Assembly (NCBI RefSeq): GCF_039555335.1
Contig: NC_092640.1
Coordinates: 27,437,446 to 27,501,445 of the forward strand
Reading direction: 5' to 3'
Source: Amphiura filiformis
Lineage: Eukaryota > Echinodermata > Ophiuroidea > Amphilepidida > Amphiuridae
Length of the DNA: 64,000 nucleotides
Made by a program: the position numbers and the translations under genes. Positions within the stretch are counted from its first letter, which is position 1. Every line of letters starts with the position of its first letter. The notes under the pieces are model-generated. The model worked only from the letters and a program-made list of their open reading frames with translations. It was not told the DNA's origin and did not search any database. Below are positions 1-64,000 of the stretch, in pieces.

Positions 1-140
1 TATGAAATAATCATGAGCTATTATGTGCATAATTATATGCAGCATAGTGCGGCAAACGAGACAATGAAACAACTATAGGTAACTTACCACATACTGGAAA
101 AACATTTTAAGAACAAACATATTTTTATCTGCTTTCTCAG
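1..140 (+). other. Intron 3 (3' part) of methyltransferase copy A
   Basis: This is non-coding sequence ending in a pyrimidine-rich tract and AG at 139-140, directly before the conserved Glu-Ser-Gly codons of the methyltransferase fold. The same acceptor context (tttctcag/aat) precedes the last exon of copies B and C, so the junction is well supported. Exons 1-3 of copy A must lie upstream, outside the window. Confidence 0.8.
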
Positions 141-754
141 AATCCGGAGCCAGTGTTTTGGACGTTGGTTGTGGTAGCGGCGCAACCAGTGTACTCCTTG
201 CAGCAGCTTTTCCAAATAGCACTATAATGGCAATGGACACAAGTGACGAAGCGCTTGAAATCTTACAATCGAAAGCTCTCAAACAGAACCTTAATAACAT
301 CACCGTAGCGAAACAAGACGCGTGCAAACTTCCATCTGATTGGGCTGGAAAGTTTGACTTTGTCTTGGCTAATGATATGGTCCATGATACCGCCCAGCCG
401 GGTGACGTATTACGCGGTTGCTACGAAGTGCTGAAGGCTGATGGTACATTCGTTATGAACGATGTCTACACCCATAGCTCTATGGCTAAGAATATCCAAT
501 TCTCATATGCGCCTATGGTGTATAACTACAGTGTTTTAAACTGCATGGCAGTATCCTTAAATGAAGATGGTATGGGATTAGGTGCAGCCTGGGGTATTGA
601 AAAAGCGGAAGAAATGATAAGAGCTGCAGGGTTTACAGAGGTCAAGTTGACGCAATGCCCGACTGACTTCGACATGATGTTCGTATGTAAAAAGGCAGAG
701 GATGATTTAAGCACTTCCCAGCAAGTCTTGCGGTTAGCACAGCTGTGTGAGTGA
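141..754 (+). CDS. Methyltransferase copy A, last exon (partial gene)
   Basis: This is the C-terminal exon (about 203 residues) of a class I SAM-dependent methyltransferase resembling the Rv2258c-like family of invertebrates. It probably methylates a small molecule; the substrate is unknown. Visible motifs are the SAM-binding glycine loop VLDVGCGSG, the acidic strand-2 end (MAMDTSDEA), FDFVLANDMVHD and a C-terminal AAGFTEV strand. The exon starts in phase 1 (two bases complete a Glu codon), exactly as in copies B and C. The ancestral end was Cys-Lys-Lys-Ala-stop: the tag stop survives at 1083-1085, behind a MITE. The MITE adds 18 codons and a new tga at 752-754, so the tail EDDLSTSQQVLRLAQLCE is transposon-derived. 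The body shows no frameshift or nonsense codon and may be functional. The first three exons are not in the window. Confidence 0.85.
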
Positions 755-1080
755 ACATGACACCACTGCCCGCCCACTGCATACACACGTGCATGGTTAA
801 ATTTGAATTTGGACAGATATATTTACAATAAAAACACCTTCTAAAAGTTGGTCGATTTCACATTTTATGTTAGCTACAGAAGGCGTGAATTATCCTTCAT
901 GCATACATCACTTTAGATCTGAAATCGACCAATTAATAATGACACACGGGCAATTCTAAAACAACATCTTTTGCACAGAGTTCAATGGGATTTGAAAAGT
1001 AAAGTGGCAGTTGAAACACTAGTGATAACACTTTTACAGTGCATGATGGGGCTTCCTTAAATCATCCTCTGGTAAAAAGG
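687..1080. mobile_element. MITE family M9, copy 1 (9-bp target duplication), in the stop region of gene A
   Basis: The element spans 696-1071 (376 bp) with terminal inverted repeats CAGAGGATGATTTAAG. It is flanked by the exact 9-bp duplication gtaaaaagg (687-695 and 1072-1080). Two further copies (26387-26773 and 45370-45749) are in the opposite orientation and carry their own 9-bp duplications. A 9-bp duplication points to a MuDR-like or similar transposase. There is no coding capacity, so it is non-autonomous. It supplies the last 18 codons, the stop and an AATAAA (827-832) to gene A. Confidence 0.9.
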
Positions 1081-1650
1081 CATAGTGTTATTGGTTTGTA
1101 CTGCTGACCAAATCCCATTCCATTAGTTCAACGGCTACCTCCTATGCGCAATCAGTATTATTTGCATATTATTGTAATGTAAGTAGCTAGAGTTTTAACT
1201 CTAAGTTTAAAGTTAAGTTTAAAAACTTAACTTTTGTGTAAATTCCCAAATAGTGCAACATTTCGTATCAGTATTTTACATATTAAAGGGTGTCCTATAA
1301 TTCTCCATTTTATGATTAGTTGTAACTTGTGTTGTAGATGTACGATAAAAACTCTATATTTATAGGATGTTTAGTTTTTAATGTATTAAGCTACATGTAG
1401 GTGTTTTCAACAGCAATTTAGTGAGAATTATTGTGATTAATTGACATATTGTGTTAGCAAGAAATCACCATCAGCAATTTAATTTTTTTGCTATTTTATG
1501 TCCTTGATGTAGTGTACCGTATAGCTGGCCTGCTTTTTATATGCATAGTTTTTATTTGTTTAATTTTTAAGGTAAATTTATATTTTGTATATTGATAAGT
1601 TTGGTAGTTTTTATAAATGCTGTATTATTTTCATCACTATGACTATTATA
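1081..1650. other. AT-rich 3' flank of copy A
   Basis: The segment begins with the displaced ancestral stop context (catag) and continues as AT-rich sequence with no convincing reading frame. It is probably the original 3' UTR and downstream flank of copy A. No RNA gene or strong repeat is seen. Confidence 0.5.
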
Positions 1651-2853
1651 CAGGGTTCAAAAGAAATACCCCCCCCCCTAAAATTACAAAACATTTCTTT
1701 GCATAACTTGACATATATTTTGTTGATTTGAACAATTTAAAAGGCTGTGAATAGAGGAATTGTTTGTCAACCCTCCCAAAGTTGTTTCATTTGCAAAAAC
1801 AATAATTTTGGTCAAAAATAATCACATTTTCCAAAAATGATGCTTTCAGAAAAAGTTGCACTTTACCACATTATATACTAAACATTCTCAATATTAATGT
1901 TAAGGTTGATTTAATTCTTGGTTTTTTCCTTCACCTTTCTGTCTCCGATCCTTCAGGCACCCATGCAACCATCATCAGTGCAAAACAAACATTTGTTGAA
2001 CTTAATTTTGGCGTAAAATGAGATTTTCTTTGAAGTTTTTAATCAGCAGTTGTTTCAAAATGATAAAATCACTAGGAAGGATAAATGAGCTCTCCACGCA
2101 TAAATTTGGCCAAAAGGGTGAACATTTACCTGTATTGGGTCAGTTGAAGCATCTTGCATTTTGATTTAAAATGATGGCTTTCTTGGATAAATGTGTAACA
2201 CTCATGATGTGGCCACAAGAGATTGGCTGCATGCAGTTAATTGGCTGAATATTGACTTCCAACCGCCATTCTTTGTTGGCCAATTCTTCTTTGTCATGTA
2301 CGCCTTTATTCAAGAGAGCCGTTGCTATAGATCTTTGCAACTGTTTCAGTCTACAATTTGCAAGTAAATTTTTCATCTCTTCTAGCCAACGAAAGAAATA
2401 AGCATCACACTGCAAACAATGTTTCTACTCCTATAGTGATTTTACCATTTTTGAAACACCGACTGAAAACCCCATTCATGTCAAAATTCATGTCAATGAA
2501 TCATTGTTTTATACTGAAAGATGATTGCATGGGTGACTGAGTAATTGGATACATAAAATTTAAGACAAATTAACTAACAATTTACATTGATCACGTTGAT
2601 ATCGAGAACGTTTTTATACATTACATGTATAGGATGTTGAAAAGTGCAACTTTTTTGAAAGCATCATTTTTGGAAAATGTGATAATTTTTGACCAACAAA
2701 AAATGATTTTCAAAAAGAAGAAAATTGGGAGGTAGCAAAAAGATTCATCTATTCACAGGTTTTTAAATTGTTCAAATCAACCAAATGTATGTCAAGTTAT
2801 ATTGCAAAGAAATGTTTTGTGATTTTAGGGGGAGTTATTTCTTTTGAACCCTG
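1651..2853. mobile_element. TA-target TIR/foldback element, 1.2 kb
   Basis: Inverted termini CAGGGTTCAAAAGAAATA are directly flanked by TA on both sides (1649-1650 and 2854-2855), as in Tc1/mariner-type insertion. The arms extend inward about 200 bp: the segment around 1800-1870 recurs inverted around 2640-2720. A short open frame on the minus strand (2140-2415) inside is unrecognised and probably decayed. The left end carries a long C run after the TIR. Confidence 0.75.
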
Positions 2854-3099
2854 TATATAGAGGCCGCTTAGTGTGCAATAGTGCGCTTTAATTAAATTTA
2901 ATGCGAAACATGCATTTTGACGTTCTTACACGAACGAAAATATGATATGGAATAAAGCTTGTATGCCATTAGGTCTAACACAATGTTAAATCAAATTGCT
3001 GTTGGGGAGCCCAACACTATCTACGTTATTGAAAATAAAAGACAACCTGCTCCACATGCACAACAAAGCAGCAATCTGTCATGGAAATAATAATCTATT

Positions 3100-4242
3100 A
3101 GCATACTTGGCTACTTTCCACATGAAAACTGCACTGGTTACCGGTCACAAAACGTATTCAATTTAAGATATGTCTTCATGTTTACAAATATCTCAATGAC
3201 TGTGGTCCTGAATATCTTGCTAACTTCCCAGCAAACACAAAAACGTTTTAAAAACGTTTTAAATAAGTTATATTTGGCTTTTGGTTTAGATAAAAACGTT
3301 TTAATAACATTAAAATGTCGGGTTATATAAAGGTCATGATAACGTTTTAAAACGTTTTGTATGAAAACACACTACAACAATATTTTTAAATGTTTTCAAA
3401 AATGTTATTGTAATATATTTTTGCAAACATTTTTGCCAAATATTGTGTCAATACTTAAATAACATTATGTTAAAATATTTGAACCCAGCAAACACAGAAA
3501 TGTTCTTAAAATGTTTTTTTCAAAACCTTTTAATAACATTTAAATGTCGGGTTATATAAAGGTCATGAAAACGTTTTTAAAACGTTATTGAAAATATTTT
3601 GAGCAAACCTTTTTCGCAAAATATTTTTTCAACCCCAAAATAACATTTTGTTTAGAATGTTTTGTATCAAGTTTTCAAGAATGTTTTTGGAATGTTATTA
3701 AAACGTTTTTATACCCTTTATATAACCCGACATTTAAACGTTTTCTGCAAAACATTTTTGTTTGCTGAGCAGTAGATTATCAAAAAATGTTTTTTAAGGT
3801 TATGAAAACGTTTTATACTCTTAATATACCCGTTATATAACCCGACATTTAAACGTTTTCTGACAACCTTTATAACCTTTTGCGAATGATGTCGAAAACG
3901 TTTTGTGTTTGCTGGGTTACTTGCTCACATAAATCATCCTTCAACGAATCCGGTTACACGGTCTGCAACAGACAAGACTCTTCTTGCAATATTACCATTT
4001 AGTAAGAAATGTGTAGGTGAAGAAGCTTTCTCTGTTGAAGATTTTATACTTTTGTACATAGCAAGTGTATAAAAAAGCTGAAAACCAAAATAAAAAAGCT
4101 AACTCTTACACCCCTGAAAATAATAAATAACATACCTGAAGATAATGCAGGCCCATCACTTTGGAACTCACTTCCACAGCATGTAAGAAATGCCGGCTCA
4201 ACTGCAGTTTTCAATAAACTCTTGAAAACACATTTGTTTTAA
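3100..4242 (+). pseudogene. LINE (L2/CR1-like) 3' end, split by a MITE
   Basis: Fragments of the C-terminal part of a LINE reverse transcriptase can be read on the plus strand. LHWLPVTKRIQFKICLHVYKY is encoded before 3227 and ends in a Pro-Glu-Tyr-Leu-Ala-Asn stretch. After the inserted palindromic element the match resumes in broken frames and ends near 4240 with a Trp-Asn-Ser-Leu-Pro motif and a terminal Leu-Leu-Lys-Thr-His-Leu-Phe. This is the typical end of L2/CR1 polyproteins. It is 5'-truncated, frameshifted and not functional. Confidence 0.7.
3227..3916. repeat. Palindromic MITE, CCCAGCAAACACAAAACG termini, copy 1
   Basis: This is an inverted-repeat element of about 690 bp built from repeated AACGTTTT blocks and a tataacccgacatttaaa motif. 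The ends read CCCAGCAAACACAAA inward from both sides, and a second internal CAGCAAACACAG occurs near 3486. A full second copy lies at 13639-14321, and a fragment sits inside the foldback element near 52040-52170. The target duplication is not clear. It interrupts a LINE fragment. Confidence 0.75.
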
Positions 4243-6160
4243 TATGAATTTGTATTTTTACTTTGTATTGTATTTCATGTATAATTTTTGGTGCATGGCG
4301 CCTTGATCAAACTGGATATTGCACCTTGTAAGAAATATGTAAATCGTAACTTTTATGGGACACCCTGTATAATAACTTGTATTTTGTTTTATTGTGTAAT
4401 GTGGCTAGAACGTAAACCAAAGCTTTTTAGTGCCAAACAAAAAATTGAAACTATGATCAGAAACGTAGAAGCTTAATATGCTCGTGGTGTTTATCATGTT
4501 TATGCATGCTATATTGTACCAACAGTATTGTATATTCTGACAACAGTAGAGTTGACGAGCTCAGTTCCGTTGTCACTTAACATTGACTATGTGTGTGTGT
4601 ACGCATGATCGTTCCCAATTTCGAGAAAAAAGGGGATATTTTTAAACTATGTTCGCGAACATAAAATGATGACAGTGTACTTAAAATAATTAAAAGATAG
4701 GGTATATTTTTTGAATCATGAGAATGTTGAAATACTCATCATGCATACTCATGAATGATGCATGACTTGTTGCTTGATGTATACATGTAACTCTATCCCG
4801 GGACTCTATCATATCAACCACATGATGCATCCAATTGGGTGTATTTGTATATATTATTCTGTTATTTGTTTTCCTCATATATCAAAAGGACAACAGAGGT
4901 TTCCTCGGAAAAGAAAATGAACCAGAACAGGTGTTTTTGTGTGCTCTTGAAACGTTAAAAGGGGGTGCTTTTGTAAAGGTGTACTTGAAATGCAAAAAAT
5001 AGTGGTATTTTATTAAGGCTAACTTATACCGTTTTTGTCTAAAATAGGTTTAACAAATGCTGAAAATGTTCTTGAAACCGCGCAAAACACCGGGGCGTAG
5101 TTCAACAAAAAATTAAAATAATCTTACTATATACTCAATTATCATGAATAATAATATCTAAATAAAATATTCTCAGTTATTTGGCGAAACGGCTGTCTAT
5201 ATCAATTGGCTTTTAATAAGTACGCTTTTATGCATTTTTGTCAATGGAAGGGTGGAATAAAAATCAGTAGAAAATATTTTACGCGCATGCGTGTATTTCT
5301 ACGTGTAGTGGCTGGTTCTATTTCGTTTTAGGTAGGCTATGATATTTGAGGGATTATTTTGCCGTGTAATTTTGGATTTGAAGCTTCTTAAAAGAAAATT
5401 TGATTTATTTTTTGACGTAAATGACTATGATTTTGTTGACGTTCAAAAGACAAATATCAGTGCAATCGTTCTTAATCAAAAAAGTTATTTAATTAAGCGT
5501 AGAATTTCATTCTGCACAAAGAACGAGCGACCAATTCAGCTTATCATTATACTGTGTATTGACAAGTAATGCAATAGTTAGGAATTAATTTTACTCTTTT
5601 AACATTATATTTCATGTGAATAAATGAAAACCAACCGTTTAAGTCGTGTTTTCTGACTCTGAACTGTTTACACTCATAACGTACCCCAACACACCAAATG
5701 TATGCAAAGTCACAAGCAAACAAATACTGGTCCCCTCCCCAAAAAACCAAAACAAAACAAACAAACAGTACCCTCATTGCGCCCTCTTTTTCTCTTATTT
5801 TAGAAAAGATACATGCTGGTATGTAAAGAAACCTTTAATCGTTAAACCAAAAAATATTTCAATCGGCTCACAACTTTTGAAGATATGCTCTTTTAAAGAA
5901 ATGTACCCATTTTTCACTCTGTCAACGGGTTTGGCTGCTTCAAAGATTGAAAAGGAGTGCACGTACCATGCATTAATGTCAAACACTCCTCAATGATAAC
6001 TTTCTAAAGTAACTTTTTTTATGGAATGGGCTTTACCGGTGGGCTTATGGGCTATGGATTAATTTGAGGGTAAAATGGATATGATGTGGATGAGACTTCT
6101 TTTGCTATACATGCAATAATTTGGTTTTTCTTTGTTATTTATGCCTTCTTGTTTTATTAC
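4243..6160. other. Non-coding, no gene seen
   Basis: This is AT-rich intergenic sequence. A sequence like a mariner terminus (gggacaccctgta) occurs near 4359-4372 without a partner. Open frames at 5339-5569 and 5646-5996 are short, unrecognised and lack any family motif. No tRNA-like or splice-supported exon is visible. Confidence 0.5.
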
Positions 6161-6289
6161 CTAGCTGGGGGGTTTTCAACCCCCCGAGCTAGGTACTGTT
6201 TTGCTATCCGATTCTTCTTTCTTTTTTACCTCCCGCTGGGGTTTACAAAATACACATTTTTGCCCCTCAGCTAGGTCCTGTTTTAACCT

Positions 6290-8430
6290 AACTGTCCGAT
6301 TCTTCTTCTTCTTCTTCTTCTTCTTCTGGCAACAAACTTCGAAATGCTTCTCCTCCTACATGTTTTCACACCTGCTACAATTACGTAACTTGCACATATG
6401 TACCGCCTATATCCAGTGCCCATATGGTGCAAACAGAATTGGGATCAAAGGTCATTAAAGGGGCATTTTCGGTATATAACCAAATATCTTCAAAATGCTT
6501 ATTCTGCCACATAAATGTTAATTTTTTAATAGCCACTCGTTAAAGTGCATATTTGAAGTAATTAAGCCATTTTTGCTAACATTTAGACACCTCAGGACAC
6601 CTTGTAGATATGAAGCACAGCTAGTACATAGCACAATGATCATTTACACTTACACATGTGCATCGGCTTTACCCAGTGCCCATACCTTGCACACAGAATT
6701 GGGGTCAAAGGTCATTAAGGGGGTAAAATCTTACAATTGCATTATCTGGACATCTGTAAGGAGTATGGGGCTCAAACTCGATACAATAAATCTCATGACC
6801 AGGGGAATATTTTGCGGGGGTCAGGTCAAAGGTCATGCAGAGGTCAAATTTTAGAAACGCATTTCCTGGACATCTGTAAGGGATACGGGGCTCAAACTTG
6901 GTGACAACAAACTTAATGATCAGGGAACATGTTGGAACACTTTGCAGGGGTCAGGTCAAAGGTTATCTGGGGTCAAATCTTTATAACTTCATTTTCTGGA
7001 TATCTGCAAGGGGTATGGGGCTCAAAAGGCTCCACAACAACAAACTTACTTGAGGTCAAATTTTGCACTATGATTATGTAATTGACCTGGGGATGAGGCT
7101 CTTGTGACCACATTTTGGGAACACTGTGCAAGGGTCATGTCAAAGGTCATCTGGGGTCAAATCGTAGAATTTCATTTTCTGGATATCTGTAAGAGGTACT
7201 GGGCTCAAACATGGTGACAACAAACCTCAAGACCAGGGGAACATTATGGAACATCATGCATAGGTCAGGTCAAAGGTCATCTGGGGTCAAATCTTAGAAT
7301 TGAATTTTTGGACATCTGTTAGGAGTACGGGACTCAAACTCGGTGAAAACAAACCCTATGACCAGGGGAGCATTTTGGAACATTTTGTAGGGGTCAGATA
7401 CCTCCACAACACCAACATGCCCCAGCTAGGTTTGTGGTCTATGACCACCATTTGCCACTAGTTCTTCTTCTTCTTCTTCTTCTTCTTCTTCTTCTTCTTC
7501 TTCTTCTTCTGGCAACAAACTTCAAAATGCTTCCCCTCCTACATGTTACACCCTACAATTACGTAACTTGCACATATGTATCGCCTATATCCAGTGCCCA
7601 TATGGTGCAAACAGAATTGGGATCAAAGGTCATTAAAGGGGCATTTTCGGTATATAACCAAATATCTTCAAAATGCTTCTTCTGCCACATATTACATAGC
7701 ACAATGACGTCACTTACACATGTGCATCGGCCCAGTGCCCATACCTTGCAGTGGGTCCATTACTTACAATTGCATATTATTACAAGGGGTATGGGGTTCA
7801 AACTCACTGACAACAAATATCACGACCAGTGGAACATTTTGCAGGGGTCAGGTCAAAGGTCATGCAGAGGTCAAATTTTAGAAATGCATTTTCGGGACAT
7901 CTGTAAGGGGTACGGGGTTCAAACTCATTGACAACAAACTTAATGACCAGGGGAACATTTTAGAACATTTTGCAGGGGTCAGGTCAAAGGTTATCTAGGG
8001 TCAAATCTTATAATTTTATTTTCTGGACATCTGTAAGGGGTATGGGGCTCAAACTCGGTGACAACAAATCTCATGAACAGGAGAACAGTTTGCAGGGGTC
8101 AGGTCAAAGGTCAAGCAGAGGTCAAATTTTCGAAATGCATTATCTGGACATCTGTAATGGGTATGGTTCAAACTCTGTGACAACAAACTTACTGACCAGG
8201 GGAACACTTTGGAACGCTGTGCAGAGGTCAGGTCAAAGGTTATCTGGGTCAAATCTTATTAATTTAATTTTCTAGGCATCTGTAAGGAGTATATGGGACT
8301 CAAACTCGGTGACAACAAACCTCATGCCCAGGGGAACATTTTTGGAACATTTTGCAGGGGTCAGATACCTCCAAAACACCAACATGCCCCAGCTAGGTTT
8401 GTGGTCTATGACCACCATTTGCCACTAGTT
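6290..8430. repeat. Duplicated 1.1-kb block with AGGTCA-rich minisatellite
   Basis: Two similar halves (about 6290-7437 and 7455-8430) each start with a (TTC)n tract and the same unique stretch (ggcaacaaacttc... gtgcccatatggtgc). Each continues with tandem units of roughly 110-130 bp that include ggggtcaggtcaaaggtcat, a gacatctgtaagg segment and ctcaaactcggtgacaacaaac. Both halves end at a shared ccccagctaggtttgtggtctatgaccaccatttgcc. A truncated piece of the unique stretch recurs at 10288-10400. No coding function is supported. Confidence 0.85.
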
Positions 8431-9525
8431 ATGTTTCTTACTTTATTGTTTCTTGCTTTGTTTTTATTTACAACATACGTCATTTATCTTTTGGGATAAA
8501 AGGTAGCCCTGAAAAGGGCCGTTTGGTTTGTGTTTGGTTCTGAAGTGAGTTTACTGTGCTGCTCTGCCCTCTGCCTCCTTTATTCTTGACATTACCATAT
8601 CATCACTAATACTTGCGAATGCAGCAGTAATACGTTTGCAAAGATCTTGGAGGCTAGCTGGTGGTCCTCGCTCATGGACGTCGCTTTGGATCAAAAGTTC
8701 TGACCCGATTGAAATAATTGTTGTGGTTTATTAAAGCTAACGATTGAAGGTTTCTTGACATACCAAAATACATTTGATCAGCTGTTCAGAAATAGGAGAA
8801 AAGAGGGCGCAATGATGGTTCTTTTTTTTTTTTTTGGGGGGTGACATCCTGTACTTCTTTAAAGCCTTGGGTCACTTACTAGCTGAGTTAGAGCCACAGT
8901 GAGTTACAGCCCGGGAGGGGACGGGTTCTTCAAAATATTTTGTACGGGGATGTGCCACGCAGACTTTCGGATGCTGACTTTCTCTATACCTACTTTTTGC
9001 TGTTTTTGACACCCATCAGTATACCAATTTTTCACCAAAAAGCACCCAAATTTGCCCTAATTGGGCACTTTTTATATGGATAGGTTTCTATACAAAAACG
9101 ATTATCTTATAAACCATCATGTGCACAGTTTCCACCTCGATACACCTGAGCACACATTTTTGTCCAAGGCTTCCAAGCCGAGAACAAGAAGCAATGAATG
9201 TCTCCACCACACTCTTTGATACACTACATGGTTGAGTGCATAGCAATGTAAGAGCTGTGGAGCTTCTAGCTGAAAAATGGGCCTCTTTGATTGTTTTTTG
9301 TCGAAACCTCAAGTGTTCACTTCATCCAATCAGAAATTATTTTTATATCAAACGAAAGCTAACACTTCCCCCTAAAAACACTTTTCGTCACTATACAGAT
9401 AACGCAATTCAATGTTACAGCAAGGCGAATGTGGAAAATTTGTTGAAAACTACATATCCAAGCACATTTTTTGACCAAAATGTAGGTTTTAAAAGTCAAA
9501 ACCTCATGTGTGAAAAGGCACACTA
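8431..9525. other. Intergenic; dispersed-repeat fragment at 8900-9065
   Basis: The stretch near 8920-9065 (ttcaaaatattttgtacggggatgtgccacgc and onward) has a diverged second copy at 49820-49965, so it is a dispersed repeat of unknown class. The rest shows no supported gene. Confidence 0.5.
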
Positions 9526-10518
9526 TAAGGGCGAGTTTCCCGACAGGAGTCTTAGTAAGCCTTAGGCTTAAGGTGGCCTTGAGGCTACTAAGCCTAGCCC
9601 GTTCTCGAAGCCATAGTCTTAACTCTAGCCGGATTTCTTCAACGCAAATTCAACCTAGTCTTAGTGGCCTTGCAGGCTTAACGCTTGACAACCTCGTCCC
9701 TTTCTACCAGCGACTTAATTGTATAGGCTGAAGAGGTAGATGCGCATAATCTGTTGTCCTTCACGGTCTACCGTACTTTAAAGGTTGCGTCTCATTATCG
9801 CAATGTTCCCAGTGCAAAGACTAGCCTAGACCCGCGGTCTTGTGCTTGGGCTTATACCGTAGGCCTACACAACTTGATGAAAGAATATTGTGTCTGTTTT
9901 TTTTGTCTTTTATGTATTATTTTATATCCACTTGACTTTTTATGAGTCCAACTTGCATGAATGATACGTCTATGCTTTTTACTCGTGATTTTTTCTTTGC
10001 ATCCCAAAAAGGGTAAAACTGTAAGCCTAATGGAAAGGAAACTGTGGTTCCCCTAAAAAGTAAAGCAAAAATTGTTTCACACTTCAAACATATCATTCGA
10101 ATGTTTGTTAAAAGTAAAACATTATTTAAGGATATTATTTGACAACCAACGTGCTATCAGTCTACTGCTGATATTTTCAGTATAGTCTTCTCAGATCTCA
10201 CATGATATTATCTGTTGGTACAATATTTTATAATTATTTAAGTAGAAGATATAGCAATATTGTATGCATGTTATTGTCCTTCTTCTATTGTTCAAAATGC
10301 TTCCCCTCCATTAACATATGTATCGCCTATATCCAGTGCCCATATGGTGCAAACAGAATTGGGATCAAAGGTCATTAAAGGGGGGCATTTTGGTATATAA
10401 CCATTGATGTCCAACCTGGTATAATATAGGCACTCCGAAATTATATTGTAAATACTTACGAAAAGGTCAGAGTATCAAACTAAAGGCTTGGATAGGGACA
10501 GGTGCAATCATATAGGTC

Positions 10519-10519
10519 T

Positions 10520-10579
<60 letters not shown>

Positions 10580-10588
10580 CGATGATGC

Positions 10589-10620
<32 letters not shown>

Positions 10621-10640
10621 GGATGAGGATGATGAATGAT
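10519..10640. repeat. (GAT)n microsatellite
   Basis: This is a nearly pure gat repeat of about 120 bp. Open frames over it (poly-Asp on plus, poly-His/Ile on minus) are artefacts. Element Y has the corresponding (ATC)n tract at 15940-16062, so the tract belongs to the element family. Confidence 0.95.
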
Positions 10641-10800
10641 GATGACAGAATTTATTTTAATCATATTCTTTGCTAAAAAAAATCATCATTCAAAATGAGT
10701 AGGCCTTATGATACAGCAATTAAAAAAAATTCAACTAGCCTAACTCAAATGAACACTAAAATAAAATGCTAATAAAACTAAATAGAACAATTACTACTCA

Positions 10801-11293
10801 CAGTGGCGTAACTAGACATTTTCAGGGGGCAAGAGGGGGCAAACATAATAAATGAGGGGCAGCTCAGACATCGTTCATGCTGTTTGGGTTTCTTAGCGCG
10901 TCAACACCCTCGTCGCACTGCATGGGCGACACGGGGGGGTGTCTGAGGATTTATGTGATCTGCTTGGAATGTGTCCCCGGAACAGTGGCGTAGATTTCCT
11001 TTTGACATGGGGTGATGGGATTGGAAAAATTGTCTTGAAGTATAGTGAATGCAGCACCTTTTGGCGACAAAAGAAGTTTACAAATGCCATATTTAAGCTA
11101 AACTGGTGACACAGGCCTATGGTACAAAAGTGCAATAAATGCAATTTTTTTAACCTTAAAAATTGGGGTTTTAAGTTTAAAAAGACCAATTATTAAGTTA
11201 ATTAATAACTCTCAGAAGTAGGCCTAATTTACCCTTTTCATTTGAGGGGCAAGCAGGGGGCAAGAACCCCTCTCCCCGCGAGTTACGCCACTG
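10801..11293. mobile_element. hAT-like MITE (CAGTGGCGTAACTAG termini)
   Basis: The left end reads CAGTGGCGTAACTAGA and the right end reads inverted CAGTGGCGTAACTCGCG, giving 493 bp in total. CAGTGGCG termini are typical of hAT non-autonomous elements. The 8-bp flanks (actactca and cttactca) match at six positions, an old target duplication. Both ends are followed internally by G-rich 'aggggcaag' text. Confidence 0.75.
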
Positions 11294-11632
11294 CTTACTC
11301 ATCTTAATTGAAAGACCGTCAAAATATGAAAGAAAAACTTTGCATTACAATTTAAACAATTTGTAAATTGAAATAGACCAAGGCTTACGACCTAAGACCT
11401 GCTCTGAGGCAGGGCTAGACGAGGATTTCCGAGTCTTTAGTAAGCCTTAGGCAAGGTGGCCTTTGAGCTACTAAGCCTAGCCGTTCTCGAAGAAAGGCCG
11501 CTGTAAGCCTGGCCTAACAGGCTTGTGTAGACTACGGCTACAGAAGACTGATTTCGAGAAATGCACATTTTACCGAAGCCTGGGACTAATCCTACAAGCC
11601 TGGCCCACAGGCTAATGAAGCCTCCAGGCTAT

Positions 11633-13480
11633 ACATACATACATACATTATAAATATTTATATAGCGCTGCTACATTTAGAACGTAGCGCTCAAAACAAA
11701 AAACACAAAACAAAGCAAAAGAAGAACATGAAGAAAATAAATAAATGAGAACTGCCTATGAAGGCTACAAAATCTATGGAAACAAGTGTGACTTTAGAAC
11801 CCTCTTGAAAATACCCACTGATTGTGATTCCCTGATACCAATTGGCAGTCTATTCCAGGTTCGAGGCGCAACATAGGAGAAGGTCCTGCGTTCAGCTGAC
11901 ATGAGTGTTTTGATTGTGTTGTGCTCTGTCAGGAGGGTGGTATCAGAAGCAGAACGCAGGCCTGCACGCGCAGGGCAGTGCAGGGAAACACAATCAGACA
12001 GGTACTCAGGAACACTCTTGGTGAGGCATTTAAGGGGGGGCAAACATAATGGGGTATGAACGTTTGGACATCGTTATTTTTGGGTTTCATTAGAGCACAT
12101 CAGACCCTATCGTCGCACTGCATTCTGAATACGAAGAATGTCATTCTGATATCAAATAATTTTGATTTTTGAAATTGCAATTTAATACACATTTTATGGC
12201 AAATCATTAAAAACTTGATATTTTAAATGATATTTAACAGTACTTGAAGTAAACTTTATAAATCTGATGATTTATACTTTCAAAGGGGCATGCAGGGGGG
12301 AACCCTCTCCCCGAAAACGCCACTGACTCATCAATTGAAAATTTTGACCTTTCGTATTGAAGATATGGATTTTTTTGAAAACACCAAAAAAAGACCTAGG
12401 TCTTTTTGGGAAAAAAATCCATATCTTCAATATGAAAGGTCAAAATTTTCAATTGACCGTCGGACTTTTCCTCCCTGCCCACAGGCTACACTTTAAGAAT
12501 ATATACATTAGATTTATATAATTTACTTTAGGACTGTTCATATATCAAAAACAAAGCAAAAAGAACATCAAATTTTTATAATTTGTCATAAAATTTGTAT
12601 TATATTGTGATTTTAAAAAATGAAAATATTATTTGATATCAGAAAGACATGCTTTCGTATTCAGAATAGCAATTCAGATAGGTCTGAGGTGCTCTCTGTC
12701 CCAGGAAAAAGCAGTCGAAACGCAATAAACGCTCATTTTAGATCCCTTAAAACACAGTGACTAAAACTTTGAAATTGATGCGCTCTTCAACAGGGAGCCA
12801 GTGTAACTGCTTTAAATACGGTGTGGCATGATCATATTTGAGGGCCTTACATATCAGCTTCGCAGCCCAATTCTGGATCCGTTGTAGTCTTTGAATGTCT
12901 GCTTTACAACAGCCAAGAAGCAGCCCATTGCCATAATCGATCTTGGAAAGGACAAGGGCTCTTATGACCAGATGACAAGTGTCATAATCCAAGTACCGAC
13001 GTATCCGGGAAATGTTGCGAAGCTGGTATGTAAGGTTAGAACAAAGAGTCTTGACGTGAATGGACATAGACATTTGACAGTAAAAAATAACCCCTAGGTT
13101 ACGCACAGAATCTGAAGGACAGATGGATTTGTCCCCAACCCTCAAAGCAACCGGTATCATTGAGCGCTTCAGGTGTGGAGTAGTGGTCACAAAAGCCTCA
13201 GTTTTGCTGTCATTAAGTTTCAGCATGTTCATTCTCATCCAAGCCTTAAGAGCATCAATGCAACGAGATAGATTATCTAAAGCAGCAGCAATGGATACCG
13301 GGTCTTTGGGATCAAAGCAGGTGTACAACTGTACATCATCTGCATACAAGTGGTAGGATAAGTTGAATGATTTGATGATACGACCAACTGGTAAAATATA
13401 CAAAGAAAACCCTGAAGGTCCGATGATTGAACCTTGAGGCAGGCCAAATTCGAGCTCAACAGGGTCAGAAAAAGTACCTA
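11633..13480 (-). pseudogene. L2-like LINE, 5'-truncated, inserted in element X
   Basis: On the minus strand, the segment 13403-12747 encodes an RT palm and thumb region. It has the YADD catalytic motif near its start (YHLYADDVQLY), then a KTEAF stretch and the typical SKIDYGNGLLLG and LHWLPVEERI motifs. The C-terminal end continues at 12043-11774 (KCLTKSVPEYLSD ... TWNRLPIGIRE). Between them lies a 713-bp TTAA hairpin MITE, and the frame is shifted by one base across the junction. The 3' end has gcgctatataaatatttataatgtatg and a (TATG)n tail near 11633. N-terminal domains are absent. It cannot be functional. Confidence 0.85.
12034..12746. mobile_element. TTAA hairpin MITE within the LINE
   Basis: TTAA flanks both ends (12030-12033 and 12747-12750), as for piggyBac or Kolobok insertion. 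The element is one long palindrome: the centre 12328-12470 pairs almost perfectly (caattgaaaattttgacctt ... reverse), and the outer arms share the 'gatatcaaataa' and 'attctgaatacga' blocks in inverse order. A second copy begins at 63832 and an isolated end occurs at 50715. The stop codon ending the upstream RT frame is made by the TTAA. Confidence 0.85.
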
Positions 13481-13638
13481 CTATGGTAGCCGTGCTTCGG
13501 GAAACGCGTTTTCAGTTAAGCCTGGTCTTACGACCTCTTAAGCCTTGAGGCTAGACAAGCCAACTGCTAAGCCACCCGTCGAGAAATTCGCCCTTAGTGG
13601 CCTATTTATAAGTGCAAATTCCATATGAGTGCCACTCC

Positions 13639-14321
13639 CCAGCAAACACAAAACGTTTTCGACATCATTCGCAAAAGGTTATAAAAGGTTGTCAGAAAAC
13701 GTTTAAATGTCGGGTTGTATAAAGGGTACATTAATGGTATAAAACGTTTTCATAACATTAAAAAACATTTGTTGGTAATTTACTGCACAGCAACCACAAA
13801 TGTTTTACAGAAAACATTTAAATGTCGGGTTATATAAAGGGTATAAAACCTTTTAATAACATTCCAAAAACATTTTTGAAAACTTGGTACTAATCATTCT
13901 AAACAGAATGTTATTTTGGGGTTGAAAAAATATTTTGCAAAAATGTTTGCCCAAAGTATTTACAATAACGTTTTTAAAATGTTTCCACGACCTTTATATA
14001 ACCCGACATTTAAATGTTATTAAAACGTTTTGTAAAACACATTTTAAGAACATTTCTTTGTTTGCTGGGTGCAAATATTTTAACATAATGTTATTTAAGT
14101 GTTGACAAAATATTTGGCCAAAAATGTTTGCACAAATAGTTTACATTTTAAAACATTTTAAAAATATTGTTGTAGTGTGTTTTCATACAAAACGTTATAA
14201 AACGATTTCATGACCTTTATATAACCCGACATATTAATGTTATTATAACGTTTTTACCTAAACCAGAACCCAAAATATAACTTATTTAAAACGTTTTAAA
14301 AACGTTTTTGTGTTTGCTGGG
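13639..14321. repeat. Palindromic MITE, CCCAGCAAACACAAAACG termini, copy 2
   Basis: This is a full-length relative of 3227-3916, in inverse arrangement of its sub-blocks. The ends read ccagcaaacacaaaacg inward. It contains the same tataacccgacatttaaa and aacgtttt blocks and an internal tttgctgggt near 14062. It is a non-coding repeat. Confidence 0.8.
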
Positions 14322-14983
14322 TCCGTGGCAAAACATACTTTCGATATCCTTTTTCTTCTCGTCGTCAATTTGTTAGAGACACAACCTGTACAGCATGTAT
14401 AGAATTATCTGACTGAACTTGAGCATGTTGAGTAGTTATGTGTTGTGGCACCGCAAAGGTCCATCTTGCTTGGGTTGGCCTTTTTTGCGGTTTACACTTA
14501 TTAGGGGGCGCTTAATTGGGGTGCTTATTATTAGGGGGCTTTTTTTTAGAGGGGACTACATTTTATGTACTTTTCTCTCCCAATTTGCGATGTAATTGTC
14601 GCACACTTGTTGTTTAGTATACATTAGGTTTAACTGCCTGAACAGAATTGATCATGTCACACCTCCTTTTTCAACCAAATTGATGTTCACCATTTAACCA
14701 CAAAGTGCCTCAGGCAAGACTCACTTCCTGGGAACTAAATACCATACAAGGTAATTTTTATGTAACTCATTGACCCATTGGGATACTGCCTCTAGCTTGA
14801 ATGACAGCCTGGTGATCTGGTCAATTCATTGACAAATACTAACCTCAGGAGGGAATTCAATTTTTGATCAATGCTCTTCTGGTAGAGAAACGTGATGAAA
14901 AATACCGATTGTTCAAATGAGGTATCTGCAGGATTAAGTCAGTCATAGGCCTAGTATACTATTACCAACCAGCAAAGACTCTA
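14322..14983. other. Downstream flank of methyltransferase copy B
   Basis: No gene is seen here. Read on the minus strand, the last 40 bases before element Y (tagagtctttgctggttggtaatagtat) resemble the 3' UTR of copy C after its stop (tagagtcatggctggtatact). This stretch is therefore the original 3' flank of copy B, pushed away by Y. Confidence 0.6.
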
Positions 14984-15939
14984 GGGGCGAATTTCTCGAC
15001 GGGTGGCTTAGCAGTTGGCTAGTCTAGCCTCAAGGCTTAAGAGGTCGTAAGACCAGGCTTAACTGAAAACACGTTCCCCGAAGCACGGCTACCATAGCCT
15101 CGAGGCTTCGTTAGCCTGTGGGCCAGGCTTGTAGGGTTAGCCCCAGGCTTCGGTAAAATTTGCATTTCTCGAAATCAGTCTTCTGTAGCCGTAGTCTACG
15201 CAAGCCTGTTTGGCCAGGCTTACAGTGGCTTTTTGTAGCCCTGCCTCAGAGCAGGTCTTAGGTCGCAAGCCGTGGTCTATTTCAATTGACAAATTGCTTA
15301 AATTGTAAGTTTTTCTTTCATATTTTTGAGAAATCGAAACAGATGCCGTCTTTAGAGTAGCATAGAGTAGCCCCCACCCTAAGTAATAATTATTGTTCGA
15401 TTTAGTTGAACATTTCACCATTTTATTTTAGTGTTCATTCGAGTCAGTTACCCCTGCTGTTGCTACAAGGCCTACTCATTTTGAATGATGAACTTTCTTT
15501 TGGAGCAACTGTGCCAAAGGGGTGCAATTAAAGCGAGACGCAATTTTCGACGTCAACTTGCTGACGTGAGCGTCTTCAGGAGAGGAAGGATCCTTTTCTG
15601 AAGTATTCGGATACCAACTTGTAACGGTCAACAAATAGGAGCAACCCTTTCCTTCCTGTTCAACAAATATTGCTAACCTTACGATATTTTGCTACAAGAA
15701 GTGCCCCCCCCATATTTGACATGTCCAAAAACCTTGACGTTCCACATGAACTTGCTCCCATGCTTTCCTCTTTTTTGCCTGAGACTTATTATCGGACGCC
15801 TTGCTTTCAATGACATAAAGCAGTGGCTGCAAAATATGCAGTAATTCAATTCTATTTTGTTGTCGGAGTCGTTTCGATAACTTACCCGAAGGAACAGTTC
15901 TTGAAACGTTTGAATGATCAAGAAACAAAACCTTCTTTT

Positions 15940-16006
<67 letters not shown>

Positions 16007-16017
16007 ATACATCAATA

Positions 16018-16062
<45 letters not shown>

Positions 16063-16760
16063 AATGCACTCATGCTAAATTAATTCGCAAATAGAACATG
16101 AAAATATCAGCAGTAGATAGCATGCACGATGGTTGTCAAATGCTTGGTTATGTTTTTGTTTTTGCACCAAAATTATCCTTAAATAATGTTTTACTTTTGA
16201 CAAACATGCGTAAAAATGAAGTGTGAAACAATTTTTGCTTTAGGCCTACTTTTAGGGGAATCAAAGTTTCCATTTCTGTAGGCTTGCAGTTTGACCCTTT
16301 TTGAAATGCAAAGAAAAATTAATGAGTCGAGTAAAAAGTATAGAAGTATCATTCATGCAAGCAGGACTCATAATAAAGTAAAGTGGAAATAAAATAATAC
16401 ATAAAAGACACAAAAACAGAAAAAAATACTAGTCTTGCATCAAGTTGTGTACGGTGTAAGCCCAGGCACAAGACCGCCGGTCTATAGTCTTTGCGCTGGT
16501 AACCTTGTTAGTACGGTAAACCGTGAAGGACAACAGCTCATGCACATCTACCTCCAACTGCCTATACAATTAAGTCGCTGGTAGAAAGGGACGCGGTTGT
16601 CAAGCGTTAAGCCTACAAGGCCACTAAGACCAGGTTGAATTTGCGTTCAAGAAATCCGGCTACAGTTAAGACTCGGGCTTCGAGATCGGGCTAGGCTAAG
16701 TAGCCGCAAGGTCACCTTAAGCCTAAGGCTTACTAAGACTCCTATCGAGAAATTCGCCCG
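14984..16760. mobile_element. TIR element Y (TA target), 1.78 kb, in the stop region of gene B
   Basis: Termini GGGGCGAATTTCTCGAC and inverted CGGGCGAATTTCTCGAT are flanked by TA (14982-14983 and 16761-16762). It is the same family as X. It contains an (ATC)n tract at 15940-16062 and many aggctta/taagcct motifs, and no recognisable transposase. On its right edge the minus strand supplies the last codons and stop of methyltransferase B. Open frames at 15137-15421 and 15679-15928 within it are unrecognised. Confidence 0.85.
15940..16062. repeat. (ATC)n microsatellite
   Basis: This is a long tcatca tract interrupted once by aatacatcaatacatc. The poly-Ile/poly-His open frame over it is not a gene. 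Confidence 0.95.
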
Positions 16761-17318
16761 TAGTCTTTTTACATACGAACATCGCGTCCACATCCGTTGG
16801 GCATCGTGTTAACCGGACCTCTGTAAACCCTGCAGCTCTTATCATTTCTTCCGCCTTTTCAATACCCCAGGCACTACCTAATCCCATACCATCTTCATTT
16901 AAGGATACGGGCATACAATGAAAAACACTGAAGTTATAAACCAACGGTGCATATGGGAACTGGATATTCTTAGCCATTGAGCTATGGGTGTAGATATCGT
17001 TCATAACGAATGTACCATCAGTCTTCAGCACTTCGTAGCAGCAACGTAATACGTCTCCCGGCTGGGCGCTATCATGTACCATATCATTAGCGAAGATTAA
17101 GTCAAACTTTCCTGACCAGTCTGAAGGAAGCTTAGACGCGTCTTGTTTCGCTACGGTGATGTTATTAAGGTTCTGTTTGAGAACTTTCGATTGTGTAATT
17201 TCAAGCGCTTCATCACTTGTGTCCACTGCCAAAACAGTGCTTCTTGGAAAGGCAGCTGCAAGGAGTGTACTGGTTGCTCCGGTGCCACAGCCGATGTCCA
17301 AAACACTGGCTCCGGATT
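16723..17318 (-). CDS. Copy B exon 4 (Rossmann/SAM domain)
   Basis: The acceptor is cag at 17319-17321 (minus strand tttctcag). The exon begins with two bases completing Glu, followed by Ser-Gly-Ala-Ser-Val-Leu-Asp. Coding sequence of host origin ends about 16763; the remainder is element Y. Confidence 0.85.
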
Positions 17319-20300
17319 CTGAGAAAGTGGATAAGAATTTAATTCGTTTTAATTGTATTAGTATCTACCATGTATACATGCAACCCCCGTTCCGGCACTC
17401 CGTGTATCCGCAGGTACTCATGCTTGTCGGTGAACTTTGAAAACACCGTTTTGCATCTCATATCGATAAGTTTTCAGGATAACAAAAACCCCTTTTTAAA
17501 GGAAATGTCACGAATGTTTTGCCCTTCAACAGTGCCCCTTCAACACGCGAACGATATTTCTAATATACCCCTTTCTGACGGAAACACATAGGATACGTAT
17601 AACCGTAGAACTACGAAGGGGGGGTGTAAAGATTTGTATCCGTCATAAAAAACACACGCATTTATCCCCAAACGACCTAAGCTAATAGTAGATTCATCAT
17701 TTGCGCTCATTTTAGTGATACAACTTTTACCCAGCTCCTTACCCGGGGGTAGAACCGGCCGTCAATGATTACCATAGAGGGGGGGTGAGGTCCACCATTG
17801 GTTTATACAGTAAAATCAATGATTTTCATTTCGCTCTTGTAAAATGTTTCCAAAAGCTACTGACTTCAATTTTGCCTATACTTTTGCCTATACTATAATT
17901 TTGCCTGTACATAGCCGGAAATTCACAAATTTGCATGGGAGCCCTCACATTATGACATCATAGCGACATTATGTGGGGAATGTTTGTACTTTCGCGAACA
18001 AGCGGTTTGAATAATGACCCCTTTTTGTGTTTTGCGAATCGCGTTACTTTACCTAAAAATACCACCTAATTTAGGTACATTAACACTCTTACTTAAATAA
18101 ATTTCAATTTGTAAATGGAACTTTACGGTAATGGGCTATTCCATTTAAAATCCACACTACCCCTGTGGAAGATTTAACCACTCCAGTTGTGAAAGAGATA
18201 GGTAAAGCCATAATACAGGGGAGTATGGATTCAAAAATGATTAACTCTGACCGATTACATTTGAAAAACATACTCCCCCTGTGGAAGATATTTTCAAAAT
18301 CTTCCACAGGGGGAGTGTGGATTTCAACTGGAATAGTCCAATGGTCGGGGTCCCCACATATGAAAAATACTGTCAAGGGCAGCAACCTGTCCAAAACTGA
18401 CAATATTTATAACCATCAAAGTTATAGAGTGACTCTCATACATTAGTTCACAACTATAGATAGTAAGTAGTAGTTTGATAATCTTGCTAGTACTACTACG
18501 GACCATATATAATCGCTATTAGTAACGGATAAACTTTACTTTAAGAAATAAAGTAAAGGTAATGCATTATATTTTACCCCAGGGTCTTTTACACCCAAAT
18601 AATGTGTCCGAGGCAGTAAAAACTTAAATAATGGGTCAATGCGCAGCCTAAACCATCATTTAAACGTTTTTGCTGCCGTGGACACTTTATTTGGTTGTAA
18701 AGGATAATTTCTATTTCTATTCTATTACCATAAAATAGTGCGATTTAAAAGAAAAATGTCACTTTTTTCCCAAATATTATAAGTTTATTTCATCTTTACG
18801 ATTCCTTAAACTTTGAATTAGCATCGCGTATTACAACAACAGGATGAGGAAATCCCTTGCATGCTTGGTGAATTCGATGGAACACAAGCATTCCCTCTCG
18901 ATTAAAAATGAGCAAAACCACCACACCCGAACTCATGGTACTCTCGCGCATTCATGCCTAGTGCTGCCGATTTATTTTCGGAACAAATTCGTGCTTGTAA
19001 AATTGATGTTGGGGTGGGGTGGGGGTGGGGGAAACGGATCTGGGTGGGAAGGGTACTAGGCATCAGGCCAAAAAAAATTGTTGTGTTGCCCTCAACCGTC
19101 CGACCCTATATCCTGAAAAATCAGGGTCGGCATGATATGATGATATTTTTTTTGGCCTAAAGTGTGGCTGACCTACCAAGCGCTTCTGTCATGCCTGGTA
19201 CTGCTGGTATAATATCAGCCACAAGGTGTTTCTTATATTTGGCCTCCGTCAAGCCGCCTAATGATGTCCAGAGTAGATTACTGTAAGCTGAATAGGATAC
19301 TCCTGTGATAAGAAAATACAGGTATACCAACTTGTATTAAATGTTGACGTAAATTTTCAAATATCTTGTGTTCAAAATGTAGCCGATTAAAAAGTAAAGA
19401 GAAACTAGGGAAATGTTGTGGTTGTGGTGGTGGTGGTGGTGGTACACCTTTGATTTGGTTATCTGCAGTACTAAATACATAATAAACTCTTGTAGATAAA
19501 AAAGTAAAGATAATATCTTTAGAGAGACCAAAACAGGGAAAAGCAGAAAAAATTAAGAAGATTAGGAGAGGCGGAGAAAGAAAGAAAACTGAAGAAGTAT
19601 GAGGGTCGGTCAGTATGTAATCCGAATAGGGTGCAACTCTAGTCTTATTACGAGACTGTCCTACCCCAACCCTAAACTCCGTAAACGAGGACTGGACTTA
19701 AGTTTAGCAAGTTGCACGCTATTCGGTAATTGTACCGATTATTTTCATGGCATTTCTCTATGATCACATAAACAATGTACCTTTGTCTTTCAAACAACAC
19801 ATGTAAATATTATATCACACGCTTGATTACGTAACAACATTATCATAAAATCAATGGTCTACAGTCACTGGCTGAAAATGAGTCGTGTTTGTAAGAAATA
19901 AGAGGCTGAAATGGGATATGGTTGTATATACTAGATTTTCTCGGGAATTAAGGGGGTACTACACCCATTGCATTTTTTTTTTTGTTTTTTTTTTTTTTGC
20001 ATTTTGTGAAGAAATGAGAAAAAATGGGTTAAGGTGGTATGCAAAATGAAGGGGTAAATCGTCTCGTTCTATTNNNNNNNNNNNNNNNNNNNNNNNNNNN
20101 NNNNNNNNNNNNNNNNNNNNNNNNNNNNNNNNNNNNNNNNNNNNNNNNNNNNNNNNNNNNNNNNNNNNNNNNNNNNNNNNNNNNNNNNNNNNNNNNNNNN
20201 NNNNNNNNNNNNNNNNNNNNNNNNNNNNNNNNNNNNNNNNNNNNNNNNNNNNNNNNNNNNNNNNNNNNNNNNNTATTCAATATATGGGGTCAAAGGTCAA

Positions 20301-20580
20301 CTCCCATTACATACTAACCGGTAAAAGGAAAGAGAAGATGAAGAAAGGGAAAGAAATAGAAATAGTCGAGGAAGAAGCCTGCAGGTGAACAAAACAAAAC
20401 AAAGGAAAATTGAAAAGAAGGATAACTAAAACGGCGAAGATGATCATGATGAAGAAAAACGACAACAAGGAGGCAGAAAAAGAAAAAGTAACGACAATAA
20501 CAACCAAACGAAATGAGAAGATGTTAAAAGAGAAGAAAAGAAGGACGACGCAGGAGATGAACAGTAATTAGATGAAAAAC

Positions 20581-20612
<32 letters not shown>

Positions 20613-22528
20613 GTGGCGGTGGCGGTGGCGGTGGCGGTGGTAGTGGTAGTGGTGGTGGTGGTGGTGGTGCCCATTTTTTGATCATACCTTTTGGACCGTC
20701 TTTCTTGAAGCAGTTTACTATTTTACCAAATACTTCCGCTAGAGCAGGAATAGTCAGTGAATAAGCAGTGCTACTGTCTGTAGCACCTGCTCTTGTTAAC
20801 GCATTACGTCGACGTGGTGGTAGCAAGAATCGATCCACTCCTGAGGAATCTGTTGATAACTCAACGATTTTACCTGTGACCATTGCTCCAAGCCACTCTC
20901 TAACGTAGCTGCAAGAAAACAAGCAAACAAATTGATTTTGAAAACTCACAGAGTTTAATATACAGCGTGTCCCAAAAGTAACTTAACATTGTGAATTTGC
21001 CATATCTCAAATACTTCCTACTTCATACCAAAATGGAGAACATATTCACATAGATTGATCTTTTAGAATTATTTTGATACCAAAAACAGCAATATTGATG
21101 ACCTCTTGACCTTACTGTGCGACTGTACATATGTGTGTATCAAACCCACAAAAGCAAGCTCATATGTTTTTTGTTTAAGCACATGAATGATGTGCTTCCC
21201 TGATGAACAACAGAGTTGGCTCACTCACTGCACACGCTACATTTAGGTATTCACATTCATGGATTACTAACATGGCCTACCGTAAGCGTGACTGCTGTTT
21301 TAGATTATAATTAGGATATATTGACAATATTAAACTTTCCTTTAAAACAGTTGAAGTGAAGATGAATTTCCTATAGATCAACGGATTCAGATTCTTTGTC
21401 GAGACAAAGTCCGACAAACTCACTCAAGCAAAGTTTAGGGAACATTTTAATGTAAATTATGCACCCAGTCGAAATACAATCCAGCAACTAGTGCAAAAAT
21501 TCCTATCAACTGGATCTGTTCGATGATCTACCTCGGGCAGGACGTGGAAGAACAGGAAGATTGGCTACAAACATCGATGGCGAAAAGCCCAAGACGATCA
21601 GTACGTCGACTTTCAATGGAGAACAACGTACCGCGTACAACTGTTCATCGAATCCTCAGAAAAGATCTTAAGCAGTTTCCATATAAAATCCAGATAAAAC
21701 AGAAAATGAAGCAAATTAAACAAAAACAGATTTGAAAACGAATAAAAGTGGGTTTTACGGTACAGTAGATATCCTTTAATTTCATGCTAAAGGGTCATGA
21801 CCACATAGGCATGTTTGGTATCATAACATTTCTAAAAGAATTATCTACATACTGTGCAATTTTTGTAACAAAACTATTAACACAAAGCAAGTTATGGCCA
21901 ATTCACAATGTTAAGTTACTTTTGGGACACCCTGTACTTATACGAACTCGTAGGAGAAGATACTGGCATGACTAATATAATTAAATAAATCTCATCTGTA
22001 AGATCTATAGATAAAATAATAATGAATAAAAAAAAACCGATTTCATAATATATTTCATCATAAAAAGAATATAGGGACGCACCATTTGACTTCCAGAGGG
22101 TGGCCTTTCCCCACTATCACTGATGAAAATAACTTTCCACACCAACACTAAAAAAACTGTCCCAACTGTGTGTTCAATAATGCATGAAATTAAAAAAAAA
22201 CCACCTAGTGTTTAAAAACATTACCCCGACCTCAACTTCTACCCCCATGGAAGTCAAATGGCGCGTCACTGAAAACGTTTTCAAAATAAGGAATTGAAAG
22301 GAAACCGAAATGTTAGCTAACTGGTTAATCAACAATGCAGTCCTACCGTTCTTTTTTATCCGTGGCTTGGGCAATCTCTTCACAAAATTTTGGTTCGTCC
22401 CATTCCGCCATCTTTTCAAACAATCCAGTCTGAACGCCTAGTGCTACAGACAAACACAGATGACTGTCTGTGACCAATTGAGACATTCTCTTACAAAAGG
22501 CATCTTCTGTTTCTGCTGTTGACGCCAT
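16723..22528 (-). CDS. SAM-dependent methyltransferase, copy B (four exons, 374 aa)
   Basis: This is a complete gene on the minus strand: exons 22528-22347, 20908-20688, 19302-19177 and 17318-16723, all with GT-AG introns. Exon lengths 182/221/126 and phases equal those of copy C. The N-terminal part (MASTAETEDAF ... LFEKMAEWDEP) and exon 2 (REWLGAMVTGKIVE, LLPPRRRNAL) form the helical dimerisation/substrate domain of Rv2258c-like enzymes. Exon 4 holds the Rossmann domain (VLDIGCGTGATS, VLAVDTSDEA, FDLIFANDMVHD). The start was chosen because copy C shares MAS-x-ETEDAF, whereas the frame further upstream is not conserved. The final 12 residues (TGEFLDRSLSKP) and the stop come from transposon Y; copy C ends in Cys-Lys-Lys-Thr-stop. 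No internal lesion is seen. The substrate is unknown. Confidence 0.87.
17319..19176. other. Intron 3 of copy B with two hairpin MITEs
   Basis: The intron runs on the minus strand from the donor gtaggt at 19176 to the acceptor at 17319. It holds a palindromic MITE at about 18131-18345 (gctattcca ... aaatccacac, cccctgtggaagat inverted). A second hairpin lies at about 18580-18705 (ttttacacccaaataatgtgtcc ... inverted). G-runs at 19010-19030 are low complexity. No gene is seen in the intron. Confidence 0.7.
18131..18345. repeat. Palindromic MITE (ggctattcca termini)
   Basis: The arms gggctattccatttaaaatcc and the inverse of ggatttcaactggaatagtcc pair. Inside, cccctgtggaagat occurs twice in each direction. 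It is about 215 bp and non-coding. Confidence 0.7.
19177..19302 (-). CDS. Copy B exon 3
   Basis: This 126-bp exon encodes GVSYSAYSNLLWTS ... YKKHLVADIIPAVPGMTEAL. It is bounded by cag (acceptor, 19303-19305) and gtaggt (donor). Copy C has the same exon at 46167-46292 with identical length and phase, which confirms it despite its short size. Confidence 0.85.
20074..20273. other. Assembly gap (200 N)
   Basis: There are exactly 200 N, a conventional gap size, within intron 2 of methyltransferase B. Open frames of X residues over it have no meaning. The true length is unknown. Confidence 0.99.
20581..20670. repeat. (GAT)n/(GGT)n microsatellite next to the exon 2 donor of copy B
   Basis: The tract gatgat... 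then ggcggt... ggtggt lies just inside intron 2 of copy B. Read on the gene strand it is an (ACC)n tract 20 bp after the donor. Copy C has an (ACC)n tract in the same relative place (32694-32733). Confidence 0.9.
20688..20908 (-). CDS. Copy B exon 2
   Basis: This 221-bp exon (YVREWLGAMVTGKIVEL ... VNCFKKDGPKG) lies between acceptor ttgcag and donor gtatga. Tyr-Val-Arg-Glu-Trp-Leu and the LLPPRRR segment are conserved with copy C (32440-32660). A split Arg codon joins it to exon 1 (CG/C). Confidence 0.87.
20963..21934. mobile_element. Mariner-like element (decayed) in intron 1 of copy B
   Basis: The TIRs CAGCGTGTCCCAAAAGTAACTT and inverted CAGGGTGTCCCAAAAGTAACTT are flanked by TA (20961-20962, 21935-21936). 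The element is 972 bp, too short for a complete transposase with intact ends. It contains the N-terminal coding remnant described separately. Confidence 0.85.
21359..21735 (+). pseudogene. Transposase N-terminal remnant (mariner-related, HTH)
   Basis: Reading across two frames on the plus strand gives KLTQAKFREHFNVNYAPSRN, then TIQQLVQKF and STGSVR. After a frame change comes SPRRSVRRLSMENNVPRTTV, then HRILRKDLKQFPYKIQ. This is the tandem helix-turn-helix of the transposase type whose N-terminus is catalogued as DUF4817 in arthropods. The catalytic DDE/D part is missing. It is a frameshifted fossil. Confidence 0.75.
22347..22528 (-). CDS. Copy B exon 1 (start codon)
   Basis: The ATG at 22528-22526 opens MASTAETEDAFCKRMSQL ... 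CEEIAQATDKKE, and the exon ends at donor gtagga after 182 bp. Copy C (31840-32021) has the same length. The context aacATGgcg is shared by both copies. Confidence 0.87.
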
Positions 22529-22636
22529 GTTGCTGAAATTTGAAATAGATAAACATAAAGCATGGCGATTGGTTATAACTTGTTGGGGAGCGTGTTCTAA
22601 CTGATATGACACTCCTCTTTGGTGCACATTGGAATA
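22529..22636 (-). promoter_or_regulatory. Conserved upstream segment of copy B
   Basis: About 105 bp before the ATG are nearly identical to 31735-31839 upstream of copy C. They include tgtgcaccaaa, a CCAAT-type motif (ataaccaat) and tttcaaatttcag just before caacATG. The last motif looks like a splice acceptor for a 5' UTR intron. The segment is either proximal promoter plus leader or intron end plus leader; sequence alone cannot decide. Confidence 0.5.
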
Positions 22637-23202
22637 ATATTATAGGTGGCGCTCCCACTACGGTGGTCCAGGCAGAGCCTTGTTGAGAGGCTAGTAATTT
22701 TGGGACATACTTTAATGCTGTTACGTAATCAAGTGTATGATGAAATGACAAAGGTAATGTGAAAACATATAAATGCCATGAAAACAATCTTAAGGCTTAT
22801 AATAGGGTTGCCATCAACTATATATCTCTACACTGACATACCGACCGACCCTCGTATGTTCGTTTCTGTTAGGGCTTTTAATGTCAAACACTAAAAGATA
22901 CATCTCATGTCAAGTCAAATAATATTAATGTTTTATAATTATCAATTAAGATGATTAAGACCTCCATTAATTATCTTCAGTATGATACATTTTATGAACT
23001 GCGTGAATGATGTTTTCAGGTACCTTCTAGAAATATGAGTCTATACTACTAAATACTACCGTGACAAAAGACTAGTAGAATGTATTATCCCGTATATTCG
23101 TATACTAGTATTGTGTAAGCTTAAGAGTGTATGGAAATTAAGGCCTATAATAAAACAAAGCTATGACACAAAGGCTAGAGTTATACAAACTTCATTAATT
23201 AA

Positions 23203-23816
23203 TACTCACCTTGAATAGAAATAAGGAATTATTTCAACCAATTAGTAAGCTTAAGCTTGAAATACAGAATCAGATGGAAGCCAGCTGAAAGGTTACGCAC
23301 TGTGCACTGCACAGTATATGCCATGGTCAGGTTCATGATGCATGTACAATGCATGGCCTATATTTACATTGCGTTTGTTAAAGAGTATACAGATTGAAGA
23401 CAGTTGCAAAGTAGTACAAGGAACTTCACTAATTTGTCCTCGTTCATAAATCTGATACAAGGCAATATAATGTGCCCCTATGATGCTACGCCACTGGTTA
23501 TACCAGAGATAATCACTACAATCGAATTACATACTTCATGATTAATAATTTGTGTGAATATCCAATACAGCTTTCCGTACCATTTCTTCAACATGTAGCC
23601 ATTTACATAAATCATGTGATAATAATTATAGGCCCTGTACATTCAATAGTGAACCTGAACATGGCATATCCATGTACTGTGCAGTGCACATTTTGCATGT
23701 ATAAATTAAATGGGTGCATATGCGCCATTTGCAGCTGGCTTCCACCTGATTCTCAAGAATCAGATTACGCTTATTAATTGTTTGGAATAGTGCAAGAAAG
23801 CTAATCAAGGTGAGAA
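23203..23816. mobile_element. TTAA-target inverted-repeat element, 614 bp
   Basis: TTAA flanks (23199-23202, 23817-23820) enclose termini TACTCACCTTGA and inverted TTCTCACCTTGA. The arms extend about 150 bp, including the shared ggaagccagctg and tgtgcactgcacagta segments. No coding sequence is seen. Confidence 0.75.
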
Positions 23817-24437
23817 TTAATTTCAATACACTTTTAAGTTTACATATACCCCGGATAATCATGGTAAATTTAGTGTGTAGATTCATAATTCTAGCAGTAA
23901 TACCTGGAAACATGCAGTTCATAAAGTTTGTTATACTGATCACACAGTGTCGACGCCCTATACGATAAATATAAATTTAATACTCCGTTGGTGAGCGACG
24001 GGCGAGTGGTATTTCACCGAACGCAAGAAAAGGAGTTCTATCTGATTGGCTAGCAATCGATCGCTTAGGTCGCTCAGTAGTCAACTACAAACTCAAAATG
24101 GAGCAATGTATTCAATTCGATTGAAATCGATTATTCTATTATTGACGTAGATAAAGAGAGTGATAGTGTGTCAATAATGTACATTGTATTGCACGTGGAT
24201 TTTACATGCATTCCTTTATATAATTATTTTCTCAAAGAGTTGAATATTATCACAATTTTTACAGTGGATTTCAAATTTTTTACATCAAAATTGCAGTTAA
24301 ACATATCCACAGCAAAATACCGGTCCTCACTAATTAGTGAATTTAATTTCCAGTTAGTATATTTAAAATAAAACCTGTGATTTACCTGACAACAAATAAC
24401 ATTTTCTTGCAATAGAAGTATCATATGGGATACTGAT

Positions 24438-25944
24438 ATGGTAGGCCGCAACAGCCACAACGTGGAGCTGCTACGCGTAGCTGACTTTTTGCTCCGTGGA
24501 GCCAAATTGACCAATCATGTTAGAGTTTTTCATTACTCGGAGGTAAAACTGACCAATCAAGTACGACTTACATTACTTGAAGCGAATTTATTCATTAAGA
24601 ATTTGCCAGACGAGCTTTACGTAGTTGCAAGATATCCTCAGTCACGAAAGTTATGATTCAAAAAGTAGTTTATTAAAAGTACGAACCGACTTATTATTAA
24701 GATAGACATGCACTCATAAGAAACTCATACAGTATTGTACATAACTATATAGCTAGGCAGAGTGGTGGTAAACCATGCACACAATTCTGCGATCTGCAGT
24801 GTATCGCCGGGAGCTAATTTGTACAACTTGCGCGGCGTGGCCTGCGGAATTCGACCTTCAGCAAACCAGTTCGGATTTACTTTATACATGTATACTAGTA
24901 GTAGGCCATACATACTGTAGTTACTGTCGGTTTTCCTATACACAATACTCAGTGCGCTCACCATTGACGCGTGACCTCTACAAATAGTGTATGTTAGAAG
25001 TATAGGCCATTGCCTAGTTGACGTCACTGTGTAAAAAATAACCGGCCAATATTTAAAGTATTCTCTGAAATTCTAGAAAATATAGTTTTGTAACATGTCC
25101 TAAATTTTTAGCTAATTTAGGTGTTTGGAAATATTGGTACTTTTGTGTTTTAGGAAGGATATGTAAACGACAGATAACACCAAAAAATATGAAGAAATTA
25201 TTTCTAAACCGTGTTAAGTCTGCAAACCATTATGCTTCTCATTTTCAAGAACGCTGGTTAACAATAAGCAGACTATTGTCTCATTTCGTAAACAAAAGCC
25301 CACACAGTATTGTTACCTTGCGTTCGCTTTATAATCATTCACCCAACTGAAACTATAATACCAGCTCATTGCTCATTGCACAGGTAAAACTGACACAAGT
25401 GCAGTGTGTATTTAACCAGAGAAGATCTGATGTAACATAGTGGAGCTGATGTCCTTGAGTGTTATCGGGGGTCAACAGCTTATAAAGGGGATTAAGTCCT
25501 TCAAAGGTCGTGGTGAATTCTACAGTAGACATGACTGCATCATGATTATTTTAAAGTCAACAACATTCAACAATATGATCACCGTGATAGTATGACAGTA
25601 TCAGTACCGTGGGTGTCAGTGATCCTGGCCTGACACAGTAGACAAACAAACAAACAAACAAACACGCCACACACATGACACATGCATGCAAGGTAAAATT
25701 GACTATACACTAATCAAACAATGGTATTGATCCTGTACAACTGGTCGTGGTTTATTTACATTCGATTCATTTAAAATCCCCATAGTAAACATTAATTTTG
25801 GCAAGAGTTTTCTCTCTGGAACGAGGATGCATCCACTGGCTCCGCGTAATGAAAAGATCTAACATGATTGGTCAATTTAGCTCCGCGAAGCGAAAAGCAA
25901 GCTACGCGTAGCAGCTCCACGTTGTGGCGGTTACGGCCAGCCAT
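24438..25944. mobile_element. TIR element with 8-bp target duplication, 1.5 kb
   Basis: The exact duplication atactgat (24430-24437 and 25945-25952) flanks inverted termini of roughly 120 bp starting ATGGTAGGCC / ATGGCTGGCC. They continue with acaacgtggagctgctacgc and, further in, ttgaccaatcatgtta. An 8-bp duplication suggests an hAT- or P-type transposase, although the end sequence is not a standard hAT CAG end. No transposase frame was recognised. Confidence 0.8.
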
Positions 25945-26199
25945 ATACTGATCATGCGAAAATCGTATAGAATAGAAACAGTGTGGCAGACTCTCAAAAT
26001 CTCACATTGTATGCTTAGCCTGAGTCGCTCGGCCTATCTCGAATAAAATCACCATGCGTAGCTGTTGAAAAACGTGAGGATTCATCGTACTATCACGGCA
26101 ATTTTTGACACGAAGATATAGGGACGATGACGGTGTGGATCATCTACCATTGTCTACTGAAGCATAATTAATGTCAGGGATAATTTTCCGCAAGTTACA

Positions 26200-26386
26200 G
26201 CCTAATCGGAGCAGCTTTTAATTTGACCTGACCTTTGACCTCGGATGACCTTTGAGGTTTAGTATCAGGGATCATTTTCCCTGAGTTAAAGGCCGATCGG
26301 AGCAACTTCAAACTTGATCTGACCTTTGACCTCGGAGGACCATTGCAGTTTTGTAGGGATTAATTTCCCCGAGCTACATCCCGAAT
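26200..26386. repeat. Minisatellite (gacctttgacctcggatgacc)
   Basis: There are two to three units containing acctgacctttgacctcgga and ccgatcggagcaacttca. A further unit resumes after the inserted MITE (26783-26835), which shows that the MITE landed inside this array. Confidence 0.75.
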
Positions 26387-26782
26387 CAGAGGATGATTTA
26401 AGGAAGCCCCATCATGCACTGCAAACGTGTTATCACCAGAGTTTCAACTGCAACTTTACTTTTCAAATCCCATTGAATTCTGTGCAAAAGATGTTGTTTA
26501 AGAATTGTGCGTGTGTCATTATTACTTGGTCGATTTCAGATCTAAAGTGATGTATGCATGAAGGATAATTCACACCTTCTGTAGGTAACATAAAATGTGA
26601 AATCGACTAGCATTGTGAATGCGTTTTTATTGTAAATATATCAGTCCAAATTCAAATTTAACCATGGCCGTCAATGCAATGTGCGAGCAGTGTGGTGTCA
26701 TGTTCACTCACACAGCTGTGCTAACCGCAAGTCAACACAGTGGCGTGGTGGGAAGTGTTTAAATCATCCTCTGATCCCGAAT
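26378..26782. mobile_element. MITE family M9, copy 2
   Basis: The element spans 26387-26773 (387 bp) with the exact 9-bp duplication atcccgaat (26378-26386, 26774-26782). It is in inverse orientation to copy 1, with the same CAGAGGATGATTTAAG termini. The open frame 26326-26550 over it is not a gene. Confidence 0.9.
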
Positions 26783-27077
26783 GGAGCAACTTTAAATTTG
26801 ACCTGACCTTTAACCTCAGATGACCTTTGCGGTTTTGAACTTTATTTTATTTTATTTATTTCTTCTTTAACCTGGGACATGCAATCAGTGACCAGCACTG
26901 TTCTCCCTTGCTGCCCAGGATACAACACAGATAAACAACAAACATGAATTTAAGAGTATTTAAAAATATACATAAAAGTCATAAAATTAATACCATATAA
27001 ATTATACACATACCAGGTACAAGAAATTTAAATAACATATGATAATTACATTTACAATGTGCTACATAAAAGAGATA

Positions 27078-30000
27078 TTATTGCAAGTTAGTATATATGT
27101 TCTTGAAAACATTTGCATTGACAGGAAGGGATTTTGATGTTTCGGGAAAGATCATTCCAGGCCTTAGCACCCTGAACAGGAAAGTTCTCTTGCCAGTCTC
27201 AGTGCGCATCTTATTTATAACCAGATTCCCAGCGGTCGATGATCTGAGAGTATGATTGCTATAAGCATCAATACACTTGGTGAAAATATTGCACAGGTTA
27301 GGGGGTACCAGCCCCAAGACATTTAAAAACATTGAGACAGATATGATATTTACGACGATCAGAAAAAGTTTCCCAGTTTAGGGAATCAAAGACAAAATGA
27401 GTTGGAGTGCGCATTGGGACACCAATGATTGCTCTACCGAGACGTTTTTGATGGCGATCCAACCTGTTCAGGAGAGTTAAGCCTGCATTTGACCAAATTA
27501 GATCACAATAATCAACTTTAGGTAAAACAACAGATGTATACAACAACTTCAGGGTGTCAACAGCTAAAAACTTTCTCTGATACGGTAAAAAAAGACCAAT
27601 ATATTTATAAAGTGACATGCAGATTTTATCAATTTGGTGTTCCCAAGTTAACCGCTGATCAAAAATAATGCCAAGATACTTAAAATGTGGGACACATTCA
27701 AGGGGCTGATCTTTGATATGAACAGTAAGAGGAACAGAGGATGCAAGTTTACGAGCAGATCCAAACAGCATAGTTTTGGTTTTATTAACATTCAATGTGA
27801 GCCTATGTTGGTGAAGCCATTTAGCAACACTTTGCATACCAGAATTCAATACATTATTTACTTCATCAATGTTTTTACTGGCAAAGAAAATGGCAGTATC
27901 ATCAGCATAAAGGTTTATTTTGCAATTCTTGACAACTGTAGGGAGATTGTTGATATATATTGTAAATAAAAGAGGCCCCAGGATTGACCCCTGGGGTACC
28001 CCAAATGTCACAGGTGCGAGTTCAGAAAGTGAATTACCTAATTTGGTAGCCTGTTTTCTTTCACCCAAGTATGAGGAGAACCAGCGTAGTTCCAGTCCAC
28101 AAACACCAACACTCTGAAGCCTCGAGAGCAAGATCGGGTGATTGACCGTGTCAAAGGCCTTTTTCAGGTCTAAAAAAATGGCCCCCACATAACTACCACG
28201 ATCAATGTGATTTAAAATGTAATCTGTTACATCAACAAGAGTGGTGAGTGTTGAGTGTTTGGGTCTGAAACCACCCTGTTCAGGACATAACATGTTATTT
28301 TGTGACAAAAAAACATAAAATTGATCGTAGACAAGTCTTTCAAAGATCTTCATGATCACCGGAATAACAGAGATGGGCCTATAGTTGCTGGAGACATTAC
28401 GGGGCCCATCTTTATAGATAGGACTCACTCTACTTTGTTTCCAAACTGCAGGAACAACACCTGTCTGAAGGCTGAGATTAAAAATATGAGCAAGAGGTGT
28501 AACAAGAGCACTAGCACCAGCTTTCAGAAATTTAGTATTGACACCATCAAGACCAGTGGCCTTTTCAGTGGGAAGTGATCTAAGAATCTTTGAAATACTT
28601 TCTTCCGTAATAATATTAAAATTAAAACTAGCAACACAATTATTTGTCCTGGTTGGTAAAGGTAAAACATTTGTGTTGGTACCAAAATTATCATCCAATT
28701 TCTGCCCAATGGTGGAAAAGAACTTATTCATGACACTGGCAATTTCCATTTTATCACTGACAGTGTTATCTCCGTCAAGCATAGAGGAGATAGTTGACTC
28801 TGTGTTCCCAGGAAGCAGGGTTTTGATGGTTTTCCACAGCTTACGAGGATTATTCTGGTTGCTGGATATTGTATTACAAAAATAGTTTCTCTTTAAGATA
28901 TCAGCCATATTATTGAGTTTATTACGCAAAAACCGTGCCTGCTTCCAGTCATCAGGATGTTTAGATTTCTCTGCTTTAGTACGAGCAGAGAGGCATTTTC
29001 TACGAAATTCCAAGTACTCATTGGTAATCCAATTGGGTTGATTTTGATTGATCTTAATTCTTTTGATGGGAGCATGTGTCTCACAAACAGGGCGAAGTAG
29101 ACCAAGAAAAATATCCAAAGCTAAGTCAGGACAGCTTGCACAACTAACAGCTTGCCAAGGAACATCAATGAGGTCATTCAGAAACTCAGTCTCATCAAAA
29201 CGCCTGAATGATCTAGCCTCGATATAACGAGCATCACGTTTGACTCTACCAGCTTTCCTGGCAGCATAAATTATAGAATGATCACTGAGAAAACATGGGA
29301 TAACACCATTTTGATGGTACATTTCTGGTCTACTTGTCCAGATATGGTCAATATATGTTTGACTGTGATTTGTTATTCTTGTAGGATCTTTAGTGATTAG
29401 GTTCATATTATGATTCGACATTGTGTTCTGGAGCCTGGACCACTTAGACTTCTCAGCAGATGTTTTGGCATGCGAGTTACAATTAAAATCACCAAGGCAA
29501 ATCAGCTCAGCATGATTATTTCTGTTGTTAGAAGAGTGAATTTCTTGGAAAGCACTATCAAGGAGCTCAAAAAATTGGTCACAGTCCGGAGGCCTGTACA
29601 CAATGCCAACCATAATAGGTCTGGTAAAAGGGAGGGTCACCTTAAACCACATTCCTTCAATGGGAACATTGACATCAATGATGGAATATTGCAAACTTGA
29701 CCTGATATAAGCAGCAACTCCACCCCCATTTCTGTTTCTATCATTACGAATGAGATCATAACCACTTATTTGAAGTTCATTATCAGAGATATAATCATTA
29801 AGTTTGGTTTCATTCAAACCAAGTATGTCAGGTTTACAGTCATATGTAATTATCGAGAGTTCATGAACCTTAATATTCAGTGAGTTTATGTTTAGACACA
29901 TAAAACGAAGACCTTTTAGAGTATCAAAAATTTTAGTGTGATCATTATTGTCAACTTCAGAACATTTATAGTCCGATTGCAAGTCTTGAGTTGTCGTAGT

Positions 30001-30828
30001 ATTGCTCTGACTAGATGCATCAGTTGCAGTCATTCCATTTGTGGGCATCTGAGGTAGACAGTTGGTACATCTTCCTTGGGGTACAGGACGATTTTGGGAC
30101 CGGTACTCTCTCTTTTCAAGGCCAGAACATTTGAGATGGAGCGGTTTGCTACAAACTGAGCAGTGCGATCTCCGATGATTATTTTGAATTTTTCTGCTAC
30201 AGTTATTGCACTCGGTACGGGATTCGGTGGGACCAGGATTTGTTTCAATGTCCCCACTAAAGATATTTGAATCTTGTTTAATAGTTTTAGGTTGCGTTTG
30301 ATCCTGCGTTTGAGCAGGTAGACTAGTTATGTTCACATCTTGCACCAGTTCAGCATGTTCCATTGACCTTTTGACAATGTGAGTATTATTAAGGTTCCCT
30401 TGGTTGCGACGACGTTTAATTTGTGCGCCAGCTCGACATCCCCGGGTTACAGGGGGGAAGATTATCTTAAGATCTTTAATTGTTGACCAAGTGTCATTTG
30501 GCAGCCATTGATTTTGTTTGTTGTACTGAAGAAGTTTGTCTCGTGTGTATTTAATTTTTTGTATAACAGAGTTAGTACTAGACGCAGAGGTTTGAACATT
30601 TGCCTCATTGATATCATCAGGGCCTGGGTTGGACTGGATATCTCCACAACTAATTAACCCTATTTGGAAAGTTATTGTACTATTTGGATACAATAAAACC
30701 GGTTTCTTAACAAATTTGTCATGTTGTAGTATGTAGCTCATTGAAGAAGACTTTGAGTTCAGCAAAGTACAATGTTGACATCTCACACCTGAGAGTATCA
30801 GGGTAATTAACAGGTACTTGAGAAGCAT
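27078..30828 (-). CDS. LINE polyprotein: signal peptide-2A-2A-PHD-endonuclease-RT, one frameshift
   Basis: The single ORF starts at ATG 30828. Residues 1-18 are hydrophobic (MLLKYLLITLILSGVRC), like a signal peptide. A first 2A-like motif GDIQSNPGP ends at residue 70 and a second, GDIETNPGP, ends at 200. A C4HC3 PHD-like finger spans about 207-257 (C207, C210, C223, C226, H231, C234, C254, C257). The apurinic-type endonuclease (about 308-520) shows N313, E340, LGDFN at 445-449 and SDH at 515-517. The reverse transcriptase has LDLKKAFD (D887), GVPQGS (943-948) and YADD (974-977). The intact frame stops at 27298. The true C-terminus (LVPPNLCNIF ... to 27078) continues in another frame after a one-base change in a run of four C at 27312-27315. 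All catalytic residues are present. Confidence 0.92.
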
Positions 30829-31199
30829 GGTTCCTTGTTGAAGATATAGTTAGGTTCAATATAAAGTGGAAGAAAACTCACCAAGAGTGTGATAAAGTGA
30901 TCAATAATCCAGTCAAGTAGGTCAGTAATGTTAAGTACTGGTTCAATATGTAGTGACTAGTAGTAGTAATAGTACTAGCAGTGTACATAAAGTAGAAATC
31001 AAGATCACATTTCGATGAAATTATACAAAAATTACAAATGCCATAAACTGGCAAAACAGCTCAAAACAGTCAGTGCAGGTTCACGAATTGTGTGGTGCAA
31101 AAATTACAGTGCCAGGCGCCCCAAAGATGGTAGGATGGACACAAGTAGACAGAGCCCTGCACAAGTGCTGCCAGTAGGCGCCAGGGTTGCCAGGGTTGC

Positions 31200-31348
31200 C
31201 ATCTACAGGTATGTATGTAGAACTACATACATCTACAGGTATGTATGTAGAACTACATGACTGTATTCTCTAGTGACTGCTAGAGGAATATGTTTTTGCC
31301 ACATGTACATGTATTCTCTAGTGACTGTTAGAGGAATGTGTTTTTGCT
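31200..31348. repeat. Two short tandem duplications in the LINE leader region
   Basis: The unit atctacaggtatgtatgtag (about 28 bp) occurs twice at 31200-31260. A unit of about 43 bp (gtattctctagtgactg ... gtgtttttgc) occurs twice at 31262-31348. They may be 5' UTR monomers of the LINE or unrelated flank. Confidence 0.6.
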
Positions 31349-31734
31349 TTGTGACAGACAGAGAAAGTCTGCCTGCTTATTGTATAGATATATCATAAAT
31401 ATACATTTAAGTGTCAAAGTGTGTGACCAGTTTTATAGAACCTTTGGACCCCGCATGCATCTGGTGTCATTAAAAATGAGCTAACTAATTAACCCTAACC
31501 ACTGAATCTAGCTTGAATAATTAAAGTGTGTCATAAAATCACTAAAACAAACTTCTAAGTTCAAGTTAAAATCAAGTTGAGACAGGGTATTCACTGGTTT
31601 GAAAAGTTTGCAGCATTAATCAGAAAGCTTCAGAAGGCCTATACATATAATATCATTGCCACGAACGAGAATGTTTTGGTACTTAAATAAGAATCCCTTT
31701 AAAAGGGGGTGTGCCGGGACGAATATGACTAGTC

Positions 31735-31839
31735 TTCCAATGTGCACCAAAGGAGAGTGCCATATCAGTTAGACCACGCTACCCAACAAGTTATAACCAA
31801 TCATCATGCTTTAATTTATCTATTTCAAATTTCAGCAAC
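31735..31839 (+). promoter_or_regulatory. Conserved upstream segment of copy C
   Basis: This is the counterpart of the segment upstream of copy B, with the same ataaccaat motif and tttcaaatttcag directly before caacATG. A one-base difference shifts the frame upstream of the ATG between the two copies, which argues that this stretch is not translated. Confidence 0.5.
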
Positions 31840-32021
31840 ATGGCGTCAGCATCAGAAACAGAAGATGCCTTTACTAAGAGAATGTCTCAATTGGTGGGAG
31901 ACAGCCATCTGTGTTTGTCTGTAGCTTTAGGCGTCCAGACTGGACTGTTTGAAAAGATGGCGGAATGGGACGAACCAAAATCTTCTGAAGAGATTGCTCA
32001 AGCCACGGAGTCAAAAGAACG
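31840..32021 (+). CDS. Copy C exon 1
   Basis: It encodes MASASETEDAFTKRMSQL ... SEEIAQATESKE. The donor is gtagga after CG, the first two bases of an Arg codon. It is 182 bp, as in copy B. Confidence 0.88.
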
Positions 32022-35000
32022 GTAGGACTTCATTGTTGATTAACCAGTTAGCTAACATTTTGACTTCTTTTCAATTCCTTACTTAATTGAAAAAATTTTC
32101 AGTGACTCACCATTTGACTTCCGGGGAGGGGGAAAGTTAGGGTCGGGGCAAATTGTTCTTTGGTTTAACACTAGGTATTGCCCATTTTTTCAGTAATATT
32201 GGGGAAAGATCACCCCTGGATGTCAAATGGTGCGTCCTTATGTTCATTTTATGATGAAATATATTATGATATCATTTTTTATTCATTGATTATCTGTATA
32301 TCTTACAGCTGAGATGTATTTAATTTTATTAGTCTCAGCTTAAATGTTTCTGACAAAATAATGTCAGTATCGTCTACTTCGATTTCGTATAATATTAATG
32401 AGTTTTACAAAATCAATTTGTTTGCTTGTTTACATGCAGCTACGTTAGGGAGTGGCTTGGAGCAATGGTCACAGGCAAAATCGTTGAGTTATCAACAGAT
32501 TCCTCAGGAGTGGATCGATTCTTGCTACCACCACGTCGACGTAATGCATTAACAAGAGCAGGGTCTACAGATAGTAGCGCTGCTTATTCACTGACTATTC
32601 CTGCTCTGGCGGAAGTATTTGGGCAAATAGTAAACTGCTTCAAGAAAGACGGACCAAAAGGTATGATCAGATTGCACTTGCATAAATGGGCACCACCACC
32701 ACCACACCACCATCACCACCATCACCACCACTCCACAACCACACCACTACTACTCCAATTTTGTAAAATTTACCTCAATTTCCTGTGGTTTATCAAAAGT
32801 TAGCAACCTTTCCAGTGATCAGTCAACATTTAGCATGATTGCCCATTTTATTACATGTGACATTGGGCCTCCTGCTTGTTATCGTTGTTCAGTTTTATCA
32901 TCTTCGTAAATCTTTGTTAATCTGCTTCTTCCTCGTCTACTACTTTTTCTTCCTATTCTTTAGTCTTCGTCTTCTCTTTCTTTTTCTTTTCTTTTCTTTT
33001 ATACTTCATATCCCTTCTTCCTCCGCATCTCCAACTCTTCAGGTCTCTTAACATGCTTAAGAGCGGTTATTGCACCGCTAACTGGTGGACCGAGCTACGT
33101 GCACACTTCACTTCTAGGAGTACTAGACCCCTGGTTTTCATTTAATTGTATTTTTTTAAATTATTATTTCAAAATTGAAATTAATTAATTAACTTGATTA
33201 ATATAAATTAATTGACCCTTTTCCTAATACTAATAGCTCTTTATATTAATCTTCAAACTAAACTACTAGCGTCCAACGATACTTTTATTTGTAGTATTAG
33301 ATCAGTCCTATCATGCCTATAGTAGTCCAGGCAAACTAATTGATTTTTTAGGTAAAGGTCAAACAAATTGCAACAGAATTTTTTTCACCACAATGCATTT
33401 CTATAATGTCCCTAGAATGACATACTAAAAGTCCCTAAATATCCAAGTGGTGGAAATATGCCTAATTTGCATAAATCCAAAATGGCTTTTTTTTCACAGA
33501 TTTTTCACCTTATTTTGAATTTAACGCTCATCTTATATAACTTTTCAGGTATTTTAGATGCCTAAAATGCTTATTCCAGAATGGATAATCAATACATGTT
33601 TCACAAACTTGCCTAACGTCTCAATATGGGTGCCTTAATTTGCATAAATTTTGGGGCATTTTATATTGATTTGGTCATCATTCCCAGTTTACACAACGTT
33701 TGTGGTAATTTAAATACCTAAAGTGCACATTAATAGGATTAGTAAATTCGATGTATGTTTCACAAGTGTGCACCATGCCTTAATATGTGTACCCTAATTT
33801 GCATAAATCCATAATGGCCACCATTTGTAGTACATTTTGAACTTATTTAGTCATATTTATTCTCATATTACGTTGTTTTTTTGGAGTGATTCTTAAGCCT
33901 AAAATGTATGTTTCAGGATGGGTCATGTTAATATGTACTCCAAAATGTTTCATATGTCATAATCTGTGCCTTTATTACAAATGGCGGTCAGTTACGGACT
34001 TGTCATACTGACAATACCCTGATTTATTAATACAAAATATCACACAAAACCATGGCTATCATCCAGATTGGCTTAAAGTTATGTTGTATTCCTCAATATG
34101 ACAATCTTAGAATAAGCACTTATGTGGTAAAGTCATCTTCAGTAGCATCAATTTCAATGTCTGGTGGCGGCGAGCTGGTACAGCAAGTGCCACGGCACAC
34201 AGTGCAGGCTGTTGAACAAGGTAGACCATACTTTTGGCATGTTCAATTTTGTTTTCGCAGTCTTTCTTATATCCATATCTGATGATCTCAAGCAATGATT
34301 GTGGTGTTGGCGCTTACTCAGTATGTAATGGAAAATATTGGCGATCAACAATCTGCCAGCGCCAATCTTCTGGAAGCAAATTGTTTGCCTAACCCTTCCA
34401 CTCTAGTATTTGCTAGTAGACATACAGACTGTGGTACTTTGCGGCAGGCGGATGTTGGTGGTAATGTCAATGCTTCTACAACTTAGCGAGGTGCTAGTTG
34501 AGACTTTCACACACAATTCCCTCTACCTCTGATAATGTCCTTTTTAAGATGTTCTTCTGTTTGATTGAATACCTTGACATGTTCATAAAAGCATTCCTTT
34601 TAATCCTCGAGGGCTATACCCTCCCAAATTCCAAATAGACGGAATGTGGTGTCACAGCCAAGAACAGCATGGATTAAAAGAATGTGGTCACACAAGCTAT
34701 TTCACAAATTCACCTTCAACGTTTTGACGTTCCACTTTCTATGCTTCTTAGAGTTTTGCTTTGGCTCTGGTGCAAAGTTGATGTTATGTGCATTCAGTTC
34801 AGCATAGTAGATGAGTAGGACGAGGAGGTCAGTGTCATCAGTATCAATAGGTCTTGCAGACTCTACTGCTGTGGTGACTCAGGACATCGCATTGTGTCGT
34901 GCATAAAATGTAATACAACCAGTCATTTCCAGCTTGTCACTGAGGAGGTTGATGAAACATTGCTTGTTAACGTCGATGCAAGGAATTGATAACCATGTCA

Positions 35001-38000
35001 CCTGTAAAGTAAATCCGGGACAACGTCTTGTTCGTCTAAGATTTGTGGCATCTTCATACCCATCAAAAATTATGGTTGGATTTCCAGTAACATAATAAAA
35101 TCAACATAGAGCTGGCAAATGTTGCTGTAAGTCGTTCTACGGAGCCATGGAAGACAGTGCAGTAGCGCACCACCGTCCAAAATGTAGTGCACATTTTCAC
35201 CAGGCTCTGACTGATTACACTTCTTCACACTACATAGTTCCCATCTTGGAATCTTCTGTGGACATCTTGCAAAATCTTGCATCATTTGCAAATATATATA
35301 AGCAGACTTGGCATAAAGTATGTGTCCAGACGCAGCAAAATAGAGCAGCATATCATGGGTAGCCTGAAGATACAGTTTCCAGTTCCCCGCTCGATGAGAA
35401 AAATGTCCTTGTACTGTAACCAGAGAAGAGCAGTATGTGATGTCATATCCTGTTTCTTGGCCTCTATGTGACTAAGAATCCGGTCAATGACATCTAATGA
35501 GCACATCTCATCTACCGATGCGGTGCCAGACATCAGACTATCATACAGTTATTTTGCTTCTCCTTGATCTCAGATCATTGATCTGTTCCTATTATACCTG
35601 GTTGCTCATTGGTTTGCAGTTCTTCAGGAGGCTGTTTTTTATTGGTTGTGAGGTTTTCAGGAGACTGTTCTTCATAGATTTGTTGTTCTTCAGGAGCCTG
35701 TTCTTTATTGGCTGACAGTTCTTCAGGAGGCTGTTTTTCATTGGTTGGCAGATTAACGTTGAACAAATCGGCTATCAGCATGGTATTCAGTGCAGCATTC
35801 ATCAAGAAGATGACCACTCACCACTCTGGAGATTGCTTTACCGCTCATCATGTGATCCACAGTGTTCCTGGTATAATAGACTATTTCAAGATTTCAAGAT
35901 GTTCCAGGAGGCCTAAGCCTACGTGTCTACTTAGAGAATAAACGATAGGAATTTTTATTTTGCCTATCCTCTACCTATGATAGACGACAGGCAGGTCCAA
36001 TATTTTTATCGTAGTGGATACCGGCTGCGCCGGCATCCACTACTCAAAATATTGGACCTGCCTGTCGTCTATCACAAATTCCTATCGTTTATTCTCATTC
36101 TTAGTCAGTTAAATATTATTTTAATAACTGTAAACAAATTTTTAAAGCAAAACCTAAGCTACCGTCATAAAAACTCCCCTCATTATAAAATGAACGAAAC
36201 TTGTTTACAACTTCACGTATTCTGTTGCGCGTATTGCTAGCGCGTTCGCGTATTCCGCACTAGTCGACGCATCCAGCGCGATACATACGCGCACCTCTAT
36301 ACGCGAGTTACGCATTATCAAGACGCATGATGACGTGGGGTCGTCTACGGCCTGATAGACGGCACCCGAAATCATGCGATTGTCCAATCAGAAATGTGTC
36401 TATGAACTAGACCACTCCCACTGACTAAGAATATCAAATACTAGAGTGGAAGGGTTTGGCAAACAGTTTACTTCCAGAAGATTGGCAACTCTCATTACAT
36501 ACTGAATAACCACCAACACTACAATCTGAGGTCATCAGATGTGGATGTAAGAAAGACTGCGCAAACAAAAATTGAACATGCCGAAAGTATGGCCTCCCTT
36601 GTTCAACAACCTGCACTGAGTGCCCTGTCCCTTTTTGTACCAGCTCGCCACCACCAGACATTAAAATTGATGCTACTGAACATGACTTTGCCACATAAGT
36701 GCTTATTACAAGATTGTAATATTGAGGATTACAACCAAACTGTACCCCAATCTGGATGGAAGCCGATGGTTCTGTGTGATATTTTGTACTATACTTTTTA
36801 TAATCAGTATGTGGTCATCGGCTGCCAGCCCGGCCTCCTGTCCAGATGTACGAAAAATCCATTAAGCATGTAACCGACTTCAGATGCCTGGGCTCCATGG
36901 TGCGGTTCGGTGCTGGTGGCCTGGGGAGACGGAAGGCTCTTGCTTGGACAGCCTTCTGGAAATTGGAGCAACTCTGGAGGGGTTCTGCCGTCCCGGTTTA
37001 CACCGGAGTTGAACTGTTTCACACAACTTGCGTCACAGTTTTACTGTGCGGCTGTGGATCGTGGGTTGTCTCTGGGGATGTGTAAGGTGGGGTCAACTCA
37101 TTTGGCACATCCTGCTGCCGTGTTGTGCTAGACATCGGGAAAGTGGGCGCAGTGTCAGATTCTGCCATCTGCAGTCTGGCAGGGACGGCGCCGCTTGTTG
37201 AGAGGGCCGGGACTCGTCGGCTGAGGTTTGTGGAGCATGTTCTCCGCTTGCCTGAGCATTACTCGTCGATGGTCGATAGACGTCCCAATAAAGCGGACTT
37301 AGTCACCGGTCAGTTCTACAGCATAGATCTCCATGGCTAACCATGGCTAACTATGGAAACATGTTAAAGGACATCAAGAAAATTTTCTAAGTTATTTATT
37401 TTGAGCTCTTTCGAGTATCGACGAGTAATGGATATATTCTGTAGATTTAGGTTTTGTCTGTGACTGCTAATGTGAGGCCGTCATAGGTCGTACGGGGCTC
37501 AAACTCGGTGGGTGGGTGTAGTTCTGTCCTGGCAAGAAGAAGTTTATGTTCGTTAGGTCATCCGACCCCGGGGCCCCCTCCCAGTGGTCATTTGAGGTCA
37601 AATGACTAAAAACTGTCATATGGGCATTAAACTAGGTCCTACGGGGCTCAAACTCGGTGGATGGGTGTAGTTCTGTCCTGGCAAGAAGATGTTTATGTTC
37701 GTTAAGTCATCCGACCCCGGCCCCCCCTCCCAGGGGTCATTTGAGGTCAAATGACTAAAATCTGTCTAAAAAAAACTAAAAAGTGTCGTATGGGCATGAA
37801 ACTTGGTAGGTACAGTCAACATTTAAAGCAACATTTTTTGAAGGTCATTTTGGGGTCATCCAAGGTCACCACGGGTCATCTGAGGTCAAATTAGTAAAAA
37901 CTCATATATGGGCATGAAACTTGGTAGGTACAGTCAACATTTAGAGTTATAAGTTTAGGTCATTTTGGGGTCATCCAAGGTCACCCAGGGGTCATCTGAG

Positions 38001-41000
38001 GTCAAATTACTAAAACTGTCGTATGGGCATGAAACTTGGTGGGTACAGTCAACATTTAGAGCCAAATTTTTGGAAGGTCATTTTGGGGTCGCCAGGGGTC
38101 ATCTGAGGTCAAATTAGTAAAAACTGTCATATGGGTATGATATCATCAGCCTGGTAATCGCGCCCTACCGAGAACCGCCAAATATGGTAACCGCCTAGTC
38201 TATTTTAAAACTGATGCATCAATGACTATGTTCATCATGTCATATTGTATCATTCTCACATACATTAGGAAATGAATTTGGAGAATACCTTCTGTTAATA
38301 AAATACTATGCTGACCTCACGCTCCAGTAATTTGGAAATGATTGAGCTCAGCAATACATCAAAGAATGACTTCCAATTCATGAAAACAAATAGATAATCA
38401 GCATATCGGATTAAAAGCTTGAGGTATTTCAATTGCAAGGCCTATTACTTATACACCAACAACAACATAGACCTACAAGTGTACATCAGGGACCGTGTAT
38501 AAAGGGACTGGAAACGGGATTATTGATAGCTATTGTCAAGCTATTGTTATCAGATTATCTTTCACGACCTTCGATATGCGAGTTGCGCCGAGGGCGCGAT
38601 GTTTGAATTTTATTATTTACTCATGTTGCTCTACAAAATATCAAAAAAACATCAAAGTATTCCAATATCTCTTTAAGTTATGACAAATTGTGTAAAATGT
38701 CTATCCTTTGTCGAAAATAATTTCTGTGTAGCATCGAGAATCATTTACATAGGATTTTGGAGACAAAATGTGATAATTTTGTGGAGATACAGAATGCTAG
38801 AACAAACAAAATTATATTTTTTCTGGAATGTGTACACCGTACGCTTGGTATTCCTACTGATTTCGATACTGAAATAATTCTTAAGATGATGTTCTTTGAA
38901 GATTTATGTTGGCATTTCTAGAGTCTGTCATTATACTAGCAAACATGTAGGCTCATCAGACAGGGTCTAATTCTGCATAAAACCGGGCAACGTTATTTCT
39001 ATAGATCTGCTGCGCATTCAAATTGCATTGTATTGCATCGTAATTTCATTTGTGTCTATGCTAATTATGTTTACACAACATGAACTCACGTGTTTTCAAG
39101 CAAATTCGCCGATAATAGGTGATCAAAAGCGATCGGAATGTTACAAAAGTACAGATCGCATTCAGCTTACTTCATATGAGATGATCTTTGGAAAAATACG
39201 GCATAATTTGTCTTGGTGTTTGCGGAATGCCATGCAGTAAAATATTAATACGTTGCGGCAATTCATGATTGACAACTAACAATCGGCGTGTCCTTCGTAT
39301 CCTCCACTGTCAATTTCTTATCCACTCACTAATCCTCACAAAAGCTTTGTGTTGATTACGTAATGTGTGCAGGCAAATTGCAATAAGTACAATGAAATAA
39401 TGAGAAGGGCGGGCTCCGAGGCGGGTTTCTTCTTCATCTTACGTAACAGTATTGTTCTCCAAAAAAAACCCGGAAGCTTGTCGTTTGGAGCTCTAGCTGA
39501 AATACAGCAAGATAATGTAAGATAGTAAATGTAAACCAGTATTTTAGCTAGAGTATCTCGAGCTAAGGCTCATTTCGCAATGTACAAGACAAGCCAAGCG
39601 CAGTGTGTACTGTGCTTGGATTCGTACTAGGGTCTATTGATCAACGTATTATTCATGCTTGCTCAACTGAGGATAATTTGTAAACCAGCAACTCGCATGG
39701 TACAATGGATGGAAGGCGTTTCCAGTCCCTCCATACAAGGTCCCTGATATAATGTAGCATGTGCACACATTATCATGTTGGGGATGGTGAATTAAGCTGG
39801 TCCGTACACATTCCCAAATGAATGCAGTGACCAGCCAATGTTCACTCATGATGGACGTACTGATCATTATGTATGATGCAAACTCGTGTTGTGCGTTTGG
39901 CAATTTGGGAGGGGTGGGTTCAAAATGATAAATAAATAAATAAATAAATAAATAAACGAAAAAAATTGAAAACATTGTAGCGTAGCATTAAAATCATAAT
40001 AACCATTGCTGGCAGGCGGATTCGAACCAACGATATTGACAATACCAGTCTGATGCTCTACCAATGAGCTATGACAGCATCTAGTGATGAGGGTCGAGTT
40101 TTTAGCGTATACAGTGTTTGTCTGTGATAATGCCGCCTCGTGAAATAAATAAATAAATATAAAATCTCAATTTTTAATTTAAATTTATTTGATAATTTTC
40201 TAACCTATATTTTCTTTAGAGCAGGGACACATATTTCCCTTTTATCCAATTTGACCGCTAAATAAGAATCAACTTCTTTTATTACTGATTTAATTCCGCG
40301 ATTTGTTCCATTAAGCAATATCAAAGATTAATGTCGTACATCTCATAACAGATATTTAGTTGGCTTAGTGGTCTTGCACAGTGCTTTTTAACCGGGAGGT
40401 ACCGAGATCGATTCCCACCTCTGCCTGCATTTTTTTTTTTCAAGACTGGGAAATAATATCCTGACATTCGCCGCTGACATTCGTACTGCAGAAGCGGAGT
40501 TGTAACTTGTTAAACTTTGCTCCTTCCGTAAAAGGGTACATTATTTTGGCACTACATTATTTCTTTTTTCCACATTGCTGGTATTAAATATCAAATGGTC
40601 ATAATTGGCGGTCACTTCAAATCATCGCCAACTGAACGAGGTTCAGGAATGTCCTCTCATTGTTAATTGTTGGTTAACCCACCACTTGTACAGGATTTAA
40701 CCAAAGCAAACAAATAGCCTTGTTCACACATTCGGACTTAAACCACTTAATACCGGACTTAAATTACGTCGGTAATAGTATCGGGTATAAGTGGCAGTGT
40801 GAATGAGCGTCGGATATAACTATATCCGACGTAATGTGGTTTAAATCCGACAATTTAAATCCGAAGATGACCAGGGTTAAGAGCTGTTAAGACCGATCGA
40901 AACGTTACGATCGGTAATAGTAATTAGGTGTGAACACTGAACAGCGCTTTTGGGCTGTCGGATATAACTGTGACCTTTCACCTTTCTGCGTGATTCAGCG

Positions 41001-42925
41001 TGAAGAACACTTCCGGGTTAAATTAAATCACTCGCGCAACTGATTTGAAGCAGAGTATAAATAGTGTGACCAGTGAGAGATAAAACAAAATCATCATGGA
41101 TGCAGGTGCGAATATCAAACGCAATAGAGGAATGAACTGGCAAGAGAAGGAGACATTAGCTCTGCTGACCATTTCCGGTTAGTTATGACCGGTAATAGCT
41201 CGGATATAAACACGTCGGACATAGAGCTATTGCCGACTCGTCGTGTTCACACAGTCGGACTATTACCGGACTTAAATTACGTCGGTAATAGTATCGGATA
41301 TAAGTGACAGTGTGAATGAGCGTCGGATATTAAAAAAATTACTATATCCGACGTAATGTGCTTTAAATCCGACAATTTAAGGCTGAAGATGACCAGAGTT
41401 AAGAGCTCTTAAGACCGATCGAAACGTTACGTCCGGTAATAGTAATTACGTGTGGACACGCAGCACTATTGGGCTGTCGGATATAATTGTGAGCAGGCCT
41501 ATATCAAAATTTTAAGCAGAGTAATTTATGGCTGCAGCTGCAAATATTAATATAAACTAGCGGGATGCAGGCCTTGCCGTTTAGATTTTAAAGGCGAGTG
41601 GTTAATCACTCGCTAGCATGATTGTAGGCGAGTGGTCGAATTTTCACAAATATCACTTATTTAGGAAATAATCAAGTAGAGTTCTTGTCTTGACACGGTA
41701 TTTATGTACATTTATGTTGAAATGCGCGCGAAGCGCGCTAACATTTTTCACTTTCTACGCTTGGAGGGAGTACAGCATCGATTAAATACTGAAATGGCTG
41801 ATTTAGTGGCTGATTTTGGGAGATTCGCAGCGAGTGATATTTAGTGTCTATGGCGAGTGGAAAATCGCTCACTAAAAATCGAGTTTGGGCGAGCGGCGGC
41901 GAGCGAGAGCGATCGCTCGCCTCAAATGGCAAGGCCTGGGGATGCGATTATTTTTTTCGGACATCACCGTTAGATGAGTAAATGGGAGCGTTTACTATAA
42001 CCGGAAGAATTACTTAACAGGTCGAGTCCTTGCAAATGAACATTAAAATCTGTTCTTTCTTACATTTGCCCTTTTAGCTTCTTTTTTTTTTATTTGCTGC
42101 TTGTGATTTCCCGTTTCCATAGAGGGGTCAATTGGAATGACAAGGAAACATTGGCTATACTCAAAATTTGGAGAGACACGGAAAGTATTTCTGGGATAAA
42201 AAAAGCTTTGGGAGGAGATAGCCACGCTATTACATGACAAGGGGGGGGGTCCCGATACGGTCGGGGGAGCAGATACCTGTAGTGATAAAGGCACTGAAAA
42301 CTCTCCATCGCACCCTCCATGATCGGGTGAAAAATTCAGGCGCAGGAGCAATTGACCATCCTTATTGGGATAACCTACACGAGTTTCGGGGGGTAGCAAA
42401 TGTTAACCCCCAGAGGGTTAAGTGGGGGGGGGGGCAGTATGGCCCTGGATGTAGATGGAGATGAAATTTATTAAGCCATAAGCATGATAACAGAAAGGCA
42501 TGCAATTGCATTTTATAAGATGATTAGGGGGTCCCAAATATATACGGAAAGAAAAAAACGGGTGGCATAACATATTTTTGATGACAACAAAGCAGGGAGT
42601 CACAACACAGCATGACTACAGATAGTGTGTTTATTTTATTCAAAAAGACTGATGCCTGGTTTTTTTTGGGGGTGTAAACGGTGGGGGGGGGGGGTCATAA
42701 AATATTTGCTGCCGAAATAGGGGAGGTCGCAATTTTATTGAAGCCGACGTTTTGTAAATTTGGGACCCCCCCCCCCAAGAAAAAAATAGCATGATGATGG
42801 GAGTCAGTGTAATTTTTTTATTTTTTTCATTTTTTCAAAGATGTCCACCATAGTAGGGCCTACATGTATAAAATGCGATATAGAGCTAAGTCTACTGTAA
42901 AATGGGACTACTTTGTCAAACTAAA

Positions 42926-43016
<91 letters not shown>

Positions 43017-46000
43017 GAACCTACATAAATACAAAATTGGTCTTAATTTTGGAACTTTTGAATTTGCATTTTTCTTACATGACATACCTACCGCATTGTC
43101 TGTAATTTGTTCTAAAGAGGGCGTTTATTGAAAGTGAATTTTCAGTGAAAACATTTAAAATCAGGGTTAAATTTTCTGATGATGCTCATGTAGAAACGGA
43201 AGGGATTTATGACCGGTAATAGGCTTTAACGGACATAACACGTCGGGCATACGCTGGCGAAGTTACGTCATTTATCGGATTAATTACCATAGCAATAGGT
43301 GAAAACAATTTTGAACATTTCGCGCTGTACTACAAGCAGGTTGCACTCATCACCTGTATGTCTGCAATCATAGATTGAATACAATGCCGGTCTTTTCAAA
43401 GATACTAATCTTACAGGTGCAACTAATCAGCATGAATCACCTATTGCTATGGTAGTTAATCCGATTATTATGTAACTTCGCCAGCGTAGCGCTATTGCCG
43501 ACAAATGTGGACGCACTAAGGGATTAGCGGAAATATTTAATTCGATCGGACATAAGCCTAGATAAAATATTACCGGTAATAAGTGCATGTGTGAACACAG
43601 CTTCAAGCTTTTTTACTAATGCTATACATAAGTATAAGCTTATTATCCTCTTCAACAATAGGATTAAAGATTGGTGCTTGACTGGAATTTCGTGCTAGTG
43701 TCATTGGTTATTGTTAAAAGGCAATAAGGTGTGTAATTGCAATATTTCCTCTGAATAGGAAAGACTCTCTACATCGAACCATGGATGCTGGTGGTTCGAA
43801 TTAAGCCCGATCCTGACTCCACTTCGCAGCGGTATGCGATGCTGCGATGCTTTTCAAACATCTCAGCATCGCGCGATGAAATTAAAATGTACAGGTGGTA
43901 TCGGGCTTTAGGAGAATGTATCTTCCAAACCCAATTCGAAATGATGCGCTTGAGAATTCAACAATATAAATAATGGTAGCTCTATTATAATACACATTAA
44001 TGTTTTAAGCAGATAAAATTCCAAAATATAATACGTTTTCTGTCTTTGCTTGTCACGTGGTAGGCCTATGTTGAAGTTGCGATTATATTTTTAAATAAGT
44101 TTCAAATGAATAACAACAAGACAAGTGGCCGAGTGGTCTAAGGCGCTAGGCTCATAGAGTGCTAAGCCGTGCGCCGTGAGTTCGAACCCCGCCTCTGCCA
44201 AACTTTAAAAGAAGTAAAATTTTACTTTAATTTTAATTTCATATAAATGTGACTAGGAGAATTTATGTATGGCGTGGAGTGGTGTGATAGGGCATGTACT
44301 TTAACTGGCCGGCGCGGTCCGGTGACTAAGTCCGCTTTATTGGGACGTCTATCGACCATCGACGAGTAATGGGTAAGCCAGTGGGGGAGTATGCATTGTG
44401 TGTCCTAACTCATGGCAAGACTGCCAAGAGGAAACTCGGACGGCAACAAACCTTGTTCTGGAAAATACATCCAGTGTCCTTTGAGGGATATGGACAGCAT
44501 GCTGAGTCAAGGTTAACTATCAGCAATGGCTCAAGACCGTTGTAGCTGGGGAAACTTGTAGTCGCCTGCTCTGCAGCTGAAGGATGATGATCATGATGAT
44601 GAATCAGTATGAGAAGTCCGTAACTGGCCGCCATTTGTAATAAGGCACACAGATTATGGTATATGAAACATTTGGGATACATATTTTGAGATTACCCATC
44701 CTGAAACATGCATTTTAGGCATAACAATTACTCCAAAAGTTTTAATATGAGAATTATGAAAAAATAAGTCCAAAAATGATGGATTTATGCAAATTAGGGC
44801 ATACATATTAAGGCACGTTGCACACTTGTGAAACATACATAGAAATTACTGATCATAAAATGTGTGTTTTAGGTATTTAAATTACCACAAACGTTGTGTA
44901 TAGACTGGGAATGTTGACCAAATCAATATCCAATGTCCCAAAATTGGTGGCCATTTTGGATTTATGCAAATTAGGGCACACATATTGGCACGTTGCACAC
45001 TTGTGAAACATACATAGAAATTGCCAATTCTAAAATGTGCATTTTAGGTATTTAAATTACCACAAACGTTGCGTAGTGTAGACTGGGAATGATGACAAAA
45101 TCAATATAAAATGTCCTAAAATTGGCGGCCATTTTGGATTTATGCAAATTTATACACATTATAGAAATGCATTGTGGTAAAAAAAAATTCTGTTGCAATC
45201 TGTTTGAGGTCAACCATTATTTTGCCTGGACTATAGGCCCCTACATATAACCAATATTACGTATACACGATATTACTTTGGTGTCAAATATCACAGCATA
45301 GTACTGATCTGTGGCTACCATGGCTACTGTCAGATTAAAAGACTGGGGTCAATAAGTTCAGGCCAGGCCCAGAGGATGATTTAAGGAAGCCCCATAATGC
45401 ACTGCAAACGTGTTATCACTAGAGTTTCAACTGCCACTTTACTTTTCAAATCCCATTGAATTCTGTGCAAAAGATGTTGTTTAAGAAGTGTGCGTGTGTC
45501 ATTATTACTTGGTCAAGAACAAAAGTGATGTATGCATAAAGGATAATTCACACCTTCTGTAGGTAACATAAAATGTGAAATCGACTAGCATTTTGAATGC
45601 GTTTTTATTGTAAATATATCAGTCCAAATTCAAATTTAACCATGCCTGTCAATGCAAAGTGCGAGCAGTGGTGTCATGTTCACTCACACAGCTGTGCTAA
45701 CCGCAAGTCAACACAGTGGCGTGGTGGGAAGTGCTTAAATCATCCTCTGGGCCAGGCCAGGCCAGTCACAATGTGTCTCAATGGCTTCTCAATACAAAGG
45801 ACTTAACTTCCATCCATAAGTCACTTACATCTTTTGCCGTGGGAGGGGAGTAAAATGGACGCAACTTCAAAAGTATTAGGAGTAGAACCCCCGGTGTATT
45901 TTCATTGTATTTCTTACTGTTTTCTCCTTCATTTGATACCACTCAGGGGTTATAGCTTCGTGGCATTTCGAGATATGCCCATTTAAGACCAAAAGGTTAG

Positions 46001-47607
46001 TCAGTTAGTAAGTAAGCTAGTAACATACACTAATATAGGGGTGGTACCGCTATGCGGTCCACCAAAAACAATATCATCTTTACCTTTTTTAACATGCTAC
46101 CTTTAGTTTATTATGTTTACGTTATTAAAGTTATTACGGTATTATACCTGTATTTCTTTATCTTAGGGGTATCCTATTCAGACTACAGTGACGTATTCTG
46201 GACAGCAGTAGACGGTATGAATGTGGAGAAATACAAGAAACACCTTCTGGCTGATATTATACCAGCAGTACCAGGCATGACAGAGGCACTTGGTAGGTCA
46301 CTTACACTCACCCCAGTACCCATCCCACCCCAAACACGTTATATACCCCCACCCAGAGTCTCAGCTAGGAATTGAGGTTTGCCCATCATTTGAATAAAAT
46401 TGTCTGTCCTAATGTGACCTTTAAAACAATTACCAGACTTCTGCAGCCTATAGGAGGTTTATAGAGTTCAAACATGTATTGCTATAGCCTTGTTTTGCAA
46501 ATTTGGTCTACTTTTAAGTCAATAGTCTTTCTCAACACCTACAATTATAATGTAGCATCTATCAAAAGAATTAATTTTGCCCGTCCCGTGAGCTAATTTC
46601 CAGGCTGTCTGAAACGACGGGCAGACGGGTGGCTAGCTAAGACACTTGGCCCACCCCACCCCACACATGCCCGATTTTATTCCGAAAATAAATCAGCAGC
46701 ATTGGACATGAGCATAGTACGGGTATCGCAGTTGTGCCTATTTGCTTTAAGCCTGGGGGTGAAGTGTACGGGAAAGTGACACGGTTTGGTGTGTGTGTGT
46801 GTGTGTGTGTGGGGGGGGGGTACTTTTAAAGTGATTATGGTATACCGATGGGTGGCTTTTCAATGTAGACCAATCATTCCAACATGGCTATTGAAAAGTG
46901 CCCGTAAAAGCGCCTAATTTGGGAAATTTGAGTGTCGAGAATACATTGTGGCAAAATGTTTGCATATAAAATGATAAGATTATGAAACATGTATAGGCAT
47001 ACTGTAAATACACTTAGAACGATCTACATTTGTATCTACATTCTCAGAATCAGGAGTCAGTGTTTTGGACATTGGCTGTGGCACCGGCCCAGCCAGTATA
47101 CTCCTTGCAGCTGCCTTTCCGAATAGCACCGTTTTGGCAGTGGACACAAGTGATGAAGCGCTTGAAATCATACAATCGAAAGTTCTCAAGCAGAACCTTA
47201 ATAACATCACCGTAGCGAAACAAGACGCGTCTATGCTTCCTTCAGACTGGTCAGGAAAGTTTGACTTTGTCTTGGCTAATGATATGGTCCACGATGCTGC
47301 CCAGCCAGGGGACGTATTACGTTGTTGCTACGAAGTGCTGAAGATTGGTGGTTCATTGGTTGTGAACGATTGCTATATCCATAGCTCAATGGCTAAGAAT
47401 ATCCAGTTTCCATATGCACCTATGATTTATAACTTTAGTGTTTTAAATTGCATGCCCGTGTCCTTAAATGAAGATGGTATGGGATTCGGTGCAGCTTGGG
47501 GTATTGAAAAAGCGGAAGAAATGATAAGAGCTGCAGGGTTTACAGAGGTCCAGTTAACTCAATGCCCGACGGATATGGACGCGATGTTTGTATGTAAAAA
47601 GACATAG
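31840..47607 (+). CDS. SAM-dependent methyltransferase, copy C (four exons, 362 aa)
   Basis: The exons are 31840-32021, 32440-32660, 46167-46292 and 47048-47607; the total of 1089 bp is 362 codons plus tag. All junctions are GT-AG. Residues 1-134 form the N-terminal helical domain. Residues 177-362 form the SAM domain: VLDIGCGTG at 182-190, the acidic Asp209 of VLAVDTSDEA, and FDFVLANDMVHD at 248-259. The protein ends Cys-Lys-Lys-Thr. This is the only copy in the window with an undisturbed 3' end; an AATAAA follows at 47729-47734. Intron 2 is 13.5 kb because of nested transposons, while introns 1 and 3 are short. It resembles the Rv2258c-like methyltransferases. The reaction and substrate are unknown. 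Confidence 0.88.
32440..32660 (+). CDS. Copy C exon 2
   Basis: It follows acceptor acatgcag and ends at donor gtatga; it is 221 bp. It encodes YVREWLGAMVTGKIVEL ... VNCFKKDGPKG. An (ACC)n tract starts 34 bp after the donor. Confidence 0.88.
34054..35533 (-). pseudogene. Decayed nuclease-like gene with Cys-rich tail (repeat family)
   Basis: Minus-strand pieces, in order, belong to an uncharacterised protein family that recurs in marine-invertebrate genomes (identified from memory). First comes SHTALLWLQYKDIF at about 35440-35400. Then follow YFAASGHILYAKSAYIYLQM (35345-35285), TIIFDGYEDATNLRR (about 35075), NKQCFINLLSDKLEMTGCIT (about 34965-34905) and DTDDTDLLVLLIYYAELNAH (about 34840-34780). 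HILLIHAVLGCDTTFRLFGI (about 34690-34630) and a C-terminal Cys-rich stretch (YGLPCSTACTVCRG, about 34230-34185) complete the order. DTDDTDLLVLL recalls the acidic core of PIN/XPG-like nucleases; the tail recalls CRC/tesmin motifs. Stops and frame changes separate the pieces, so it is not functional. Confidence 0.65.
35590..35760 (-). repeat. In-frame 36-bp minisatellite (KQPPEEL repeats)
   Basis: The minus strand encodes about four 12-residue units of the type Asn-Glu-Lys-Gln-Pro-Pro-Glu-Glu-Leu (also NKEQAPEEQ, YEEQSPENL). The period is a multiple of three and substitutions keep the Pro-Glu core. It lies just upstream of the decayed gene and may have been part of its N-terminal region. Confidence 0.6.
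35933..36103. repeat. Near-perfect long hairpin
   Basis: The arms agacgacaggcaggtccaat and its exact complement pair around a short centre (ggctgcgccggc). Outer arms gagaataaacgataggaat also pair, with one interruption. The stem totals roughly 75 bp. It is likely a small palindromic MITE, with no coding content. Confidence 0.8.
36434..36740 (+). pseudogene. Inverted partial copy of the Cys-rich tail
   Basis: The plus strand reads CGCKKDCANKN, a stop, then TCRKYGLPCSTTCTEC and a Pro-Pro-Asp-Ile-Lys-Ile-Asp-Ala-Thr-Glu acidic end. It is the reverse complement of the 34060-34415 region. It confirms the C-terminal Cys-rich motif of the decayed family and forms a 36.4/34.2-kb inverted pair. Confidence 0.65.
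36840..37256 (+). pseudogene. LINE reverse transcriptase C-terminal part, upstream half
   Basis: The plus-strand frames give KHVTDFRCLGSMVRFG, ALAWTAFWKLEQLWRG and CVTVLLCGCGSWVVS. After a frame change comes RRLRFVEHVLRLPE at 37256. This is the thumb and C-terminal region of an endonuclease-reverse transcriptase LINE common in cnidarians and echinoderms. It continues beyond a large insertion at 44372-44590. Confidence 0.75.
37490..38140. repeat. Minisatellite (ggtcatctgaggtcaaatt)
   Basis: This is an array of about 140-bp units with cggggctcaaactcggtgg, ggtcatttgaggtcaaatgactaaaa and atgggcatgaaacttggt. It is related in style to the block at 6290-8430. It is non-coding. Confidence 0.8.
38141..39920. 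other. Interior of the 7.1-kb insertion, no gene seen
   Basis: No frame over 75 codons and no recognisable family are present. A few CG-containing stretches (about 38570-38610 and 39410-39430) stand out from the AT-rich background without further signal. Confidence 0.4.
39931..40080 (-). repeat. tRNA-like sequence with (AAAT)n tract (SINE or tRNA pseudogene)
   Basis: On the minus strand, 40076-40005 reads gctgtcatagctcattggta ... gttggttcgaatccgcctg, with recognisable A box (tagctcattggta) and B box (ggttcgaatcc). The anticodon stem is mismatched, so it is not a functional tRNA. A (aaat)n tract at 39931-39957 lies on its 3' side, as in a SINE tail. Confidence 0.55.
40360..40440 (+). repeat. 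tRNA-like sequence (pseudogene or SINE head)
   Basis: It reads gttggcttagtggtcttgc ... gagatcgattcccacctctg, with A-box-like and B-box-like blocks, followed by a T run at 40430. The acceptor stem does not close well. It is a tRNA-derived remnant. Confidence 0.45.
40725..41500. repeat. TIR-like repeats (tatatccgacgtaat) around a Myb/SANT start
   Basis: The blocks cggacttaaattacgtcggt, agtgtgaatgagcgtcggat, ccgacgtaatgtg and gaccgatcgaaacgttacg occur twice (about 40735-40970 and 41260-41490). Between them a plus-strand ATG at 41096 opens MDAGANIKRNRGMNWQEKET, followed by Leu-Ala-Leu-Leu. This resembles the start of a Myb/SANT-like domain of Harbinger-type elements. It soon runs into repeat sequence. 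Confidence 0.55.
42117..42395 (+). pseudogene. Myb/SANT-like DNA-binding domain fragment (Harbinger-type)
   Basis: The plus strand reads RGVNWNDKETLAILKIWRDT, then ESISGIKKALGGDSHAIT and a stop. A shifted frame then gives VIKALKTLHRTLHDRVKNSG and AIDHPYWDNLHEF. This is the Myb_DNA-bind type domain that accompanies PIF/Harbinger transposases. Frameshifted and lacking a transposase, it is a fossil. Confidence 0.65.
42925..43016. repeat. (AAT)n microsatellite
   Basis: This is a pure aat repeat of about 92 bp. The poly-Asn open frame over it is an artefact. Confidence 0.97.
43252..43486. mobile_element. Palindromic MITE with TA target, 235 bp
   Basis: The ends CGCTGGCGAAGTTACGTCAT and inverted CGCTGGCGAAGTTACATAAT are flanked by TA (43250-43251, 43487-43488). 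The arms include gattaattaccatagcaata. It splits a copy of the 'ccggtaatag ... attgccgac' repeat also seen at 41190-41245, so its insertion is datable relative to that repeat. Confidence 0.85.
44122..44204 (+). tRNA. Class II tRNA-like sequence (Leu/Ser type), probably pseudogene
   Basis: It reads gtggccgagtggtctaaggc (A box), a long variable region and gagttcgaaccccgcctctgcca (B box, T arm, 3' end), with a T run (aaaatttt) shortly after. The 3' acceptor strand (cctctgcc) does not pair with the 5' end (gacaagt), and the anticodon stem is weak. A functional tRNA is unlikely; a tRNA-derived SINE or pseudogene is preferred. Confidence 0.45.
44372..44590 (+). pseudogene. LINE reverse transcriptase C-terminal end, downstream half
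   Basis: It continues the frame of 36840-37256: GKPVGEYALCVLTHGKTAKR, then Lys-Leu-Gly-Arg-Gln-Gln and further broken frames ending near 44583 in a Cys-Ser-Ala-Ala-Glu-Gly-like end (ctctgcagctgaagg). A gatgatgatcatgatgatga tail follows. Confidence 0.7.
45361..45758. mobile_element. MITE family M9, copy 3
   Basis: The element spans 45370-45749 (380 bp) with the exact duplication ggccaggcc (45361-45369, 45750-45758). It is in the same orientation as copy 2. It lies in intron 2 of methyltransferase C. Confidence 0.9.
46167..46292 (+). CDS. Copy C exon 3
   Basis: This 126-bp exon lies between atcttag and gtaggt. It encodes GVSYSDYSDVFWTAVDGMN ... HLLADIIPAVPGMTEAL. A split Gly codon joins it to exon 2, and a split Glu codon joins it to exon 4. 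Confidence 0.87.
47048..47607 (+). CDS. Copy C exon 4 (Rossmann/SAM domain) with original stop
   Basis: The acceptor is ttctcag at 47041-47047. The SAM loop is VLDIGCGTGPAS; note Pro-Ala after the loop, where copies A and B have Ala-Thr. It ends in tgt aaa aag aca tag. This exon defines the ancestral 3' end used to recognise the insertions in copies A and B. Confidence 0.9.
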
Positions 47608-47734
47608 AGTCATGGCTGGTATACTATTGCTGGCTACTATAGTTTGATATAAACAGCACCTATTGTGTAAATATACTTAACAATTAGATAGCTTGTAGAA
47701 ATACCGCTAAAGTGTGCGGTGATTGCATAATAAA

Positions 47735-48137
47735 TTGATGGCAAAATGAAGTGACCCCTGAAAACGCCCCCAGATGATAAGCATCCCAATTAAGCACCCC
47801 TTAATAAGTGTTAACTGCAAAGCTGGGACACATGTTAAAATACACGGATTACCATGTGAACCACACAGTTCTTGGTTTAAACTTCTGATAACTGATAATT
47901 TGGCAACATTTTGACCAACAATTGTCTGATTCAAGTTCGTTCTGATAGTTCCATACATTTTGTACAGGCAGGGGCGTAGCAAGCGGGTGGAGAGGGTGGA
48001 CGAAATCCATTGGCCCGAGGGTTCAGGGGCCCCGAGCCAAAGCGAACATTAAATGAGGGATAAAAGAGAACGAAAGAAAAAAAAGGAAGAAAGAAAGATA
48101 GAAGGAAGGAAGGAAGAAAGAAAGAAAGAATTTAAAA

Positions 48138-48221
<84 letters not shown>

Positions 48222-49810
48222 AAAAAGAAAAAGAATGAAGACTACGTATTCTACTTGATGACCCTCTATTCGGTTATTAGCTTGGGCCCTGTTAAATGAT
48301 TTATATACTTGGGGTTCAGATGGTAATGAAAGCATATCCACAGAGCCTCGCTAACTGACATTGTAATACTCATTATCATACTCATTATCATATTATCATA
48401 CTTTAAACATTCAGTGTATTGTTAAATAATGTTGACTAATTAATTAACATGATTAACAAAACTAAACACTAAACCGGTTGGATGGTTTGTCCTAGTTACA
48501 TATCTTGATGGCCACCTGTAAGTTTTGTCATAAGGCAGTTTAAATTCAAAAAAATTATCACCAAAATGATACACTTCAAATTTAACATTTCCGTCTTTGT
48601 GGTATTTACAGTAGCAAGGGGTCCCTAGTGTTAGGAAATTGTGTTTCCATATACAAAATAAATATAAAAGAAACAAAGATCATAGTAAAGGCGGGCTCGC
48701 TCCTTCTTTGTCATCTTCCATGAGCATGATGAGCGGATTAATAATATTATAATATTGGGTCATATAAGTATCATAATTTACAAAAAAAATAGGGACATAA
48801 AGAATGTAATTTAACCTTACGTATGTGAAGGTTGTCATTCATCCAAGTACTGTTTAATTAAATATAAAATTAAAGTCTTAAAAACATTTAATAGATTCAC
48901 GAATTTTGAGAGACTACGGTTTCTGACCACTGGCGAGATATAGTGTTTCCAGGGGTCGTTGGCAGGGGTCTACAATTCTGTAGTCAGGAACATTCCCAAG
49001 AAGTTTGACTCTAAATCAACGACCTCTGGCAACACTATCTCACACATTCTCACCAGTGACCAATGATGACCAATTACCGCCAGATAAACATACGGCCTGA
49101 AGATGCACCTAGGATAATGGTGCGATACCGTAGCATCTTAAAAAACGCGAGTCCAGTTGAATGGTTTAAGAGTTTAATTTGATAAACGTAATAATGTATT
49201 TATTTGTACGTTATTTGTCCATATTGCACACAACAAGTTAGATATATGTCCTAAATTAGACCTGTTCTAAATGGAGGTCAGTCCTACCAGGTAGACGCGT
49301 TTTATATTTAAACACCATCTTCGTTCTGTGATATAAAAGGATCAAGTAAGAGTGACCACCAGTTAAAGGGTGGTTTAAGAGATTTCAGAATAGAGGTTTT
49401 TTTTTCTTAAAATGCCCTTTTTTAATATGAACACTTGAAACATCCTAAACACAGTTATTATTTTGATCACAAAAATTGGTTACAGCTAATATTACTACAA
49501 CAGAATTATTTATTGAATATCATAGTTTGGCCGCCATGTTAAACAGGCCGTGGGAAGGTCACTGAGCTTCTTTTCTAGTCCAAACATTTCCGTTACAAAA
49601 GCATATATATCACCAACAAATATTTCCGTTCACAGGATAAGAAGCGTACCATGGCTTTGTATGAACAATTGTATGTATTGATTAATTGTGTTTTCAACTG
49701 ATTGAGTGTCCCAGGTTAAAGAAGAAATGAAACAAACAAACTAGTTCAATGGTATAAAATTGAGCAACAAATAATTACAAACTTGAGTAAAACTTAGGCC
49801 TACATGATAC
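47735..49810. other. Intergenic, with (GAAA)n tract
   Basis: A (gaaa)n microsatellite occupies about 48060-48237; the Lys/Glu/Arg-rich and Phe/Leu-rich frames over it are artefacts. A short inverted repeat (about 48945-49055) contains gcgagatatagtgtttcc / inverted. No gene is seen. Confidence 0.6.
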
Positions 49811-49819
49811 GGGTGAACG

Positions 49820-50299
49820 GAGGGGGGGGGGGGGTCTTCAAAAATGTTGTACGTGGATGTGCCGCACAGGCTTTCGGATGATGACTTTCTGACCTATTTG
49901 CCCACCCATTAATATATCAATTTTTCACAAAAAAACATCCAAATTTGCCCAAATTGGATGCTTTTAGAGCACAATTGCGTATTGGTTATAACATTGGAGT
50001 ATTATATTTTCTGTCAGAAAGTTTAAGCAAATATCTAGAGGGGTACGTTACACTCTCTTACGATATCTTTGATCGAAAGTTTTCAAAAGATAAGGAGATA
50101 TGCAGATATGTCCTTACTACCACCATGTAAGCAGGCACTGGTGATTCATTGTGGAAACATTGTTGACAATGGGTGGAATGAAAACATGGAACCTAAATGG
50201 GTTGAAACTGTAATACATGAGGATGTCCAAATACTATTGGTAGAGAATGACTATGACGATTTTTCAGAAAATAGCGATTTGAGTGATCCTGAGGATTAA
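49820..50299 (+). pseudogene. Dispersed repeat and C-terminal remnant of the Cys-rich family
   Basis: 49820-49965 matches the repeat at 8920-9065. The frame 50069-50299 gives MSLLPPCKQALVIHCGNIVD, later an acidic Tyr-Asp-Asp-Phe-Ser-Glu-Asn-Ser-Asp end. The Leu-Pro-Pro-x-Lys-x-Ala-Leu-x-x-His stretch and the acidic end resemble the region flanking the Cys-rich motif in the decayed family at 34.1 kb, here with the Cys-rich part lost. Weak evidence. Confidence 0.35.
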
Positions 50300-50714
50300 A
50301 ACAAAGAGAAATGCATCAATGAAACCATGCAATAACGGGCAATGTATAACACTGTAAGCAACACTTTTGCGGCATTCTAGTTTACAAGTTGCTTTTGGGT
50401 TCTTCTTTGATACATAATAGCAATTCTGGTAGTCATCAGTGCTGCCATTTTTAATTAGAATCTACCTTTACAACCCTGAAGTGCTTCATTATAAGTTCAA
50501 AAAGTCAAAGACAAGTATTAATTTTTTTCAACTTAAGTAACATTTCCTGACGCTTTTTCGTTGATATCATACTTTCCTTCAATTATGTCGGCCATTTTGA
50601 AAAAAAAAATAGCACCCTCTCCTGTGACATCCTATTACCTTCGTATTAATAACTGACCTAGTAATGCTTTACCGCTATCAATAACAACATCCAAAATCTG
50701 ATGAAGTATACCAT

Positions 50715-50765
50715 TTAAGGGATCTGGAATGAGCGTTTTGAGCGTTTCGACAGTATTTGCCCCCC
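50715..50765. repeat. Isolated end of the TTAA hairpin MITE
   Basis: ttaagggatctggaatgagc and the following gcgtttcgacagtatttg match the ends of the 12034-12746 family. No partner end is present; it is followed by a C run. Confidence 0.6.
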
Positions 50766-51229
50766 CCCCTTTCGGCTCGCCAAAATTTCTTGGCCCCCCC
50801 AATTTTACCCTCCCCAGGGCTCATAATTATTGCACAGCCTCTAATACTATAATAGTGTTATTTGAAGTTTGCAAAATAAAAATTTAAGTTTGTTTGTCCC
50901 TCATGGTACACCATACAAAATAGAAATCTCGATAAACATTAAAAATGTAACCAGTGGTTTGAACCATGTTTGAACTTCATGCTCCATGATTTGACTTGAC
51001 CTGAATGAACTAACTACATGAACTAAGTATCGTGTGCGTAATATACAAAAGAACAATCTGGTAAAGCATTTTAGTAGTAGTATATCCAAAGCATAAGTGC
51101 AACCGATAAGTGGACAGATAGTGTCAGAAACTATTCTCGTATGTCTCCTCCGAGCTCCGAGAAGTAACGGTAACATACCACAAAATGGCGTCACCGCTTA
51201 ATACCTGTTCAAAAGTTGCTCTAATAACA

Positions 51230-52849
51230 CCCGCTAGTCATAAGGGTCGCTAGTCATAAGGATCGCTAGTCATAAGGGTCGTCAGTCATAAGGTTCACTA
51301 ATCATAATATAAAAAAAGGACCGCTAGTCATAAGGGTCAATAATCATAATATAAAAAAAGGACCGCTAATCATAATAGAAAGAAAGGCTCGCTAGTCATA
51401 ATACAAAAAAGGACCGCTAGTCATAACAGAAAAAAGGCTTGCTAGTCATAATAGAAAAAAAGGACCGCTAGTCATAATGCAAAAAGAGGTTCGCTAGTCA
51501 TAATCAAAAATAGGACCGCTAGTCATAATGAAAAAAATCACGGCCGCTAGTCATAATATAACAAAAGGACCGCCAGTCATAATAGAGAAACACGTTCGCT
51601 AGTCATAATATAAATTTAGGACCGCTAGTCATAATAAAAAAAGGACCGCTAATCATAATAAAAAAGGACCGCTAGGACCGTTAGTCATAATAAAAAGGAG
51701 CCTTAATAAAAAGTAAGAACTAGAGAGCGGTTAGTGCTTCTTTGCAGCCGTGCGGGGCAAACTATTTGGATATCTACATTTCGCAGTTAGTGGTCCTTTT
51801 TTTGTTTTTTAACATACTGTAGCAACCCCCAGCCAGCCCCATACCTCACTTCGGTTTGTAACTAATAAAAATTCTAGTTTCCGTGTTCTATGGTTTCAAA
51901 TATTAACGTTTTAATGATATGCTTTATTTTAAGGCACATATCTTAATATAACATGAATTAAGGGACCGTTCACAAACACTTGTTAGGGGGGAGCTTCATA
52001 CAAAAGGAGGGGGCCCTGAAAAAATGACCAAAAATCTTCCTGGGATATTTTACAATAACATTTAAAAATCATTTAAAAATATTGTTGTAGTGTGTTTCAT
52101 ACAAATATTTAAAAAAAAATCATGACATTTGTATAACCCGACATTTAATGTTATCAAATTGTTTTACTAAATAAAAAAGCTACCTAATTGAGAATAATAA
52201 TATTTGTATAATACCGTAGTTGAGGTCAAAGAGCATGCAGAGATCATCAAACAGCTCTAGTTCTAATTCTTTAGCTTAGCAGACCCCTTTCTCCTTCATG
52301 ACAAGCGATAAATTTTTTATTATGACTAGCGAACCTTCTATTGTATTATGGTTAGCATTCCTTTTTTTTTATTATGACTAGCGGTCCTTTTTTTATTATG
52401 ACTAGCGGTCCTAAATTCTGACTAGCGAACGTGTTTCTCTATTATGACTGGCGGTCCTTTTGTTATGTTATGACTAGCGGCCGTGAATTTTTTCATTATG
52501 ACTATCGGTCCTTTTTCTTGATTATGACTAGCGGACCTCTTTTTGCATTATGACTAGTGGTCCTCTTTTTCTATTATGACTAGCGAGCCTTTTTCTCTAT
52601 TATGACTAGCGGTCCTTTTTTTCTATTATGACTAGCGAGCCTTTTTTTTCTATTATGACTAGCGGTCCTCTTTTTCTATTATGACTAGCGAACCTTTTTT
52701 TCTATTTATGACTAGCGGGCCTTATGACTAATGAACCCTCTTTCTTATGACTAGCGAACCCTTTGTTTTATTTATGACTAGCGAACTCATGGTATAGGAA
52801 ACTACACGTTATGACTAGCTACCCTTATGACTAGCGACGTGTAACCGTT
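51230..52849. mobile_element. Foldback-type element with tandem-repeat arms, 1.62 kb
   Basis: The left arm (51230 to about 51715) is about 19 units of accgctagtcataat plus an A-rich spacer. The right arm (about 52300-52849) is the inverse (attatgactagcggtcc). The middle is about 580 bp and includes a fragment of the CCCAGCAAACAC repeat. The 9-bp flanks ctaataaca (51221-51229) and ctaatcaca (52850-52858) differ at one base. Arms of tandem repeats and a 9-bp duplication are the hallmarks of Drosophila Foldback elements. No coding sequence. Confidence 0.85.
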
Positions 52850-53266
52850 CTAATCACAGGATGCGCCCAAGGCATCGGTAAAGAAACGGCTTTGTTTCTT
52901 GCTCGAGATTCACAGCGTCGCTTCAAGGTGTATGCTACTATGCGTAATATGGTGACAAGGCAGAAAGAGCTGAAAACAGAGGCAGGGAATATTGTTGACG
53001 ATACACTGTTTATTCGGGAATTGGATGTTACCAAGCAAGAAACTATTGATATCGTTATAAAGGAAATTATCGACAAGGAAAGAAAAATCGATGTTTTGGG
53101 TAAGATTTTCCGGTTATCCCGTAATTACAACAAATTTACGAGATAACCGCAAAATGTTTTCCCGTACTTTTACAGGGACCAGTAAAATTACGGTTTTAAA
53201 TTTTACTTTCAATGTGTTTAAGCAGGATTAAGAAGGGGTTAGGGATACACATGGGTTTGTAGGCCC

Positions 53267-54252
53267 ATTCTCCGATAAAGTGTAAGTGAAGTGATCAAGT
53301 TTGGTCTCAGGAATGACAAAATGCCAACCACAAAGAATTCATGAAAATCATTCAGAATCGTAAGCTTTAATAGTTTCAGAACACAAAACAATGCATGGGT
53401 GATTTTTCAACAATAGGCTACTTCATTTTGAGTAATATTACTACGTATTGGTGGTAACGTATATGTGGTAACGTATCTGTGAAGCCCTTTCCCACCTTTG
53501 TCTTAATCGTGCAAGTGTAAAAACTTACAGACTTAATACCCATTCCTGATCAGTCATCACCCAATGTACTAAAGCCTGGTATGGTATTTGGCTCCATTTA
53601 TCACAGCGTTTTTTCCGAAGGGGGTAGAATTTAGGTAACGTATCTGTGACAACATGAACGTAACGTCAGGACTTTTTGCCATTAAAAGACCTGATTTTCT
53701 TATACTTCGAAACGATTGTGTTATGTACCACATTATATAATACAACTATGGAGCCTGCTTGATCCATCACATACGAGAACATTCATCTAGCCAATTATTT
53801 CCACAGATTGTTATCCATTAGAAATATGGTAACGTATCTGTGAACTGAACAATATTGGTGACATAGTCTCAAAGACCTGTTGGAAAAAGTTAATAACACA
53901 ATGATGTGTTGTGATGTTTTATACTTTATAATTAGGGCATGATACCAGCTAATGAAAAGTACCTATAATCCAGTATAATGCGCGCATGTTTAGCGAGCAG
54001 TGACACATTATACGGAACGCACCTTGGCTGGCGACATGGAGGAAAACAATGGGTATGCATAATCAGCTTTATTGTTTTATACTTCCTAGGCATGTTACAA
54101 CCTCTAGCCCCACACATTTTAGACAGCAACTCCTAAGTATAAGTTATATTAATAAAAGTTATTCCTTTCTGACGAAACAAGTTTGAATACGACTGGAAAC
54201 TATGGGCGACACATATTTGGCATTTTGAACACTTTATCGGAGAATGTGCCTT
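53267..54252. repeat. Inverted-repeat element in intron 1 of the SDR
   Basis: The ends ggcccattctccgataaagtgt and inverted ggcacattctccgataaagtgt lie about 980 bp apart. The interior repeats ggtaacgtatctgtga four times (about 53456, 53468, 53634, 53828; the first is slightly altered). It is probably a non-autonomous TIR element; the target site is unclear (TA possible). Confidence 0.65.
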
Positions 54253-54984
54253 ATGAATGTGTATTATATATAGGTGTGTGGGTGGCGCGGGGGGGGGGGT
54301 AGGTAGGTGGTTCTGATCACAAAAAGGTGTTGCTTATGGCTAGTTCCCGTAAAATTACGGGAAATTTCGAAATACGGGCGTCCGATAATTTACAGTCTTT
54401 TTTTACTGTGAGTGATGTTGGCATGGTTGGGCTACCTCCGATGACGTCGCAGAACATAAACCAGCGTCAGCGATTATGGAGCACGTTGACTGGGAAAACG
54501 TAAAGGTGTTGGAGAGGGTGGACCTGGAATGGACCTGGAAACAATTCATATTAGAACTTAAAGACCCAGACTGAACCGTGACAAAGGGTTAAACCTTGAC
54601 CCTGTCTGGGAAAACCTCCTGACCCCCCGAACCTAGGGGGCGGCACAACATCTTCTTGTTTGACGTCATATACACATGTCATCGAAGGTATCCCAACATC
54701 ACTAGCAACAACAAATCTTCAGAACATCCGCTGAAGACGTAGTCTACTGTAGTAAACCATTTTATTTTTTAATATCATCCCTCTAATCCCTCAGGCCATG
54801 GAAATCCAGTAATGACTAGCTGTTCTGATCCAACAGATAGCTATCCGTAGGAAACCATTTTAATTTATCATGCCTCGCGCCTCTAATCCCTCTGACCATG
54901 GAAGATCCACTAATGACCTGTTCTTGCTATCCATGCATGGAAAAATGTTCTTGGCAGGTAATCTTTGTCAAAGACGACTCACTA

Positions 54985-55120
54985 TCCCTCCCGACGATCC
55001 TTGTCAAGTGGGGAGGGAGCGGCGACGCCGCGACAGCGAGTCGCGAAGCGACGAAGATCGAGCCGGTCGCCGCGAATTGGCCGGCTCCCTGTCGCGGCGG
55101 CGCTATTCTACTACTGGGTA
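54985..55120. other. GC- and CpG-rich island in intron 1 of the SDR
   Basis: About 135 bp (gcggcgacgccgcgacagcg, tcgcgaagcgacg, ggccggctccctgtcgcggc) is far more GC-rich than its surroundings. A short duplicated segment (54775-54830 and 54875-54930; ctctaatccctc ... ccatgg) precedes it. The function is unknown; it could be a repeat-borne CpG island. Confidence 0.5.
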
Positions 55121-55396
55121 TTTTTACTAGCTGATACAATATTTTTGTGGGAAAATAACCAACGCAGTTTAAAATACCCTCCAAGGCCGCATCATTTCAC
55201 ATTTTAGGTGGGATTGAGCCGACGGGGACCCAGCTACGGCCGCCATTGAGGTGTAGGAATGCGTGGAATTGGATTCGCATAATGTCTAGTCCTTACACAT
55301 AGCATAGTGGTCCTTGACCACAAATTGCGGACTGAATCTATTTTTTTTTTTGCTTTCTAAGTTTTCTACAAGAAAAAAATCTCAAACTCATTTCAG

Positions 55397-55576
55397 TAAA
55401 CAACGCAGGCTGGAGCACCGGAGCCTGGTGGGAAACCAGTCCAATGGACACGTTCTATAACGTCATGGAAGTCAACTATTTTGGATGCGTCAGAATGACT
55501 AGGGCGGTAGTCCCGTACATGAAAGAGAAACGGAGTGGCAAGATTCTCCAAATGTCAAGTGTACATGGATTTCATA
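55397..55576 (+). pseudogene. SDR exon with NNAG motif
   Basis: It lies between acceptor tttcag and donor gtatgc. It encodes the conserved NNAG strand, the Asn-Tyr-Phe-Gly helix (VMEVNYFGCVRMTRA) and the catalytic Ser region (ILQMSSVHGFH). The exon itself is undamaged. Confidence 0.85.
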
Positions 55577-55939
55577 GTATGCACTTTTTGTTTTACACTC
55601 TTTTAAAAACGGATCTAGTCATTTTTTGAATAAACTCATAACAGATTCGATTCTTATCAAAGTGACTCGGATATTCGTATCAAAATGATAAGAAACCCAT
55701 CAAATTTGATAAGTTTAAAGTGACAAGGGCATTGTAATCAAATATTTCATAGTAATATGTAGCGGAGATCTGTTTTTTCAATTTCAACAGTACTTTCATT
55801 TATCACTGCTTTCTTACTTACTTTGAAAGGCCAGTTAAACTGTTGAAGCTATATAGAACTAAAAAATTAATGTTTGAGGCCGTTCTGTGAAACTGTTTTC
55901 CTCTCACACAAAGACCCTATTTTAAAAATGGCTGTGTTC

Positions 55940-56160
55940 TCACCCAATGTTGCCCTGATTTAGGGGTAGGGTAAGCGATGTATTCCAACTATCAGATCAA
56001 GAATGATTACCTAATCCTAATCCTAATCCTAACCCTTACCCTAACCCTAACCCTACCGTAAACCTAACCCTAACCCGAACCCTAACCCAAATATTCATTC
56101 TGGATCCGATGGTTGGAAGACATCGCTTAACGCTTACCTGATTTAGGTCAGCATTATCAA
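55940..56160. repeat. Hairpin with internal telomere-like (CCCTAA)n
   Basis: The arms taagcgatgtattccaac and inverted gtaagcg ... gcgatgtcttccaac flank about 85 bp of cctaatcctaa / ccctaaccctaa repeats (56010-56095). The (TTAGGG)n motif matches metazoan telomeres. It is a short interstitial array inside an inverted-repeat element rather than a chromosome end. Confidence 0.75.
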
Positions 56161-58579
56161 AATGAACAGTGTCTCATCAAAACGATTAGCTACGAGATCA
56201 AAATCAATTGAATAGGGATTCTAACCAAATAAATGAATAAATTAGAGTGTATTTTTTTATTTACCTTTTGGTTAAATAACAATTGCGTCTTATGAATAGT
56301 GTGGAGTCTTTAGGTATTAAGAGAGATTTTCTGAGAAATACTGATGCCATGGGAAAAAGGTGGAAGATGGGGGTCAGCAAATTTCAACCATATTTTGGCA
56401 ATTTAATAAGTTTGGATAAGTGTTCATAATAATCAGTATAAAAAAATCTGCTATGCCCCCTCCTGGGAAATATGGGCCCCTAAAATATGCCCCCTAACAC
56501 GTATTTCCCTGACTTGTAAAATGCCGTTTTATGCCATTTTTGAACAAATTTTTGGCACCTAAGACAAGCATCTATTAAAGTAAATTTTTCTACACATCTT
56601 CTTTCATCCTTTGTCTTTATGTTTATATTGGGATGTTCCATTTATGAACAGGGGTGGGGGCCCATATTTCACATTTTACAACCTTTGAAAAAAAGTGAAA
56701 TATCCCTCTACTTTGTGCCGTCATTGTAGGAGTTCCTCAATCTTTCTCAAATTGTTCATTACAGGAGAGAACCTCTGTACATAGGTCATTTATATAATGC
56801 AATAAAAATCATGGAGACTTTTTTACTTTTCATAGAACACAAACATGGATTTTCCCAATATGTGACATTGGTATAATGATGCTGTATATAACGCCAACAT
56901 CAAATATAAGATCTTTTCACTGTAGCAGTCCCTTTTCTTGAGCCAATAGTCAGTTATTCCATTGAGGAGTTAAGAACCACATTTAAGAATGCAAATCAAG
57001 TACAGGGGTAGGTGTTTCTCTTTAACAGCATATTGGTAAAATCGCCAGTAGATAATGCTCATTGAATATGAGCCCCTCTCATGTCACAAGCTCGTATTCA
57101 TACATGTTAGTGGTATTATGATTATTATGAAAATCACAAGCTCCTATTCTGATTCTTAATCATTTCACATGCATCAGTATATGCATTAAGCTATAGGAAC
57201 TAGGCCTAGTAGGGCCCCATACCCCAAAGTACTAAATCCTAATAACCTAGGGGTGGAACTTAATGCTAGGAGTGGGCTATAAATGGGACTTGTTTTGTTT
57301 TGCTTCGGGATAAGGTTTTTTGTATGTTCTATTTAACCTAGGCCTATCTCAACATGAAATTACAAAATGTTAAGCCTGGGTTTCAAAAACGAATGTGCAC
57401 AGCAAAAATCCAAAATGGCCACATTTTCCCCTGAAAACCACATCTTTAGCCATAACTTTGTCATTTTTGGGTCTTTTTACCAGGTTCTGGTGTCTAGTCT
57501 ATGTTTTTTTTTGGTCAATCAATCTATTAATGCAGTTAGAAGTAGTCTCAAATCTTCATGTGTTGAGTTACGACCATTTTTGACCCAATGCACCTTTTTT
57601 ACCCAAATTTTGAACCAGGCTCATAGACCTCATATTTAAATTACAGAAAAAGCTAGACAACAGGTAAAAACTTACATAACACTATAAATTGGAAAAACGA
57701 AATAGACACACAACATACGTGACATCAAGTAAAAAATGTAGATTTTTGCACTGCAGACTTTTATACAATTTTGATAGTTTAATGGATTTTATTGTATTTA
57801 CATTTTTAGCAATTTCTTGCATTACAAAAGTTTGTATTACACTTTATATTACTGATTATATGAGGCTTCTTTAATTGTGAGCTAGGATAATTCAAAGAGA
57901 AGGCAGTTTCCATGGCAACGGCCATATATACTAATTTTAAAGCAAATTTCCCCAGTAACATTTTGACAAATTCCCTGATGTGAACATGACCTAAACATTT
58001 TACCCAGAATAGCCAGTATTAGGGATAATAAATTCTCTTTTCCTGATCTCTTTTTTTACACTGTCAGTATGGGAGAGCTCCAACTAAGCTATGTGTATTG
58101 ACCCTTGACCTTCTACGGTGACAGTGGTATGTTAAAATAAGATGAGGGAAAGAAAATTTGTTATCCCCAATACTTTTAAGGACATCTCCACAATATGAGG
58201 TAAAATTTACAACAAAAAAACATAATATAAATGGCTACTTGTTATGTTGCTACGGAAACTGATAAGTGTCACAGGCACAATCTCAAACTGCTGCATGATA
58301 GTGTCCTAGATATCATCATCAGTGCCATGTGGTCGCTGCTAACTTTCATCTCCGGTATCAGTACCAACGCGCATCAGGTGATCCACTCGAAGGTTTTGTC
58401 CCCCGCGTTTCATCCCCATTATCATCAAGGTAAAACCCAATATACCAACTTTTGTTGCCTCCCTCATCCCAGATGACAGCAACAACATTTTTCTGTGACC
58501 TATGACCTTTGAATTTTGGGCAGTTTGACCCCAAATTTTGAGCAATTAGTTGCATTAAAAAAGTTTGTATTACACTTAA

Positions 58580-59032
58580 AGCCATATTATAACATTTCTT
58601 TAAAAATAGATTAGTATTAATTTTCAATAAAATATTAGCATTTACTTTCAGATATGTCCCCTTTTAATTTTGAGCCGAACAAGTGAGGTAAAGCAAAGAA
58701 AATCAGAATTTACAACTAGCGCCAATGCATGTCACGCCAGCGGTTGTAATATGGTACGACCCTCTGGCGTGTGTGTGTGTGTGTGTCCCGCACGCCGTGT
58801 ACGTAGGGGTGTGTTGACATCGCATACGCGTTCGACTAATATTTCTATCGTAATAATAAAACGCTGATTCAGGTGGTTTATTCAAAATCTCGGATTTTGA
58901 CAAAACTACAGCACCTAAAGTCTTGATTTTTGCAGAGAATCTTTGTTTACTAAAGTACATTACAATCGTGTAAAAACCTGAATTTAAATTTTTTTTTAGG
59001 GCGTTCTCCTCAGCAAATGTTATAATATGGCT
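58580..59032. mobile_element. TTAA-target MITE, 453 bp
   Basis: Ends AGCCATATTATAACATTT face each other with TTAA on both sides (58576-58579, 59033-59036). The interior includes a (GT)n tract at 58768-58786 and no coding sequence. Confidence 0.85.
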
Positions 59033-60247
59033 TTAATGAGTATATTATTGATATATGGATTCTTTAATTTTAAGTTACATGTATCAGGAGATTTCAAAGG
59101 GAAGGCAATTGCCATGGTAATGGCCATTTATACTAATATTTAAGCGAATTCCCCCAGTAATCTATAATCTTTGAATGTTGGGCAGTTTGACCCCAAATTG
59201 ACCCATTTTCTTCATTTTGAGCAATTTGTTGCATTAAAAAAGTTTGTATTACACTTTATAAGTATACTATTGATATACATGGATTCTTTAATTTTAAGCT
59301 ACATGTATTGGAGATTTCAAAGAGAAGGCAGTTGTCATGGCAATGGCCATTTATACTAATATTTAAGCGAATTTCCCCAGTAACATTAAGCAAATTCGAT
59401 TTCACAAGAAAAGTATAGGCCCTCTCCGAATAACTGCTAACAGAGCCCGTTTTAGTACTAATGTCGATGTTGAAATAGCAGCATCACTTTCTAACATTTG
59501 TTAATAAAAACTGAACCTTACCTGTAAAGATAGACAAAATTGGAGCTTAAGTGAAAATTTAGGCTTTATTTAATACAGCTAAAAATAAAGAAAACTATTG
59601 TCATGCGTGGTAGAATTGCCGCTTAAAAATGTTGATTTTTACATGCTTTTCACTATGATGGAGAGGTTATTTGGTGGTCTGCGCCCCCTTAATAGGCAGA
59701 GGTCACTCAGATGAAAGAGAGCAGTTTACTAGGATATTGACCATCAAAGGATCCTCAATACAAACCCCAAAATCCATATAATTTGTCAGCATTTTTGGTA
59801 TTTCAAAAATCGAGAATCATAGATACATATTAAGCGTTTTTATGTTTAACACAATAACACCCCTACTTGATCAATGTAGTGTTCCAATATATTATTGTCT
59901 TTGTTGTTAACTACATAGTGATAGAAAATAATTATTGTAGGCCCTACCTGCGTTCCTTGGAAGAAAAAGGTAATATTCATTTGAGGGTGCATAAAGCATG
60001 ATGCAAAAAGGTTATTTTTAAATCAGCACAGACAGAATTTTAGTACTGACCCGGGGTACTGAACCCCTTAATAGAATAGTCCTGTTCTATATATAAGCAT
60101 TTATCCAACACAATTTAGGCCCCAATTTATTATGTAATAGTTTTGTTGATGTTGTTTACTTCTGATAGGCTCCCTTTTCATCAAATTTCATTTTTAAACT
60201 TAGAAAAATCTCCGTACCTGAGTTTAGCATGAAAATATCGCAATTTT

Positions 60248-60617
60248 GCACTTTTCTGAAAAAGAGCATAAAGTAAGATGTGCTCATTTTAAAACGGAAA
60301 AAGTCTCCACGATTTTTATTTGCTCAATTGTTCAACCTATATCTACTTTATCCAACAAGTAAATAACTTTGACAAAAATATTGAGGAACTCTCACAATCA
60401 TCTTGCAAACTTTGCTTCAAAATTAGTATTTTGCACTTTTCTGAAAAAGAGCATAAAGTAAGATGTGCTCATTTTAAAATGGAAAAAGTCTCCACGATTT
60501 TTATTTGCTCAATTGGTCAACCTATATCTACTTTATCCAACAAGTAAATAACGTTGACAAAAATATTGAGGAACTCTCACAATCATCTTGCAAACTTTGC
60601 TTCAAAATTAGGATTTT
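60248..60617. repeat. Two-copy tandem repeat, 185-bp unit
   Basis: The unit gcacttttctgaaaaagagc ... gcttcaaaattagtatttt is repeated almost identically at 60248 and 60433. The similar 75-79-codon frames in each copy are parts of this repeat, not genes. Confidence 0.9.
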
Positions 60618-61207
60618 TCACATTTACACAATTGCTGAAAAGGCCATTACACCCCTCTCTGAAAATGGAACAACCCAAACGTTGTCCAAAGAATTGTTAA
60701 TTGTTATGTCGAGACAAAATGTGTATTATTACTGTGAAGTATAAATAAAATGTCTGCAGATGCGCGTTATTACGTGGCTCTTATCAAAATTTAGTGCACA
60801 TTTCAAAGTTTTTGTGTCTGAGAAGACAATCACGGGGGTCAATTTGAGGGGGGTCCAGTATCTCCCAGTGGGGGGTCCTCAAAATTTTTTAATACCTCCA
60901 CTGTAAATACTCATGGACACATGTTTGATTGACAAAATATGAACAAAATTTGCTGACCCCCATCTTCCACCTACCATCTGAGTCTATCGGATATTAAAAT
61001 AGTCCGATGTTTTTGCGTACGTATTTTCCGCGTTTTGTTGCAGCATATTTTTGAGGCTAAGGAAAAAGGAAGTCTTTGTCGCGAGTACCGGAAAACGCTC
61101 GCAAAAACGTTCGACTATATACTATTCTGAGACTCCGTAGGCACAGAAATCTATCAGCTTCTTGGAGGAAAATAACAGTTTTTGCTTCTTTTTTTATCAA
61201 ATTTTAG

Positions 61208-61301
61208 TTGTTTTGCTACTTGCACAGAACATAGGCGCCAAGTTTGCCCTAGAAGGGTTTAGTGAATCTATTGCCCCACCATTGAGAAAGTTTAACATTT
61301 G
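61208..61301 (+). pseudogene. SDR exon with AxKFALEGF, catalytic Tyr replaced
   Basis: The acceptor at 61206-61207 (tttatcaaattttag) is the only one nearby that keeps the frame after the single leftover base of the previous exon. The alternative cag at 61225-61227 shifts the frame. With it, Ser (in SSVHG), Asn and Lys fall 13 and 17 residues apart, exactly the Ser-Tyr-Lys spacing of HSD17B1. The Asn codon aac is one base from tac (Tyr). Confidence 0.65.
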
Positions 61302-62099
61302 GTAAGTACATGAACATGGATGCGTATTCTTATACCAGCTAATTCTATCTTATACTCTGGTTTGGTTCAAATCTTTGGTACTGCATATCAATAGTTGTAG
61401 CTTATTTTAACTATTTTATAGCTTATTTTGTTTGAAAAGTTAAAATAATATCCCAAAGATGAACTTGAATTTGGTTTTGATTGGTCATAGTCTAAATTTG
61501 GAAGGAATTGTGCATACTCTGGCTATTGCATTTAAGATTAAAACTCTGATTTAATTAATTTGTGCACAATTGGTAGATTTTCACATCTGATCTTTTCAGT
61601 CACCGTACCTCTGTTTGTTGGCTTCCCAAGTGATCTTAACTCGGGCTTTCGCGATTAATAAACTGGTAGATTCTAAAATCAGAATTGTTCAGTATTGAAG
61701 TGCCATTATAATTATGCCATTATGACATGTTGCATTCAATAATAATTATAAGCCTATGTATACTTTACTTTTACCGCCGTTAATATAGTGTAAACTTTTT
61801 CATAACCATTTTATACTAGTATTTTGATGTAATAAATATCAGTATAATTTCGAGTTCAACTGAATGCGTTCATCATGATTAATAACATGTTTTTATTCAT
61901 CAAAAATCGACTATAGCATAGTCTATCTTAATAACCTTGGAATTATGGAAACTTTCGGGCCTCATAACTGCTAAATTGTTGGTCTAAAGTATCTAAAAAT
62001 ATACATATTTAGAATGGCAAAGACTTGATAAATTCATCTGTGAGTACAAATTTGGGCCAAAATGCTAATTTTTGACCCAAAATTCCCAAAACGGTTTTT

Positions 62100-62330
62100 A
62101 AAAACTATAGATAAAAGTATCTAGGAACTGTTTTTTTTTTTTTTTTTTAATTTTGACCAAGTTCACCAAAAATATTTGAAATTTGGGCCGCGAAAATCGG
62201 GCTTTTTATGATTTTTTTGAAAATTAAGCATTTTTTACCATTTTTGGTGCAAATTTCTCAAAGTTGGTCAAAATTCAAAAAAAAAAAGAAAAAAAAAAAG
62301 GTTCCTAGATATTTGTATCTAGATTTTCAA
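62100..62330. repeat. Hairpin in intron 3 of the SDR
   Basis: The arms tctaggaac plus T run ... tttgaccaa and the inverse (ttggtcaaaattcaaaaaaa ... ggttcctaga) pair over about 75 bp. Low-complexity A/T runs make part of the pairing trivial. Confidence 0.6.
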
Positions 62331-62436
62331 AATTAATAAAAAAAAAATGGCCCAAGAATTTTTTTGTTACGTTTAACGAAAAAGAAGTGGGATAAATCAT
62401 CACGTCGAAACCTTTTGAATCTGTTTAATTTTGCAG

Positions 62437-62767
62437 GGTGTCTCTCATAGAGCCAGGTTATGTTGTAACCAAAATGGCTAAACAGTTTGGTGACAATTGT
62501 ACTGCACTATATGCAGATATAGCCAGTCAAATTCCAGGAGAAGAAGAGCGGAAGATCTTGACGGAAATGGTGACCTTTGACCCGAATCTAGTCATAGGAA
62601 ATGAAATGCAAGAACCTCAAGAAATTGCACAACTTTTTCAAGATATTATCCTTTCACCAAAACCTGACTTTCGTTAACAGCCTTCTAAGACAATCAAAGG
62701 ATTGGCAGCGCAAAAATATGTTGACCCGACAGGCAACTCGATCATGAATGCTTGGTTAAAGGAGTAG
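62437..62767 (+). pseudogene. SDR last exon with premature stop
   Basis: The acceptor ttttgcag is followed by G completing Trp, then VSLIEPGYVVTKMAKQFG. The frame hits taa at 62675 directly after Pro-Asp-Phe-Arg, then continues QPSKTIKGLAAQKYVDPTGN and on to tag at 62765. Related proteins have Phe-Arg-Tyr here, so tac to taa is the likely change. Confidence 0.8.
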
Positions 62768-62854
62768 TCACTCTCGCATCTATAGTGTAAGGCTTTGTTT
62801 CTGATTCCGGCACGATAAAACGATAGAATCTATACTAACTTGATGGAAAAAAAA

Positions 62855-63690
62855 ATCCCAATTCAAAACTAAACCACATTTGGGTAAATTTTTTTTTAAT
62901 AATCTAATCTCGCACATTATGACACCACATTGAATCCAATGTGACCTAAGTTACAAGCATTTGATTGGACGTAGGTCCAGTTTTAAAAGTGACAAATTGG
63001 TCTATGTATAAGGCGAAAAGATTCCAGAAAACCCAATAAAGAGACAAACAGTTTTTTCAGTCATAAGTTATTTAAAGCAGTAAGTTTTTATTTAATTTTT
63101 TTCTTCTCTGTACTTTTCACAACTATATTTTCAGTTCTTTTGTTCGAGTTTTCTTTGGTTCCTTTTGATCTCATCAATATCTGTGCATCGTCGTTGCATG
63201 CTCCCGATCAGGCGTCTATAGACCAGTTTTAGTGTCAGTTTTAAAACTGGACCTTCGTCTAATCAAATACTTGTAACTTTACTTTAACAACCACGCAAGA
63301 ACAAGCAACTAATAACATTTATCACTGTATGGTGATTCTATAGAGTTAATATCTCATTATGCACATGCAAGATACGTAATATTTCTGGATATATTTTAAG
63401 GGCTTGGATAGCGACGTTTTGTTACATATTTTTTTGGAACAAAAGAACTGAAAATAAAATAAAAGTTGTGAAAAGCACAGAGAAAAAAAAAATGAAATAA
63501 AAACTTACTGCTTTAAATAAATTATGACTGAAGAAAATGCGTGTCTCTTTATTGGGTTTGCTGGAATCTTTTCGCCTTATATAGACCAATTTGCCACTTT
63601 AAAAACTGGACCTACGTCCAATCAAATGCTTGTAACTTAAATTAGGTCACATTGGTGGTGTCATAATGTGCGAGATTAGATTATTTATAG
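62855..63690. repeat. Foldback element downstream of the SDR
   Basis: Arms of about 250 bp (62900-63150 and 63440-63690) are inverse of each other. Landmarks are taatctaatctcgcacattatgacacc, gtccaatcaaatgcttgtaact (inverse), cttttcgcctta and agtaagtttttattt. The interior repeats accagttttagtgtc / aaaactgga. No coding sequence. Confidence 0.8.
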
Positions 63691-63831
63691 AAATACATAA
63701 TAGTACATGCATGATCGGATGGGCCACGAAACCCAACACTTAAAAGTTGCCAGCACATTATGTACAATACAATGTATACAAATAAGATCATTAATATTAA
63801 GCACAGAGTTTCATATATTATTATCATTTAA

Positions 63832-64000
63832 GGGCTGGGGTATGAACGTTTGGACAGTATTTATTTTGGGACATTAGAGCACATCAGACATATCGAATTG
63901 CATTCTGAATACGAAAAATGTCATTCTGATATCAAATAATTTTGATTTTTTGAAATTTGCAATTTAATACACATTTTATGGCAAATCATTAAAATTGATA
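63832..64000. mobile_element. TTAA hairpin MITE, second copy, cut by the window end
   Basis: TTAA at 63828-63831 is followed by gggctggggtatgaacgttt and then the same 'attctgaatacga ... gatatcaaataattttgatttt' sequence as the left arm of 12034-12746. Only the first 169 bp are visible. Confidence 0.85.

Follow-up and report, generated by a model that had tools for sequence, protein, structure and literature searches.

Two 2A-like motifs in series behind a hydrophobic leader in the single-ORF polyprotein of an Amphiura filiformis LINE

Overview

The minus-strand element at 27298-30828 of the window (the whole stretch of DNA analyzed here, 64 kb in length) is a LINE, and the N-terminal part of its single open reading frame (ORF) carries two 2A-like motifs in series, the first of which follows a hydrophobic, signal-like leader. 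With moderate confidence, we read the product as an APE-type LINE polyprotein made up of a leader, skip 1, a basic module, skip 2, and a finger/endonuclease/reverse transcriptase part, which would be split by 2A (StopGo) skipping. A leader paired with a 2A-like motif recurs across LINE lineages, and this pairing is a more interesting lead than the double-motif variant itself.

The element and its domains

On the minus strand, the frame spans 30849-27298; the ATG at 30828 has an A at position -3 and is followed by an uninterrupted frame of 1176 codons in total. The N-terminus of the translation is MLLKYLLITLILSGVRCQHC. The features of the element are collected in Table 1.

Table 1. Features of the LINE copy, with positions in the window.
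Feature	Position	Strand	Remarks
LINE open reading frame	27298..30828	-	1176 aa + stop; translated with the standard code
Hydrophobic signal-like leader	30778..30828	-	About residues 1-17 (MLLKYLLITLILSGVRC); putative leader end
Predicted product 1	30622..30828	-	Residues 1-69; predicted from the skip rule, Gly-Pro bond unmade
2A-like motif 1, GDIQSNPG/P	30619..30645	-	Residues 62-70
Predicted product 2	30232..30621	-	Residues 70-199, basic module, pI 9.4
2A-like motif 2, GDIETNPG/P	30229..30255	-	Residues 192-200, immediately before the zinc finger
C4HC3 zinc finger, PHD-like	30058..30210	-	Residues 207-257
APE-type endonuclease domain	29278..29895	-	Residues 312-517; Pfam PF03372
Reverse transcriptase domain	27664..28392	-	Residues 813-1055; Pfam PF00078
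C-terminal coding remnant past the stop, partly in another frame	27078..27300	-	Weak single alignments
Tail of short A/T-rich repeats (AAATA-like)	26841..26861	-	Probable 3' end of the element

An APE endonuclease is followed by a reverse transcriptase within one ORF, which is the arrangement that marks an APE-type LINE. Pfam recovers RVT_1 (E 1.9e-37) and Exo_endo_phos (E 4.8e-13) in the 1176-residue protein, and a PDB search matches it to LINE-1 ORF2p structures (E 5.5e-21). The original prediction of a LINE polyprotein is borne out; ahead of the endonuclease and reverse transcriptase lies a zinc finger.

The finger, called “PHD” in the original prediction, is best described as PHD-like. Its C4HC3 spacing agrees with the name, as does its homology (E 1e-8 for residues 200-280, with the query cut at residue 200) to a comparator locus described below, L010, whose own finger clears the Pfam cut-off for PHD. 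The window finger, however, misses that cut-off (PHD E 0.026) and scores best as FYVE (E 6e-6), with all nine of the listed families below their curated cut-offs. The 130-residue middle module has no Pfam match and no significant match in the comparator loci or the PDB. In the reverse transcriptase tree, which holds no CR1 reference elements, the window element falls in no starred group.

The 3' end and the state of the copy

The 1176-residue frame ends early, a point that was absent from the original prediction. In the relatives that match through the frame end (L016, L024, L039, L059, and L060), the ORF goes on for about 80-195 residues further. In the window, LINE-like C-terminal sequence carries on in one other frame, starting at about 27300, and more of it stands in the first frame, starting at about 27186; the relatives give weak single alignments to the other-frame piece (best E 0.05), and some of their alignments (L020, L024) continue in the first frame across stop codons. 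Judging from these remnants, the window copy seems to have shifted out of the reading frame and back into it close to the C-terminus, through either true mutation or sequencing error.

Beyond the remnant lies a short-repeat, A/T-rich tail of the kind expected at the 3' end of a LINE, and the element probably ends there. No second copy of the element was found within the 64-kb window, where the element matches only one further stretch, a LINE fragment with 24% identity; this fragment, at 12750-13574 (-), is a piece of a second, distant LINE reverse transcriptase.

Several other repeats share the window. A dispersed repeat of about 350-390 bases is present in three copies that are 88-95% identical (26387-26773, 45370-45749, and 727-1071), one of which adjoins the LINE 3' tail, just beyond it. 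On the two sides of the LINE, at 31735-32729 (+) and 20630-22634 (-), exon-like stretches of a single gene are present as two inverted copies with about 89-90% identity; the product of this gene looks methyltransferase-like. An intron-like stretch of one of these gene copies holds an insert of about 1 kb (20960-21940) that resembles a mariner-like DNA transposon, flanked by inverted repeats of about 30 bases as judged by eye. Degenerate tandem repeats lie at 51232-52838, which also has inverted copies, and at 6703-8443.

Comparator LINE loci

A search of species-representative prokaryote assemblies with the reverse transcriptase pattern GVPQGSxLGPLLF returned 20 contigs (L003-L022). Because these contigs encode LINE reverse transcriptases, we read them as eukaryote contamination, and the comparator loci are probably animal host DNA in prokaryote assemblies; three of the 20 carry titles that refer to a symbiont of Bathymodiolus brooksi, a mussel. 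In the 16 genomes with those contigs, there were 54 matching places and six places with a 2A core. From these, 15 stretches were added to give 35 loci; of the 54 places, those on another ten contigs, where matches were weak or partial, were left out.

A single 2A-like motif on the LINE strand is present in 12 of the 35 loci (L008, L010, L012, L016, L017, L018, L023, L024, L037, L059, L060, and L061), which is a lower bound because many of the remaining 23 either lack the N-terminal part or have it out of frame. The L008 motif sits in an upstream ORF of its own, and the L018 motif in a frame unjoined to the endonuclease-reverse transcriptase frame. Two motifs in series were found in none of these 12 LINEs, in agreement with the earlier remark that such an arrangement would be less usual. 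L061 has two tandem zinc fingers akin to that of the window LINE after its 2A (L061:3789-4412), and its 2A core has Thr where Val or Ile is usual.

The loci with 2A-like motifs occupy at least four parts of the reverse transcriptase tree that are separated by starred branches. On this tree the 2A label requires nine changes, five of them forced, a number that is inflated by missing N-termini; 95 of 500 shuffles were as low, and the clustering is not significant.

Relatives were not found in viral contigs by either the whole-protein search or the LINE reverse transcriptase pattern, nor in prokaryote genomes by whole-protein patterns. When the search was widened, two of 83 genomes in the family of G007 matched (G007 included), as did three of 84 in the phylum of G004, all of which were previously known. 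The one partial match gained in this way was in G066, where a looser motif pattern found nothing.

The two 2A-like motifs

Translation from the ATG at 30828 confirms both GDIQSNPGP at residues 62-70 and GDIETNPGP at residues 192-200, as had been predicted. In the six frames of the 64-kb window NPGP occurs at these two sites only, and a degenerate DNA pattern for the 2A core has exactly two matches in the window and none in 100 dinucleotide shuffles. A chance origin of the two motifs is all but excluded.

The 2A/StopGo core reads (D/G/C/N)(V/I)ExNPGP. Motif 2 matches it exactly, and motif 1 departs from it with Q at p14. This Gln had been pointed out in the original prediction, and the departure from the core is real, but it is a lesser objection than it seemed: the comparators have Ser (L010) or His (L017 and L024) at p14, a non-Glu residue in three of 12, and E14Q mutants of 2A have 56% or 26% activity, as cited in Li et al. 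2026 (PMC12846837). The passages of that paper that bear on p14 give >95% activity for a natural His variant and place Q at p14 among the variants under its threshold. The Gln codon is a single base away from one for Glu, and in a copy with an apparent C-terminal frameshift this residue could be a private mutation.

The sequence ahead of each core should be considered as well. In the 12-residue stretch upstream of the core, the comparators have KD values of 0.86 to 2.96; motif 1 (KD 1.31) lies inside this range, and motif 2 (KD -0.87) lies below all 12 comparators and is the most polar among the 14 LINE motifs scored. Motif 1 is a Gln core in a LINE-type context, and motif 2 is a canonical core in a polar context; given that polar stretch, motif 2 may be the weaker site by context. 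Because 2A activity depends strongly on the upstream context and several different contexts are functional, according to the relevant part of PMC12846837, the letters alone do not decide whether either site works.

Whole-protein alignments to L010 and L024 set in immediately ahead of motif 2, with residues 188-189, and extend across the finger, so motif 2 lies at the place of the single 2A of these loci, before the finger. The skip site of motif 1 lies 69 residues after the Met, compared with 83-110 in the ten comparators whose 5' end is closed, and motif 1 seems to stand to its leader much as the comparators' only 2A stands to theirs. A recent tandem duplication of 2A was considered and is ruled out: the seven residues common to both motifs use different synonymous codons in every case, and therefore the event was not recent, or the motifs are of separate origin.

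The leader

The most hydrophobic 11-mer of the whole protein is residues 2-12 (KD 2.35), which upholds the prediction of a hydrophobic leader ahead of motif 1. The leader is not, however, a peculiarity of the window element, since a hydrophobic stretch near the start recurs in eight of the ten other 2A LINEs with closed 5' ends.

A stretch with KD11 ≥1.9 falls within the first 40 residues of nine of 11 2A LINEs (the window element counted) versus none of ten loci without 2A (Fisher P 2.2e-4), where the KD thresholds were chosen after inspection of the data, the ten loci represent nine distinct elements (L004 and L013 are the same element, both counted), and related 2A elements (L024 with L010, L012 with L059) are not independent. 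The count leaves out two 2A loci, L018 (open 5' end, uncertain first Met, KD 1.61) and L037 (no Met before the motif), neither of which would have added a leader. From the set without 2A it omits L003, L007, L015, L020, L021, L022, L039, L041, and L062, whose first Met lies past residue 312, and four open frames (L011, L063, L064, and L066); L021 does have a KD of 2.56, but its Met sits within the endonuclease.

A stricter measure, a stretch with KD11 ≥2.0 that starts in the first 17 residues, is found in eight of 11 2A LINEs versus 26 of 212 ATG-started frames of the window. The window is AT-rich, and KD 2.0 is attained somewhere within the first 40 residues by 47 of its 212 ATG-started frames. 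For L012 and L059, which are among the 11 2A LINEs, the hydrophobic stretch comes only at residues 43-53. For the leader segment, dN/dS was 0.29, 0.35, 0.54, and 0.68 in the four comparator pairs, out of five, for which it was computable, with dS near saturation. Hydrophobic leaders with a single 2A skip site 85-110 residues after the Met are seen in L008, L010, L016, L023, L024, L060, and L061, which belong to several reverse transcriptase lineages.

How the polyprotein might work

In the layout that we propose, the leader and a short peptide (residues 1-69) would be followed by skip 1, the module (residues 70-199), skip 2, and, from residue 200, the finger, endonuclease, and reverse transcriptase. 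The leader would steer the nascent chain to the endoplasmic reticulum (ER). With skip 1 at the peptidyl-transferase centre, this chain would be 69 residues long; the exit tunnel is given as 30-40 residues, and the tunnel with the translocon as 65-70, in the pertinent part of De Felipe et al. 2010 (PMC2978324), and on these figures the leader would have just emerged at skip 1.

Skip 1 would then free the leader peptide, and what follows would be made as cytosolic proteins that start with proline, whereas chains that fail skip 1 would remain joined to the leader and enter the secretory route. There is a precedent in the sea urchin NLR leader, for which a skip-dead mutant in HeLa cells led to the secretory route when skipping failed, as the section of Roulston et al. 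2016 (PMC4981915) on that construct describes; by this analogy, the products may divide between a secreted and a cytosolic fate. By the account in the same part of De Felipe et al. 2010 (PMC2978324), 2A can be inhibited when the chain upstream of it is translocating, so skipping in cells could be lowered.

Skip 2 would separate the basic module from the enzymes; the module may be a small ORF1-like nucleic-acid binder, although this is a guess. The other 2A LINEs in our set mostly have a leader, one 2A, and then a finger or endonuclease, whereas the window element has an extra module with its own 2A. In the simplest history, the known layout of a leader and one 2A would have gained a module, some 130 residues long, with a 2A at its end or beside it.

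Weighing the alternatives

The alternative that deserves most attention is that only one site works, with either motif 1 or motif 2 a relic, and that there are two products, as in other 2A LINEs; we consider this a substantial possibility, if short of a probable one. Each motif does have one weak half (the Gln core or the polar context), the comparators offer 0 of 12 cases with two motifs, and the window copy appears damaged elsewhere, yet both motifs keep NPGP, and the fact that their seven shared residues have no codon in common suggests retention at the protein level until recently. The Gln also weighs less against motif 1 when three of 12 comparators lack Glu at p14. That the motifs are functionless chance matches is, in our judgment, extremely improbable. 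The core pattern does occur alone in a very large viral collection (viral_contigs), with two matches in contigs whose frames hold no LINE (one match falls within an open frame), and L037 has an extra NPGP without the rest of the core in a 93-codon frame on the opposite strand. In a protein of such composition, however, the expected count of GD[IV][EQ]xNPGP is 2.4e-7, and here there are two in one frame, of which motif 2 aligns with the 2A of other LINEs.

It should also be asked whether the leader is an ER signal at all. Reverse transcriptases and PHD-like fingers are expected to act in the nucleus, and translation might be cytosolic throughout, with a hydrophobic start that is incidental or serves the RNP and a motif 1 that trims off a short N-terminal peptide. 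Hydrophobic starts are frequent enough among the ATG-started frames of the window to allow for this, but we consider it rather unlikely given that leader and 2A are paired across several LINE lineages. The distances point the same way, since 46-89 residues separate the end of the hydrophobic stretch from the skip site, versus a reach of 30 residues for the sequence that affects 2A in the relevant passage of PMC2978324.

Relation to known systems

The reading that we prefer, a polyprotein split at both sites behind an ER-directed leader, draws on parts that are already known: 2A in LINEs, single-ORF LINEs with a PHD, and leader plus 2A in sea urchin NLRs. Odon is said to have reported in 2013 a 2A-like sequence in the N-terminal part of LINE ORFs, upstream of the endonuclease and reverse transcriptase. 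The window element has the same N-terminal 2A and differs from those LINEs by its two serial motifs and the 130-residue module.

Single-ORF subgroups of CR1 and L2 with an N-terminal PHD are described in the main text of Metcalfe and Casane 2014 (PMC4120745). The window LINE is alike in having one ORF with a finger before the endonuclease, and adds a leader and two 2A before the finger; a word search of that main text gave no match for “2A-like,” “signal peptide,” or “transmembrane.”

In the sea urchin NLR leader, one oligopeptide serves as both signal and 2A, as set out in the corresponding part of Roulston et al. 2016 (PMC4981915). Both systems have an N-terminal leader and 2A, and the partition between cytosol and secretory route described there is only proposed here. 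The NLR signal and 2A form one peptide of 26 residues on an immune receptor, whereas in the window LINE, a retrotransposon, about 45 residues lie between them and there is a second 2A downstream. With the leader (1-17) thus apart from motif 1 (62-70), the element does not have a “2A signal sequence” of the NLR type, although a similar working is possible.

Picornaviruses offer a likeness of another sort. In the portion of Luke et al. 2024 (PMC11512398) that deals with polyproteins with several 2A(NPGP) sites, the number of sites is altered by insertions and deletions, and the serial sites are, as here, about 50-150 residues apart, with the sequences between them lacking database relatives. Those are viral polyproteins, however, and that portion describes no signal-like leader before the first site.

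Neither two 2A sites in one LINE nor a leader that regularly accompanies LINE 2A was found in a full-text literature search, which is weak evidence given that it reached mostly titles and the starts of abstracts, with most subscription papers outside it.

What the finding would mean

Natural 2A sequences behind signal leaders inform on skipping at the translocon, which is relevant to co-expression vectors. For LINEs themselves, the finding bears on why some elements without a separate ORF1 carry 2A sites. We suggest, tentatively and as something that is rather doubtful at present, that many animal LINE lineages share, as a general device, a leader with a 2A about 70-110 residues after the Met; this device would bring the mRNA to the ER membrane and, by a skip timed to the emergence of the leader, free the replicase to the cytosol, and the window LINE would add a second skip and a third product. 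If leader and 2A are a standing pair, then membrane targeting becomes a testable step of the LINE life cycle, and serial 2A sites, if they work as proposed, would be a way for a LINE to gain proteins without a second ORF.
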